This document shows positions 1 to 54,122 of a DNA stretch of 54,122 bases, one piece after another. The stretch spans positions 1 to 54,122 of the forward strand of contig JANXWB010000033.1 in assembly GCA_025351345.1 (NCBI GenBank), read 5' to 3'. Within the stretch, counting starts at the first letter, position 1. Each line of letters opens with the position of its first letter. Below the pieces are notes generated by a model that had not been told where the DNA came from, did no database searches, and saw only the letters and a program-made list of their open reading frames with translations. This stretch comes from Synechococcales cyanobacterium GL140_1_metabat_312. GTDB taxonomy: Bacteria; Cyanobacteriota; Cyanobacteriia; Leptolyngbyales; Leptolyngbyaceae. Both the position numbers and the translations under genes were made by a program.

Positions 1-6
1 GGGGCG

Positions 7-102
7 TTATTCCGAATGACAATCCATACATAGGTGATTTTGTTTACCTTTTTTAGTCCCGTTTTTACGGATATGACTCGATTGACATTCAGGACATTCC
101 AT
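7..102 (-). pseudogene. IS1-like transposase, N-terminal zinc-finger fragment (InsA-type remnant)
   Basis: A 31-codon frame begins MECPECQSSHIRKNG and has Cys pairs at residues 3/6 and 25/28. This matches the N-terminal zinc ribbon of IS1-family transposases common in cyanobacteria (family knowledge). In intact relatives the second CxxC is followed by GRQF and the rest of the protein; here the frame reads HSE and stops. Only the head of the transposase remains inside the window. Whether more lies left of base 1 cannot be seen. It sits downstream of the psaFJ terminator, so it does not interrupt that operon. Confidence 0.6.
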
Positions 103-154
103 CAAAATTCACCTTAACGCATACCCTAATTATGCAACGCCGAATTCTCTTAAC

Positions 155-198
155 AAAAAATGCCGATCGTATTGGAATCTCCAAAGTACGATCGGCAT
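155..198 (-). terminator. Rho-independent terminator of psaF-psaJ
   Basis: A perfect 12-bp inverted repeat (ATGCCGATCGTA at 160-171, TACGATCGGCAT at 187-198) encloses a 15-nt loop. Read on the minus strand it is followed by six U residues (155-160). It lies about 70 bases past the psaJ stop and should end the psaFJ transcript. The stem contains the CGATCG core of HIP1-like elements. Confidence 0.8.
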
Positions 199-269
199 CT
201 TTCTATGTAGCTTCATACAACGGCTTTCGCCTCTAAAAAATCAATGCCTTTCGACATTGGATTCTTTAT

Positions 270-386
270 TTAAAGTGGATACGCCAATAGATCGGGGAAA
301 AACCGATTAAATTCGATCAACATCCCAGCGGTTACAGTCAGCAACAGCATAAGCAGCACAGGACCGCTGGAGAGATAACTTTTCAT
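270..386 (-). CDS. psaJ: Photosystem I reaction centre subunit IX (PsaJ)
   Basis: A 38-codon gene starts [20 protein letters not shown] and ends [10 protein letters not shown]. PsaJ is a single-span thylakoid membrane subunit of photosystem I that packs against PsaF and coordinates chlorophyll and carotenoid. The length, the one hydrophobic helix (about residues 8-27) and the C-terminal [10 protein letters not shown] signature match PsaJ proteins. It starts 55 bases after the psaF stop on the same strand, the usual psaF-psaJ order, and is followed by a clear terminator, so the two genes are almost certainly one transcript. Confidence 0.93.
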
Positions 387-441
387 AACAAGCCTCTAAA
401 TCCAAGAAAACAATACAGACTAAACCCGATCGTCAAGATGA

Positions 442-930
442 CTAGCGAGGTGAAACCGTGATTTCGCCGTCTTTCGCCAACAGCTTGCCGGAGGTAAATT
501 CACCAAAAGCCGCTAGAGGCCAAGTGAACCCGCTGAGCATACATTTGATCGCCAAAGGAACATCAATAGTGATTTCCTTCGCCTCAGGGTTAGACCCTTT
601 CTGAATCGCTTGTAGATAAACACGACCGACCCAACCAATCCAGCCCGTAATGTATAAAAACATGAGGCCGGGGATGATGAACTGGCCAGCAAAAGCTGGG
701 TTATCCACAATCAAATGGGGCAATCCTTCTGGACCACAAAGCAAACCTGCCTTGGAGTATTGCTCGTAGCGGCGCATGGCCGTCGGGCTTTCAGAAGCCT
801 TCATTCGGGTAGCAAACGCCTCGGATTTACCGCAAGGCGTCAGATTATCGTAAAGCGCTTGGGCTGGAGCTGTTTCCACGAACCCAAACCACAAAAGCAC
901 TGCTAGAACGATCGCAAACAAACGTCGCAT
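442..930 (-). CDS. psaF: Photosystem I reaction centre subunit III (PsaF)
   Basis: The 162-residue protein [14 protein letters not shown]... has an N-terminal lumen-targeting signal with an Ala-x-Ala end (APAQA), then the mature start near DNLTPC. A conserved Cys pair lies in the lumenal part (TPCGKS and LLCGPEG), followed by transmembrane segments ([14 protein letters not shown] and the [13 protein letters not shown] region). PsaF is the lumenal docking side for plastocyanin or cytochrome c6. An upstream in-frame ATG at 990 would add 20 residues, but the start at 930 is preferred: it is preceded by a GGAAGGAA ribosome site and immediately opens the signal peptide. Divergent from tsaD with a 112-bp shared spacer. 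Confidence 0.95.
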
Positions 931-975
931 GGAATTCCTTCCCTCTACAAAAAAGGTTTGAAAAAACTGGGTATC

Positions 976-1006
976 TTGCTTAGCCCGCACGGGGTTACGC
1001 TAAAAT
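976..1006 (+). promoter_or_regulatory. Possible -35/-10 promoter for tsaD
   Basis: TTGCTT (976-981) and TAAAAT (1001-1006) are separated by 19 bases, within the psaF/tsaD divergent spacer, about 40 bases before the tsaD ATG. The match to sigma-70 consensus is only partial and the spacer is long, so this is a weak call. Confidence 0.3.
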
Positions 1007-1042
1007 AAATCCAGAAATTCCCACCCAAACGCTACCAGCATA

Positions 1043-2089
1043 ATGGCGACAGTACTTGCGATCGAAACAAGTTGTGACGAAACAGCGGTGTCTATCGTTA
1101 AGAATCGTGAAGTTCTTAGCGATATTGTTGCAACTCAGATTGATATTCACCGTATTTATGGGGGAGTTGTCCCCGAAGTGGCGTCTCGTCAGCACCTTGA
1201 AGGCGTAAATGTTGCGATCGATCAAGCCCTAGAACAATCTGGCCTAACTTGGCGTGAAATTGATGCGATCGCTGCCACCTGTGCGCCGGGACTCGTGGGT
1301 GCGCTTTTGGTGGGGCTGATGGCGGCAAAAACCTTAGCCATGGTGCATCGAAAGCCGTTCCTTGGCATCCATCACTTAGAAGGCCATATCTATGCGTCCT
1401 ACCTCAGCGACCCAACTCTGGAGCCGCCATTTCTTTGTCTGTTGGTGTCGGGTGGCCATACCAGCTTGATTGCGGTGAGGGAATGTGGGCGCTATGAAAT
1501 CTTGGGCCAAACGCGGGATGATGCTGCGGGGGAGGCGTTTGATAAAGTGGCACGGTTGTTGAAGCTGGGTTATCCTGGTGGGCCGGAAATCGATCGGCTC
1601 TCTAGCATCGGCAATCCTAAAGCCTTCCCCTTACCCGAAGGTCGTATTTCGCTTCCGAATGGCGGATTTCATCCCTATGATGCGAGTTTTAGTGGATTGA
1701 AAACAGCAGTACTTCGCTTAACTCAGACACTTGAAGCCACAGGAGAGCCGTTACCCGTGGCCGACATTGCCGCAAGTTTTCAGTTCACGGTTGCAAAGGC
1801 ATTGACTAAACGAGCGATCAAATGTGCGTTGAATGAAGGTTTGACGACGATCGCGATTGGCGGTGGTGTGGCGGCAAATAGTGGATTACGATCGCAATTG
1901 CAAGCGGCAGCGACTCCCCACGGAATCCGGGTCATTTTTCCACCTTTGAAATATTGCACCGATAATGCAGCCATGATTGCTTGTGCAGCAGCCGAACATT
2001 TTGATCTAGGTCATCGATCAGATTTGGGCTTGGGAGCACGATCGAGACTGCCTGTTTCGCACGTTATGGATTTATATGTAGGACCATAA
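1043..2089 (+). CDS. tsaD: tRNA N6-adenosine threonylcarbamoyltransferase TsaD
   Basis: TsaD (Gcp/YgjD/Kae1) transfers the threonylcarbamoyl group onto A37 of ANN-decoding tRNAs, working with TsaB and TsaE. The 348-residue length is normal. Visible hallmarks are the N-terminal ASKHA start ([10 protein letters not shown], residues 5-14), the metal-binding His pair in HHLEGH (His111, His115), GGHTSL, the [12 protein letters not shown] segment and the late [11 protein letters not shown] motif. The coding sequence is intact, but its last about 22 codons (2012-2077) are repeated at 2775-2840, on the far side of the MntA/HepT genes. The present C-terminus reads MDLYVGP, whereas the displaced copy reads MDLYHPLD, so the end of the gene appears to have been exchanged. 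Confidence 0.95.
2012..2077 (+). repeat. Direct repeat, copy 1: 3' end of tsaD
   Basis: These 66 bases match 2775-2840 with 5 mismatches at a constant offset of 763 bases. Four of the mismatches are synonymous in the TsaD frame (Ser TCA/TCG, Gly GGA/GGG, Leu TTA/CTG, which accounts for two changes); one changes His to Gln. The two copies bracket mntA-hepT. Confidence 0.9.
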
Positions 2090-2092
2090 TCT

Positions 2093-2431
2093 ATGAATAC
2101 AGTTGAATTTTCCGCTATGCTGATCCAAAACGTTGACCTGCCGATGGGAGAACTTAAAAAGATATGCGATCGGTGGCAAATCGTTGAATTTTCATTATTT
2201 GGATCCATCTTGAGAGATGACTTTCAAGCAACTAGCGATATTGATGTTCTAATCTCTTTTGCGCCTAATGCTCGAAAAGGTTTGCTTGTCCTAGCCCGAA
2301 TCAAACACGAATTAGAAGACTTGTTAGGAAGAGATGTTGATATTCTAACGAAGAAATCAATCGAACAAAGCCACAACAAAACTCGAAGTGAAAACATTTT
2401 AAAATCGGCTCAAATACTATATGTCGCGTGA
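2093..2431 (+). CDS. mntA: MntA-type nucleotidyltransferase antitoxin
   Basis: This 112-residue protein has a minimal nucleotidyltransferase fold. The diagnostic GSX10DXD motif is exact: Gly37-Ser38, then Asp49-Ile-Asp51, followed by a hydrophobic strand. In characterised HEPN/MNT modules MntA adds AMP residues to the Tyr of the HepT toxin and silences it. The gene starts 3 bases after the tsaD stop and overlaps hepT by 11 bases, giving a tight two-gene module. It appears complete. Because the partner toxin is shortened, the antitoxin may have little left to control. Confidence 0.85.
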   Translation: MNTVEFSAMLIQNVDLPMGELKKICDRWQIVEFSLFGSILRDDFQATSDIDVLISFAPNARKGLLVLARIKHELEDLLGRDVDILTKKSIEQSHNKTRSENILKSAQILYVA

Positions 2432-2705
2432 TCAACAATCAATTCAAGACATATGGAATGCAGCTCAAGAGATTCTCAGTTTTACGCTGGAGATGAGCTA
2501 TGAGGAGTTAGCATCCGATCGGCGCACTCAAGCTGCGGTTCTCTACGAAATCGTCGTTATGGGAGAAGCCGCTAATCGGTTATCTCCTGAATTTCGATCG
2601 AATCATCCTGAAATTCCCTGGAAAGATATCATTGGAATGCGCAATATTCTGGCTCACCAATACGAGAAGGTGGATACGGAGGTTGTGTGGGATGCGGTTC
2701 GATAG
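2421..2705 (+). CDS. hepT: HEPN-domain RNase toxin HepT, truncated by an in-frame stop
   Basis: A 94-residue HEPN (DUF86) protein carrying the RX4HXY signature: Arg74, His79, Tyr81 (RNILAHQY). In the family the Arg/His pair is the RNase site and the Tyr is AMPylated by MntA. The frame stops at TAG 2703-2705 right after VWDAVR. Reading through it continues in the same frame for 17 codons (DIPEIIVLLQPC...) to TAA at 2757-2759, which is how HepT proteins normally end. One base change from a sense codon such as CAG explains the stop. The catalytic motif is retained, but the last helix is lost, so activity is uncertain. Start overlaps mntA. Confidence 0.8.
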   Translation: MSRDQQSIQDIWNAAQEILSFTLEMSYEELASDRRTQAAVLYEIVVMGEAANRLSPEFRSNHPEIPWKDIIGMRNILAHQYEKVDTEVVWDAVR

Positions 2706-2774
2706 GATATTCCTGAGATAATTGTTCTCCTACAACCTTGTATCAGAATGGAAGATTAAGTCTCCCTACTACAA

Positions 2775-2840
2775 CATCGATCGGATTTGGGCTTGGGGGC
2801 ACGATCGAGACTGCCTGTTTCGCAAGTTATGGATCTGTAT
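2775..2840 (+). repeat. Direct repeat, copy 2: displaced tsaD 3' end
   Basis: This is the second copy of the tsaD C-terminal coding segment. It encodes [19 protein letters not shown] and then DLYHPLD with its own TAA (2853-2855). It is not attached to any tsaD body. With 2012-2077 it flanks the MntA/HepT module. Looping out one repeat would remove 763 bases and restore a continuous tsaD. Confidence 0.9.
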
Positions 2841-2887
2841 CACCCTCTAGATTAAGACTAATAATTCCCTTACTCTCTAGAACTCTT

Positions 2888-4282
2888 ATGAAAAAAGTTC
2901 CCCTAGGCGATCGATTTCTAGGATTTCATGGTTGGGTGCTATTGGGCTATGCTCTGATGGGACGAGGATTTTCCTATGTTGGGATTCCACCGCTATTCAT
3001 TGGCGAAATTTCCCTTATCTTTGGATTTATCAGTATTTTTCTGAACCGATCGACCAATTATTTTCTATCCACAGCATTCCCAAAAATACTCAAATTACTT
3101 CCAGCCCAGATCCTAGTCATCTTCATGACATGGTGCTTGATTTGTACCCTTCCCTATGTCTCAAAATATGGCATTGATAGTGTGCGAGACTCGGCAATTT
3201 GGTACTACGGCTTTTTTGCCCTGATCATCGCAACCCTGATTGCCGCCAATCCAAAGCGATTACTCGATATTCTCAACCGCTATCGGCACTTTGTCACTAT
3301 TTTTTTGGTGTTGTGTCCAATTTTCTTTTTAATCAACCAAGCCGAAATTGCACCCAAGTTACCCAGTTCGCCTGTAGCCATCATTGAATTAAAAGCAGCA
3401 GATTTAATGATTCATCTGTCTGGCGTAACGGCATTTTTTGTGGCTATGAAAATTCAAAATATTGGATTATTTATTGGAAGTTTTATCGTTAATTTAGTGG
3501 TTGTCGCAGCCCAAGCGAACCGATCGGGAAGTTTGGCTTTTTTATGTTCTTTTTTAGTAGTCATAACGTTCCGTCCTCAAAGCTATCGAATTTGGGGAAT
3601 TATGGTCACCTTACTTCTAGGGGGAATGTTAGTTCTGGCCTTTCATCCAGAACTTATTGCCCCTATTTTTAGCAAGATGGCAACTATTTTTGTAGACGAT
3701 GGTGCTGAACGCTATCAAGGGACGAAAGAATTTCGACTGAAGTGGTGGACCCACATTTACAATTATACCTTTGGCGGCGAATACTTTTGGATGGGTAAGG
3801 GCTTTGGTGTGAATCTCGGACTGGATGATCACTTCGATCCCCTAGGAGATGGAAAAGTCCGAAGCCCACATAATGGACACCTTTGCATCTTGGCTCGGAG
3901 CGGGGTTCCAGGGTTCTTTCTGTGGATTGGGTTGCAAGGAACTTGGGTGTTAGGCATTTTACAACGGTTGCTACGATCGGTGATGATTCAAGGCCAACGC
4001 CTGTGGCGGGGTCTATTTTTATTCCTGTTCTGCTACTGGATTGCGTTCATGATCACCATTAATTTTGAGGTGGTTTTGGAAGGTCCATCGGGCGGCGTTT
4101 GGTTATGGAGTCTTTTGGGGCTGGGACTAGCGGCAATGTTTGTTTACGACTCTCATGCTGATCTAATGAATATTCCGGTTAATGAATTAGATCTTGATTC
4201 GCTCCATAATGAACCAGTGCGTGAAGTTGAGAGTTCATTTTTTCCTGCTGATATTGGCGCTGACGACGCATCCCGATACTAA
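2888..4282 (+). CDS. O-antigen ligase/polymerase-like membrane protein (Wzy_C type)
   Basis: About 464 residues from MKKVPLGDRFLG, with at least ten hydrophobic segments and a large loop in the C-terminal half (roughly residues 270-340) containing WWTHIYNYTFGGEYFWMGKG and HNGHLCILARSG. That layout of a polytopic protein with a periplasmic loop of the F-x-G...H-N type is typical of the Wzy/WaaL O-antigen ligase superfamily (family knowledge). These proteins polymerise repeat units or attach glycans at the periplasmic face. An upstream in-frame start at 2738 is rejected because that stretch is the displaced tsaD 3' end in another frame. The downstream glycosyltransferases converge on it. Confidence 0.75.
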   Translation: MKKVPLGDRFLGFHGWVLLGYALMGRGFSYVGIPPLFIGEISLIFGFISIFLNRSTNYFLSTAFPKILKLLPAQILVIFMTWCLICTLPYVSKYGIDSVRDSAIWYYGFFALIIATLIAANPKRLLDILNRYRHFVTIFLVLCPIFFLINQAEIAPKLPSSPVAIIELKAADLMIHLSGVTAFFVAMKIQNIGLFIGSFIVNLVVVAAQANRSGSLAFLCSFLVVITFRPQSYRIWGIMVTLLLGGMLVLAFHPELIAPIFSKMATIFVDDGAERYQGTKEFRLKWWTHIYNYTFGGEYFWMGKGFGVNLGLDDHFDPLGDGKVRSPHNGHLCILARSGVPGFFLWIGLQGTWVLGILQRLLRSVMIQGQRLWRGLFLFLFCYWIAFMITINFEVVLEGPSGGVWLWSLLGLGLAAMFVYDSHADLMNIPVNELDLDSLHNEPVREVESSFFPADIGADDASRY

Positions 4283-4309
4283 TAGATGTACCCGTCAAAA
4301 TAGCCAGCG

Positions 4310-4347
4310 GTCCCCTGGTAAAGATATAGTCCCCTGGTAAAGATATA
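4310..4347. repeat. 19-bp perfect tandem duplication
   Basis: GTCCCCTGGTAAAGATATA occurs twice head to tail (4310-4328, 4329-4347) in the 149-bp spacer between two convergent polysaccharide genes. No function is apparent; it looks like a slippage duplication. Confidence 0.85.
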
Positions 4348-4431
4348 AACTGTGATGTTATCGGTCAGCTTGAGTTGCATTATCGAGATAAGTATTAGAT
4401 CTACCCAAAGGCTAATATTTTGTATTATGAA

Positions 4432-5673
4432 CTATAGCGATCGGTACAACTCACTATAATCTCGGCCTCTCGTCTCCCACAGATAAAACTGCCGTACTCG
4501 CTGTTGGGCCGCAATACCTAGAGCCGATCGTAATGCTTTATCTTGATTCAACTGCACCATCGCTTGTGCTAATCCTGTCACGGCCTTGGTTGGATTCACA
4601 GCAGGTACCCGAATGCCCGTTTCATCAGTAATTTGTCGGCTAGGTCCACCCAAATCGAGACAAATTACAGGCAATCCCGCTGCCATCGCCTCTAGGCAAA
4701 CGGTCGGTGAAAAGTCATGCAAACTAGGATGCACCAACACATCACATTGCGCCATTACTTGCAGCGCATCTATCCGAGACAATGGACCTAAGAACTTAAT
4801 TCGATCGCCCCAGCCCGATCGCTGAACAAGCTCTTTTAACCGCGCCTCTTCCGCACCAGTCCCGCCAATCCAGTATTCTGCATTAGGTAAATCCGCCTCA
4901 ATAAACCCCCGAATACCCAAATGAAATCCCTTCCAATGAATCAGTCGTCCTAAGCTCAAAAATCTGACTGATTGATTTGAAGAAGAATTAGAAAACTGTA
5001 CTTTGAGTTGTTCAAATTGTGCCAACTCCGCCGCAGTAATTCCCGTTTGGCCACTCACCCATTCCAGACGTTTCACACCCAGTGCCTTCAGTCGTTTCGC
5101 AGTTTCAGGCGTACAAGCCAAAGCGATCGCACTCTTTCGGGCTGTCAAATGCACAAATGGATCTAACTCACCAGAAATACGCGCCGCTTGTCGTAAAAAC
5201 TCATATAGTTTTGCTTTTAAATTGAAATCTTTCCAAAAACTAACCGGAGCTGATTCCCCACCGCCCACTGGACCCCAGACAAAGGGAATCGGTAAAAAAG
5301 ACAGAAAACTTGGAGCCGAATACCGCCCGTAAGTGGCATGATGAACAAGGTCAAAGCCGATCGTTTGATGTAGAGTTTTGATTTTAAAATAAGCCGCAAT
5401 TTGCCAAAGATAATGATGCAAATGGACATCCCATTGAATGCCTTTGCCCCCTGTTTCCCAGTCGTAAACCCAATCAAAGGGATCTAAATATATCCAATGA
5501 AGCTGTGCGGCGACTCCCGTCATTAGTTCTGCTTCAATACCCCGCCGATGAGTCGCTGTCGTCAATACCCAGACTTCATGGTCTTGGGAAATAGCACTGG
5601 CAATATTCCACCCCACACCGGGTTCCGAGCCTTTATTCGGTTCACAAGCATAGGCTGAAACTAAAACTTTCAT
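4432..5673 (-). CDS. Glycosyltransferase family 4 (GT-B fold)
   Basis: A 413-residue GT-B protein. The N-terminus MKVLVSAYACEPNKGSEPGVGW is the typical start of a GT4 subgroup with an acceptor-side glycine loop. The C-terminal domain shows SLGRLIHWKG, and the donor-binding segment has the family signature E-x7-E-like stretch in HDFSPTVCLEAMAAGLPV. It should transfer a sugar from a nucleotide donor onto a lipid-linked intermediate in the cytoplasm. Donor and acceptor cannot be told from sequence. It is the last gene of the leftward block (ABC exporter, GT2, GT4, GT4), 83 bases after the previous one. Confidence 0.85.
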   Translation of the reverse strand: MKVLVSAYACEPNKGSEPGVGWNIASAISQDHEVWVLTTATHRRGIEAELMTGVAAQLHWIYLDPFDWVYDWETGGKGIQWDVHLHHYLWQIAAYFKIKTLHQTIGFDLVHHATYGRYSAPSFLSFLPIPFVWGPVGGGESAPVSFWKDFNLKAKLYEFLRQAARISGELDPFVHLTARKSAIALACTPETAKRLKALGVKRLEWVSGQTGITAAELAQFEQLKVQFSNSSSNQSVRFLSLGRLIHWKGFHLGIRGFIEADLPNAEYWIGGTGAEEARLKELVQRSGWGDRIKFLGPLSRIDALQVMAQCDVLVHPSLHDFSPTVCLEAMAAGLPVICLDLGGPSRQITDETGIRVPAVNPTKAVTGLAQAMVQLNQDKALRSALGIAAQQRVRQFYLWETRGRDYSELYRSL

Positions 5674-5756
5674 TATGAATCCAAGCCATTTATTCTAATA
5701 CTGCTCATTCTGATCAATTACATTGTAGATATGATGCTGAATATGATTCTAAATAC

Positions 5757-6941
5757 CTATTCTAGATAAGTAACATTGCCTGATCCCGAGACGGCAGCAG
5801 CATCCAACGTCTCAATTCCGCCATACGCCCTAAGAGCCGATCGGGCGATCGTCTCCCATTTTAGATTGGCTAATACATAATTCCGTCCCGACAATCCCAT
5901 AGACCGCCATCGATCGCGGCATTCCAAAAGTTTCAATAGCGCATCCTGAATTGACTCTACCGTCGGCTTCACCACCAATCCTGCACCACTTTCATTCACA
6001 TAGGATGCTAAACCTGCAACCTCTGAAATCACAATTACTCGCCCCGCCAACATTGCTTCTAATGCTGATAAACTAAATCCTTCAAATCGGGATGGCACAC
6101 AAAAAATATCATATTCCATCATCAATTTGGTGGGGCTACTCTGATAGTCCGGAGCTAAAAACGTCACGTGATCTTGAATCCCTAAGCGTATCACCTGCGC
6201 CTGAAGAGTCGCCCGATCGCCCCATTCCGGTCCCTGCAATGTGACATGAATCCCCTGATACTCCAACACTTGGCTCGCTGCGGTCAGCAACAAATCCAAC
6301 CCCTTGTTGTGGGCATCAAAACGACCTAAAAAGTAAAGGTGGGGAATCCCCTGCTGCCGCCACTGAAGCCTAGATGCTGGTGGGATATCGGATGGATCAA
6401 ACCCATTAGGAAGTGCAATAGTTTTTGTTTTGATGCCACGCTGATGAAGATAGTGCTGATGCCGCCTATCTAAAATTTGCACGGCCCAAGCGGCTCTTAA
6501 CATCGGCGCTTCTTGGAGATACCAATAAATAATTTTGAGCCATTTTTTCTTCTGGAAAATAGTCGGATGGTAAGGATCGTGGGGAGCCACAATATAGGGA
6601 ATTCGTTGACGTTTTAACAGCCTCGCCATCGCTGCCACACTTCGGTGAAAAATACCATTGAGAATGACCCGATCGCCCTCGTTAATCTCCGTCTTAATAT
6701 ACGCCACAAGCGCAGGGGATAGACGCATTGTTGGGTGCGTATGGGGAGCGGAAAAGGTGCGAATATCATAGCCAAATTCACTTCGACGATATCCCGCCGC
6801 TGGACCTTCGCTTAAGACTGTTACTGATTGTCCTATTGCCGCTAGCCCCGAAGCCAAACCATGCACAGCTTTCGACACCCCTTCGGAACAAGGAGGATTG
6901 CATAGGGGAAAATGTTTAAGATAGAAAAAAATTTTCATCAT
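5757..6941 (-). CDS. Glycosyltransferase family 4 (GT-B fold)
   Basis: A 394-residue protein with GT4 features: an N-terminal acceptor domain (CSEGVSKAVHGLASGL), a linker, then YFLGRFDAHNKGLDLLL and the donor-site motif FEGFSLSALEAMLAG, where Glu residues contact the nucleotide sugar. The start has two adjacent Met codons (MMKIFFYLKH); either could be used. It lies 83 bases from the next glycosyltransferase and on the same strand as the GT2 and ABC exporter upstream, so it probably acts in the same polysaccharide assembly. Substrate unknown. Confidence 0.85.
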   Translation of the reverse strand: MMKIFFYLKHFPLCNPPCSEGVSKAVHGLASGLAAIGQSVTVLSEGPAAGYRRSEFGYDIRTFSAPHTHPTMRLSPALVAYIKTEINEGDRVILNGIFHRSVAAMARLLKRQRIPYIVAPHDPYHPTIFQKKKWLKIIYWYLQEAPMLRAAWAVQILDRRHQHYLHQRGIKTKTIALPNGFDPSDIPPASRLQWRQQGIPHLYFLGRFDAHNKGLDLLLTAASQVLEYQGIHVTLQGPEWGDRATLQAQVIRLGIQDHVTFLAPDYQSSPTKLMMEYDIFCVPSRFEGFSLSALEAMLAGRVIVISEVAGLASYVNESGAGLVVKPTVESIQDALLKLLECRDRWRSMGLSGRNYVLANLKWETIARSALRAYGGIETLDAAAVSGSGNVTYLE

Positions 6942-7024
6942 AAATAGAAGACTAATAAAGCAATCACTTAATTTAAATCATTCAGAATTTGGGGATCAAT
7001 CCAATAAAAAAGGCGAGTAAAAAA

Positions 7025-8092
7025 CTAAATATAAACAGCAGGAGCTAGAGGTAATTTCGTTGGAACTCGCATAAAAGTTTTAGACCATTGAGGAATTATC
7101 TTTGGCTTTCCACAGGTTAATTTTAGGTATTCTCTTGATGCACGGCGGACAATTTTATGAATATAGGGGTGAAAATTTAGCTTTTGCGTGGTGTCAATAT
7201 ACCAGTAACCCGATCGATAGATTTTTGATTCGATCGCTAACTGATTAAGACAGATATCCCAAGCCCATTTTGCTCTCTCCACCTGACCGATGTGCAACCA
7301 TTGATCCATCCAATTAAAATAAAGACCAACAATGCGTTCTTCTCGCTCCGGGGTGTAACATGAATTTGAAATCAAATGTGCATGAATAGCGCTCAAGCAA
7401 TCTCCCCAGTGACTTCTAAGATGGTGTGAAGTTATCATGTCTGTCCCTATAGAAGAACTCTGCATTACTCGCCAGTAATAGTCTTGAATTGAGAAATTTT
7501 TATACTTTAAATTTAACGCCAGCGCGTGAACATGAAATTCGACATCTTGCCAACTGAGAAGATTCTCATTCCATTCAAGATGATAATGGTCGAGCGACGA
7601 TTTCCGCCAAATGGGACCTGTGGTTTGCCAAGGCGCATCAAGGGACAAAAAACGATCGAGGGCAAGAGATTTACTGTCAAGATTGAACAGTATCTTTAAG
7701 TCATCTGGACGATTTTTAAATAAAACCCCAGTGAAGATTCCAAAATCTAAATCCAGATTAGCATCCATCTGAGCCACTCTATTTTCTAACGATGTAGTGG
7801 CCAATAAGTCATCTGAATCTAAATAAATGATGTAGCGTCCTTGAGTCAGCGTAGTCCCCAGATTTCGGCAGGCGCAGGCTCCAGTGGGTAAGGTTTGACG
7901 CTGTACATAATGAATACGATCGTCAGACTTAAGCCAAGATTCCATAACTGAAACTGTATTATCTGTCGAGCTATCATCTACAACAATCACCTCCCAATTC
8001 TCTAAGGTTTGATGGATGATTGAGGTAAGGGTTTGAGAGATCAAGCTCCCACGATTAAAGGTTGGGATTACGATCGAGACATCAGGACGCAT
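7025..8092 (-). CDS. Glycosyltransferase family 2 (GT-A fold)
   Basis: A 355-residue GT-A protein beginning MRPDVSIVIPTFNRGSLI. It has the nucleotide-binding VVDDSSTDNT (about residues 37-46) and the metal-binding DxD region YLDSDDLL (about 91-98). The C-terminal half is family-variable. It likely adds a sugar from UDP-, GDP- or CDP-linked donor in the cytoplasm. It sits between the ABC exporter (43-bp gap) and the GT4 genes, all leftward, suggesting one operon. Confidence 0.88.
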   Translation of the reverse strand: MRPDVSIVIPTFNRGSLISQTLTSIIHQTLENWEVIVVDDSSTDNTVSVMESWLKSDDRIHYVQRQTLPTGACACRNLGTTLTQGRYIIYLDSDDLLATTSLENRVAQMDANLDLDFGIFTGVLFKNRPDDLKILFNLDSKSLALDRFLSLDAPWQTTGPIWRKSSLDHYHLEWNENLLSWQDVEFHVHALALNLKYKNFSIQDYYWRVMQSSSIGTDMITSHHLRSHWGDCLSAIHAHLISNSCYTPEREERIVGLYFNWMDQWLHIGQVERAKWAWDICLNQLAIESKIYRSGYWYIDTTQKLNFHPYIHKIVRRASREYLKLTCGKPKIIPQWSKTFMRVPTKLPLAPAVYI

Positions 8093-8135
8093 ATCTAATT
8101 TCCAGTTTCAATACGGCAATTATTCCTACAACCCA

Positions 8136-9974
8136 TCACTCAGAAACGACCTTGTCCAAATTTGAGGCTAATCCCTGGGCTACCACAACGCTGTCATACG
8201 TTCCAGTTCTAATGATTTTCCCCGAATCCATCTGATAAAGACGATCGCAATGCTTAATGGTCGTTAAACGATGGGCAATAATAATGAGTGTTTTTTCGCC
8301 GCCCAACGCTTTAACTGCGTCACTAACCAAGCTTTCCGTCTCGTTATCAAGGGCCGCTGTCGCTTCATCCAAGACCAAAATTTGTCGATTGTAATAGAGT
8401 GCGCGAGCAATCCCCACCCGTTGACGCTGACCCCCAGAAAGTCGCATTCCCCGTTCGCCCACTACGGTGTTAATTCCCTGGGGCAATCGCTCAGTCAGCT
8501 CCACGAGTTGGGCCGCTTGTAAGGCACTCTGAAGTTGTTCATGATTAATTAAATGATCCGGAACGCCGAAGGCGATGTTATGCAGCAAGGTATCTTCCGT
8601 CAAATAAATGTTCTGGGGAACATAGCCCACAAGTTGCTGCCACGATCGCAACTGCCCGTAAATTGATATGCCATCCACCTTGATGTCCCCCGATTCTGGA
8701 GTGAGTAGCCCCAAGAGCAAATCCACCAGCGTCGTTTTCCCAGCCCCCGATCGACCAATCAATGCGATCGCTTCTCCTCGCTTAAAGGTAAATGAAATTT
8801 TGTCTAGGGCGGGTTCAAGAACCTGTGGATAGCGATAAACAATGCTCGATACTTCAACTTCATTCTCAAAGGAAAGGGGGGCAACAGCAGGACGAGATCC
8901 CATCCAGGTTTCTGGGGACGATCGTAAAGATGCAACATTTCCATCGGGTAGGGCTTCGAGTTGCTTCAGCGCAAAATAAATTTTGTCGAGGGCAGAACCT
9001 GCATAGCGCACTTGACTGGTCCCATTCACCACCGTTCCCACACAGGGCAATATCCGAATTGAGGCCATGGCAAAAATGCCTAACACCGAATTGAGATTGC
9101 CAGATTCGCCATAAATTGCCAAAAATGCCCAGGTAAATATCACCAAAAAGGTAATTAAAAATGATTCCATCAAGTAACGGGGCAAATTAGAAAACGAATA
9201 AAATGACGATCCCGAAACGGCATATCGCTTAAATTCCCGATCGACCTGCTGCTCAAAATATGGCTCACAGCCCAATACCCGAATCTCTTTAACGCCGCCA
9301 AAGCTATCATTCAGAATCCGAATCGACTCTTCAAACGATTCATTGCGATCGCGGCCCCACTGACCAATACGCGTTTTAAATTTTTGTAACAACCCAAAAG
9401 ACACTCCCCCAATCCCAGCGACAGCAAACACCGCCATGGCATTCGTAAATATGAGCAGCGTGACGATCGCTAAAATCATTAACATATTGGAGAACGCAAA
9501 CAGCAATGGCAACAGCGCCATTTGAGAAAATACTTCTGTCTCATTCACTACCGTCTGCACCAGCTCAGCGGAATTATGTTGAAGATGATAAGTATAGGGA
9601 GCGCGCGAATAGGAGTACATCAAACGCGCCGCGATCCATCTCCTCTGCATCGCACCAAATCGGTGGATATATTGTTGAACACTGAACCCTAAATAAGACT
9701 TTATATAAAACGCCAGAATAACAGCACCACCTAACAGCAATAAGACATCGGAGTTAGATGGATTGCTGCGCCCAAATCTCAGCAAAAGTTCCTTCACAAA
9801 GTCAATCAAGGGCTGGCTTCGGGCAGCATCAGTCGCAACAGCAATAAAGGGACCAACCATCCCCAGTCCAACGGCTTCTAGTACTGAAGACAACACAGCA
9901 AAAGCTATCAGTAGCGCAAGCTGCCGCCGTCGTCCTGATAAGACATAGAAAAATTTGGCGAGATAGGCTTGCAT
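8136..9974 (-). CDS. ABC exporter half-transporter (MsbA/PglK-like, probable polysaccharide flippase)
   Basis: A 612-residue fusion of a six-helix membrane domain (about residues 1-330) and a nucleotide-binding domain. The NBD shows Walker A GRSGAGKT, Q-loop GYVPQNIYL, signature LSGGQRQRVGIAR, Walker B ILVLDEATAALD and the H-loop IIIAHRLTT, so it should hydrolyse ATP as a homodimer. Members of this group found inside glycan loci flip lipid-linked oligosaccharides (for example PglK). That role is inferred from its glycosyltransferase neighbours. It is the first gene of the leftward block and is preceded by 700 bases without genes, where its promoter must lie. Confidence 0.88.
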   Translation of the reverse strand: MQAYLAKFFYVLSGRRRQLALLIAFAVLSSVLEAVGLGMVGPFIAVATDAARSQPLIDFVKELLLRFGRSNPSNSDVLLLLGGAVILAFYIKSYLGFSVQQYIHRFGAMQRRWIAARLMYSYSRAPYTYHLQHNSAELVQTVVNETEVFSQMALLPLLFAFSNMLMILAIVTLLIFTNAMAVFAVAGIGGVSFGLLQKFKTRIGQWGRDRNESFEESIRILNDSFGGVKEIRVLGCEPYFEQQVDREFKRYAVSGSSFYSFSNLPRYLMESFLITFLVIFTWAFLAIYGESGNLNSVLGIFAMASIRILPCVGTVVNGTSQVRYAGSALDKIYFALKQLEALPDGNVASLRSSPETWMGSRPAVAPLSFENEVEVSSIVYRYPQVLEPALDKISFTFKRGEAIALIGRSGAGKTTLVDLLLGLLTPESGDIKVDGISIYGQLRSWQQLVGYVPQNIYLTEDTLLHNIAFGVPDHLINHEQLQSALQAAQLVELTERLPQGINTVVGERGMRLSGGQRQRVGIARALYYNRQILVLDEATAALDNETESLVSDAVKALGGEKTLIIIAHRLTTIKHCDRLYQMDSGKIIRTGTYDSVVVAQGLASNLDKVVSE

Positions 9975-10678
9975 CCGAACAGTCCCTGATATTGCATTTA
10001 TTTGGAGAGGATCAACTCTAAAGCAACGCTGAAGCTACCAGAGATTGATTATTACTTGGCTCTAATATAGTAGTCCCGACTGTTTAGAACATATAAAATA
10101 TTACAAAGATAATATTTTGATCGAACCCGATACTTAGGTCAATGCTCTTGAGCAATAGCACTAGAGCAGAAAGCGAACTGTAGCTTAACTCTATTGTCTA
10201 TAGTGAAAATACATATCTTTAATATATTGATTAACATCTCGATTGTGGCATTAGATTCGGAAACATCACCTAATCTTTAAGAATCAGAAATTTTTAGATC
10301 TAATCTAGGTCAATCTGTCCCCAGAGAAAACTTCTTCACCGATAGCTTCTGTCTATTTGCAAAAATAATAAAGAATCGATAAAATATTTATTTTTCAAAA
10401 CTTATTTAATAAATTTAGTTCCACAGGAAGAATCTTAATCTACAAGAGGATCTTGGCATCTAGAAAGGTCTACTCCAGTCTCATATTCTCATTTCCTTAG
10501 GGGTTATCTCAGGGCGGGATTGTTAAGACATTAAAAACTTATGTCACGGAGTCAATTAATCCCTAAAGTTCCTGTGATTGAATGAGCAATCTAAGTAATT
10601 TCCCTGGTTACTTATCTTTAATCTCTGACTCTCGTTTCGGTCAAATCTTCACCTCAGATTAGTGGAAACCGTGCATCT
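9975..10678. other. Gene-free AT-rich intergenic stretch
   Basis: About 700 bases separate the leftward ABC/GT block from the rightward sugar block. I see no supported reading frame, tRNA or known riboswitch. The last 200 bases contain an imperfect inverted pair (TTAGGGGTTA near 10498 and TTAATCCCTAAA near 10555). The stretch presumably holds divergent promoters, and given the truncated glycosyltransferase that follows it may also be a deletion scar. Confidence 0.5.
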
Positions 10679-10843
10679 ATGTTTAATTCTCCTCTCAGAG
10701 TCAGTCTTGGCATCCCGGTTTACAAGGGCGAAACTTTTTTAGAAGATTGTCTTGAATCACTACCCAAGCAATCATTGACAGACTTTGAAATTGTTATTAG
10801 GGACAAGTTAAACGAGTGTCTGTTTTTTATATTGAAATCATGA
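10679..10843 (+). pseudogene. Truncated GT2 glycosyltransferase remnant
   Basis: A 54-codon frame reads MFNSPLRVSLGIPVYKG, then ETFLEDCLESLPKQSLTDFEIVI. This is a standard GT2 N-terminus, up to the strand that normally leads into SDNASTDGT. Instead the frame continues RDKLNECLFFILKS and stops at 10841-10843. The metal-binding and acceptor parts are missing, so a deletion has removed most of the gene. It lies 90 bases upstream of the cytidylyltransferase. Confidence 0.75.
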
Positions 10844-10932
10844 CGATCGGAGTTCTCGTGTCGCCTCTCTCCTAGTTGCGATCGGCCCATAATATTTTTC
10901 GTCAATACCTAAAATCAAGAGTACTGAATCCT

Positions 10933-11706
10933 ATGAAAGTTGCAATACTCGCTGGTGGTCTCGGATCCCGTCTCGCAGAAGAAACCGAAACCCGTCCAAA
11001 ACCCATGGTAGAAGTCGGTGGAAAGCCAATCCTCTGGCATATCATGAAGCACTATGGAGCCTATAATTTTAATGAATTTGTGGTGGCCTTAGGTTACAAA
11101 GGCGAGTACATCAAAAAATACATGTCTGACTACGGGACACTTGATGGCAATTTGAGAGTCGATCTCGACAGCGGCAAGGTCGAACGCCACGGCCACTCGA
11201 CTCCCAACTGGATCGTCGAACTTATCGAAACCGGAGCCAAAACCCAAACCGGAGGCCGCATCAAACGCCTTGCGCCCTATCTCCACAAAGAGACCTTCAT
11301 GCTGACGTGGGGCGACGGTGTTTCCAATGTGGATTTGGATGCATTATTGGCTTTCCATAAGTCCCATGGAAAGCTGGCAACTCTCACGGCAGTTCGTCCT
11401 CCAGCCCGGTTTGGTCATTTACAAATTGATGGCAGCCAGATTACGGAATTTACTGAAAAACCACAAATTGGTGAAGGTTGGATCAATGGAGCTTTCTTTG
11501 TTTTAGAGCCTCAAATTTTTGATTACATTGATGGAGATTCGACCCATTGGGAAAAGGAACCGCTAGAACGTCTTGCGAAGGATGGTCAGCTTATGGCCTA
11601 TCAGCATAATGACTTTTGGCAATGTATGGACACCATTCGCGAGAAAAAAATTCTCGAATCGATCTGGGCTTCAGATAATGTGCCCTGGAAAACCTGGAAA
11701 GACTAG
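10933..11706 (+). CDS. rfbF: Glucose-1-phosphate cytidylyltransferase
   Basis: RfbF makes CDP-glucose from CTP and glucose-1-phosphate, the entry step for CDP-linked deoxy and branched sugars. The 257-residue protein begins MKVAILAGGLGSRLAEETET with the nucleotidyltransferase G-x-G-x-R loop. It has RPKPMVEVGGKPILWHIMKHY, MLTWGDGVSNVDLDALL and GWINGAFFVLEP. Length and motifs match RfbF rather than RmlA or GalU. The internal start at 10933 is used because the family begins there; an upstream ATG at 10876 would add 19 unrelated residues. It opens the rightward nucleotide-sugar block. Confidence 0.9.
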   Translation: MKVAILAGGLGSRLAEETETRPKPMVEVGGKPILWHIMKHYGAYNFNEFVVALGYKGEYIKKYMSDYGTLDGNLRVDLDSGKVERHGHSTPNWIVELIETGAKTQTGGRIKRLAPYLHKETFMLTWGDGVSNVDLDALLAFHKSHGKLATLTAVRPPARFGHLQIDGSQITEFTEKPQIGEGWINGAFFVLEPQIFDYIDGDSTHWEKEPLERLAKDGQLMAYQHNDFWQCMDTIREKKILESIWASDNVPWKTWKD

Positions 11707-11768
11707 ATTGACTCGTCGGATCTGTCTACGACATTCGTTAATGAGATTTACTAGGATTAACTAATATC

Positions 11769-12818
11769 ATGCGTGTACTTCTTACTGGACATCGTGGTTA
11801 CATCGGAACTATTTTGACTCCCATGCTCTTAGCGGCAGGTCATGAAGTCGTTGGAATGGATACGGATTTATATTCTCGTTGTACATTCGGCGATCGGATT
11901 CCTGAAATTCCCACCATTCAAAAAGACATTCGAGACGCAGAAGCAGCGGACTTATTTGGATTTGATGCAGTACTTCATTTAGCCGGATTATCGAATGATC
12001 CACTGGGCGACCTGAATCCCCAACTTACATTTGATATTAATCATTTGGCCTCAGTTCATTTAGCCCAACTCGCCAAAGCTGCTGGCGTAAGTCGCTTTAT
12101 CTTCTCGTCTTCTTGCAGTAACTATGGTTCTGCTGGTGAAACTCCCGTTGATGAAACCTCAGAATTGAATCCTGTCACCCCCTACGGAAGTTCCAAGGTA
12201 TTTACCGAGCGGGACGTTGCGCCTATGGCGGATGATAATTTTTCCCCAACCTTTCTTCGTAGCGCGACAGCTTATGGCGTTTCGCCTCGGTTACGGTTTG
12301 ATCTCGTCTTAAATAACCTAGTTGCTTGGGCATTCACCACAGGCAAAGTGCATATCAAGAGTGATGGTACACCTTGGAGGCCAATTGTTCATATTGAGGA
12401 CATTTCCCGCGCTATGGTTGCAGCCTTGGAAGCTCCTCGTGAAGCGGTCCATAACCAAGCCTTCAATGTGGGCCGATCGACCGAGAACTACCGAGTTCGA
12501 GAAATCGCCGATATTGTAAAAGGTGTCGTACCGGGCTGCGAGATTGATTTTGCGGAAGATGCAGGTCCAGATTTACGCTGTTATCGGGTGAATTGCGAAA
12601 AAATTGCTAAGGCATTACCGAATTTTCAGCCTCAATGGACTGCTCAAAAAGGGGCTGAAGAATTATATGAAACCTATAAGCGAGTAGGGTTACAGCTTGA
12701 GGACTTTGAAGGCGAACGCTATAAACGAATTGCTCATATCAAACTATTGATTGGTGATGGCAAATTAGATACTAATTTACGCTGGCAGACGGCAACATTG
12801 CAAAGTATCCCAGTCTAA
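11769..12818 (+). CDS. NAD-dependent extended SDR sugar-nucleotide epimerase/reductase
   Basis: A 349-residue extended short-chain dehydrogenase. The Rossmann motif is TGHRGYIG (residues 6-13), the catalytic YxxxK is Tyr139/Lys143 (YGSSK), and the Ser-rich strand is SSSCSNYG (113-120). Sugar 4,6-dehydratases such as RfbG carry an Asp-Glu pair (TDEVYG) in that strand; it is absent here, which argues for an epimerase or ketoreductase acting on a CDP-sugar. It lies 62 bases after rfbF and before a C-methyltransferase. Exact substrate cannot be read from sequence. Confidence 0.85.
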
Positions 12819-12897
12819 TCCGGGAGGCTCCCTCTAACTTTCTTCGTGACGGGGATCTCCAAGTTTCCAATTGTAAACCCCAGCCAATCCTATTTTT

Positions 12898-14130
12898 ATG
12901 ACTTACGAATCTATTAAAAACTGTCGTGCTTGTGGAAGTTCAAATCTACAAACGATCGTTGAATTTGGCATTACACCACTTGCTGATGGTTTAGTTAAGG
13001 CTGAGAATCTCGACCAATTAGAAATCAAAGTTCCATTAACATTAGCATTCTGTCCTGAAAGCGGATTGGTTCAAATTTTAGAAACTGTGCCTCCAGAGAT
13101 TCTATTTTGCCGCGATTATCCCTACTTTTCATCGGTGTCGCCCATGCTGATGAAACACTTTGGAGATAGTGCCCAGACCTTAATTGATACACGCGAATTA
13201 ACCAACAAAAGCCTTGTAATTGAAGCGGCCAGTAATGATGGCTATATGCTCAATACATTCGTACAGTCTGGGATTCCAGTCTTAGGGATTGATCCGGCTG
13301 AAGGGCCAGCTAATCGAGCAATTGAACGCGATATCAATACGCTCAATACATTTTTCACTGAAGAACTCGCTAACACTTTAAAATCGGAAGGCAAACAAGC
13401 TGACGTTTTTTTAGCGAACAATGTTCTTGCCCATGTGCCTGATCTAAATGGATTTGTACGCGGGATTAAGGCATTACTCAAGCCGGATGGTGTGGCGGTA
13501 ATTGAATGCCCTTATGTGGTGGATTTGGTTGACCATGGTGAATTTGATACTATTTATCACCAGCATTTGTGTTACTTCTCCGTGACGGCTCTCGATCGTC
13601 TTTTCCGTAGTCATGAATTATTCTTAAATGATGTCATTCGCACCACCATTCACGGCGGATCATTGCGATTATTTGTGGAGCCACAAGAAAATGTACAACC
13701 AGGTGTAACAGACTTACTCAAAATGGAAATCGATCGAAAGGTCGATCGGATTGACTACTATCTAGACTTTGCCGATCGGGTGAATCAGATTAAATCTAAA
13801 TTGATGACCATCTTGACAAATCTTAAAGCTCAAGGTAAAAGCATTGTCGGCTATGGCGCGGCAGCCAAAGCAACCACATTGCTCGCATACTTTGGCATTA
13901 ATACTGAAATTCTGGACTATGTTGCGGATCTCAATCAATTTAAACAAGGTCGGTTTATGGGCGGCAATCATTTACCGATCGTGGCCCCAAGCAAAATTTT
14001 GGAAGACCAACCCGACTATATGTTAATTTTGGCATGGAACTTCGCCGACGAAATCATCAAACAACAAAGCGAGTTTCAAGCGAAAGGCGGAAAATTTATC
14101 GTCCCTATTCCGAGTCCTAAAGTTGTTTAG
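12898..14130 (+). CDS. Sugar C-methyltransferase, zinc-binding class I SAM type (TylCIII/TcaB9-like)
   Basis: A 410-residue three-part protein: N-terminal zinc-binding domain (Cys9, Cys12 in CRACGS; Cys52), SAM-binding Rossmann domain (VIEAASNDGYML) and a C-terminal domain with GYGAAAKATTLL. Homologues such as TylCIII and TcaB9 methylate C3 of 4-keto NDP-sugars. Two oddities: the fourth zinc ligand, normally a Cys, is Ser55 (CPESGLVQ), and the catalytic YHEH segment reads YHQH (Tyr220-His221-Gln222-His223). The glycine-rich HGGSLRLFV motif is kept. The neighbours suggest a branched CDP-sugar as substrate. Confident in the family, not in the product. Confidence 0.85.
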   Translation: MTYESIKNCRACGSSNLQTIVEFGITPLADGLVKAENLDQLEIKVPLTLAFCPESGLVQILETVPPEILFCRDYPYFSSVSPMLMKHFGDSAQTLIDTRELTNKSLVIEAASNDGYMLNTFVQSGIPVLGIDPAEGPANRAIERDINTLNTFFTEELANTLKSEGKQADVFLANNVLAHVPDLNGFVRGIKALLKPDGVAVIECPYVVDLVDHGEFDTIYHQHLCYFSVTALDRLFRSHELFLNDVIRTTIHGGSLRLFVEPQENVQPGVTDLLKMEIDRKVDRIDYYLDFADRVNQIKSKLMTILTNLKAQGKSIVGYGAAAKATTLLAYFGINTEILDYVADLNQFKQGRFMGGNHLPIVAPSKILEDQPDYMLILAWNFADEIIKQQSEFQAKGGKFIVPIPSPKVV

Positions 14131-14158
14131 ATGCACTCCTTAATACAAGGTTTAATCC

Positions 14159-14200
14159 AGATTCAGCAATACAGGTTCAGCAATATAGATTCAGTAGTAA
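14159..14200. repeat. Three imperfect 14-bp tandem repeats
   Basis: Units AGATTCAGCAATAC, AGGTTCAGCAATAT and AGATTCAGTAGTAA follow each other directly in the 82-bp gap before the dioxygenase-like gene. No coding or clear regulatory role is seen. They could be binding sites or a slippage product. Confidence 0.6.
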
Positions 14201-14212
14201 AGGTTAAACGTC

Positions 14213-15139
14213 ATGCATACCGTTTATTTTGATTCAACCGTTAGTGATGATGATCGGCGTAAGCGTCTTTACGAAGGTCAAATTTTTGTATTCTCCCCCA
14301 AGCCCAGCACGATCGCATTAGTTAATCATGCCCGCGAGATGATTGAGGAGGCATTCAAAGGTCTCGACCCGAAAACAGCTCAATTTGAAATGAGTGTAGA
14401 AGAATATGTTGCGATCGTAGCTCCCTTAAAACCGCAGTTTATCCATCATCCAAAAACGAAAGGATTAATTCAAGATATTTTGCGAGAATTGAATTGTAAT
14501 TTAGAAGAAACCTATCTTGATGTTCCCCGTCTTCGGATGGTCACCTCTGATGGATATTTAACCAGCGGCGTGGGTTACGCGCATCATCCCCACAGAGATA
14601 CCTGGTATTCCGCACCCATGAGCCAATTCAATTGGTGGTTGCCAATTTATGACATTGAATCCGAATGTTCGATGGCATTTCATCCGCGCTATTGGGCTGA
14701 AGGGGTTGAGAATGAATCCAATGAGTTCAATTACTATGATTGGAATAAGACTTCGCGGGCCAATGCAGCCCAGCATATTAAATCTGACACGCGTAAGCAG
14801 CCTCATGCCGCCCAAGAGCTTGAACTCAATCCTCAAGTTCGCATAGTCTGTCCTCCCGGTGGCATTGTTCTCTTTTCTGGTGCCCAAATGCATTCAACAG
14901 TGCCGAACACCTCTGGATTTTCTCGTTATAGCATTGATTTTCGTACAGTGAATATCAATGAAGTGCGGACCATGAGCGGCGCGCTAAATATTGATTCCAG
15001 CCCGACCGGGACATCATTACGGGATTTCATGCGCGGATCGGATTTGAGCCGAATGCCAGAAGAAGTGGTCGCGCAATATGATGTGGGCGGTCCGGCGAAA
15101 GAACATTTAATATTCAAACCGGAATTAGCTCAAGTTTGA
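14213..15139 (+). CDS. Putative Fe(II)/2-oxoglutarate-dependent dioxygenase (PhyH-like)
   Basis: A 308-residue soluble protein. The central part contains HHPHRDTWYSAP with an HxD pair (His127, Asp129). A distal His (His227 in GAQMHSTVP) is followed 11 residues later by Arg238, and the strand IDFRTV closes the fold. This spacing fits the double-stranded beta-helix of non-haem iron oxygenases of the phytanoyl-CoA dioxygenase type: two His and one Asp for iron, Arg for 2-oxoglutarate. It lies between two sugar C-methyltransferases, so hydroxylation or oxidation of a nucleotide sugar or lipid-linked glycan is the likely role, but this is inference. I cannot name the substrate. Confidence 0.65.
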   Translation: MHTVYFDSTVSDDDRRKRLYEGQIFVFSPKPSTIALVNHAREMIEEAFKGLDPKTAQFEMSVEEYVAIVAPLKPQFIHHPKTKGLIQDILRELNCNLEETYLDVPRLRMVTSDGYLTSGVGYAHHPHRDTWYSAPMSQFNWWLPIYDIESECSMAFHPRYWAEGVENESNEFNYYDWNKTSRANAAQHIKSDTRKQPHAAQELELNPQVRIVCPPGGIVLFSGAQMHSTVPNTSGFSRYSIDFRTVNINEVRTMSGALNIDSSPTGTSLRDFMRGSDLSRMPEEVVAQYDVGGPAKEHLIFKPELAQV

Positions 15140-15207
15140 ATATAGTTGCTAATTCAAATCTCAGAATCTAAATCTCAGAATTCAAACCATTACTATAGGA
15201 AGATCTC

Positions 15208-16434
15208 ATGACTCAAACTTCGATCGTATCCCAATCAATCCCTACCGGAACCCGTCCGATCGCCTACACCTGCCCAAGCTGCGGCTATGGCGAAATGCAT
15301 GTATTCTACGAAGTGCGCAACGTGCCCGTCCATAGCTGCTTAATGATGCCAAATGAGCAAGAAGCAAAAGACTTTCCATCCGGCGATGTAGTTCTAGGAT
15401 TCTGTGGTAATTGTGGTTTTATTACTAATACCGAATACAACGCCAGCGACGCTAGTTATTCACCAACCTATGAAGATCAACAAAGCTTCTCGCCCACATT
15501 CAATTCATTTGCAGGCCGTTTAGCACAGCGAATGATTGATAAGTATGATTTAGCAGGCAAACACATTGTCGAAATTGGATGCAGCAAAGGTGACTTCCTA
15601 TTAATGATGTGTGAGATGAGCCAGGGCAGCGGCGTGGGTATTGATCCAAGCGCGATCGTGGGTCGAGTCGAAAGCGAAGCCGTTAGCCGCGTCAAGTTTA
15701 TTGGTGAATACTATTCCGAAAAACACGCCGATCAAGTGGGTGAGTTCATTTGCTGTCGTCATACCCTGGAACATATTCATCAAACTGAAGAATTAATTCA
15801 AACCGTGCGACGATCGATCGAGAATCGGAATGACACCATTGTATTCTTTGAAATCCCAGATATGGGTCGAGTCTTGCGCGAAACTGCCTATGAAGACATT
15901 TACTACGAACATTGCTCCTACTTCACTCCCGGCACTCTAGCCCGCCTATTCCGTAAATCTGGCTTTGAAGTAATTGATTTGTATCTAGACTACGGCGATC
16001 AATATTTGATGATTGAAGCCAAACCTATCCAAGGAATTTCCACCAAGATTCATCCCGCCGAAGAAAGTGTCCAAGATGTGGCCAATGATGTTGAACAATT
16101 TGCCGCTGCGATCGGGCCTAAGCTAAATCATTGGAAAACCCATTTAGAAACTATGAAAGCAGAAGGAAAGCGAGTCGCCGTCTGGGGGTCTGGCTCTAAG
16201 TGCGTCGCATTCCTAACCACCCTAAACACGTTAGATCTAATTGATTGCATCGTAGATATCAACCCCCATCGCCAAGGTAAATTCATTCCCGGTGTAGCCC
16301 AAGAAATCCGATCGCCAGAAGTCCTTAAGGAATACAAGCCTGACGAAATCATTCTAATGAATGGCATTTATACTAGTGAAATTCAGAAAATGCTAGATGA
16401 AATGGGAGTAGAGACAACGATAGTAGCAATTTAG
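15208..16434 (+). CDS. Second zinc-binding class I SAM C-methyltransferase
   Basis: A 408-residue protein with the same three-part plan as the gene at 12898. The N-terminal zinc site has all four Cys (Cys22/Cys25 in CPSCG, Cys66/Cys69 in CGNCG), the SAM loop is VEIGCSKGDFLLMM, and the catalytic segment is YYEHCSYF, which keeps the Glu-His pair lost in the first enzyme. The C-terminal domain has VAVWGSGSKCVAFL. Similarity between the two proteins is only moderate, so they probably do different methylations rather than being a recent duplication. It is part of the rightward block, 68 bases after the dioxygenase. Confidence 0.82.
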   Translation: MTQTSIVSQSIPTGTRPIAYTCPSCGYGEMHVFYEVRNVPVHSCLMMPNEQEAKDFPSGDVVLGFCGNCGFITNTEYNASDASYSPTYEDQQSFSPTFNSFAGRLAQRMIDKYDLAGKHIVEIGCSKGDFLLMMCEMSQGSGVGIDPSAIVGRVESEAVSRVKFIGEYYSEKHADQVGEFICCRHTLEHIHQTEELIQTVRRSIENRNDTIVFFEIPDMGRVLRETAYEDIYYEHCSYFTPGTLARLFRKSGFEVIDLYLDYGDQYLMIEAKPIQGISTKIHPAEESVQDVANDVEQFAAAIGPKLNHWKTHLETMKAEGKRVAVWGSGSKCVAFLTTLNTLDLIDCIVDINPHRQGKFIPGVAQEIRSPEVLKEYKPDEIILMNGIYTSEIQKMLDEMGVETTIVAI

Positions 16435-16458
16435 AGTTCGATCGTTCCGACTCATAGT

Positions 16459-16484
16459 CCCCCTTGTTAAGGGGAATTTAGGGG
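16459..16484. repeat. Short cyanobacterial-type CCCCCTT/AAGGGG hairpin repeat
   Basis: CCCCTTGTTAAGGGG (16460-16474) forms a 6-bp stem with a 3-base loop, followed by AATTTAGGGG. This sequence type recurs in intergenic regions of many cyanobacteria (general knowledge). Here it follows the methyltransferase stop; it lacks a U tract, so it is not called a terminator. Confidence 0.5.
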
Positions 16485-16541
16485 AATCGAACCCATCAAA
16501 ATCACAAATAATCCTTTAATACTCCTACTCTCGGTGTCACC

Positions 16542-17762
16542 ATGTCTGACTTATATGACTTTACAATCGTCGGCGGAGGTATAGTCGGACTCTCAACCGC
16601 AATGGCGCTGGGTAAAATCTACCCAAATGCAAAAATCTTACTCCTTGAAAAAGAATCTAATTGGGCTAATCACCAAACCGGAAATAATAGCGGAGTCATT
16701 CATTCTGGCATTTACTACAAACCCGGTAGCTTCAAAGCCAAATTCTGCCGGGACGGAAGCCGATCGATGGTGGAATTTTGTCAAACCCATAATCTACCCC
16801 ACGAAGTTTGCGGCAAAGTGATCATTGCCACCGAACCACACGAACTTCCACTCCTGAAAAACCTCTACGATCGTGGTCTCCAAAATAATCTTCCTGTCAC
16901 CGAAATTACTCCCGATGAAGTTCATGATTATGAACCCCATGTCCACTCTATTGCAGGTCTTCACGTCGCATCCACAGGCATTGTAGACTATCGCGCAGTC
17001 TGTCTTAAATATGCCGAAATCGCCACAGAACAAGGTGCAGATCTGAAATTGAATACATTAGTTTCAAATCTAATTAAAACCCTATCGGGATATACCATTG
17101 AAACCAATCAAGGCGAATTCAGTACAGCATTTTTAATCAATTGTGCCGGGTTACAGTGCGATCGGATTGCCCAACTCACAGGCATTAATCCAAGCGCCAA
17201 AATCGTTCCCTTCCGAGGCGAATACTACCAACTGATTCCTGAAAAACGGTATCTAGTCAAAGGTCTAATTTACCCAGTTCCCAACCCCAGTTTTCCATTC
17301 CTCGGTGTTCATTTCACTCGCATGGCCGATGGCACCGTTCACGCCGGACCCAATGCTGTCCTCAGTCTCAAGCGCGAAGGCTACAATAAAACTGACTTCG
17401 ACCTGCGCGATGCAATAGACACCCTCACCTATCCTGGCTTTTGGAAACTCGCATCCAAACACGGCGATCAAGGCATTCAAGAAGTACTCCGATCGATACT
17501 CAAACCTTTATTTGTCAAAAGCTTACAACGTCTCATTCCTGAAGTCACCATTAACGATTTAATTCCCACTCATGCAGGAGTTCGTGCCCAAGCGCTTCAA
17601 CCTGACGGTAAACTAGTAGACGACTTTCTGATTGTGCCCGATGACCATGCATTACATATTTTAAATGCACCCTCTCCCGCCGCCACGGCTTCTCTCGAAA
17701 TTGGCCGATCGATTGCCCAGCAAATTCCCGCACCCACTCGTTTACAAATTGCAGCGTCATGA
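16542..17762 (+). CDS. lhgO: L-2-hydroxyglutarate oxidase-like FAD enzyme (LhgO)
   Basis: A 406-residue DAO-superfamily flavoprotein. The FAD-binding loop GGGIVGLSTAMALG (residues 11-24) and the segment HQTGNNSGVIHSGIYY are hallmarks of LhgO/YgaF, which oxidise L-2-hydroxyglutarate to 2-oxoglutarate. LINCAGLQCDR and FRGEYYQL are also typical. Although LhgO is usually a metabolic repair enzyme, here it sits inside a polysaccharide cluster, overlapping the next gene by 4 bases, two genes after a putative 2-oxoglutarate-dependent oxygenase. A role on a related 2-hydroxy acid or sugar acid is possible. Confidence 0.85.
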   Translation: MSDLYDFTIVGGGIVGLSTAMALGKIYPNAKILLLEKESNWANHQTGNNSGVIHSGIYYKPGSFKAKFCRDGSRSMVEFCQTHNLPHEVCGKVIIATEPHELPLLKNLYDRGLQNNLPVTEITPDEVHDYEPHVHSIAGLHVASTGIVDYRAVCLKYAEIATEQGADLKLNTLVSNLIKTLSGYTIETNQGEFSTAFLINCAGLQCDRIAQLTGINPSAKIVPFRGEYYQLIPEKRYLVKGLIYPVPNPSFPFLGVHFTRMADGTVHAGPNAVLSLKREGYNKTDFDLRDAIDTLTYPGFWKLASKHGDQGIQEVLRSILKPLFVKSLQRLIPEVTINDLIPTHAGVRAQALQPDGKLVDDFLIVPDDHALHILNAPSPAATASLEIGRSIAQQIPAPTRLQIAAS

Positions 17763-19351
17763 ACCAGCGTAATCGGCTTAACTCAAAATTCTGGATTTTC
17801 GGTGGCATTTTTTTCATAGTAATGCTGACGTTATTTCCATTCAATTTTCAAGCGATCGCCTGGGGTAAAAAAGACGCAATCAAAGAATTCTTTCGGAATG
17901 CTAGCGATTTGTTCGATGTCTCTGGCAATATCGTTCTCTTCATGCCATTGGGTTACGGTTTATCTCAATGGTTAAATCCAAAACAATTTCCCCTATTCCG
18001 AAAACTAATAATCGTTGTGGGCCTGAGTTTCGCTCTTACATTCACGATCGAAAGTCTCCAACTCTTCCTGCCCGACCGCAGCACCAGCGCCATTGATATA
18101 TCCACAAATACCCTCGGCGGAACCCTCGGCGGAACTTATGGTCTACTCGGTTGGCAACGACACTTTATTTCCATTGGCCATTGGCTAAAAAAATGCTGGT
18201 CACAACCAAAATCTATCACCATCGCGCTTGTAATCTGGATTACATTAATGTTCGGCATCACCTGGAAACTCACCACCATGATGCACTTGAACGATTGGGA
18301 TCCACAATTCAACTTAGTGGTCGGCAATGAAGCAACAGGCGATCGCGGTTGGCTGGGGAACGTCAAAAGCTTTTCAATTGCCGATCGGGCCTTATCTGAA
18401 CCTGAAATCAATCAATTTTTACAATCCTCCCAATTTCCAAAGCTAGACTCCGCGATCGCTGACTACGACCTAACTGGAATCGCGCCTTATGCCGATCGCA
18501 GCCCTTTAGCATTGCCACCATTAGAAAAACAATCGATCAAAACCGATACGAATCAAAACCAAAACCAATCTCAAAAAGAAAAGTACTCTCATCATGGCGC
18601 AAAAGCCGATCATCAGGAAAATCAAATAATCGCTCCCTGGTACCGTACAGACCAACCGCCCACCACACTCACCGAAGCCATCCGAAAAACATCAGCCTTC
18701 ACCCTCGCCACCACATTTGAAACAAGTTCCCTAGAACAAAGCGGTCCTGCTCGCATTATTTCTTTATCTCTAGATTCCTTTCAACGCAACGTCACTCTTG
18801 GCCAACAGGATAATCAACTCATCGCCCGTATCCGAACCCCCTCTACCGGGTCAAATGGTGCTTTCCTTGCTGTCGGATCAGAAAAAAAACTAGAGCTAAA
18901 TCGATTGCATCGCGCCATCCTCACCTACCAAAATGCAACTATATCCCTACACCTAGACCAGACTCAACCCAGTTACGTTGATCTACGCCCTGAAATAACC
19001 TTCTTCCGTCTTGTTTTCCCAACCATTCGTGGACAAGGGCTTCCCACGGGTCCAAAGGCATTGAATTCTTACCCTTGGGCATTTTATTTAGTTTGGTTCA
19101 TGCCCTTAGGTATTCTACTCGGACGCATTATTACATTAATAAAACCCGGAACCCGGAACAAATTAAGACTCAATTACGGTCTAAGAGCAGGGATAACGAT
19201 CGTACTATCCAGTCTCATCATGGCTTTACTACTTGCCCCATTTTCCCCGCAGCCAATATGGATTGGAATCGTTTGTTTTGGGTTTGGGCTTTTGCCGATC
19301 GTGATTCAGTTGGTTAACCCTATCTCTAAATTTAGGAAACTTAAAATTTAG
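17759..19351 (+). CDS. VanZ-like membrane protein with an inserted LamG/concanavalin-like domain
   Basis: A 530-residue protein. Four hydrophobic segments in the first 170 residues include FDVSGNIVLFMPLGYG and IDISTNTLGGTLGG, the core of VanZ-like proteins. A fifth helix near 155-172 leads to a hydrophilic domain (about 190-420) with a LamG/concanavalin-type strand pattern (TTFETSS, ARIISLSLD, LHRAILTYQN, ISLHLDQ). Three more hydrophobic segments end the protein. The soluble domain would face outside and could bind glycan (inference). Its ATG overlaps the lhgO stop (ATGA), so translation is coupled. Confidence 0.72.
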   Translation: MNQRNRLNSKFWIFGGIFFIVMLTLFPFNFQAIAWGKKDAIKEFFRNASDLFDVSGNIVLFMPLGYGLSQWLNPKQFPLFRKLIIVVGLSFALTFTIESLQLFLPDRSTSAIDISTNTLGGTLGGTYGLLGWQRHFISIGHWLKKCWSQPKSITIALVIWITLMFGITWKLTTMMHLNDWDPQFNLVVGNEATGDRGWLGNVKSFSIADRALSEPEINQFLQSSQFPKLDSAIADYDLTGIAPYADRSPLALPPLEKQSIKTDTNQNQNQSQKEKYSHHGAKADHQENQIIAPWYRTDQPPTTLTEAIRKTSAFTLATTFETSSLEQSGPARIISLSLDSFQRNVTLGQQDNQLIARIRTPSTGSNGAFLAVGSEKKLELNRLHRAILTYQNATISLHLDQTQPSYVDLRPEITFFRLVFPTIRGQGLPTGPKALNSYPWAFYLVWFMPLGILLGRIITLIKPGTRNKLRLNYGLRAGITIVLSSLIMALLLAPFSPQPIWIGIVCFGFGLLPIVIQLVNPISKFRKLKI

Positions 19352-19452
19352 GCAAACTAAATGAGGTCTTGGGTTAGAGACAAGGTATGAATTCGTTCGC
19401 TACTCTACAGTTAAATTAGAATAGTTAAATTAAATTCTAAATTTTTTGACCT

Positions 19453-20997
19453 ATGAATCAGCTTTCTTCCATTCCCGCCAATTTTTACCGTTCCTATTCG
19501 TTATCCAAAAATAGCGATCGATCGATCGATCGTTTGATGAAATTCAGCTCTATGACCTTAATGACATTAAGCTTGAGTGGCGGATGGATGATGCCGACGA
19601 TCGCCGCAACCCCTAGTCCATTTCCTCCCTCAACGTTTGACAATACTTCTGACAGTATCCCCATCACCGCTATTCAACAGGAAGACTATACCCTCGGCCC
19701 CGGCGATCGCATAAAAGTCGATGTCTTAAAAGCCCCTCAGTACACCCTGGATACGCAAGTTTTGGTTGATGGCACCTTGAGCTTTGTTCAAATTGGGCGG
19801 TTATCCGTACAGGGAATGACGATCGCTGAAGCCACCGCCGCTGTTAGCGCCATGTATGCCAAACTCTTACGCTATCCCGTCGTTACCCTCACCTTAGTCT
19901 CTCCCCGCCCTATCAAAGTTGCCGTCACGGGGGAAGTTAGCCGTCGAGGATCTTACGATCTGACGGGGGTTGGACCAGAAAATAACTCCGTACCCACCCA
20001 GTTCCCAACCCTCACCCGCGCCCTAAAAATCGCAGGCGGCATCACCCAAGCCGCAGACCTAAATCAAGTTCAAATTCGGCGCGTCCAACGGGGCGGCAAT
20101 ATTCGCAATATCAACGTTAATCTATGGAACTTCCTGCGCAATGGCGACAACCGTCAAGATGCCATTTTGCGCGACGGTGACACCATTTTTGTCCCCACAG
20201 CCAAGTCTCTGGATTTGAATGAATCCTACCAATTAGCTACCACCAGCTTCTCCGCCGAGAAAGTTCAGCCCCTCAACATTACCGTCATTGGCGAAGTCTA
20301 TCGCCCCGGCACCCACACCGTCGAAAGTAGCGTCACTGTGCCCCTAGCTGGAAATCCAGGACAAGCCCGTGACAGCTTCAACCAAGCCCGCATCTTCCCG
20401 ACTTTAACCCGTGCATTGCAAAGTGCGGGAGGCATCAAGTCTATGGCTAATATTCGGGCCATCCAAGTTCGCCGTATTACTCAAAACGGCACCGAGCAAA
20501 CGCTTAATGTCGATCTGTGGGCATTGCTTAAAGACGGCGACCAAAAACAAGATTTGATCTTGCAAGACCGCGACACGATTGTAGTTCCAGTGGTCACCAG
20601 CCGCGATCGCATCGAAGCCAGTACGATCGCTAGCTCGACCTTCTCCCCCGATCGGATTCGGGTCAATGTAATTGGTGAAATCGAAAGACCAGGATTACTA
20701 GAATTACCGCCTAATGTTCCATTGACGAGAGCGATTGTTGCAGCCGGAGGATTTAACCGCCGTGCCGATCGAAAAACTGTTGAATTCATTCGACTTAACT
20801 CAGACGGTAGCATTTTGAAACGGGATGTTCCGGTTAACTTTGCCGCTGCGATAGACGATCAAAACAATCCAACGCTCCAGAATGAAGATGTTATCGTGGT
20901 GCGACGATCGCGCTTGTCTATATTTGGCGATTCAGATCAAATTTCCACTCCATTGAGCGGAATTATCTCGGTTTTCCGTTCTATCTTCCTCCCCTAG
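19453..20997 (+). CDS. Outer-membrane polysaccharide export protein (Wza-like OPX, SLBB repeats)
   Basis: A 514-residue periplasmic or outer-membrane protein. A hydrophobic signal segment (about residues 30-48, ending TIAA) precedes a poly-export domain starting YTLGPGDRIKVDVLKAPQYTLD and then three SLBB-type domains, each opening with a V-x-G-E-V-x-x-P/R-G segment (VTGEVSRRG, VIGEVYRPG, VIGEIERPG). OPX proteins form the exit channel for capsule and exopolysaccharide together with a Wzc-type partner, which is the next gene. A second in-frame ATG at 19537 would put the signal peptide at the very N-terminus and may be the true start. Between the two lies a run of overlapping CGATCG. Confidence 0.88.
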   Translation: MNQLSSIPANFYRSYSLSKNSDRSIDRLMKFSSMTLMTLSLSGGWMMPTIAATPSPFPPSTFDNTSDSIPITAIQQEDYTLGPGDRIKVDVLKAPQYTLDTQVLVDGTLSFVQIGRLSVQGMTIAEATAAVSAMYAKLLRYPVVTLTLVSPRPIKVAVTGEVSRRGSYDLTGVGPENNSVPTQFPTLTRALKIAGGITQAADLNQVQIRRVQRGGNIRNINVNLWNFLRNGDNRQDAILRDGDTIFVPTAKSLDLNESYQLATTSFSAEKVQPLNITVIGEVYRPGTHTVESSVTVPLAGNPGQARDSFNQARIFPTLTRALQSAGGIKSMANIRAIQVRRITQNGTEQTLNVDLWALLKDGDQKQDLILQDRDTIVVPVVTSRDRIEASTIASSTFSPDRIRVNVIGEIERPGLLELPPNVPLTRAIVAAGGFNRRADRKTVEFIRLNSDGSILKRDVPVNFAAAIDDQNNPTLQNEDVIVVRRSRLSIFGDSDQISTPLSGIISVFRSIFLP

Positions 20998-21078
20998 CTT
21001 ATGGCCTGATATTGCCCTCAATAATTCGCTCTCACTTCTGAAGCTTCAAATCCATTCAAGTAGAACCCAGGAGATCCT

Positions 21079-23256
21079 ATGGAACCCGGAACCCCCACAA
21101 ACCGCCCTCAATGGATGCCTCCCTTCAATGGCCAGTCTAATGACGATGCCCTTGATTTTGGGAACATTTTCTCCATTTTTCGGAGGCGGGGTTTGGTCGT
21201 AGTGGGCTGTGCCATCATCGGCGGCACCCTAGGGGGAATCGTGGGCATCAAAAAACCTAACTATCAGGGCGACTTTCAACTGCTCACTAAGCCACTGACG
21301 GCAGAAGGTCAAGTGGTGTCATCGCTGAAGCAATCCGTCGATGTGTCTGGTGGCAGCACTCCCGCTACTGGCCCCGGAACTAGTCGAGGACTGGATCCTA
21401 CCAAAGCTCGGTTACTGTATAGCTTGGCCGTCTTGGAACCCGTACACAAACAGCTTCTGACCGAGTATCCCGATTTTAAATACGACCAACTCGTCAAACA
21501 AATTGATGTTAAAGCGGTCCCCGACACTGAAATTGTGGTGGTCCGTTACACCGACAGCAATCCCAATCGGGTCACATCAGTCCTCAACGCGTTGAGCGAT
21601 CGGTATATCAAATATTCCCTGGAAGAACGGCGGGCTGAGACCACTCAAGGGCTTGACTTTATTGACAAGCAGCTGCCTGAACTCCAAGGTAAAGTCCGAT
21701 CGCTCCAGCAACGGCTGCAAACCTTTCGTCAGGAGAACACCTTTTTCGACCCCGAATCCCAAAACCGCGAAATCTCCGACCAGCTTTCCAACTTCCGCAA
21801 ACAGCGCCTCGACAACACCGTTCAGCTCAAGCAAGCCAACGCACTTTACGGCGATCTCCAACGTGAAATAGATGCTTCCCGAGGAGAACGCACAGCAGGA
21901 GCCGCCCTCCGTCAGAGCCAAGGCTACCAAAAGCTCTTGGATCAGCTCCTAGTCGTTGATGGCAAAATTGCTCAGGATGGCGCTATTTATCTTCCGAATA
22001 GTGAAAATATGATTATCCTTCGGGATGAACGCGCCCGTATCCTGTCTCTCATGGAACGAGAATCAACTCGGGCCAAAGACGAAGTGGGCAGCCAAGTCCG
22101 CGATCTTCAAGCTAAAGAATTAGCACTGAATACCACCGAACAAGGACTTAGCGATCGGATGAGAGATCTATCTCGGGTAGCCCGCGAGTACACAGCGATT
22201 CAAGGCGAATTGCAAATTGCCACGGATAACCTAAATCAATTTCTGGCCAAAAAATCCACGCTCCAAATCAACATCGGCGAGCAAGTCACCCCCTGGCAAC
22301 CCATCTCGCCGCCCAGCATCCCGGAACTCACCAGCTTGAAGTCGAATGCGCTTATAGGCACTATTTTAGGACTCTTGTCTGGGATCGTGGCCGCGCTGCT
22401 AATCGATCGGGCCATCAACGTTTTCTACACCTCCGACGAAATCAAAAAAGCCAGCAAGTATCCCCTTCTCGGTACAATTCCCTACAACCGAGAATTAACG
22501 CAAATCGAACATAACCTCAGTAGCCAAAACGAGTCGTCTCGTCCCGGAACATTTTCTAAACTAGGCACGATTCCCTTTCTCGAAGCCTTCCGTCTACTCA
22601 GCACCAACCTCCGCCTCACCAATGCCCAAACCCCAGTCAAATCAATTGTCATTACCTCAGCCATGGCGGGAGATGGCAAATCCACCGTCGCCCTCTATCT
22701 TGCACGAGCAGCGGCTTCCATGGGACAGCGTGTCCTATTAGTGGATGCAGAACTCCGTCGCCCCCAGCAACATTATCGCCTCGGCCTATCGAACCAACAG
22801 GGCCTTAGCAACGCATTACAAAGCAACCTAGAGGTCAGCGGATTTATTCAACCTTGGCCCATCAATCCCACTATCCATATCCTCACTGCCGGACCCTCCG
22901 CCAGCGATCCTATTCCCCTGCTTGCCTCCCAGCGAATGCAACAAATCATGGCTCGCTTCACCGAGGACTACGATCTCGTCATTTACGACACTCCTCCGAT
23001 CGGAACCCTGTCTGATGCCTTACTCGTCGCATCCCATGCCGATGGATTATTGTTAGTAACGCGAATCAAAAAAACGAAACAGGATGCCGTAGCCCAAGCC
23101 ATCGAAGCCCTTCAGATGATTCCAAGTCGAGTTTTGGGCCTCATTGCGAATGACAGCCGCAAAATACAACGAAATTCTGGCTATCCTCTAACCGCCATCC
23201 CCTTTGAGACCTTACCCACTGCTGCGCCCACACCTGCACTTAATCCTCGGACTTAA
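21079..23256 (+). CDS. Wzc/GumC-like polysaccharide chain-length regulator fused to BY-kinase
   Basis: A 725-residue inner-membrane protein. A Wzz domain has transmembrane helices at about 37-56 and 423-443 and a long coiled-coil periplasmic part between them. The cytoplasmic tyrosine-kinase domain shows Walker A SAMAGDGKST (about 527-536), Walker A' LLVDAELRRP and Walker B DLVIYDTPP. The second Asp usual in Walker A' (DxD) is Glu here. The C-terminal Tyr cluster autophosphorylated in Wzc is absent; only one Tyr lies near the end. It follows the OPX gene by 81 bases, the standard pair for Wzy-dependent export. The stop lies within a 13-bp tandem repeat. Confidence 0.88.
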   Translation: MEPGTPTNRPQWMPPFNGQSNDDALDFGNIFSIFRRRGLVVVGCAIIGGTLGGIVGIKKPNYQGDFQLLTKPLTAEGQVVSSLKQSVDVSGGSTPATGPGTSRGLDPTKARLLYSLAVLEPVHKQLLTEYPDFKYDQLVKQIDVKAVPDTEIVVVRYTDSNPNRVTSVLNALSDRYIKYSLEERRAETTQGLDFIDKQLPELQGKVRSLQQRLQTFRQENTFFDPESQNREISDQLSNFRKQRLDNTVQLKQANALYGDLQREIDASRGERTAGAALRQSQGYQKLLDQLLVVDGKIAQDGAIYLPNSENMIILRDERARILSLMERESTRAKDEVGSQVRDLQAKELALNTTEQGLSDRMRDLSRVAREYTAIQGELQIATDNLNQFLAKKSTLQINIGEQVTPWQPISPPSIPELTSLKSNALIGTILGLLSGIVAALLIDRAINVFYTSDEIKKASKYPLLGTIPYNRELTQIEHNLSSQNESSRPGTFSKLGTIPFLEAFRLLSTNLRLTNAQTPVKSIVITSAMAGDGKSTVALYLARAAASMGQRVLLVDAELRRPQQHYRLGLSNQQGLSNALQSNLEVSGFIQPWPINPTIHILTAGPSASDPIPLLASQRMQQIMARFTEDYDLVIYDTPPIGTLSDALLVASHADGLLLVTRIKKTKQDAVAQAIEALQMIPSRVLGLIANDSRKIQRNSGYPLTAIPFETLPTAAPTPALNPRT

Positions 23257-23276
23257 TCCTCGGACTTAATCCTCAT
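23238..23276. repeat. Three 13-bp tandem repeats across the kinase stop codon
   Basis: ACTTAATCCTCGG occurs twice and a third time as ACTTAATCCTCAT. The stop TAA (23254-23256) is inside the second unit, so unit number can change the C-terminus. The rest of the 283-bp spacer up to 23540 holds no gene I can support. Confidence 0.8.
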
Positions 23277-23539
23277 ACTTAAAGCATAAGCATCATGAAT
23301 ATTACCGTCTTGGGCATCGGACTCATGACAGACCGTTCTAATCCGCTCGTAGAGACGATTTGGGTCCGATCGTACAGTCAAAAAATTGACAAATCTCACC
23401 CCAAAGCACGATCTATTACTCAGCCAATTAACGTAGGAAGTCTTTATTGTTTCTCACTAATGCCCGTAAATGCACAGAGGACCATTAAAAACCCAAATGC
23501 CTACACTAAAGGAACCCTGTAACTCTGCGCTTTGCCCCT

Positions 23540-24814
23540 ATGCGAGTTTTGATTTATTCCTACAACTATTATCCCGAGCCGATCGGCATCGCACCATTGA
23601 TGACCGAACTGGCTGAAGGACTAGTTCGCCAAGGACACGAAGTCCGGGTCGTAACTGGAATGCCAAATTATCCTCAACGACAAGTCTACGACGACTACAA
23701 AGGCAAGCTCTACCTAACTGAAACTCGCAACGGCGTTATTATTCAGCGCAGTTTTATCTGGGTCAAACCCACCCCAACCTTAATCGATCGGATTCTCCTA
23801 GATGGAAGTTTTGTGGTCTCCAGCTTCTTTCAAGCCCTACGCGGCTGGCGGCCTGATGTGATTCTGTTGACAGTGCCCCCTCTACCCGTATGTCTCCCAG
23901 CCGCACTCCTCGGCTTAATCTACAACTGCCCAATCGTGTTGAATGTACAAGATATTCTTCCTGAAGCAGCTATTCATGTGGGGTTGCTCAAAAGTAGAAC
24001 AATGATTCGTATCCTCGAAGGTCTAGAACGGTTCTCCTATCGCACCGCCCACACTATTAGCGTCATTGCCGATGGCTTTGTGGATAATCTTGTGAATAAA
24101 GGCGTTCCCGCCAGCAAAATTACCTGCATCCCCAACTGGGTAAATACTCAATTTATCCGGCCCCTTCCCAAGGAAGACAATGCCTTCCGCAAAGCCCATG
24201 GACTTGAAGGAAAATTTGTCGTGATGTACTCCGGCAACATCGCCCTAACCCAAGGTCTGGAAACCGTAGTCGAAGCTGCCACCCGCCTGTCTGATAGTCC
24301 ACGCATTGCGTTTGTCATTGTTGGAGAACCCAGCGCTCTGGCAAAACTTAAAGATTACTGCACCACTTGCGGAGCCACCAATGTTCATCTCCTGCCATTC
24401 CAACCCCGCGAAAAACTGCCCGAAATGCTAGCGGCGGCTGATGTTGGCCTAATTGTGCAAAAACACAACGTGGTTTCATTCAATATGCCATCAAAAACCC
24501 AAGTCCTATTGTCTAGTGGTCGGCCCATCATAGCCTCGGTTCCCAGTACGGGCAGTGCCGCTAAAGCGATTGAAAAAAGTCGTGGTGGAATAGTCGTCGC
24601 CCCAGAAGATCCTGAAGCTCTCGCCGATGCAATTTTGAAGCTTTCAAATGATCCTGAACTCGCCGATCGCTATGGCTATCAAGGTCGTCAATATGCATTG
24701 GAACGTTATTCCTTTGAACAAGCTCTAACGCAATACGAAAAACTCTTTTACGCGGTGACCTCCACTCGTAAGCGTCCAGTTTATACACTTCGTCCAGAAG
24801 AATCTAGAAGCTAA
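23540..24814 (+). CDS. WcaI-like glycosyltransferase family 4
   Basis: A 424-residue GT-B enzyme beginning MRVLIYSYNYYPEPIGIAPL, the characteristic start of the WcaI group from colanic acid clusters. Further marks are the MPNYPQ loop, NVQDILPEAA, VMYSGNIALTQGLE (nucleotide-binding domain) and FNMPSKTQVLLSSGRP. WcaI transfers a sugar, fucose in colanic acid, to a lipid-linked intermediate; the sugar used here is unknown. It is followed by another GT2 and an acetyltransferase of the WcaF type. Confidence 0.82.
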   Translation: MRVLIYSYNYYPEPIGIAPLMTELAEGLVRQGHEVRVVTGMPNYPQRQVYDDYKGKLYLTETRNGVIIQRSFIWVKPTPTLIDRILLDGSFVVSSFFQALRGWRPDVILLTVPPLPVCLPAALLGLIYNCPIVLNVQDILPEAAIHVGLLKSRTMIRILEGLERFSYRTAHTISVIADGFVDNLVNKGVPASKITCIPNWVNTQFIRPLPKEDNAFRKAHGLEGKFVVMYSGNIALTQGLETVVEAATRLSDSPRIAFVIVGEPSALAKLKDYCTTCGATNVHLLPFQPREKLPEMLAAADVGLIVQKHNVVSFNMPSKTQVLLSSGRPIIASVPSTGSAAKAIEKSRGGIVVAPEDPEALADAILKLSNDPELADRYGYQGRQYALERYSFEQALTQYEKLFYAVTSTRKRPVYTLRPEESRS

Positions 24815-24961
24815 TCCGATCGCGACTTCAAGGCATTATTGGGGAATACTTACCCTAACAATGTAAAGCAACACTGTAAAACAAGGTTTATTGAAATAAT
24901 TGACTTTCTTTTGTATCAGTGAATTATCACTTGTTGCCAGACTTAGCGCTTTTTTTTACGT

Positions 24962-25909
24962 ATGAAATCCACCATGCCTTCAAAACTTCCCGTCTCTATT
25001 CTTATTCCAGCTCGCAACGAAGAAGCCAATCTTTCAGCTTGTTTAGAGAGTGTCTCTCGTGCAGATGAAGTGTTTGTAGTGGATTCACAGAGTAGCGATC
25101 GTAGTATCGAAATCTCAGAACAATATGGCGCAACTGTTGTGCAGTTTGAGTTTAATGGTCGCCATCCTAAGAAAAAGAACTGGTCTCTCGAAAATCTTCC
25201 CTTTCGTAATGAATGGGTGTTGATCGTAGATTGCGATGAACGGATTACCCCTAAACTCTGGAACGAGATTGAAATCGCAATTAAAAATCCTGAATTTCAG
25301 GGATATTATCTAAACCGAAAAGTATTTTTCCTAGGAAAATGGATTCGATTTGGTGGAAAATATCCTGACTGGAATCTGCGTTTATTTAAGCACCAAGTTG
25401 GGCGCTACGAAAACCTTGGCACTGAGGGAATGCGAAATACGGGGGACAATGAGGTTCATGAGCATGTGATTTTGAATGGCAAAGTGGGGTATCTCAAGGA
25501 AGATATGCTGCATATTGATTTTCGTGATATTTATCACTGGCTAGAGCGCCATAATCGCTATTCAAATTGGGAAGCGCAGGTTTACTACAATATCCTTCAC
25601 GGAAAAGGCAATGATGGCACGATCGGCGCTAATCTCTTTGGTGATAATGTCCAACGTAAACGCTTCTTGAAACGGATTTGGGTTCGTTTGCCGTTTAAGC
25701 CATCGCTGCGATTCGTTTTGTTCTACTTCCTGCGGTTAGGACTCTTAGATGGGAAAGCAGGCTATACCTATGGACGGTTACTGAGTCAGTATGAGTTTAA
25801 TATTGGCGTGAAACTCTTAGAAATTGATCAATTTAAGGGTGCTCTAAATCAGCAGGTAATCTTGGACGATCGGATGACTATTCCCGCTGTTCCTGAGATT
25901 AAAGGTTAA
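24962..25909 (+). CDS. Glycosyltransferase family 2 (WaaE/KdtX-like)
   Basis: A 315-residue GT-A protein. The N-terminus SILIPARNEEANLSACLESV and VVDSQSSDRS mark the nucleotide-binding part; VDCDERIT carries the acidic metal site (DCDE). The second half with GKWIRFGGKYPDWNLRLFK is shared with lipopolysaccharide-core GT2 enzymes of the WaaE type. It probably adds a hexose to the growing lipid-linked unit. It lies 5 bases from wcaF, so the two are co-translated. Start chosen at the first Met; MPSKLPVS five codons later is equally possible. Confidence 0.85.
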   Translation: MKSTMPSKLPVSILIPARNEEANLSACLESVSRADEVFVVDSQSSDRSIEISEQYGATVVQFEFNGRHPKKKNWSLENLPFRNEWVLIVDCDERITPKLWNEIEIAIKNPEFQGYYLNRKVFFLGKWIRFGGKYPDWNLRLFKHQVGRYENLGTEGMRNTGDNEVHEHVILNGKVGYLKEDMLHIDFRDIYHWLERHNRYSNWEAQVYYNILHGKGNDGTIGANLFGDNVQRKRFLKRIWVRLPFKPSLRFVLFYFLRLGLLDGKAGYTYGRLLSQYEFNIGVKLLEIDQFKGALNQQVILDDRMTIPAVPEIKG

Positions 25910-25914
25910 TTATT

Positions 25915-26571
25915 ATGCGATCGCCCCTACGACCGATCGACCTTGCCCCTCATGTTGAGTTCGATGCAGAATTTGAGAGTGAGTTCAAACTAGATGCAAC
26001 ACCGCGATTCGATTTGAGGAGTTATGACCAATCTGATTTCGATCGAGGACGATCGGGTGGATTTATTCTGCTGTGGTGGTTAGTGCAGGCGATCGTATTT
26101 CCGTTGACCTTGCATTCTATGAGCGGGGTGCGGGCTGAGATATTGCGATGGTTTGGGGCAAAGATTGGAGACGGCGTAATTATCCGCCCAACAGCACGAT
26201 TTACGTATCCATGGAAAGTTGAAATTGGCGACTGGAGCTGGATTGGGGATGATGTTGTTTTTTATAGCCTCGATCGGATTGTTATTGGGGATCATGCGGT
26301 CATTTCTCAGAAGAGTTATCTTTGCACCGGAAGCCACGATTTTCGTAAGCCCAGCTTTGACCTAAAAACGGGTGTAATTCAAATTGGTAATGGCGCTTGG
26401 ATTGCGGCAGACTGCTTCATTGGGCCAGACGTGACGATCGGGTCGAATACTGTAGTCGGGACTAGAAGTACGGTTTTAAAATCGCTCGCTAGTGATCAAA
26501 TCTGCTGGGGCAATCCTTGTAAAGCGAGATCTGATCGATCGGACAGCTCAATTAGTCCTGACCACGATTAA
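25915..26571 (+). CDS. WcaF-like hexapeptide acetyltransferase
   Basis: A 218-residue left-handed beta-helix acyltransferase. Repeating hexapeptides (IGDGVIIRPTARF, IGDWSWIGDDVVF, IGPDVTIGSNTVVG) run from about residue 90 onward. The catalytic His is likely in CTGSHDF. WcaF proteins O-acetylate sugars of colanic-acid-like polysaccharides using acetyl-CoA. The first about 45 residues are an acidic, poorly conserved extension followed by RSGGFILLWWLVQAIVF, usual in this family. It ends the polysaccharide locus on this side. Confidence 0.82.
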   Translation: MRSPLRPIDLAPHVEFDAEFESEFKLDATPRFDLRSYDQSDFDRGRSGGFILLWWLVQAIVFPLTLHSMSGVRAEILRWFGAKIGDGVIIRPTARFTYPWKVEIGDWSWIGDDVVFYSLDRIVIGDHAVISQKSYLCTGSHDFRKPSFDLKTGVIQIGNGAWIAADCFIGPDVTIGSNTVVGTRSTVLKSLASDQICWGNPCKARSDRSDSSISPDHD

Positions 26572-26680
26572 TCAATTAGGCGATTTCCCAGGGTAAATTG
26601 TTCGATCTTTCCATCGATTCATATCCATGGGTCCAGTTGGGGCGTTAGAATCAATAAACCCTTTTTTCAATTGTTCCGAA

Positions 26681-29674
26681 ATGGCAAAACGTTCTAGCAA
26701 ATCCTCCACAAACGATGCGGCTGACGTTTTGAGCGATCGTCCCATAGATTCGATCACCCTGGCCGTCACTGGATCTCGTCATAATCCATCCAACACCATT
26801 CGGATTCGCGGCGCGAGACAACACAACCTTAAAAATATTGATCTTGAAATTCCCCGCGACCAAATGATCGTCTTTACGGGCGTATCTGGCTCGGGAAAAT
26901 CGTCGTTAGCCTTTGATACCATTTTTGCGGAAGGTCAGCGCCGTTATGTTGAGTCTCTGAGCGCCTATGCAAGGCAATTCCTCGGTCAGGTAGATAAGCC
27001 GGATGTGGACGCGATCGAGGGCTTAAGTCCAGCTATCTCCATTGACCAAAAATCGACCTCTCACAACCCACGCTCCACCGTCGGTACCGTTACTGAAATT
27101 TACGACTATTTGCGTCTGTTATTTGGCCGTGCGGGTGAACCCCATTGTCCAGAATGCGATCGGGCCATTGCGCCCCAAGCGATCGACCAAATGTGCGACA
27201 AAATAATGGAGCTACCGGATAAAACCCGTTTCCAAGTTCTTGCGCCTGTAGTTCGGGGTAAAAAAGGCACCCATAAAAAAACACTCTCTAGCATCGCGGC
27301 TGAAGGGTTTGCGCGGGTACGGATTGATGGTGAGGTTCGCGAGTTGAATGATTCGATCGAACTCGATAAAAACAAGTTTCACGATATTGAAATTGTGGTC
27401 GATCGGTTGGTAAAAAAAGACGACATGCAGGAGCGTTTGGTTGATTCATTGACCACTTGTTTAAAGCATTCCAATGGCATCGCAATGATCAGCATTGTGC
27501 ATCCTGAACCTAAAGAAAATGAATCAGGAGAACAAGATCCAAGCCAAGAACAAGTAGAAAAGATTGGGGATCTTGTATTTTCCGAGAACTTTGCTTGCCC
27601 AGAACACGGGGCCGTGATGGATGAATTGTCGCCGCGATTATTTTCATTCAATTCTCCCTATGGTGCTTGTCCTGATTGTCATGGTTTGGGGAGTCTTCGT
27701 AAGTTTTCACCAGATTTGATCATTCCAAATCCTGCGCTTCCGGTATATGCTGCGATCGCACCTTGGTCCGACAAAGACAATACCTACTATTTATCATTGT
27801 TGTGTAGTGTCGCAGAAGCCTATAGTTTTGATATTAAAACACCCTGGGAAAATCTGCGGGACGATCAAAAGGAGATTGTTTTGTATGGTTCTCCAGAACC
27901 GATTTGGATTGAAACCGATTCGCGTTATCGGGACACCAAAGGCTACAACCGTCGCTATGAAGGCGCATTGCCGATGTTGGAGCGACAGTATCAAGAAGCC
28001 TCATCTGATTTGCAAAAACAAAAACTTGAACAATATCTAATTGATCAACCCTGTGAATCTTGTAATGGATTTCGCCTAAAACCTGAATCATTAGCTGTTC
28101 AAGTTGGTCAGTTTCGCATTCAAGATTTAACGAGTGTTTCAATTCGAGATTGCTTGACTCAAATTGGCGAAATGAATCTGACTCCAAAACAGGCCAAGAT
28201 TGCAGATTTAGTTCTAAAAGAAATCAAAGCACGATTGAGCTTTTTACTAGATGTCGGATTAGATTATCTGACGCTCGATCGTCCGGCTATGACGCTTTCT
28301 GGCGGTGAGGCCCAACGAATTCGGTTGGCGACGCAGATTGGGTCGGGGTTGACGGGCGTGCTGTATGTGTTGGATGAACCGAGTATTGGATTGCATCAAC
28401 GGGACAATACGCGATTGCTCGGGACGCTGACGAAGTTGCGAGATTTAGGCAATACTTTGGTCGTGGTGGAGCATGATGAAGAAACCATGCGGGCAGCGGA
28501 TTTCATTGTGGATATTGGTCCTGGAGCGGGCGTACATGGGGGCCGGATTGTTTCGCAGGGAAGTTTGCAGAATCTTCTGGATGCTGAGGAATCGCTGACG
28601 GGAGCGTACCTATCTGGGCGACTGAAGATTGATACTCCGGCCAAACGACGCGAGGGAAATGGCCGATCGATTTCAGTGAAAAATGCTTATCGAAATAATC
28701 TTCAAGGGATTGACGTTGATATTCCACTGGGTGAATTAGTTTGTATTACGGGAGTTTCTGGATCGGGAAAATCTACCTTAGTAAATGAGTTACTTCATCC
28801 CGCGATTCAACATCACTTTGGCCGTAAGGTTCCATTTCCAAAAGCGGTTGATCAAATCATCGGGTTGGATACATTAGACAAAGCGATCGTAATTGATCAG
28901 TCCCCGATCGGACGAACTCCGCGATCGAATCCGGCGACCTATACTGGAATCTTTGATGTGATTCGTGAAGTATTTTCCACCACGATCGAGGCCAAAGCAC
29001 GAGGGTATAAACCGGGCCAGTTCTCGTTTAACGTCAAAGGTGGACGCTGTGAATCTTGTGCGGGACAAGGTGTAAATGTAATTGAAATGAACTTTCTCCC
29101 CGATGTATATGTGCAATGTGAAGTCTGCAAAGGCAAACGATATAACCGCGAAACATTGCAGGTGAAATTTAAGGAAAAATCGATCGCTGATGTATTAGAT
29201 ATGACCGTGGAAGTGGCCTGTGACTTCTTTCAAAATATTCCCCAAGCGCATGTTCGATTGAAAACATTATTTGATGTTGGCCTTGGGTATATGAAAATTG
29301 GCCAGCCTGCGCCAACTCTCTCAGGGGGCGAAGCTCAGCGGGTCAAACTTGCATCAGAATTGTCTCGTCGTGCGACGGGGAAAACATTATATCTGATTGA
29401 TGAACCGACGACGGGATTGTCATTTTATGATGTGCATAAGTTATTGGATGTGGTTCAGCGATTGGTGGATAAGGGGAATTCGGTATTAATGATTGAACAT
29501 AATTTGGATGTAATTCGCTGTAGTGATTGGGTGATTGATTTGGGGCCAGAAGGCGGCGATCGGGGCGGCCATGTGATTGCGGCGGGGACTCCTGATCAGG
29601 TTGCGAAAGTGAAGGAGTCGTATACTGGACATTATTTGAATATTGCACTGGAGAACTATCCGATGGGTGGGTGA
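26681..29674 (+). CDS. uvrA: Excinuclease ABC subunit A
   Basis: UvrA recognises bulky DNA lesions and loads UvrB in nucleotide excision repair. The 997-residue protein has two ABC-type ATPase modules: Walker [15 protein letters not shown] (about residue 67) and [13 protein letters not shown] (about 690), each with a signature ([26 protein letters not shown]) and Walker B ([23 protein letters not shown]). Zinc-finger Cys pairs are visible (CPEC, CPDC, CESC, CEVC). The start at 26681 (MAKRSSKS) is chosen over an in-frame ATG at 26627, which adds 18 residues that overlap the spacer. Intact. Confidence 0.95.
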
Positions 29675-29772
29675 TGATGATTCATGGTCTTATGTCGGTC
29701 TTTGTGGAACAGACTCTTGTTGTTTGTTGATTTGTGGGGTGAAATTCCCTATTAGGTTTAACGGTTGCTCTT

Positions 29773-30633
29773 TTATTGGACGAGGAAGAGTTCAACATTG
29801 TGTTGAATCTCCCACGTTTTTAAAGCGTCGTAGAGCTTGGTTTGGGAGAAGTAGCTTTTTTCGTAGGCTAATCGAAGCGATCGTTCTAAAATTTCGGATG
29901 TGACTGCGGTTGCTTTCCTGGAGCCGAGCATTTGAAGCAACCCAACCGATAAGATTTCAACTAAATCATGACCTCGACAAACTTGCCACCGATCGTGTTT
30001 GGAATCTTTTAATTCACTGAATTGCTTTTTCAAAGATTCAAGATCGAGAGCGGGCTGCTGAGATTTATTTTTGACTTCTTTCATCAAATCATTTTCATCA
30101 AGCTTAAATGACGTTTTGTCTAAGAATTTACCATATTGAATTCCTTCAAATTTAAGGTGTAAAGCATCCTGAAATGAAACCCAAAGAAGATAGCCGATCG
30201 AACATCCTGCATTCAGTAAAATATCTCGAACATCTTCACCGAGGTTCTTGATTTTATCGTTTGAGCCAAATTCGTTGAGCACTTTTTCCAGCGCAGGGGA
30301 TTGAATAAGTAATGTTTCTAGATCATGAGAATCCGTAAAAAAAAGATTATCAATTTGTGGAAGTATTTCTCGTAATTCATCAAAGTCTTTGTCTACGATC
30401 GCAACAACATCCACCGCATTTTCATGATTTAAGATTTTTAGGACCTCGATTGCCATTGATTTATTAGAAGCAACAACAATTCCATCTTCTACGAGAATCT
30501 GACGATAGAATTTAAAATCAGACGAGCCTTCAACAATAGCAAATGCACCATTATGGACAGTCCGCCTCAGTCTGATTTCATCTGCATAAAAAGACGGATC
30601 TTTCTCAAGATATTCCTGCATGGAATTTGTCAT
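29773..30633 (-). CDS. DUF4435/Toprim-type effector, AriB-like (PARIS)
   Basis: A 286-residue protein. The N-terminal half looks like a Toprim-type nuclease core: Glu35 in AIVEGSSDFKFY, then Asp81 and Asp83 in AIVDKDFD, followed by the DUF4435-like stretch FFTDSHDLETLLI. In the PARIS anti-phage system the small AriB protein has this architecture and is released by the ATPase AriA to attack host tRNA when a phage anti-restriction protein is sensed (established for E. coli PARIS). Its ATG overlaps the stop of the ATPase gene (ATGA), so the pair is translationally coupled. Could also belong to another AAA plus DUF4435 two-gene family. Confidence 0.65.
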   Translation of the reverse strand: MTNSMQEYLEKDPSFYADEIRLRRTVHNGAFAIVEGSSDFKFYRQILVEDGIVVASNKSMAIEVLKILNHENAVDVVAIVDKDFDELREILPQIDNLFFTDSHDLETLLIQSPALEKVLNEFGSNDKIKNLGEDVRDILLNAGCSIGYLLWVSFQDALHLKFEGIQYGKFLDKTSFKLDENDLMKEVKNKSQQPALDLESLKKQFSELKDSKHDRWQVCRGHDLVEILSVGLLQMLGSRKATAVTSEILERSLRLAYEKSYFSQTKLYDALKTWEIQHNVELFLVQ

Positions 30634-31988
30634 CGGGGCAAACCTTTCAATTCAACAGTTAAGTCCCAACGCCCATGAATTATACTTGGAGAATGTGTCG
30701 CAATTAGAAAATCTAAGTTCGCAAGTTTTGAAATCTCTTCTAGATCATTTAGGAAGTTAATTTGCCAACCTACATGAAGTGAGAGTTCAGGTTCATCAAT
30801 AAGAACAAGTGAATTTTCCTTAACTTTAAATAAAAGTTCATAGAGAAGAACCAATTCATGTTGCTCACCTGAAGACAAAGAATCCGGAGATAAGTCACCA
30901 GAGGAACTCTTGTATTGGTCAGGATATTTAGACCTGACGACAAATCCTTTCTCACGACTTATGATAAGTTCCTTGTATGAAAATTTTGAATTAATTATGC
31001 GTCGAAACAAATCTATCTTGCCAGTAATATCATCAAAAACCTTTAATTTCTCTTCCACATCTTTGACGTAAACTGACAAAATATTTCTCATACTTTCGTC
31101 AATTTCATCTTGTGGAATCTGAGGATTTTCATCTCTGTCATGCTCTAATAGGCCAGTTTCAATCAATCCGTTTCTATCCTTTTCTAGTTCTTCTAACTTC
31201 TTAAGTAATTCCTCACTACTTAAGTCTTTGTAGGCTTTCTGTTTTAGTGCTCGCGTGGGGAAACTTCTATCGAGAGATTGGGATACAGAGGCATAGCTAG
31301 CTAATCTTTCTTTGATTGCATAAACAAGTTCCTTTGAATAAGAGTTTACTGTTAACGATGGTGTCGGAGGAACACCACTCATTCTTCTTTTCTCATTTCT
31401 ATTTTCAGAAAAACTCAACAATCGTTGTGATTCAATTAAATATACATGAACCTTTTCTTTAAGCTCAGTGAACCATCCCTCAGCTTTCAAATTCCGTTTT
31501 CTTGATACAGGAAGATAGTTGTTAAACCTTTCCATGATTTCATCAATTTCTAGCGATTCTCCAGTAGGTTCATATATCCACTCTTCTCCTGATATTTGAT
31601 GAAGTCCTGGAATAAAATCATCAATCATACTAGGAGAAATTTTTCCACTTGAACGATCAATTTTGAGATTAAGAGATAGTTTTTCTTTATGATTGAGTTT
31701 GTAGAGATTTAAGACTAAACCAGACATCTTTCCTAAAGTAGGCGATGCATCATCTTTCAATACCTCAAGATAGCTATCATCATCAAACCTTACTTGGAAA
31801 CTTTTATAGGGAATCTTACGTAGCTCACTATACCGATCATTAAATATCCCATTCAGCATCTTCAGAACGATCGTCTTTCCATAACCATTTGGGGCATGAA
31901 TGATAGTAATTCGATCGTCTAAATTAAACGGAATCACATGGTCAAAGACACCAAATAAACCTGTTATCGAAGCTTGAATAATTCGCAT
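30630..31988 (-). CDS. ABC/AAA_15-type ATPase, AriA-like (PARIS)
   Basis: A 452-residue SMC/ABC-like ATPase. Walker A is APNGYGKT (residues 32-39). The middle (about 130-360) is helical and charged. The C-terminal half of the nucleotide-binding domain has signature SSGEQ (372-376), Walker B LVLIDEP (394-400) and a switch His in THSPS (His432). This single split-domain design is shared by OLD, RecF and AriA proteins. The neighbour with a Toprim/DUF4435 domain points to AriA of PARIS. The codon use is AT-rich and lysine-rich compared with uvrA and mutS2, suggesting acquisition by transfer. Confidence 0.65.
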   Translation of the reverse strand: MRIIQASITGLFGVFDHVIPFNLDDRITIIHAPNGYGKTIVLKMLNGIFNDRYSELRKIPYKSFQVRFDDDSYLEVLKDDASPTLGKMSGLVLNLYKLNHKEKLSLNLKIDRSSGKISPSMIDDFIPGLHQISGEEWIYEPTGESLEIDEIMERFNNYLPVSRKRNLKAEGWFTELKEKVHVYLIESQRLLSFSENRNEKRRMSGVPPTPSLTVNSYSKELVYAIKERLASYASVSQSLDRSFPTRALKQKAYKDLSSEELLKKLEELEKDRNGLIETGLLEHDRDENPQIPQDEIDESMRNILSVYVKDVEEKLKVFDDITGKIDLFRRIINSKFSYKELIISREKGFVVRSKYPDQYKSSSGDLSPDSLSSGEQHELVLLYELLFKVKENSLVLIDEPELSLHVGWQINFLNDLEEISKLANLDFLIATHSPSIIHGRWDLTVELKGLPR

Positions 31989-32437
31989 AGTGTCCTCTCA
32001 ATATCTCAACTTATGTCCGACCACCCAATTCACAAATACAGGCGATCGTTACACCCATCAGCTACCCGGTCAAAACTATAAACGGCATACGAATTAACAG
32101 CTCTTTCAAAATAATGATTTCTGGCACATAGTTTATCAACTATGTGATTATTTTTTTCATTTTCTTTTCTGCCGTTTAACCAACTTCCCCTCATTGTATA
32201 TCACAATAATAAACAAGGTAAACTTTCCACCTCTCCAATACCTTGTGAGACCCAAAAATTGTCTCCAACCCTTGTCACCAGCGTTGAATGGGAACTAGGC
32301 ATCCCGCAACTTTGGTCCAAATCGCTCGCAAAATTTCCTCATCCCACACTTGATCGTTTTTATCTAGAGCCTGCTCGTCCAGTTCACAACCCTTTGCACC
32401 CTTCGTCTGAAAATATCCCTATATTTAATTTGCATTA
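31989..32437. other. Intergenic stretch upstream of the AriA-like ATPase
   Basis: About 450 bases between the ATPase start and the displaced mutS2 end. The first 200 bases are AT-rich and should include the promoter of the ATPase operon. The rest contains only a short coding-like remnant on the minus strand (32275-32418). No RNA gene was recognised. Confidence 0.4.
32275..32418 (-). pseudogene. Coding-like fragment without start (unidentified)
   Basis: The minus strand reads in one frame for 47 codons, GYFQTKGAKGCELDEQALDK followed by NDQVWDEEILRAIW and TKVAGCLVPIQRW, then TGA. The composition and ordered pattern look protein-like, but no start codon is present and an in-frame TAG lies just upstream. 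I do not recognise the family. It ends next to the mutS2 repeat boundary and is probably the tail of a gene lost when the island was built. Confidence 0.35.
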
Positions 32438-32581
32438 GTTCTAAACCATAATTTTATTTAGGATAGGCTACCGTCACCCCCGCGCCACCATCGTACTTTT
32501 CAGCAGGTTCAAACTTTGCAATCCGATCGTGCCGTTTTAAATAAGCATGAACGCCTTCCTTGAGTTTGCCTGTGCCATGAC
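32438..32581 (-). repeat. Direct repeat, copy B: displaced mutS2 3' end
   Basis: These 144 bases match 34343-34486 at a constant offset of 1905 with 7 mismatches. On the minus strand the copy encodes the last about 41 residues of MutS2 (HGTGKLKEGVHAYLKRHD to VTVAYPK), the stop and 16 further bases. All seven differences are silent in that frame. The sequence has no MutS2 body attached. Confidence 0.92.
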
Positions 32582-32660
32582 TAGGACTAATTAAAGTGAC
32601 TGTGTTTTGGAACGATCGGTGATGCGATCGATGGACTGCGATCGATGTTGGGATGAAGAA

Positions 32661-32700
32661 TTTAGAATTGTGAATGGAGAATTGAGGAGGAGGGCGATCG
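32661..32700. repeat. Island repeat unit 1 (AGAATTGTGAATG...GAATTGAG type)
   Basis: TTTAGAATTGTGAATGGAGA followed by ATTGAGGAGGAGGGCGATCG. Related copies lie at 33423-33445 and 33743-33780. Each copy sits in a spacer beside a toxin-antitoxin gene. Copies 1 and 2 also share GATCGGTGATGCGA some 40-70 bases upstream (32614 and 33353). Confidence 0.65.
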
Positions 32701-32758
32701 AGCAGAATTTCACTAAGATTGCTAAAATGATCAATAGGTCCAATCAAGGAAACTTTCT

Positions 32759-33025
32759 ATGCAAATCTCTCTGACTCAAAACGCCGATCGTCTTCTAGAA
32801 CGAATGATGACCTTGGGCTACACCGATCCCGTTGACATCATCGAAATAGCATTAGAACGGATGATGTCAGAACTCAGCGATCAGGAATCCCCAGAAATGA
32901 TGGCATGGTTTCGCACAGAAGTGGCGATCGGAGCCGATGAAGCTGATGCAGGAGAATTTTCAGACTTTACCCTAGACGACATTAAAGCCCAAGTCCTCGC
33001 GGCTCACACCTCAAAATCAGCTTAG
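32759..33025 (+). CDS. parD: ParD-like antitoxin
   Basis: An 88-residue protein. Its first half (MQISLTQNADRLLERMMTLG, then YTDPVDIIEIALERM) resembles the ribbon-helix-helix DNA-binding part of ParD/CopG antitoxins. The acidic tail (SDFTLDDIKAQVLAAHTSK) should wrap the toxin. An AGGAAAC ribosome site precedes the ATG. It is followed 9 bases later by a ParE-family toxin, the canonical antitoxin-first order, so the pair should repress its own promoter. Confidence 0.75.
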   Translation: MQISLTQNADRLLERMMTLGYTDPVDIIEIALERMMSELSDQESPEMMAWFRTEVAIGADEADAGEFSDFTLDDIKAQVLAAHTSKSA

Positions 33026-33034
33026 GACGAGATC

Positions 33035-33343
33035 ATGGAACGTTATCGGCTCACTCGACAGGCTGAAAAAGACTATCGCGAAATTCTAGAGTTTACCCTG
33101 GGACAATGGGGAATTCCGCAATTTGAAAAGTATGCGCGATCGTTAGACTCAGCCTTTGAGCGACTTCTGATCAAACCCCAACTCGGAACCCAATATAATG
33201 ATATTCGGGCTGGATACTTTCGATATCGAATAGGACAACACTACATCTTCTATCGAATCAATCAAGATGTACTTGAGATTGCGCGAATTCTGCATGTTCG
33301 ACGAAATATAAAGCGTAAGTTGTTGCAAGATCTTGATGACTAA
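33035..33343 (+). CDS. parE: ParE/RelE-family toxin
   Basis: A 102-residue basic protein with the RelE/ParE fold signature: an N-terminal strand and helices (YRLTRQAEKDYREILEFTL), then GYFRYRIGQHYIFYRI and the closing strand EIARILHVRRNI. ParE members inhibit gyrase; other members cleave mRNA. The lack of the RelE catalytic set and the ParD partner favour a ParE-type action. The frame is complete and the partner is present, so this is the one evidently intact pair in the island. Confidence 0.78.
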   Translation: MERYRLTRQAEKDYREILEFTLGQWGIPQFEKYARSLDSAFERLLIKPQLGTQYNDIRAGYFRYRIGQHYIFYRINQDVLEIARILHVRRNIKRKLLQDLDD

Positions 33344-33422
33344 TAATGTTCCGATCGGTGATGCGAAGGGTGTATTGCAATTCCTGTTCGGGGAGGTTGG
33401 TCAACGATGTTGGAAGGTCGAA

Positions 33423-33445
33423 TTTAGAATTGTGAAGTGAGAAGG
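33423..33445. repeat. Island repeat unit 2
   Basis: TTTAGAATTGTGAAGTGAGAAGG, a shorter copy of the motif at 32661, located between parE and the broken antitoxin. Confidence 0.55.
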
Positions 33446-33485
33446 TCCAGCTATAATTTAATTGTAGATCCTTTGAGGTTTATCA

Positions 33486-33713
33486 ATGTTGACCCAAGTC
33501 TCACTCCTTCAACAAGCGATCGAATCGATCGAGGCACTTCCTGAAGACGAACAAGATCTTGTGTTTGACCTAATCCAAAAACGTCGGATTGCCATGCGTC
33601 GAAAGGAGATTGTCTAAAGTGCCGTAGACACAATGGTTGCCATCGAGAATGGTACTGCCAAACGGGGAACAGCAGCCGAAATTATGACGGATATTTTTAG
33701 AGATGACGAATGA
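33486..33713 (+). pseudogene. Antitoxin gene with an in-frame stop
   Basis: MLTQVSLLQQAIESIEALPE starts a cyanobacterial antitoxin-type protein of about 75 residues. The frame is broken by TAA at 33615-33617 after KEIV, then runs on unchanged (SAVDTMVAIENGTAKRGTAA, EIMTDIFRDDE) to TGA at 33711-33713. The downstream part is clearly the rest of the same protein, so one point change (for example CAA or GAA to TAA) killed it. No toxin partner follows. Confidence 0.75.
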
Positions 33714-34016
33714 GGACGGCCAACGCCAACGATTTTAGAAGGCAGAATTGTGAATGTTGAATTGAGAAGGGGGCGATCGGTATTCTTTATGATTAGTCTG
33801 ATCGACTTTCAAAACTGATTTTAGATAAAAATAGCCTGTAATCCTTGCCAGGGAATGCTCATACGATCGACGATCGAGAAAGTCTTATAATGAATTTGCT
33901 GACGAACATGCTAAAACCAAGTCAGGAGCGATCGTGGAGGCTGGCACTTTGAGCGTGTTGGGAATGGTTCGTGGGAATGGTTCGTAACTGACGTAGCCTT
34001 ATAATCAGATTACTCA
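33714..34016. other. Intergenic stretch inside the toxin-antitoxin island
   Basis: Contains island repeat unit 3 (33743-33780: CAGAATTGTGAATGTTGAAT then TGAGAAGGGGGCGATCGG), a 13-bp perfect tandem duplication GGGAATGGTTCGT at 33960-33985, and a TATAAT box at 34000-34005 in front of the DUF433 gene with no convincing -35. No reading frame I can support. Confidence 0.5.
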
Positions 34017-34031
34017 ATGAAGGTGATTTTA

Positions 34032-34265
34032 ATGATGAACTACCAAAACTTCATCACGATCGAACAAAATAAGCGCAGTGGTAAGCCCTGTGTACGTGGC
34101 TTGCGAATCACGGTTTATGAAGTGCTTGAGTATCTGGCTTCTGAGATGACCGAAGCAGAAATTCTCGACGATTTTCCCGATCTAACCCGAGAAGATTTAA
34201 AAGCCTGCATTGCTTACGCTGCGGATTGTGAACGTCGGTTTATGGCAGCTCCGTTATCTGCATGA
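34032..34265 (+). CDS. DUF433 (VapB-type) antitoxin
   Basis: A 77-residue protein with the DUF433 core FITIEQNKRSGKPCVRGLRI, then TVYEVLEYLASEMTEAEILDDFPDLTREDLKA. DUF433 proteins are winged-helix antitoxins usually paired with a PIN-like DUF5615 toxin. The start at 34032 is chosen because AAGGTG lies 6 bases upstream; an earlier ATG at 34017 is possible. The toxin start codon overlaps its stop (ATGA) as usual, but that toxin is a stub. Confidence 0.78.
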   Translation: MMNYQNFITIEQNKRSGKPCVRGLRITVYEVLEYLASEMTEAEILDDFPDLTREDLKACIAYAADCERRFMAAPLSA

Positions 34266-34303
34266 AATTACTGTTTGATGAAAGTTTTCTTTGTTGGTCT
34301 TGA
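34262..34303 (+). pseudogene. Stub of a DUF5615 PIN-like toxin
   Basis: MKLLFDESFLCWS then stop. MKLLFDE is the standard start of DUF5615 toxins, with the first PIN Asp; normal proteins run to about 110 residues. After the seventh codon the similarity ends and a stop follows. Only about 40 further bases remain before the mutS2 repeat, so the body of the gene was deleted. Confidence 0.65.
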
Positions 34304-34342
34304 AACAAGATTCAAAGGCTATCTGCGGCGAGAATTGGGAAC

Positions 34343-34486
34343 GTTCTAAACCATAATTTTATTTAGGATAGGCCACTGTTACTCCCGCGCCGCCATCGTA
34401 CTTTTCAGCAGGTTCAAACTTTGCGATCCGATCGTGCCGTTTTAAATAAGCATGAACGCCTTCCTTGAGTTTGCCTGTGCCGTGAC
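34343..34486 (-). repeat. Direct repeat, copy A: 3' end of mutS2 (attached)
   Basis: The C-terminal coding end and 16 bases of trailer of the functional mutS2 gene, repeated at 32438-32581 in the same orientation. The toxin-antitoxin genes lie between the two copies. Confidence 0.92.
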
Positions 34487-36785
34487 CATGGATAATCCAA
34501 ATAGGTCCGTAGTTTGCTGAAATTGCCCGATCGATCACAATTTCAGCTTCCGCGACCCGAGTCCCACGAATATCAAAGGTTGTACTATCGGTTCGGACAG
34601 CCGGGGCAGAGAGAGCCGGAGCGGGTTGGGCTTTGGTTTTGTCTTTAGTTTTACCATTCTCTTTAGCCTGTTTCTCTTCCCGTTCGACTTTTTGACCCTG
34701 TAGTGATTCAATTTCGTAGATTGAGACAATCATCTTCATGATGCCAAACCGAACCGTCAAATCATCCGAGTCAGCCACCAATACCTCAGCCGTTTGTCCG
34801 AGACGTGGAATTCGGACCCGATCGCCCACTTTCGGCATAAATCCTGGCTTTTTCTTTTTGGGTTCGACGGGTGGTAGATGTTTCTCCGCGAGCTTGTTTA
34901 ACCGATCGGTTGCGAGTTGAGCATCTTGACCTGTGGGTGTGCCCTTTTGGAGTTGTTTAATTACCTGTGCAACTTGAGACTTTGCATCCAAAAGCATTTT
35001 CTGAACGGCATCTTCTTGGGCTTGTTTTAATTCACGTTCGCGTTCTTTTAAGACTTGCGCTTTAGCCGTGACTTGTTGATAAAAGAACTCTGCTTGTTTG
35101 ATTAGCCGCGAGGCTTCCTTAGCTTTTTCCTCTTGATCTCGACGTTGGGCTTCGAGTCCCGCAATTACGCCATTAATATCCTGAGAAATTCCGCCAATAT
35201 AGCGTTGAGCATCTTCCACAATGGCCGATTGTAATCCTAATCTTGATGCGATCGTCAATGCATTCGATCGGCCTGGAATCCCCCAAAGCAATCGATAGGT
35301 CGGGGCCAGCAACACATCATCAAACTCAACGGAAGCATTCTCAAACCGATCGTCTTGATATTTCAAGGCTTTGAGTTCACCAAAATGGGTGGTGGCAACT
35401 GTGAGTTTGGCCGAAGTTGCGAGGTGCTTTAGAAGTGCAATAGCCAAAGCTGAGCCTTCAGATGGATCAGTTCCCGCACCGACTTCATCCAGTAATACCA
35501 ACGCATTCGCTTGCTCCACACCTTCCTCATCTAGCGCATCAAGAATCCGACCAATGCGACGAATATGACCCGAAAAGGTCGAAAGACTTTGCTGCAATGA
35601 TTGTTCATCACCAATGTCCGCCAACACTTGCCCAAACCACGGCAATTCGACAGGCTCCCGCGCCGGAACAAACAAGCCAACTTTGGACATCAATACCGCT
35701 AAAGCCAGCGTTTTGAGTGTGACTGTTTTGCCGCCTGTATTCGGTCCAGTGATGGCAACAACACGAATTTTAGGATCAATACTTAAATGCGTCGGAATGA
35801 CTTCACGGCCTTCTTCATTTTTGTTTTGCCAAACTAGCAATGGATGGCGTAAATTTCGCAGCGTGATATTTTGCTGGGGTGTTCCGGGTTCCGCATCATT
35901 CCAATCAATAAATGTCGGTGGATTTGCTTCGAGCCAATAGCTATAGCGCGATCGGGCAGAGGCGAGATCTAGCACGGTACAAGTCGCCACAAGTTGTTCT
36001 AAATCGTCTTGAACTTCTGCAACTAATGCGGTCAATTTACGGCGTACCGTTTCTTCTTCGGCTTGTTCTTGGCGCAAAAATTGTCGCAAAGCATTGTTCA
36101 TTTGGACCGTCGATTGTGGCTCAATGAAAAGAGTTGCACCACTGGTCGAGGCATCGTGAACAATACCGGGAATATGTTCTTTATAGTTTGATTTAACTGA
36201 CAACACATAGCGATTATCGCGTTGGGTAATCACAGATTCTTGAATCGCGCTGGAATTACGACTCATCATTTTATTCAAAATTCCTAAAATCCGATCGCGA
36301 GTCGATCGGATTTTTTCGCGAATGTCCGCCAGTTTTGGACTCGCCCGTTCCGTAACTTTGCCCCGATCGTCAATACAGCGATAAATTTCTTTTTCAATTT
36401 CAGGATACGTTCGCAGATCCGCAACCAACGCCATCAAGGTCGGCACATCTTCCGAATTCTCAATCGCCCGCCGCAACGATCGCGCACCCAACAATGTGGT
36501 GGAAATATTCAGCAATTCCTCACCCGACAGCAGCCCCAAAATAGACGATCGTTCCAACGATTCACCAATATCCTGAATTCCCCCAAACGGTAGCCCACCC
36601 GACACAGAACTCTCAAGTTTGTAGGTCTCTTGGGTTTGAGCCAACAGGTTTAAGGTCTCGGCTTTTGTCGATGGAATCACTAAATGCTGGGCGGCGATCG
36701 AACCTAATTTTGTGGCGGCAAAGGTCGCTAAGTGTTGACAAAGCCGTGACCATTCCAATAAATTTAGCGTCTCTTGTTGAATCAA
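34359..36785 (-). CDS. mutS2: Endonuclease MutS2
   Basis: MutS2 suppresses homologous recombination and resolves branched or collided-ribosome structures, depending on species. The 808-residue protein has the MutS core and lever (MIQQETLNLLEWSRLCQHLA start), Walker A GPNTGGKT (about residue 346), LLDEVGAGTDPSEGSAL, a coiled coil (about 520-620), a KOW-like segment and a C-terminal Smr nuclease domain with FDIRG and HGHGTGKLKEG. It is intact. Its last 41 codons are duplicated at 32438-32581, so the present C-terminus may have been supplied by recombination. Divergent from nadA. Confidence 0.93.
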   Translation of the reverse strand: MIQQETLNLLEWSRLCQHLATFAATKLGSIAAQHLVIPSTKAETLNLLAQTQETYKLESSVSGGLPFGGIQDIGESLERSSILGLLSGEELLNISTTLLGARSLRRAIENSEDVPTLMALVADLRTYPEIEKEIYRCIDDRGKVTERASPKLADIREKIRSTRDRILGILNKMMSRNSSAIQESVITQRDNRYVLSVKSNYKEHIPGIVHDASTSGATLFIEPQSTVQMNNALRQFLRQEQAEEETVRRKLTALVAEVQDDLEQLVATCTVLDLASARSRYSYWLEANPPTFIDWNDAEPGTPQQNITLRNLRHPLLVWQNKNEEGREVIPTHLSIDPKIRVVAITGPNTGGKTVTLKTLALAVLMSKVGLFVPAREPVELPWFGQVLADIGDEQSLQQSLSTFSGHIRRIGRILDALDEEGVEQANALVLLDEVGAGTDPSEGSALAIALLKHLATSAKLTVATTHFGELKALKYQDDRFENASVEFDDVLLAPTYRLLWGIPGRSNALTIASRLGLQSAIVEDAQRYIGGISQDINGVIAGLEAQRRDQEEKAKEASRLIKQAEFFYQQVTAKAQVLKERERELKQAQEDAVQKMLLDAKSQVAQVIKQLQKGTPTGQDAQLATDRLNKLAEKHLPPVEPKKKKPGFMPKVGDRVRIPRLGQTAEVLVADSDDLTVRFGIMKMIVSIYEIESLQGQKVEREEKQAKENGKTKDKTKAQPAPALSAPAVRTDSTTFDIRGTRVAEAEIVIDRAISANYGPIWIIHGHGTGKLKEGVHAYLKRHDRIAKFEPAEKYDGGAGVTVAYPK

Positions 36786-36910
36786 AGGTTCATGCAGGGA
36801 AATCGGGACTCCTCTATTTTAGGGGATGAGGGCAGAGCATGGGGCTACGGTTTACAAGTTTTCCGATTACTACCGGACTGGCCAAACTTTTAGAAATTTT
36901 TAATAAAAGA

Positions 36911-36938
36911 TTGACTTTTAGTTTTGGTAATTTATACT
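36911..36938 (+). promoter_or_regulatory. Sigma-70 type promoter of nadA
   Basis: TTGACT (36911-36916) and TATACT (36933-36938) with a 16-base spacer, 35 bases before the nadA ATG. Both boxes are one base from consensus. This is the best promoter seen in the window. Confidence 0.65.
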
Positions 36939-36972
36939 AAAAGTACCCACATCTACAAGTTTAAATTCCACC

Positions 36973-37941
36973 ATGTTCACCACCGCACCTATTACTCAAA
37001 CTGCGCCTAAGAATGTCCTTCCGAAAGATTTATTTGTGGCGATCGAAGCCTTGAAAAAAGAGATGAATGCAGTTATCCTAGCCCATTATTATCAAGACGC
37101 AGACATTCAAGACATTGCAGATTATCTCGGTGATTCCCTAGGATTGGCTCAGCAAGCGGCTCAGACGGATGCAGATGTGATTGTATTCGCGGGCGTTCAC
37201 TTCATGGCGGAAACGGCGAAAATTCTGAATCCGACCAAACTTGTTTTGTTGCCCGATCTGGAGGCTGGATGCTCACTAGCGGATAGTTGTCCTCCTGATC
37301 AGTTCGCCGATTTCAAGCGTCAGTATCCTGATCATTTGGTAATTTCGTATATTAATTGCACGGCAGACATCAAGGCCATGAGCGATATTATTTGTACGAG
37401 TTCTAATGCGGTAAAGATAGTCCAGCAGCTACCCGCAGATCAGCCGATTATTTTCGCACCCGATCGGAATCTTGGTCGCTATGTAATGGAGCAAACGGGG
37501 CGCGAGATGGTGCTTTGGCAGGGAAGCTGTATTGTTCACGAAACGTTTTCAGAAAAGAAGCTGATGGATTTGATGATTAAATATCCCAATGCTGAGGTGA
37601 TTGCTCATCCTGAATGCGAACCGCCACTTTTAAAATATGCAAACTATATTGCATCTACGACGGGATTATTGAATTATTCACAGAAGAGCGATCGTAATCA
37701 ATTCATTGTGTTGACCGAATCTGGAATCATTCACCAAATGCAAAAAAAATCACCTAATAAACAATTTATTCCAGCGCCCCCGATCGCAAATTGTGCCTGC
37801 AATGAATGCCCGTACATGCGGCTCAATACCTTAGAAAAACTATATTTAGCCATGCTCAACAAAACACCTGAAATCACGATGGATGAAGCAACACGACTAG
37901 CTGCACTACGACCAATGCAACGGATGTTGGAGATGAGTTAA
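36973..37941 (+). CDS. nadA: Quinolinate synthase A
   Basis: NadA condenses iminoaspartate with dihydroxyacetone phosphate to quinolinate in NAD synthesis, using a [4Fe-4S] cluster. The 322-residue protein shows the expected ALILAHYYQ-like segment ([20 protein letters not shown]), [32 protein letters not shown], and the late CACNECPYM. The Cys in GCSLADSC, the one in WQGSCIVHE and a Cys of the CxxC near the end are the likely cluster ligands. Complete, with a strong promoter; divergent from mutS2. Confidence 0.93.
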
Positions 37942-37979
37942 GCAATTGGAAAATTAATCTCTTACTCAGATCCTATTTA

Positions 37980-38006
37980 ATCAACGATTGCAATCCGATC
38001 GTTGAT
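37980..38006. terminator. Hairpin between convergent nadA and ABC exporter genes
   Basis: ATCAACGAT (37980-37988) and ATCGTTGAT (37998-38006) form a perfect 9-bp stem with a 9-base loop. It lies between two converging genes, where a shared terminator is expected. No U run of note follows on either strand, so the call is tentative. Confidence 0.45.
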
Positions 38007-38028
38007 ACAGGGTCAAAGGTTAAGTCAA

Positions 38029-39846
38029 TTATTGCCCCAACATTTGTAATTTGTACAATCCTGCATACAAGCCATCTTGAGCTAGCAATTGATCATGGCT
38101 ACCGGACTCCACCAATTCACCGCGTTTTAAAACAAGAATGCGATCGACATTGCGAATCGTACTCAAACGGTGGGCGATGATAATAGCGGTTCGATCTTCT
38201 AGCATATGTTCCAATGCCTCTTGAATCTGCGCTTCCGTCCCCACATCCAAACTCGATGTCGCCTCATCAAGAACTAGAATTTTCGGATCGCGGATGGCGG
38301 CGCGGGCAAAGGCAATGAGCTGCTTTTGACCACCCGAAAGATTGGTTCCCCGCTCTCGGAGCTGGGTGTCGTAACCGTGGGGCAGTTGCTGAATAAGTTT
38401 TGACACATTCGTCTTTTCTGCCGCCGCCTGAATCTCTTCTAGAGGATAGGTTTCACCGAGGGTAATATTTCCTTTCACGTCGCCTGCGAAAATGAAACCA
38501 TCCTGCAAAATAATCCCAATCCGTTTACGCAATTCCGCTTGAGGTAAATCTCGAATATCAATCCTATCCAATAGAATTCGGCCTTCTTGTGGATCATAAA
38601 GCCGACTGAGTAAACGAATAATTGAACTTTTTCCCGCACCTGTCGGACCAACAAGCGCAACTTTTTCACCCGATCGGATGGTAAAGTCCAAATCACGAAT
38701 CACATATTCATCGGGCTTGTAGCCAAAGGTCACATGCTCAAAGCGAATTTCACCCACATTTTTACTATCAAAATCTGAAAGAGATTGAGTCGTGAGCCGA
38801 TCGCGTATTTCTATTGGCTCGTCCATGACATCATTAATCCGTTCGATCGCCGTAAATCCCGCCTGAATTGCTGTGAATTTTTCGGCAAACTGTCGCAATG
38901 GATCAAACAACGTCTGAGCAAACAAAATGAAGGCAGACAATGTACCAAAATCCAGGGTCTTACCCATCACAAAACTACCGCCAATAGTCAAGACTCCGGC
39001 AATAGCGACTAATGACACCCATTCTAATGTTGACGATACTGCCGAGTCATAAAAAATTGTGGCATCAACTTCTTTAATGTATTTACGATTGGTATTAAAA
39101 AAATTCTCACTATTCAAGCGTTCTCGGCGAAACAATTGCACCACACCAACCCCCAAAATGTTTTCTTGCAACATTGAGTTAAGGCTGGAGAGTTCTTCGC
39201 GAGCATCATAGTTTGCTTTACGATACAGTTTTTGCCAGTACACGATAAGCAGCGCTGTCGGGACCAACATCAAGACCAATAGCAACGCTAACTGCCACTG
39301 TTTCATGAACATCAAGACCGTAATCGATAACATCAATACCAAATCACCAATAATCCCGATCGCGCCCGTTGAAAACACTTCTCCTAGAGCATCCACATCG
39401 CTAGTCAACCGAGTGATCAGTTTGCCGACGGGAGTCCGATCGAAAAAACGAACCGCTAACGAAGTTACATGGGTAAATAAATCGCTACGGATATCGGCGG
39501 TGATCCGTTGCCCCGATCGTTGAACCAGAAATCCCTGAGTCGAATCACAAATCACGCGAGCCACCATCGTCCCGAGCAGCAGCAATGCAATGATGTTCAG
39601 TCCATCATTAATGGGAATATTTTTCAAAAATGACCATCGAGAATCTTCTTGGCGCAGCAACGATACAACTTGGCCCACAATAATAGGCTGTACTGCCCGC
39701 GCTAAAGCTGCTGGAATGAGTAAACAAATGGCGATAATGATGATGCGAGCATTTCGGCGGGCATAGGGGACGAGTTTTAGGAATAACCGCCAGTCGCTTG
39801 ATTTTTCTTTGTTTGACTTTTGGTTAGTGGAGGATGCGATCGTCAT
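38029..39846 (-). CDS. ABC exporter, MsbA/LmrA-like half-transporter
   Basis: A 605-residue protein with a six-helix membrane domain (about 35-330) and an ATPase domain. Motifs are Walker A GPTGAGKS, Q-loop IGIILQDGFIF, signature LSGGQKQLIAFAR, Walker B ILVLDEATSSLD and IIAHRLSTIR. It should act as a homodimer exporting lipids, peptides or drugs; substrate unknown. It is not part of the polysaccharide locus and stands alone between nadA and the HNH gene. Confidence 0.88.
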   Translation of the reverse strand: MTIASSTNQKSNKEKSSDWRLFLKLVPYARRNARIIIIAICLLIPAALARAVQPIIVGQVVSLLRQEDSRWSFLKNIPINDGLNIIALLLLGTMVARVICDSTQGFLVQRSGQRITADIRSDLFTHVTSLAVRFFDRTPVGKLITRLTSDVDALGEVFSTGAIGIIGDLVLMLSITVLMFMKQWQLALLLVLMLVPTALLIVYWQKLYRKANYDAREELSSLNSMLQENILGVGVVQLFRRERLNSENFFNTNRKYIKEVDATIFYDSAVSSTLEWVSLVAIAGVLTIGGSFVMGKTLDFGTLSAFILFAQTLFDPLRQFAEKFTAIQAGFTAIERINDVMDEPIEIRDRLTTQSLSDFDSKNVGEIRFEHVTFGYKPDEYVIRDLDFTIRSGEKVALVGPTGAGKSSIIRLLSRLYDPQEGRILLDRIDIRDLPQAELRKRIGIILQDGFIFAGDVKGNITLGETYPLEEIQAAAEKTNVSKLIQQLPHGYDTQLRERGTNLSGGQKQLIAFARAAIRDPKILVLDEATSSLDVGTEAQIQEALEHMLEDRTAIIIAHRLSTIRNVDRILVLKRGELVESGSHDQLLAQDGLYAGLYKLQMLGQ

Positions 39847-39891
39847 GAAGTGGAGCCTAGATCTCGTAAAGCCGGATACTATTATCTCGCA

Positions 39892-40389
39892 TTATGCACC
39901 AATCACATACTTTCGCCATTCTTGATGTGACCCGGCCTTAATGTGACGCGAGACTTCGTAAAACAGACTGCTATGGGGCTGATGAGGCTGCTTTGATAAG
40001 GGCATTCCAGCTTCTTTGGGCGTACGATTTCCTTTTTTCGTATTGCAGCGACTACAAGCAATAACAACATTGTCCCAGCTATCTTTGCCACCGCGCGATC
40101 GGGGAATAACATGATCCAATGTCATTAGGCTTCCGGTTGCGCCACAATATTGACAGCTACAGTCATCACGATAAAGCAGATTTTTGCGAGTCAGCGGCAC
40201 ATCATTGTAGGGGATGCGAACATATTGGCGCAGTCTAATGACGGAGGGCATAGGAAAATCCGCGTAGATAGCGCGCCCTGTGTCTTCGAGCTGCTCTGCT
40301 TTACCTTTAATTAATAAAACAACTGCTCTCCGCCAACTTGTGAGATTCAGCGGTTCATAGGAGGCGTTGAGGACCAGAACCTTGCTCAT
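39892..40389 (-). CDS. HNH endonuclease family protein
   Basis: A 165-residue protein from MSKVLVLNASYEPLN, a form present in most cyanobacteria. The HNH core is CQYCG, then TLDHVIPRSRGGKDSWDNVV and CSRCNTKKGNRTP, with two CxxC pairs for zinc and the His of LDHV as general base. The biological role of this group is not settled. An upstream in-frame ATG at 40437 would add 16 residues; the start at 40389 fits the family. Confidence 0.85.
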   Translation of the reverse strand: MSKVLVLNASYEPLNLTSWRRAVVLLIKGKAEQLEDTGRAIYADFPMPSVIRLRQYVRIPYNDVPLTRKNLLYRDDCSCQYCGATGSLMTLDHVIPRSRGGKDSWDNVVIACSRCNTKKGNRTPKEAGMPLSKQPHQPHSSLFYEVSRHIKAGSHQEWRKYVIGA

Positions 40390-40821
40390 TAAATAGATGG
40401 GTGATGAATTATGAATAGTTATATACAATGCTAGCACAATTTCATCAGAGCTGCATTTGGCTATTCAGAGGGCAATTTGGGCGATTTAGGATAAATTACG
40501 TCGGTATTTGACCTGTGATTGATGTCTGGCAATCGATGGTTAGTGATGTCATTAGTAAGGTCAGTTTTATTTTCGGTCGCTTTTAGATTTCTGAAGTAAA
40601 ATCCAACAGAAGTACATAGACAGCATGAACAATGGCTCATGTGATGTAATGCGCTTGAAATCTAGAGACTGGTGTGTAGGGTGATGAGTGTGGCGGAATC
40701 AATCAATCTAGAAGAACGATCGCGATGGAGTGGAAATAGTTTTGGGTCGTTTTTTAATGCGAACCTCCCAAATGATTCTGGTTCAAATGCTGATAGTGAA
40801 CTGAATAATAGAGGAATTAAT

Positions 40822-41043
40822 ATGAGCTATGCGCCAATTCCTCCCGAGCAAGATCCGTCTATTATCCAGGCGGCTCGTGCGATTTATGAAACCTATTATA
40901 CGGTTCATCCTGACGTGACAGAGCTACCGTTGGGCGTAGCGATCGATCGCACCAGCTATCGGGGTAAGTTGATATTCAAACAAAAGCCAGCATTGTTACC
41001 GAAAGAATGCTTTATTCCATTTAGTTCAATTGATGTGCGGTAA
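40822..41043 (+). CDS. Conserved small hypothetical protein
   Basis: A 73-residue protein MSYAPIPPEQDPSIIQAARA... rich in Pro at the start, with one predicted helix (PSIIQAARAIYETYY) and a C-terminal beta-like part (YRGKLIFKQKPALL). I do not recognise a domain. The start is set by a GAGGAA ribosome site 6 bases upstream; the same frame is open back to 40672 but that extension (Asn/Ser-rich) looks non-homologous. It lies 13 bases before the prepilin peptidase gene and may be co-transcribed. Confidence 0.6.
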   Translation: MSYAPIPPEQDPSIIQAARAIYETYYTVHPDVTELPLGVAIDRTSYRGKLIFKQKPALLPKECFIPFSSIDVR

Positions 41044-41056
41044 TCTAGGGTGATTA

Positions 41057-41887
41057 ATGGTGATGGACGTTTTATTTGACGGTTCGGCGATTTTACTCGT
41101 TGCAATTTTGGGAGCGTCCATTGGTAGTTTTTTGAATGTGGTGGTCTATCGACTACCCGCCGGAATTTCCTTAAGCCATCCGCCATCTCGCTGTCCCCAT
41201 TGCTTAACGCTACTTCGTAAACGAGAAAATTTTCCGATTTTTGGCTGGTTAATGTTGAAGGGGAAATGTGCCCATTGTGGAGCTTCCATTTCATTGCGCT
41301 ATCCAATGGTTGAGACATTGGTGATGGTGTTGTTTTTGGCAACATTTTTATTTTTTGGATTCTCATTACAGACGATCGGCTATTGGATTTTTATTAGTTT
41401 TTTGTTGGCATTGGCATTGATTGATCTGGATACATTAATGTTATCAAATCGACTAATGAAATCTGGATTACTCATTGGTTTAGCATTTCAAACAGCGATC
41501 GCAACGGGCAATGATTCAGGACAGTCTAGTGTTTGGGGATTTTTGTGGGCGGTGTTTTCGGCAGTGTTGGGGCTTTGGCTGTTGGACGTTGTGACTTGGA
41601 TCGGTCGTCTATGTTTTGGACCGAATGCAATGGGCGGCGGCGATGCGAAACTGTTCGCGATGATTGGGGCGTGGTTAGGTTGGAAGTTGATGTTGATGTC
41701 TGGCTTTTTGGCTTGTTTGGCTGGAGTTGTTTTTGGAATCGGGGCGATCGCACTTAATCTGTTAAAACGCGGTAATCCAATGCCGTTTGGGCCATTTTTA
41801 GCATTGGGCGCTATTGTCTCGGTTTTCTATGGTGACTTTTTAGTATCTGGATATTGGCTAATGATGGGAAAATTGTATGGGAATTAG
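41057..41887 (+). CDS. pilD: Type IV prepilin peptidase / N-methyltransferase
   Basis: PilD cleaves the leader of type IV prepilins and methylates the new N-terminus, in the inner membrane. The 276-residue protein has the GASIGSFLNVVVYRLP opening, the zinc-binding loop with CPHC and CAHC, and the two catalytic Asp regions: ALIDLDTLMLSNRL and GGGDAKLFAMIGAWLG. Around eight transmembrane helices are visible. Complete. Confidence 0.92.
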   Translation: MVMDVLFDGSAILLVAILGASIGSFLNVVVYRLPAGISLSHPPSRCPHCLTLLRKRENFPIFGWLMLKGKCAHCGASISLRYPMVETLVMVLFLATFLFFGFSLQTIGYWIFISFLLALALIDLDTLMLSNRLMKSGLLIGLAFQTAIATGNDSGQSSVWGFLWAVFSAVLGLWLLDVVTWIGRLCFGPNAMGGGDAKLFAMIGAWLGWKLMLMSGFLACLAGVVFGIGAIALNLLKRGNPMPFGPFLALGAIVSVFYGDFLVSGYWLMMGKLYGN

Positions 41888-41917
41888 TTCTGCGGCAATT
41901 ATTAGCTTGTTAACATA

Positions 41918-42379
41918 ATGAGAAAATTTAAGTCTACTTTAAAATATTTGATGTCAGATCACGCTTGGCATCAGGGATTGAAAGGCATTGAAAACATTAC
42001 GGCCAAAATCCTATCGATCGCACTGATCATTGTGATTTTGATTTCACTTTTTGATCTTAGTCGTGTGCTAGTTCAGGAAATTGTTTTGCTTCGCGTTAGT
42101 GTTTTAGGAAAGAGTTTATTTAACTTATTTGGCTTATTCTTAAATGTTCTAATTGCGTTGGAGTTGCTAGAGAATATTGGTGGATATCTTCAGAAAAACG
42201 TAATACAGGTGGAGTTAGTAATTGTTACGGCTATGATTGCGATCGCCCGTAAGGTTATTATTTTAGACTTTGAAAAAATCTCTTCACAGGAATTGGTTGC
42301 CTTAGCCTTGTCTATGTTAGCCTTGGCCGTCAGCTATTGGGTTATCCGCAAAACCAACCCTAACCGATCGGATCCCTGA
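41918..42379 (+). CDS. PsiE-family (phosphate-starvation-inducible) membrane protein
   Basis: A 153-residue protein with four hydrophobic helices (ILSIALIIVILISLFDL, LFNLFGLFLNVLIALELL, VELVIVTAMIAIARKVIIL, ELVALALSMLALAVSYWVI). The segment between helix two and three (ELLENIGGYLQ) and the IARKVI part are typical of the PsiE family. The function is not known beyond its phosphate-starvation association in E. coli. A strong hairpin terminator follows. Confidence 0.78.
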   Translation: MRKFKSTLKYLMSDHAWHQGLKGIENITAKILSIALIIVILISLFDLSRVLVQEIVLLRVSVLGKSLFNLFGLFLNVLIALELLENIGGYLQKNVIQVELVIVTAMIAIARKVIILDFEKISSQELVALALSMLALAVSYWVIRKTNPNRSDP

Positions 42380-42415
42380 GATTAAAATATAAATTTTAGA
42401 TTTACTTCTTACAAT

Positions 42416-42446
42416 AAAAGCCCCGATTGCGATCGGAGCTTTTTAT
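42416..42446. terminator. Bidirectional rho-independent terminator
   Basis: AAAAGC(C)CCGAT and GATCGGAGCTTTTT fold into a stem with a short loop, an A run before and a U run after. It lies between the convergent PsiE-family and slipin genes and can act for both. Confidence 0.75.
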
Positions 42447-42489
42447 ATAACTTAAATCAACTTAACGCTAAATTTAAGTCCAATTAAAA

Positions 42490-43290
42490 CTAACCTGCAC
42501 CATTTCCAGAATTAGAGATAATTTCTGGACCATTGATCAAATCACTCACCGCCTCATTCAACACACTTGGATTCATAAAGATAATCTTTGAATTCTCACT
42601 CTTACTCATCGCTTCATTGGATGCCACATAATCTTTCGCAATCAAGTAATGCAACATCGCCTTTGGATCTTCTGAACCCTGCAACGCCTCAGCAATCTGC
42701 TTAATTGAATTTACGGTTGCGCTAGTCGCTGTCATCGTCGCTTGGCCTTCAGTCTTGGCTGCAATCTGCTTCTCTAAGGAATCCCGTACGGTCTGAGACA
42801 GAATGATTTCCTGGACATCGACTCTCACTACTTCCACCCCCCAAGAATCGGCAGGCTTCTGTAATTCTAGTTTTAATGCGTCATTAATTTTATTCATCGC
42901 CGACATCGCTTCATTGAGATCCAATTGACCAATCTCATTTCGCATCACACTCAGCACCAAATTTTCCAGCGATGCTTCAAGATCCTCGACCTTGTAGTAA
43001 GCCGTGTACAAATCCTTAATTTTCCAATACACCACCACGTCAACTTGAATGGGCACGGAATCTTTGGTAATTGCATTTTTTGGATCAATATCCAGCAATT
43101 GCTCGCGGATCGTATCGACCACCACACTGTCCATCAAGGGGACAACAAAATTAAGCCCAGGCTGCAACGTGCGTTTATATTCTCCCATTCGCTGCACCAA
43201 GCCCTGGTCACCTTCTTCGATGATGCGAACTGATCCGATTAAACACCCCGCAATCATGAGGGCAGCGGCACCCAAAATGGACTCAATCAT
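42490..43290 (-). CDS. SPFH/stomatin-like protein (slipin)
   Basis: A 266-residue membrane-anchored protein: one N-terminal hydrophobic anchor (SILGAAALMIAGCLIG), then the SPFH domain (EEGDQGLVQRMGEYKRTLQP, VPLMDSVVVDTIREQ, VPIQVDVVVYWKI) and a C-terminal helical part (EKQIAAKTEGQATM). Stomatin-type proteins oligomerise and organise membrane microdomains and proteases. The usual NfeD partner is not adjacent. Stands alone in its transcription unit. Confidence 0.85.
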   Translation of the reverse strand: MIESILGAAALMIAGCLIGSVRIIEEGDQGLVQRMGEYKRTLQPGLNFVVPLMDSVVVDTIREQLLDIDPKNAITKDSVPIQVDVVVYWKIKDLYTAYYKVEDLEASLENLVLSVMRNEIGQLDLNEAMSAMNKINDALKLELQKPADSWGVEVVRVDVQEIILSQTVRDSLEKQIAAKTEGQATMTATSATVNSIKQIAEALQGSEDPKAMLHYLIAKDYVASNEAMSKSENSKIIFMNPSVLNEAVSDLINGPEIISNSGNGAG

Positions 43291-43445
43291 AATGCTGTCC
43301 TAAATAATGAAACTGGCTGTGAGCCTAAAGGTTAATGCTGACGACAGCTCTAGTGTAGTCGCTCTCTTTAAAACTGACACGACACAATCTAAGAAAACAC
43401 AATTTAAGAAAATTCTCTTACCATCACTGTCATCCTCACCCTGAA

Positions 43446-45281
43446 CTAGCGTCGATCGTTCCACGCATTGCCAATCCCCTTGATAATTCCTTGCCCCACC
43501 AGTCCAATGCCCCGCCCCACGACTTCCGTCAATACATAAACCACGCCTGTCCCAAGCAATGCGAAGACCGATCGTAGCCTGGGCGAGATGGCATCCCGTG
43601 TTTCTAGGACTAACGTGAGCGCTAAAGGCAACCCAGACAACGCGGCCAATTCTTGCTGACGAGGCGCATAAATCATCGTCTCTGCGATCCCATTTTCGGC
43701 TAAATAAAGCAGACGATATTGGCTCTCAAAAATATCCGTTGGCGTATCAAGCCACCGATCGCGACGATAGCGCCAAGATAAATCATTACGAAATTGCATC
43801 AATTCTCGACTCGATGCATATTGAATTTTGAAATATCGTCCTTTCACCCACTCCACATCACTAAATTGATTTAACAACGGCTGAATCACAGCATTAGCTA
43901 ACCGCAACACCGTGTTTTCTAACAATAACAATGCCCGATCGTCTGCTTGAGGCGTTCCTACACCATAGGGCTGATTATCCAAACTCAATGGCATTCCCCA
44001 TAACCCATAGGCCATCCAATCGGCCACCAATGGAATACGCTCTAATAGAATATTGATCCTAGCTGCAGCTTGCTGCACCCCATTTGCGATTGATGGCTCG
44101 GATGAGGGTTCCGATTCGCAGCGGAAAAACTGAATTACGACAATACGCCAGACCGTTTGCAAAATCTCTGGAACTCGATCGTGTAAGGCCGCCAGCCTAA
44201 CTTCCCGCAGTCGCCCAACCTCTGCCTGCAATACTATAGCGATCGTTGTTAAGAGCGATACTTGCATTTCTATGGTTAACACATCAATTTCTAAGGCGAT
44301 CGGCCCTAAATTATCTAATCTAGAAAGGGGCGAAATCCTGGCTGCTTCTAGCTTCAAAATTAACCGATCGAACAGGTCCCTCAGCACCCTCTCAATTTTA
44401 ATATCAGTTCCACTCTCAAATTGGTAAGTGGAATTGGACGATCGGATTAAAGACGATCCGGAACTCCAATTCGACACCCTTGACGGATTAGGCGGATTTG
44501 ACCGAAAAGATGGCTTCACCAGACGACGATCGTCTCGCTGGATTTGACGTGGGATTTGAGGGCGCGAGGGCATCATTTTCGGCGGAATCTTTTTCTGTAA
44601 GATCATTCTTGATGACATTACTTTCTCTTTCATCCACCGCGCCATCTGAATTTCCCGAATCTGCCCCTGTAAAAACCATCGCGCTGGACGATTGAGCCGT
44701 CGGGTCCGAAGCTGAACATCTAATTGGGCTAATTTCCGATCGTACAATGCAAACCGTCCGTCCATCTGTCCGTCCAGCATCCTATCCAGCCGTCCCGTGC
44801 TAGCCAATCGCCCTAAAGCCGCAATAGCGGGACTCACCACAACCCGAGAGGGCTTCATTGCTCCTTCTAGGGGACGTAATGTCTGCAACAATTCCAGTAA
44901 ACTCTCAGGCCGATCGCCCGTCCACCAATAGCCATCTGCGCCTAATAACTTAGCCGTACTGTTCGATGCGGGCAGCGCTCCTAAAACCACTATTTGAGCC
45001 TCGATCGCCACGACCGCAATCGCTGTCACAATAGGGACAAGCTGATCCAAATTTAAATTTGTAGACCCAAGCAACACTAACTCTGCCGCATCAGCAGTCG
45101 ATCGCAGCGCATCTAACCGGACTAATCCCAGATCTAATGCCTCACATTCCGCCACAATCTGCCAGATCAGGGAATTTTGCAGCAGAAAACTCAGAGTCCA
45201 TCGTCGCGACTCATCCGGCTCAATCAATACACAACGGATTGGGGATCGAAGCAGCGATCGGCGCGACTCAAGCTGATTCAT
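43446..45281 (-). CDS. DUF3685 protein with a degenerate receiver-like N-terminus
   Basis: A 611-residue cyanobacterial protein. The N-terminal about 120 residues resemble a response-regulator receiver (CVLIEPDESRRWTLSFLLQN ... AELVLLGSTNLN ... AQIVVLGALP) but the phospho-acceptor Asp position in AELVLLG is Gly. A basic, Pro/Arg-rich linker (about 205-290) leads to the DUF3685 domain, ending in a hydrophobic helix (LGTGVVYVLTEVVG). Function unknown. It follows the 826-residue gene at 45341 on the same strand, 59 bases apart. Confidence 0.75.
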   Translation of the reverse strand: MNQLESRRSLLRSPIRCVLIEPDESRRWTLSFLLQNSLIWQIVAECEALDLGLVRLDALRSTADAAELVLLGSTNLNLDQLVPIVTAIAVVAIEAQIVVLGALPASNSTAKLLGADGYWWTGDRPESLLELLQTLRPLEGAMKPSRVVVSPAIAALGRLASTGRLDRMLDGQMDGRFALYDRKLAQLDVQLRTRRLNRPARWFLQGQIREIQMARWMKEKVMSSRMILQKKIPPKMMPSRPQIPRQIQRDDRRLVKPSFRSNPPNPSRVSNWSSGSSLIRSSNSTYQFESGTDIKIERVLRDLFDRLILKLEAARISPLSRLDNLGPIALEIDVLTIEMQVSLLTTIAIVLQAEVGRLREVRLAALHDRVPEILQTVWRIVVIQFFRCESEPSSEPSIANGVQQAAARINILLERIPLVADWMAYGLWGMPLSLDNQPYGVGTPQADDRALLLLENTVLRLANAVIQPLLNQFSDVEWVKGRYFKIQYASSRELMQFRNDLSWRYRRDRWLDTPTDIFESQYRLLYLAENGIAETMIYAPRQQELAALSGLPLALTLVLETRDAISPRLRSVFALLGTGVVYVLTEVVGRGIGLVGQGIIKGIGNAWNDRR

Positions 45282-45340
45282 AACTCAAACTGACTCATAG
45301 CATGGTGTTCCCGCAGATTCTGAGATTAAGGCGTCTGAAA

Positions 45341-47821
45341 TTAAGGCGTGGTCGGTGGAATTGGGTCAACGGACGGTTCCGATCGCACGGGTGGGAGAGG
45401 AGGCGATTCAGGCGCACTGGTGGGAGAAGCCTCAGGAGGTAACGGCTTTGGATCTCTCTGTGGATCTCTCTGTGGATCTCGTCTTGGTTCGGTGGTCTCA
45501 GCGGCTCGGGAACGACGAATGGCGGCTCGCTCTGATGACCATTGGGAAATAGACGACTGGGCCTCGCGGTATACCGAACTACTATTGACTGCTGAGGCCG
45601 TGTCGATCGCTTGACTCAAGTTGCCCTGCGCGGCCAATGCGGCGGCTCGTTCCATCGTTGCTCGATCGACAATGGCCTGAAGCTGATCTCCCCAATCGCC
45701 AATCGATCGTTGAGCGTTACCATAGAGCGCACGACTAGATCCAATTTTTCGAGCCGTCTGAATCGCCTGACTTAACTGACCCGAAGCGGCCTGAGATTTA
45801 GCCAACCGTAGAATGGGCTGATCTTCAATGATCTGTGCCTGAGCAATCCAACCATTCTTTTGACGTTGAGCTTCTCCATAGAGTGCTCGTTCCTTCCCGA
45901 TCGTCTGCATTAATATTGCAGCCGCATTTAATTTTTCGATCGTACCCACCTTGGCCAGCTTTTCCCCCTGCTCAATCAACGGTGCATCCTCCAGACGCTC
46001 CACAGACTTCCGCCACTGAGCCACAAACGTCTGAGCCATAATTCGACTAGGACGTTTAGGTCCAATTTGTTGTGCCTGAGCGATCGCACTTTGGATCATG
46101 GGCAACGTACCGAAATTTGCAGTAGCCCGCGCCGTTTCAAGCTGCACCATATCGTCGCTGCGTTGATCCAATTTCGGTCTCAAGGACGCTGCATCTTTCC
46201 CAAATCGACTATCACTAGGAATCTGGGCCAGGAGCTGATTGGCAAACATCAAGCGGCCCATCTGCTGGAATAATGGCACTCTAAGGTCAAGAACGCCTTG
46301 ATCTAACACCGCATAGGCTTGGGCCAATTGAACAAACTGACTCTGTTCCGGAGTTAGCGCAATGTTCGACGGGATTGAGGTAATCAAGGTATTAGCGAGG
46401 GCTGAATTTTTCTTTTGTAGCAATTGTACAATCGCTAAATCAAACACTTGATTGCGCCATTGCTCGACATTTTTCAAGGCCATCTGCCATACAAACGTCT
46501 TACGATTGATTGGATCAGTTAAGGCGATCGCACGGCCTAAGTCTTCTGGCTTATTCGACCTAGCAAATTGCTGAGCTTGCTTAAACACAACTCCTGCGGC
46601 TTTCTCAGCATCAAACTGGTGCCGAATTTCTGTGAGTCGCTTTTGCCAAGATGAATCCGCAATAGTCGCAAGCTTAGCTAAATGCCCAGACGCTTCGTCC
46701 CAATTTTGATTTTTTAAGGCGACTTGAATCTTGTCGTAGAGTTTTTGACCTAAATTTCGAGCTTCTTGCCATCCCGCAATTTCTTCACGAGTGTCTTTGT
46801 AAATAGGGCTAGTTTGAGGAATCTGCTGAGCTAGTGCGATCGCTCCATCCAAATCCTGTTCATCTAACCGATCGCGGGCTGCCACCATCAACTGATCCGA
46901 CCATACCGCTAAGGACTGAGACGCTTGACCATAGAGCGGATGCAGTTTATCCCAACCTTTAACTAATTTAATTCCCTTCAAAATCTCATCCACATTACCC
47001 GACTGGGATGCAATCTGCGAACAATAGAGCTGCTGATTATCTAGCGACCAGGGGGAAATCTTGTCACAATCTGCCACAGGAGGCACCCTAGACAGCCACC
47101 ACACCGCCGCCGAGCCAGTGCCCACGGTCAAGGCAATAATTCCGGTCAAAATGAAGGTCCAACGTCGCTGTGAAATATAAAGATAGACCCGATCGAAAAC
47201 CGCTTTAGACTGTCGTTGCAACAGTGCTCCGGTCCATAACATCCCGCGCCCTGCACCCCGCACTGCCCCTGCGCCAATACCTGACAATCGAGTCTTCAGG
47301 GATGTTTTTCGACGCGCCCTTGCTTTTGCCCGTTTTCGAGCCTTGCGTCGATCGCGCCTTAAGCGGGAAACAGGCAAAGTCTCAATTTCAGATTCTTCAG
47401 ATTCCATCTGGACCCCTGAAAAATCATCTTCAACGTCAAAATCATCTTCAAGGTTATCTTCTTGAATAACGCCAAATTGCTCGGATCTAACGATCGCGTC
47501 CGAGGTCGGTTTATCTAAAGAATCACGGTACGCTTGAATTTGAGCTGATCGAATCTCTTCTAACCGAGCCTTTTCTATTTCTTCTAGTCGAATCTCTTCT
47601 AACCGAGCTTTTTTCAATCGAATCTCTTCTAATCGAATCTCTTCTAATTGTCGCAATCGAGGCGGCTGGATGGTAGTGGAAAACTCACGATCGGCAACTA
47701 CTTCATCGACTGGATTGAGATCTACAGCAGCGTCAAGAGTATCAGAGGAGGTCAAAGCATCGAACCGTTTTTTTGGCGAAAAAATACGATTAAAAAGAGA
47801 GCGGGAAGGTTTGCTGACCAT
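45341..47821 (-). CDS. Large single-span protein with low-complexity repeats (hypothetical)
   Basis: An 826-residue protein. Residues about 55-95 carry near-repeats of LEEIR (RLEEIRLEEIRLKKARLEEI), followed by an acidic and then very basic stretch, one transmembrane helix (FILTGIIALTVGTGSAAVWW, about 223-242), and a long helical extracytoplasmic region with recurring helix-turn-helix units containing LYG-A-Q-x3-W motifs. The tail is Pro/Arg-rich (RRDPQRDPQRDPKP). I do not recognise a defined domain. The repeated W-containing helices suggest a TPR-like solenoid. Function unknown. Confidence 0.7.
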   Translation of the reverse strand: MVSKPSRSLFNRIFSPKKRFDALTSSDTLDAAVDLNPVDEVVADREFSTTIQPPRLRQLEEIRLEEIRLKKARLEEIRLEEIEKARLEEIRSAQIQAYRDSLDKPTSDAIVRSEQFGVIQEDNLEDDFDVEDDFSGVQMESEESEIETLPVSRLRRDRRKARKRAKARARRKTSLKTRLSGIGAGAVRGAGRGMLWTGALLQRQSKAVFDRVYLYISQRRWTFILTGIIALTVGTGSAAVWWLSRVPPVADCDKISPWSLDNQQLYCSQIASQSGNVDEILKGIKLVKGWDKLHPLYGQASQSLAVWSDQLMVAARDRLDEQDLDGAIALAQQIPQTSPIYKDTREEIAGWQEARNLGQKLYDKIQVALKNQNWDEASGHLAKLATIADSSWQKRLTEIRHQFDAEKAAGVVFKQAQQFARSNKPEDLGRAIALTDPINRKTFVWQMALKNVEQWRNQVFDLAIVQLLQKKNSALANTLITSIPSNIALTPEQSQFVQLAQAYAVLDQGVLDLRVPLFQQMGRLMFANQLLAQIPSDSRFGKDAASLRPKLDQRSDDMVQLETARATANFGTLPMIQSAIAQAQQIGPKRPSRIMAQTFVAQWRKSVERLEDAPLIEQGEKLAKVGTIEKLNAAAILMQTIGKERALYGEAQRQKNGWIAQAQIIEDQPILRLAKSQAASGQLSQAIQTARKIGSSRALYGNAQRSIGDWGDQLQAIVDRATMERAAALAAQGNLSQAIDTASAVNSSSVYREAQSSISQWSSERAAIRRSRAAETTEPRRDPQRDPQRDPKPLPPEASPTSAPESPPLPPVRSEPSVDPIPPTTP

Positions 47822-48115
47822 GATTCATTGACTCATTCACAGGGGCGAGAAACGGGACTCAACTGTGGCCGGGGAACGCAGAAAAATCGAGTTGATGCCC
47901 ATTGAAACATGGATTTTCTATTCTGAACGATCGCAATTTCAGATCCACGTTTTCACTAATTTTATGCCTCAGCGTTCAATAGACTTTTCCAACGTAATAC
48001 AGACCGATCGGGATAGTTTGAGGGCTGGTTTGTAAGTCTGATTTGAAACCTTATCTGTAGTCTCGACATTTCTGCCTATTTTCTCCATATTTTCTAGTCT
48101 CGATCGTCCATTGGC

Positions 48116-48592
48116 TTAACGATCCACTGGGACTTGGCGATGGCCATAAAAATCGATTCGATACTCAGTGATTTTGATCCCCGTTTCGGCTTCTATTTTC
48201 TGTAAGATCTCGATCGGGATCTCAACATTTACATCCAAAATTTGTTGCGTATCCAGACAATTAACATGACTATGAGCTTCACTGATGTTGCCATACAGCC
48301 GACCATCTGCCCGATCGATGCATTCAATAATGCCCTGGTCTGACAACGCCTCTAAATTCTGATATACCGATGTATGGCCGATTTCCTTTCCCTGTTGATT
48401 TAATCGGTCGTAAATCGATCGCGCCGACAAATGTTCTTGGTCAGTCCACAGCAATTCCAATATGTAGCGTCGTTGACGACTCAAACGCATTCCAAGCATC
48501 TGACATCGACTCACCGCATCCTCTAGCGATCGAATAGCAGATGGTTTTGCAGGTGATTTTGTTGAGGACGTTACGATCGGCAGGGATTCCAT
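48116..48592 (-). CDS. perR: Fur-family regulator, cyanobacterial PerR/FurC type
   Basis: A 158-residue repressor. The winged helix (LSRQRRYILELLWTDQEHLS, IGHTSVYQNLEALSDQGII) fits Fur proteins; the sequence DGRLYGNISEAHSHVNCLDT matches the cyanobacterial peroxide-sensing PerR/FurC group rather than Fur or Zur. Like others of this group it lacks the structural CxxC zinc pairs. Candidate metal ligands are the His pair in AHSHVNC and later His. PerR senses peroxide by metal-catalysed His oxidation and controls peroxiredoxin genes. Monocistronic. Confidence 0.82.
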   Translation of the reverse strand: MESLPIVTSSTKSPAKPSAIRSLEDAVSRCQMLGMRLSRQRRYILELLWTDQEHLSARSIYDRLNQQGKEIGHTSVYQNLEALSDQGIIECIDRADGRLYGNISEAHSHVNCLDTQQILDVNVEIPIEILQKIEAETGIKITEYRIDFYGHRQVPVDR

Positions 48593-48768
48593 AGGACGAG
48601 CGAGATTTTGAACGTTAGTAGGATTAAAGAGATATCGCGATTTAAAAGCAAGATCTCTAAACTAAGTTGGTTCAAAGATTCTATAGAGGTCTTAGCTATG
48701 TTCTATCATAATTCAAGTCGAACTCGCTACCAGTTTGTCTTAGGAAACTTATTCTTAGGAAACGATTT

Positions 48769-49713
48769 CTAAAGTTGATGAAACAGGCAAACAGAACCCG
48801 ATCGCGTGATTGGACAAGGACTCGTCTTCATGGGAATCCCCAAAACTTCCAGACGTTTCAAATCTACAAAAGATCCTAAATCAGCAATCCCGGCTAGATC
48901 TAATGGCGTATTATTCAGCGTCAACACTTGCAATCCCATCAGCCCGACGATCGGTCGCACCGTCCGCACCAACGACGAATCCAAGCGCAGCTCCACCAAA
49001 AGTTGCAAATTGGTCAATGGACTCAAATCCTCAACCAAAGTCCGACTTGCATTCAGCTTTGTCAACTCTCTCAAACTCGCAAGGGGTGCAATATCTTTCA
49101 CAGGATTCCCAGCGATCGACACCTCTCCTAGCTTATTCATGCCGAGCAGTGGCGAAATATCTTCCACTCGCGAATCCTCCACAACAAGACCTCGCAATTC
49201 GGCCAATCCCTTCAACGGTGACAAGTCCTTGACCCGGCTACCACGGATGATGATCGATTTCAACTTACTTAACTTCGCGATCGGCCCTAGATCAACAATC
49301 GTGTTCTGACTCAATACTAATCTTTCTAATTGGCCCAAGTCCCCGATCGGAGATAGGTCATAAATTCCGGCTCCGGTCAAATCCAACACCTTCAACTTCG
49401 CCAAATTCGACACCAACCGATCGCAATCTTTTGTGCCCGCCACTCGGGTTAAAGCGTCGATCGTCCGCCGCCGATCCTCGTCTAGTGCGCCATAGCCCAA
49501 ACACCATTTACCAAACGGATGATTCACGGCCTTAATAGTTACTTTTGAGGGTTTGGATGGTTTTGCCGAAGTCCCGCTCTTTTGAGGTTTTGTAGTTGCC
49601 GACTTGACTGACGACCTAACCAGGATGCTCTGATCGGATGGATTCGCCAGACTGATTTCACCAAGCCCAAATATTAATCCTGTTATTGCGACCCAACCCA
49701 AAAGCATCTTCAT
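48769..49713 (-). CDS. Secreted leucine-rich-repeat protein
   Basis: A 314-residue protein with a signal peptide (MKMLLGWVAITGLIFGLGEISLA), a Lys/Ser-rich linker, then about seven LRR units of the SDS22/internalin kind: KVLDLTGAGIYDLSPIGDLG, LERLVLSQNTIVDLGPIAKL, KSIIIRGSRVKDLSPLKGLA and so on, about 22 residues each. The exposed LRR surface suggests protein or surface-ligand binding outside the cytoplasmic membrane. Two Cys in the C-terminal region (SPCPITRSGSVC) may form a disulphide. Function unknown. Confidence 0.8.
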   Translation of the reverse strand: MKMLLGWVAITGLIFGLGEISLANPSDQSILVRSSVKSATTKPQKSGTSAKPSKPSKVTIKAVNHPFGKWCLGYGALDEDRRRTIDALTRVAGTKDCDRLVSNLAKLKVLDLTGAGIYDLSPIGDLGQLERLVLSQNTIVDLGPIAKLSKLKSIIIRGSRVKDLSPLKGLAELRGLVVEDSRVEDISPLLGMNKLGEVSIAGNPVKDIAPLASLRELTKLNASRTLVEDLSPLTNLQLLVELRLDSSLVRTVRPIVGLMGLQVLTLNNTPLDLAGIADLGSFVDLKRLEVLGIPMKTSPCPITRSGSVCLFHQL

Positions 49714-49754
49714 CCCAAAAGCCCTAAAAACACCCCTTAAAGTACTCGAAAAAT

Positions 49755-50966
49755 CTACTCCCGATCGATCGCCTCAAATAATTCCACCAAAACAACATTG
49801 GAAAGGAGCAACCCTTCCGGTTCAGAAAGCCGCACCCAACCCGACTCAATTATCACTAATTCCGAAACGACAAAGGGCTGCAATGCAACGATCGCCTCAT
49901 CTACTAACGCCATCCCAAACCGATCGACCAGTGGCCCAAGCTCAATCCCCTTCACCAAACGTAACCCCATCATCACCCGCTCCAGAAAAATCTCTCGTTC
50001 CCGCGCCTCAGAATTCTTTTCCTCAATTTTATAATCCTGAATATTTTTCTCCTTCTCTCTGTCACTCACCCAATCAAAATACTCAGCCCTCGTCCTAGCG
50101 CGTCCCAGCCTCACCCCATCCACAAAACTCGTCGCCCCCATCCCAAATCCATAGAACGGCAACCCTGACCAATACACGCGATTGTGCCGACATTCAAACT
50201 CAACCGATCGGGCATAACTCGATACCTCATAGCGCCCAAATCCCACCGCACTCAACCGCTCTGCCGTCACTCGATACATCTCCACCACCTCTTCTTCAAG
50301 TGGCACATTCAAACAATCCCGATCGCTCAGCTTGCCAAAAACTGTCCCCGGCTCAATCGTCAAGTCATACACCGACAAATGAGTTGAACCCGCTTCGATC
50401 GCCAACTCCAACGACTCCCGCCACATTGATAATGTCTGCCTTGGCAACCCTGACATCAAATCCAAACTCCAATTTCCCGCCAATCTCAACAACTCCACAC
50501 TCCGCCATACATCCTTCACGCGATGCGATCGGCCACAGGCTTCTAATAATTCATCCTGAAACGCCTGAACCCCCAAACTAAATCGATTTACCCCTGCCGA
50601 TTTCCACGATTCTAAGCGAGGCATATCAAACGTTCCCGGATCCACCTCCATTGAGATCTCAATTCCCGATTCAAATCCAAACCGCTGCTCCAATGCCATT
50701 AGAATCTGACGAATCTGAGCAGGAGACAATAATGACGGCGTTCCCCCACCGAAAAAAACACTGCTTAAGCCCTCGCCTTTAGCGGGTTCTAGCTCAATTT
50801 CGCGAATCAACCACGCCACATACTCCGCCATCATGCCCGACGACTCACCCACCAACCGATCGCCCACCACCGAAATCGGAAAATCACAATAAAAGCATCG
50901 CCGACGACAAAATGGCACATGCACATAAGCGGCCCTCGGAGCCTGCATCTCCCATAACACATTCAT
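49755..50966 (-). CDS. hemW: Radical SAM heme chaperone HemW-like protein
   Basis: A 403-residue radical SAM enzyme. The CxxxCxxC cluster motif is in CRRRCFYCDFP, followed by the AdoMet GGGTPSLL motif, MEVDPGTFD, FSLGVQAFQDELLEACGR and SVYDLTIEPGTVFGK, and a HemN_C-like C-terminal domain. HemW inserts heme into respiratory proteins; the family was formerly annotated as oxygen-independent coproporphyrinogen oxidase (HemN), which differs in its N-terminal extension. The ATG at 50966 (MNVLWEMQAPRAAYVHV) is used; one at 50990 is possible. Confidence 0.85.
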   Translation of the reverse strand: MNVLWEMQAPRAAYVHVPFCRRRCFYCDFPISVVGDRLVGESSGMMAEYVAWLIREIELEPAKGEGLSSVFFGGGTPSLLSPAQIRQILMALEQRFGFESGIEISMEVDPGTFDMPRLESWKSAGVNRFSLGVQAFQDELLEACGRSHRVKDVWRSVELLRLAGNWSLDLMSGLPRQTLSMWRESLELAIEAGSTHLSVYDLTIEPGTVFGKLSDRDCLNVPLEEEVVEMYRVTAERLSAVGFGRYEVSSYARSVEFECRHNRVYWSGLPFYGFGMGATSFVDGVRLGRARTRAEYFDWVSDREKEKNIQDYKIEEKNSEAREREIFLERVMMGLRLVKGIELGPLVDRFGMALVDEAIVALQPFVVSELVIIESGWVRLSEPEGLLLSNVVLVELFEAIDRE

Positions 50967-51104
50967 CCCACCACCATCCCGTAATATCAAGAAACATTAC
51001 CCGTCAATCACAAACGATATAATAGAACCGCGATGTCATGAAAATGCCCGCAGCCCGCATTCCTCAGAGACGCGAATCATTGCGCCCCACCCCATAACAT
51101 CCCC

Positions 51105-52169
51105 ATGCTCGACGCAATCATCATCATCTCATTCATCATCGCAGGCGCAGGCATTGGCTACCGAGGCATCGAAGCTCTTCCACTCGACGTTCAAAGCCAA
51201 GTTACCAATCCTGAAGCCCTGCGTCTGGTCATAGCCCCCTTCGGTGCACTCCTCGGCACAGCTTTTGGTCTTCTGGCCCAAACCAGTTATCGTCGAGTCG
51301 AAAAACAGATCAAGGGCATGACTGCCGCGAACCTCCTCAGCCGAGCCGTTGGCCTAGTCTTGGGACTTCTCATTGCCAACCTTCTTCTGGCGCCTATTTT
51401 TCTGTTTCCTATCCCCAGCGAATTCTCCTTTATCAAGCCTCTCACTGCTATCATGGGCGGCATCCTATTTTCCTACCTCGGTATCAGCCTAGCCGACACC
51501 CACGGACAAAATCTTCTGCGCCTAATTAATCCCAACAGCGTTTCTTCCCTTCTCGCCGATGGGACTCTGCAATCTGCTACTGCAAAAGTCCTAGACACCA
51601 GTTGCATTATCGATGGTCGGATTCACGAACTCCTTCGCACTCACTTCATTGAAGGTCAGCTTCTAGTTCCCCAATTTGTACTTCAAGAACTTCAAACCCT
51701 AGCGGATGCATCCAATGCCCAAAAACGCAGCCGAGGCCGACGAGGACTTGATATTCTCAATACTATGCGCACCGAAAATCCCGATCGGGTTGTCATTCAT
51801 CCCGCCGACTACCCCAACATCACCACTGTTGACAACAAGCTTATTCGCCTCGCTCAAGAAATCAATGGAACTCTACTCACCACGGACTACAACCTAAACA
51901 AAGTCGCCACGGTTCAAGACATTATTGTGTTGAATATTAATGACCTAGCCCAAGCCCTTCGCCCGACGTATATTCCCGGCGATACGCTTGATTTAAAACT
52001 ATTAAAATCCGGTAAAGAACCCACTCAAGGCATCGGCTATCTTCAAGACGGCACAATGGTTGTGGTCGAAGAAGGCAAACCCTACCTAGGCACCGAAATA
52101 CAAGTCGTCGTCACCAGTGCCCTCCAGACCAGTGCCGGACGGATGATCTTCGCGAAACCTGCCATCTAA
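51105..52169 (+). CDS. PIN/TRAM-domain membrane protein (YacL-like)
   Basis: A 354-residue protein: four hydrophobic segments in the first 135 residues, then a PIN-like nuclease domain (VLDTSCIIDGRIHELL with the first Asp pair, QLLVPQFVLQELQTLAD, TVDNKLIRLA, LLTTDYNLNKVA) and a C-terminal TRAM-type RNA-binding domain (GDTLDLKLLKSG, GIGYLQDGTMVVVEEGK). The family is conserved in cyanobacteria and Firmicutes; its RNA substrate is not known. Confidence 0.87.
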   Translation: MLDAIIIISFIIAGAGIGYRGIEALPLDVQSQVTNPEALRLVIAPFGALLGTAFGLLAQTSYRRVEKQIKGMTAANLLSRAVGLVLGLLIANLLLAPIFLFPIPSEFSFIKPLTAIMGGILFSYLGISLADTHGQNLLRLINPNSVSSLLADGTLQSATAKVLDTSCIIDGRIHELLRTHFIEGQLLVPQFVLQELQTLADASNAQKRSRGRRGLDILNTMRTENPDRVVIHPADYPNITTVDNKLIRLAQEINGTLLTTDYNLNKVATVQDIIVLNINDLAQALRPTYIPGDTLDLKLLKSGKEPTQGIGYLQDGTMVVVEEGKPYLGTEIQVVVTSALQTSAGRMIFAKPAI

Positions 52170-52236
52170 CCTGCCAATGTCATAGTTGATGAATCCATAA
52201 AAGCTCATTTAAGGTTATTCCTAATAATCTGTATAG

Positions 52237-52250
52237 GATATTGCAATATC
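52237..52250. promoter_or_regulatory. 14-bp perfect palindrome upstream of the SLH porin
   Basis: GATATTGCAATATC is self-complementary and lies about 66 bases before the porin start, close to a second symmetric element ATCTAGAT (52262-52269). It resembles an operator for a dimeric regulator and has a loose likeness to a Fur box. No binding protein can be assigned. Confidence 0.35.
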
Positions 52251-52315
52251 TAGAACCCGCATCTAGATTGTATTGTCTTAAATATTAGGATATTTTATTT
52301 GGGCGAGGTGAATCG

Positions 52316-54022
52316 ATGAATTTTCAAAAAACGATAGTACCAAATACTATTTGGATGGCCTCATTAGCAGTGGTTACAGCATTATTCAGTAGTATTTTCT
52401 TGAAGGTTGATCGAACGATCGCGGCTGAACGGCCCAGTAAACAAACTGATGATTTAGTGTCGCCAGACTCTGCATTGTCAGATATGGGTTCAATAGAAGC
52501 TGTTACTTCCGTCTCCCAGCTTTCCGATGTCAAGCCAACCGATTGGGCATTTCAAGCATTGCAATCTTTGGTTGAACGCTACGGTTGTATTGCAGGCTAT
52601 CCTGACAAAACCTATCGTGGCAATCGGGCGCTGACCCGCTACGAGTTTGCGGCAGGACTAAATGCATGTATGGACCGGGTGAACGATCTGATTGCAGCTT
52701 CCACCGCAGACATGGTGAAAAGGGAAGATCTAGCAATGCTACGTAAACTTCAAGAGCAATTTGCTGCTGAACTTGCAACCCTTCGAGGTCGTGTAGATGG
52801 ATTAGAAAGTAAAGTTGCAACATTAGAAAAACAACAGTTCTCAACCACTACAAAATTAAGCGGAGAAGCAATCTTCAGCCTTGCGACCGCTTATGGTGGA
52901 ACGAAAGATGCCAATGTTGCCTTTAATAATCGCGTTCGGCTTAATCTGACGACGAGCTTTACGGGTAAAGATATGTTGATCACTGGGTTGCAAGCCTACA
53001 ACTTCAGTAGCAACAATCTAGCGAGTACAACAGGCCTAGCAGACCCGGCTTTTAGGAGTTCTAGTAATGTTCGGTTGGGGTATGAACCACAGTTTCCGAG
53101 TGTTAATCCAACGACCTCAGCGGTACGAGGTGGCAATCAAGTCGAGCTGTACAAGCTGCTTTACATTTTCCCTGTCAGCAAAAAGTTGACGGCATTTGTC
53201 GGAACTCAGGCTGAGGTTTCAGATGCATTTCCTGCAATCTTACCCTTTGCCGGAGAAGGAACAGAAGGAATTTCTCGGTTCTCTACATTGCCCGCAGCAC
53301 AACGAGTATCCGGTGGCACTTCACAATTTGGTTTAGCTTCGGCGGCTGGATTGATCTATAACATCTCTGACAAGATCGACTTGCGAGCATTGTATGGAAC
53401 GTTGACCGCAAACTTAACAAACAATGCAGGAGCGGGATCGCTAGGGGCAGGACTTTTTAACGGTAGCTACATTGCCGCCGCGCAACTGACTGTAAAGCCG
53501 ACGAAGGCGCTAGATATTGGCATTAATTATGCCTATAGTTATCACCAACTCAATATTCTGGGTGCGGGTCTCGGATCCTCCGATATTGGTGCGGTAAATA
53601 TTGGTGCGAACAGTTTGACAACACCTATTAAGCTCAATACCTTTGGAGTTTCTGCGGCCTATCGGTTAAATCCTAGCGTGACCTTGGCGGCTTCCTATAG
53701 TCAAGTGTTTGCTGATTTAATCGGGGTGTCTGCGGGAACAAATTTTAATAGTTGGTTAGTGGGAGTACATTTTAAAGATGTGTTGAGTAAAGGGAATACT
53801 GCTGGACTGATTTTTGGGCAGCCTTTATCGCGTAGTTCTGTAAGTGGATTGGCACTGCGTCCAGAAAATGCAACTCCTTACCATTTGGAGGGCTATTTCA
53901 ATTACCGATTGAATGACAAAATTAGTATTACGCCAGGGGTATTTGTAATCTTTAATCCCGAAGGATTAACGTCAAATCGCACAGCGATCGTTCCTATTAT
54001 CCGTACGACGTTCTCATTCTAG
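52316..54022 (+). CDS. SLH-domain outer-membrane porin (OprB/iron-uptake porin type)
   Basis: A 568-residue cyanobacterial porin. A signal segment (about 12-30) is followed by an SLH domain (DVKPTDWAFQALQSLVERYG, CIAGYPDKTYRGNRALTRYE, FAAGLNACMDRVND), a coiled coil (about 130-175; LRKLQEQFAAELATLRGRVD) and a beta-barrel C-terminal region of the OprB type ending in TTFSF, with the terminal Phe typical of outer-membrane proteins. The SLH domain anchors the porin to peptidoglycan-linked polysaccharide. Substrate may be inorganic ions. Ribosome site GAGGTG lies upstream. Confidence 0.9.
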   Translation: MNFQKTIVPNTIWMASLAVVTALFSSIFLKVDRTIAAERPSKQTDDLVSPDSALSDMGSIEAVTSVSQLSDVKPTDWAFQALQSLVERYGCIAGYPDKTYRGNRALTRYEFAAGLNACMDRVNDLIAASTADMVKREDLAMLRKLQEQFAAELATLRGRVDGLESKVATLEKQQFSTTTKLSGEAIFSLATAYGGTKDANVAFNNRVRLNLTTSFTGKDMLITGLQAYNFSSNNLASTTGLADPAFRSSSNVRLGYEPQFPSVNPTTSAVRGGNQVELYKLLYIFPVSKKLTAFVGTQAEVSDAFPAILPFAGEGTEGISRFSTLPAAQRVSGGTSQFGLASAAGLIYNISDKIDLRALYGTLTANLTNNAGAGSLGAGLFNGSYIAAAQLTVKPTKALDIGINYAYSYHQLNILGAGLGSSDIGAVNIGANSLTTPIKLNTFGVSAAYRLNPSVTLAASYSQVFADLIGVSAGTNFNSWLVGVHFKDVLSKGNTAGLIFGQPLSRSSVSGLALRPENATPYHLEGYFNYRLNDKISITPGVFVIFNPEGLTSNRTAIVPIIRTTFSF

Positions 54023-54072
54023 GGTTGTCAATACAGTAATGCTGTAAAAAGTGCTGTAGAAAACTTTAGGAC

Positions 54073-54113
54073 CATCAGTCAATTGGGAGCATTACGATTT
54101 CAATTGGCTGATG
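54073..54113 (+). terminator. Probable hairpin terminator after the porin
   Basis: CATCAGTCAATTG (54073-54085) pairs with CAATTGGCTGATG (54101-54113); the single mismatch is a G-U pair in RNA. The arms are separated by 15 bases. No strong U run is visible before the window ends. Confidence 0.5.
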
Positions 54114-54122
54114 GGAATCAAT

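What the first reader, a model, noticed from the sequence alone, without database searches (positions are those of the whole stretch)
2421..2759. HepT toxin ends at an in-frame TAG 17 codons early
The frame is broken by TAG 2703-2705 and then continues with DIPEIIVLLQPC to a natural stop at 2757-2759. The RNase motif RNILAHQY is intact. Loss of the last helix may disarm the toxin while keeping the antitoxin, or the stop may be suppressed. A disarmed toxin would let the flanking repeats delete the module.
Basis: seen in the sequence. Interest (0 to 1): 0.5.

Follow-up and report, generated by a model that had tools for sequence, protein, structure and literature searches.

The report
Broken toxin gene in repeat-bracketed cassette
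A cyanobacterium carries a toxin-antitoxin gene pair whose toxin gene has been cut short by a stop codon, an ordinary decay event, but the pair sits between two copies of its neighbour gene's end, a layout that turns out to recur around many such pairs and may show how they move.

Summary
A HepT-like RNase gene (2421-2705) ends at TAG 2703-2705, and the frame stays open for 17 more codons to TAA 2757-2759. All 27 unbroken relatives compared keep 27-39 residues after the HxY motif; this one keeps 13. The stop removes 18 of the 26 residues of the last helix, as modelled. Forty-two tRNA genes were found in the genome, none reading UAG. The antitoxin MntA is intact. Best reading: a recently disarmed toxin with its antitoxin kept. 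This is ordinary: 15 of 150 listed hepT matches in 291 genomes of the class carry stops (the window included) against 5 of 150 for mntA, and this genome has two further broken hepT genes out of four. The more interesting fact is the setting. The pair lies between two 66-bp copies of the 3' end of tsaD. Bracketing direct repeats occur at 30 of 152 related modules, against 11 of 654 slid control placements. In five loci unrelated toxin-antitoxin or similar gene pairs form arrays, each preceded by a copy of a methylase gene's 3' end that usually runs into the next start codon. I found no description of this in the searches made. The mechanism is unproven.

The parts
1043..2089 (+). tsaD (tRNA t6A threonylcarbamoyltransferase), intact; the host gene whose 3' end is duplicated around the module
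   Evidence: TIGR03723 425.4 bits, cut-off 296.1; PF00814
2012..2077 (+). repeat copy 1: codons 324-345 of tsaD
   Evidence: the repeat finder, 66 nt, 92% identical to copy 2
2093..2431 (+). mntA-like antitoxin (minimal nucleotidyltransferase, 112 aa), open; GSX10DXD at 2201-2245
   Evidence: PF01909 59.8 bits; NF047752 35.9 bits, below its cut-off of 60; motif read from the sequence
2421..2705 (+). hepT-like toxin gene, 94 aa, ended by TAG
   Evidence: PF01934 88.3 bits
2640..2663 (+). codons of RNILAHQY (RX4HXY motif)
2703..2705 (+). premature TAG; relatives carry a sense codon here and read on
2706..2759 (+). orphaned 3' part of the hepT frame (17 codons, then TAA), still recognisable as the HepT tail
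2775..2840 (+). repeat copy 2: remnant of the tsaD 3' end; its frame runs on to TAA 2853-2855
2888..4282 (+). next gene: Wzy_C / O-antigen ligase-like protein (start of a polysaccharide region)
   Evidence: PF04932 40 bits

Best explanation
The locus is a type VII-like MntA-HepT toxin-antitoxin module whose toxin has recently been disarmed by a nonsense codon, while the antitoxin gene stays open. The short HepT keeps the RNase motif but lacks 18 of the 26 residues of the last helix of the four-helix HEPN fold, including a column (100) that is nearly invariant in the family, so it is probably unstable or inactive. The module arrived as a two-gene unit whose similarity to its closest relatives runs from the mntA start codon to near the end of hepT. 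It lies at the 3' end of tsaD, with the last 22 codons before the variable tail of tsaD present on both sides. With the toxin dead nothing would be left to punish loss of the module, and the 66-bp repeats offer a route for its deletion. Shown: the stop, the homologues' lengths, the intact antitoxin, the repeats. Inferred: loss of activity, recency, relaxed retention, deletion route.
For: 27 of 27 unbroken relatives are longer by 14 or more residues after HxY. 148 of 150 listed matches extend past residue 95. The solved HepT chains found also match beyond this point. Models: last helix 86-111 when read through, 86-93 when truncated. Pfam score rises from 88.3 to 98.0 bits when the frame is read on. 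No UAG-reading tRNA among 42. Before the stop 53 of 54 columns invariant in five close intact relatives are kept; after it 2 of 4 (Fisher p 0.011). Broken hepT is common: 15 of 150 listed rows against 5 of 150 for mntA (14/149 against 5/149 without the window, p 0.055). In the own genome three of four hepT-like genes are broken (TAG here; TAA at residue 20 on C69; cut at residue 83 on C73) and all four neighbouring nucleotidyltransferase frames are open. Counting these three and the 14 other broken hepT genes, 13 of 17 have an open mntA neighbour, 2 a broken one, 2 unclear.
Against: The RNase motif and nearly all conserved positions before the stop are intact, so a short active protein is not excluded. 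AlphaFold2 gives the truncated form nearly the same confidence (pLDDT 90.4 against 91.0), which does not show that it fails to fold. The post-stop comparison rests on four columns. The excess of broken toxins over antitoxins is borderline, and the two lists are not the same modules. NCBIfam equivalog cut-offs are not reached for either protein, so activity even of the intact ancestor is inferred.
Confidence: 0.73

Rival explanations
1. The truncated HepT is still a working or weakened toxin, or a dominant-negative or regulatory short form, controlled by MntA as usual.
For: RX4HXY intact; 53 of 54 conserved pre-stop columns kept; MntA open with GSX10DXD; high model confidence for the short form.
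Against: No unbroken relative ends here (27 of 27 longer; 148 of 150 matches run past residue 95); 18 of 26 residues of the last helix are missing.
Confidence: 0.16
2. The TAG is suppressed or read through, giving full-length HepT.
For: The post-stop frame is open and still HepT-like.
Against: None of 42 tRNA genes found has anticodon CTA. Two of four conserved post-stop columns have changed. Stops in other hepT genes are scattered over the gene (positions 17 to 99), with no significant concentration after the motif (6 of 16, p 0.27).
Confidence: 0.05
3. Sequencing or assembly error at the stop.
For: Reads are not available; no second genome of the species was found.
Against: It would be a single substitution outside a homopolymer, in a 54-kb contig of an assembly rated 99.99% complete, which is an unlikely kind of error (inference). 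Two further hepT genes of the genome are independently broken.
Confidence: 0.06

Closest known systems
Type VII HepT/MntA of Shewanella oneidensis (SO_3166/SO_3165; PDB 5yep, 6m6u, 7bxo)
   Same: PF01934 toxin with RX4HXY behind a PF01909 protein with GSX10DXD, genes overlapping; the read-through model's best Foldseek match is 6m6u (TMq 0.70, E 8.6e-3)
   Different: The window toxin ends 13 residues after HxY; the solved chains match beyond that. Its MntA is short (112 aa), nearer in size to the Legionella MNT (about 108 aa) said to lack helix alpha-4 (PMC11586414, passages)
HEPN/MNT modules described as mobile (Makarova 2009, PMC2701414, passages)
   Same: Two-gene module present in one genome and absent from close relatives; the three congeners lack it at tsaD
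   Different: The passages read describe mobility without a mechanism; 'direct repeat' does not occur in the text. Here gene-end repeats bracket the module
Integron cassette arrays (recalled; listing only)
   Same: The arrays L291, L292, L293, L295, L296 alternate small toxin-antitoxin-like units with a repeated element
   Different: The repeat is the coding 3' end of a methylase gene, not recognised as attC, and overlaps the next start codon in 18 of 20 copies. No integrase was seen among the ORFs listed, but none was specifically searched for

Membership tests
Type VII HepT toxin (HEPN-M/DUF86) | PF01934 domain | tested here: met
   88.3 bits, cut-off 23.5
Type VII HepT toxin (HEPN-M/DUF86) | RX4HXY motif | tested here: met
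   R74, H79, Y81, invariant in 20 aligned proteins
Type VII HepT toxin (HEPN-M/DUF86) | complete last helix of the HEPN bundle | tested here: not met
   helix 86-93 instead of 86-111; tail 13 against 27-39 residues
Type VII HepT toxin (HEPN-M/DUF86) | NCBIfam equivalog NF047751 cut-off of 60 bits | tested here: not met
   42.9 bits; 46.0 when read on
Type VII HepT toxin (HEPN-M/DUF86) | RNase activity, toxicity and neutralisation by AMPylation | not testable with these tools
   needs an experiment
MntA antitoxin | PF01909 with GSX10DXD, upstream of and overlapping hepT | tested here: met
   59.8 bits; GS37-38, D49, D51; genes overlap by 11 bp
MntA antitoxin | NCBIfam equivalog NF047752 cut-off of 60 bits | tested here: not met
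   35.9 bits
Transposon-type insertion with short target-site duplication | short identical target repeats and a transposase | tested here: not met
   repeats of 38-251 bp, 75-98% identical, over 30 modules; no transposase ORF between the window's repeats
Integron cassette | integrase and attC sites | not tested
   no dedicated search was made

The most novel reading that the evidence does not exclude
MntA-HepT and other small toxin-antitoxin-like pairs of cyanobacteria are cassettes that lodge exactly behind host genes and are bracketed by copies of that gene's 3' end. The repeats let unrelated pairs pile up into arrays, in which the copied gene end supplies the stop-start junction of each pair, and they give a route for gain and loss by homologous recombination without a recombinase of their own. 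The window shows the last stage of one cassette's life: single, bracketed by the tsaD end, its toxin disarmed.
Probability: 0.4. Interest if true: 0.72.

Novelty: new variant of a known kind. Interest (0 to 1): 0.42.

Why it matters
The stop codon itself is routine toxin decay. The setting matters more. Toxin-antitoxin pairs are known to be very mobile although most carry no transposase, and how they move is unclear. A recurrent gene-end repeat around them, and arrays of unrelated pairs sharing one repeat, make that question testable by comparing strains with and without the pair and by measuring excision in a naturally transformable cyanobacterium.

Tried and rejected
Stop suppression: rejected for lack of a UAG-reading tRNA. 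A natural short subfamily ending at residue 94: not found. Clustering of stops in the tail: not significant. The module as a tsaD-linked unit in relatives: among the loci then in hand, no homologous module lay next to tsaD. Arrays as tandem duplication of one module: rejected, because neighbouring hepT genes are only 27-49% identical where measured while the repeats in the same arrays mostly match at 80-97% over 50-60 nt. Broken toxin as the cause of bracketing: not supported. Repeat polarity: at tsaD the remnant is nearer the congeners (5, 6, 11 differences against 9, 7, 13 for the intact copy), but at the methionine gamma-lyase locus of the same genome the intact copy is nearer (70/80 against 64/80), so import of a new gene end versus local duplication is undecided. 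L149 was dropped from the bracketing count (self-match artefact) and five modules were too short to test. L037 is counted although its locus is full of repeats. L007, bracketed, fell below the E-value limit and is not counted there. Plasmid search: no match of 60% identity or more among 1477 records.

Full report
Observation. The frame 2421-2705 codes for 94 residues and ends at TAG 2703-2705; 17 further codons lead to TAA 2757-2759. The protein matches PF01934 (HepT-like; 88.3 bits) and the gene before it, 2093-2431, matches PF01909 (59.8 bits) with GSX10DXD intact. Both fall below the NCBIfam equivalog cut-offs.

Is it a truncation? Close cyanobacterial relatives at 74-84% identity read through this column; four of the five end at 108-116 residues, and the fifth, L024, is itself broken by another stop and has a decayed motif. 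In 27 unbroken relatives the part after HxY has 27-39 residues, against 13 here (3 of 30 loci dropped as the window's own or stop-broken). In one search, 148 of 150 listed matches run past residue 95. The read-through model has a last helix 86-111, the truncated one 86-93. The read-through model resembles solved HepT (6m6u, TMq 0.70, E 8.6e-3). [quoted passage not shown] That the short form is inactive is inferred, not shown.

Suppression or error? Forty-two tRNA genes were found in the genome; ARAGORN read them and none has a CTA anticodon. Before the stop 53 of 54 columns invariant in five close intact relatives are kept; after it 2 of 4 (p 0.011; very small numbers). This fits a recent stop with no selection behind it. 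Read support could not be checked.

How unusual? Of 150 listed hepT matches in 291 genomes of the class, 15 carry stops, the window included; of 150 listed mntA matches, 5 do (rows counted by hand; 14/149 against 5/149 without the window, p 0.055). Stop positions are spread from residue 17 to 99. In the own genome the C69 copy has TAA at residue 20, the C73 copy changes frame at residue 83 where it meets a repeat, and the C24 copy is open. Of 17 broken hepT genes (these three and the 14 others), 13 have an open mntA neighbour, 2 a broken one (L147, L150) and 2 are unclear (L149, L155). A disarmed toxin with antitoxin kept is therefore an ordinary fate.

The flanking repeats. Copies 2012-2077 and 2775-2840 (66 nt, 92%) are codons 324-345 of tsaD. 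DNA similarity to the closest modules starts at the mntA start codon and ends near 2737, so the shared unit is the gene pair itself. The three congeners have tsaD without the module. Both copies share bases that these congeners lack, so the duplication lies within this lineage or came from a close one.

Is the bracketing chance? I gathered 158 modules in 144 loci; 153 could be tested and one (L149) was an artefact. Thirty of 152 are bracketed by a direct repeat scoring 30 or more, against 11 of 654 slid placements in the same loci (6 of 116 loci, some of them second modules of arrays). Fisher p is 7.5e-15 by placement and 4.8e-4 by locus. In an earlier set of 59 modules, one of 3422 between-locus pairs reached this score. 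For VapC modules 1 of 29 did (1 of 30 skipped; p 0.03), so the pattern may not be confined to MntA-HepT. In 8 of the 30 one copy lies at or next to the 3' end of an open frame longer than 250 codons: TsaD in the window, and in the others a type I specificity subunit, an Eco57I methylase, a HEAT-repeat protein, an MmeI-type enzyme, methionine gamma-lyase, a Uma2 protein and a NicO-like protein. Genes lie close together, so a gene end in the flank is not by itself surprising.

Arrays. In 13 loci two or three modules are neighbours. Their hepT proteins are 27-49% identical where this could be measured, while repeat copies in the same arrays mostly match the probe at 80-97% over 50-60 nt, so the modules were not made by copying one another. 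In L291 an Eco57I methylase gene is followed by MntA-HepT, repeat, MntA-HepT, repeat, HicA-HicB, repeat. L296 has six copies of a similar repeat before MntA-HepT pairs, a DUF3644 gene, XisH-XisI and DUF4258-DUF2283. In 18 of the 20 copies of this repeat type in five loci the copied end runs into the next gene's start codon through an overlapping stop and start; the two exceptions are in L295 (read by eye). L294 has a different repeat.

Interpretation. I consider the stop codon ordinary decay. The bracketing is, as far as these tools show, a real and recurrent layout of unproven mechanism. Circle integration by homology, single-sided recombination from a relative, or an unseen recombinase would each produce it. 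Polarity of the copies points one way at tsaD and the other way at methionine gamma-lyase. The near-exact joins at start codons in the arrays speak against random joining, but selection for translation could also explain them.

Literature. Searches showed no title or abstract describing repeat-bracketed HepT-MntA modules; most hits were seen only as listings. Passages were read in PMC7641770, PMC11586414, PMC2701414 and PMC3710099. Subscription papers are mostly not held.

Noticed in passing
window 2012-2077 and 2775-2840: Codons 324-345 of tsaD are present on both sides of the mntA-hepT pair; the downstream copy is a remnant with an open frame to TAA 2853-2855.
   Followed up: yes
L002 (G000:C73), reverse-complement coordinates 917-996 and 1777-1856: Second mntA-hepT module of the same genome, bracketed by copies of the methionine gamma-lyase 3' end; its hepT is cut at residue 83 by the junction with the remnant.
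   Followed up: partly
L160 (G000:C69): A third hepT-like gene of this genome carries an internal TAA at residue 20 next to an open nucleotidyltransferase gene.
   Followed up: partly
L291, L292, L293, L295, L296: Arrays of unrelated small pairs (MntA-HepT, HicAB, XisHI, DUF4258-DUF2283 and others) each preceded by a copy of a methylase 3' end that overlaps the next start codon in 18 of 20 copies.
   Followed up: partly
L294 1-16001: Three copies of a different repeat around two mntA-hepT modules about 30% identical in hepT.
   Followed up: partly
L258 (G136, VapC locus): A VapC module also bracketed by a 106-nt direct repeat.
   Followed up: no
L159 (G162:C63): Another genome's hepT is broken by a TAG four codons downstream of the window's stop position.
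   Followed up: partly
window 2888-6941: Behind the module lies an O-antigen ligase-like gene and further long frames; DNA behind tsaD differs in all three congeners, so the site borders a variable region.
   Followed up: partly
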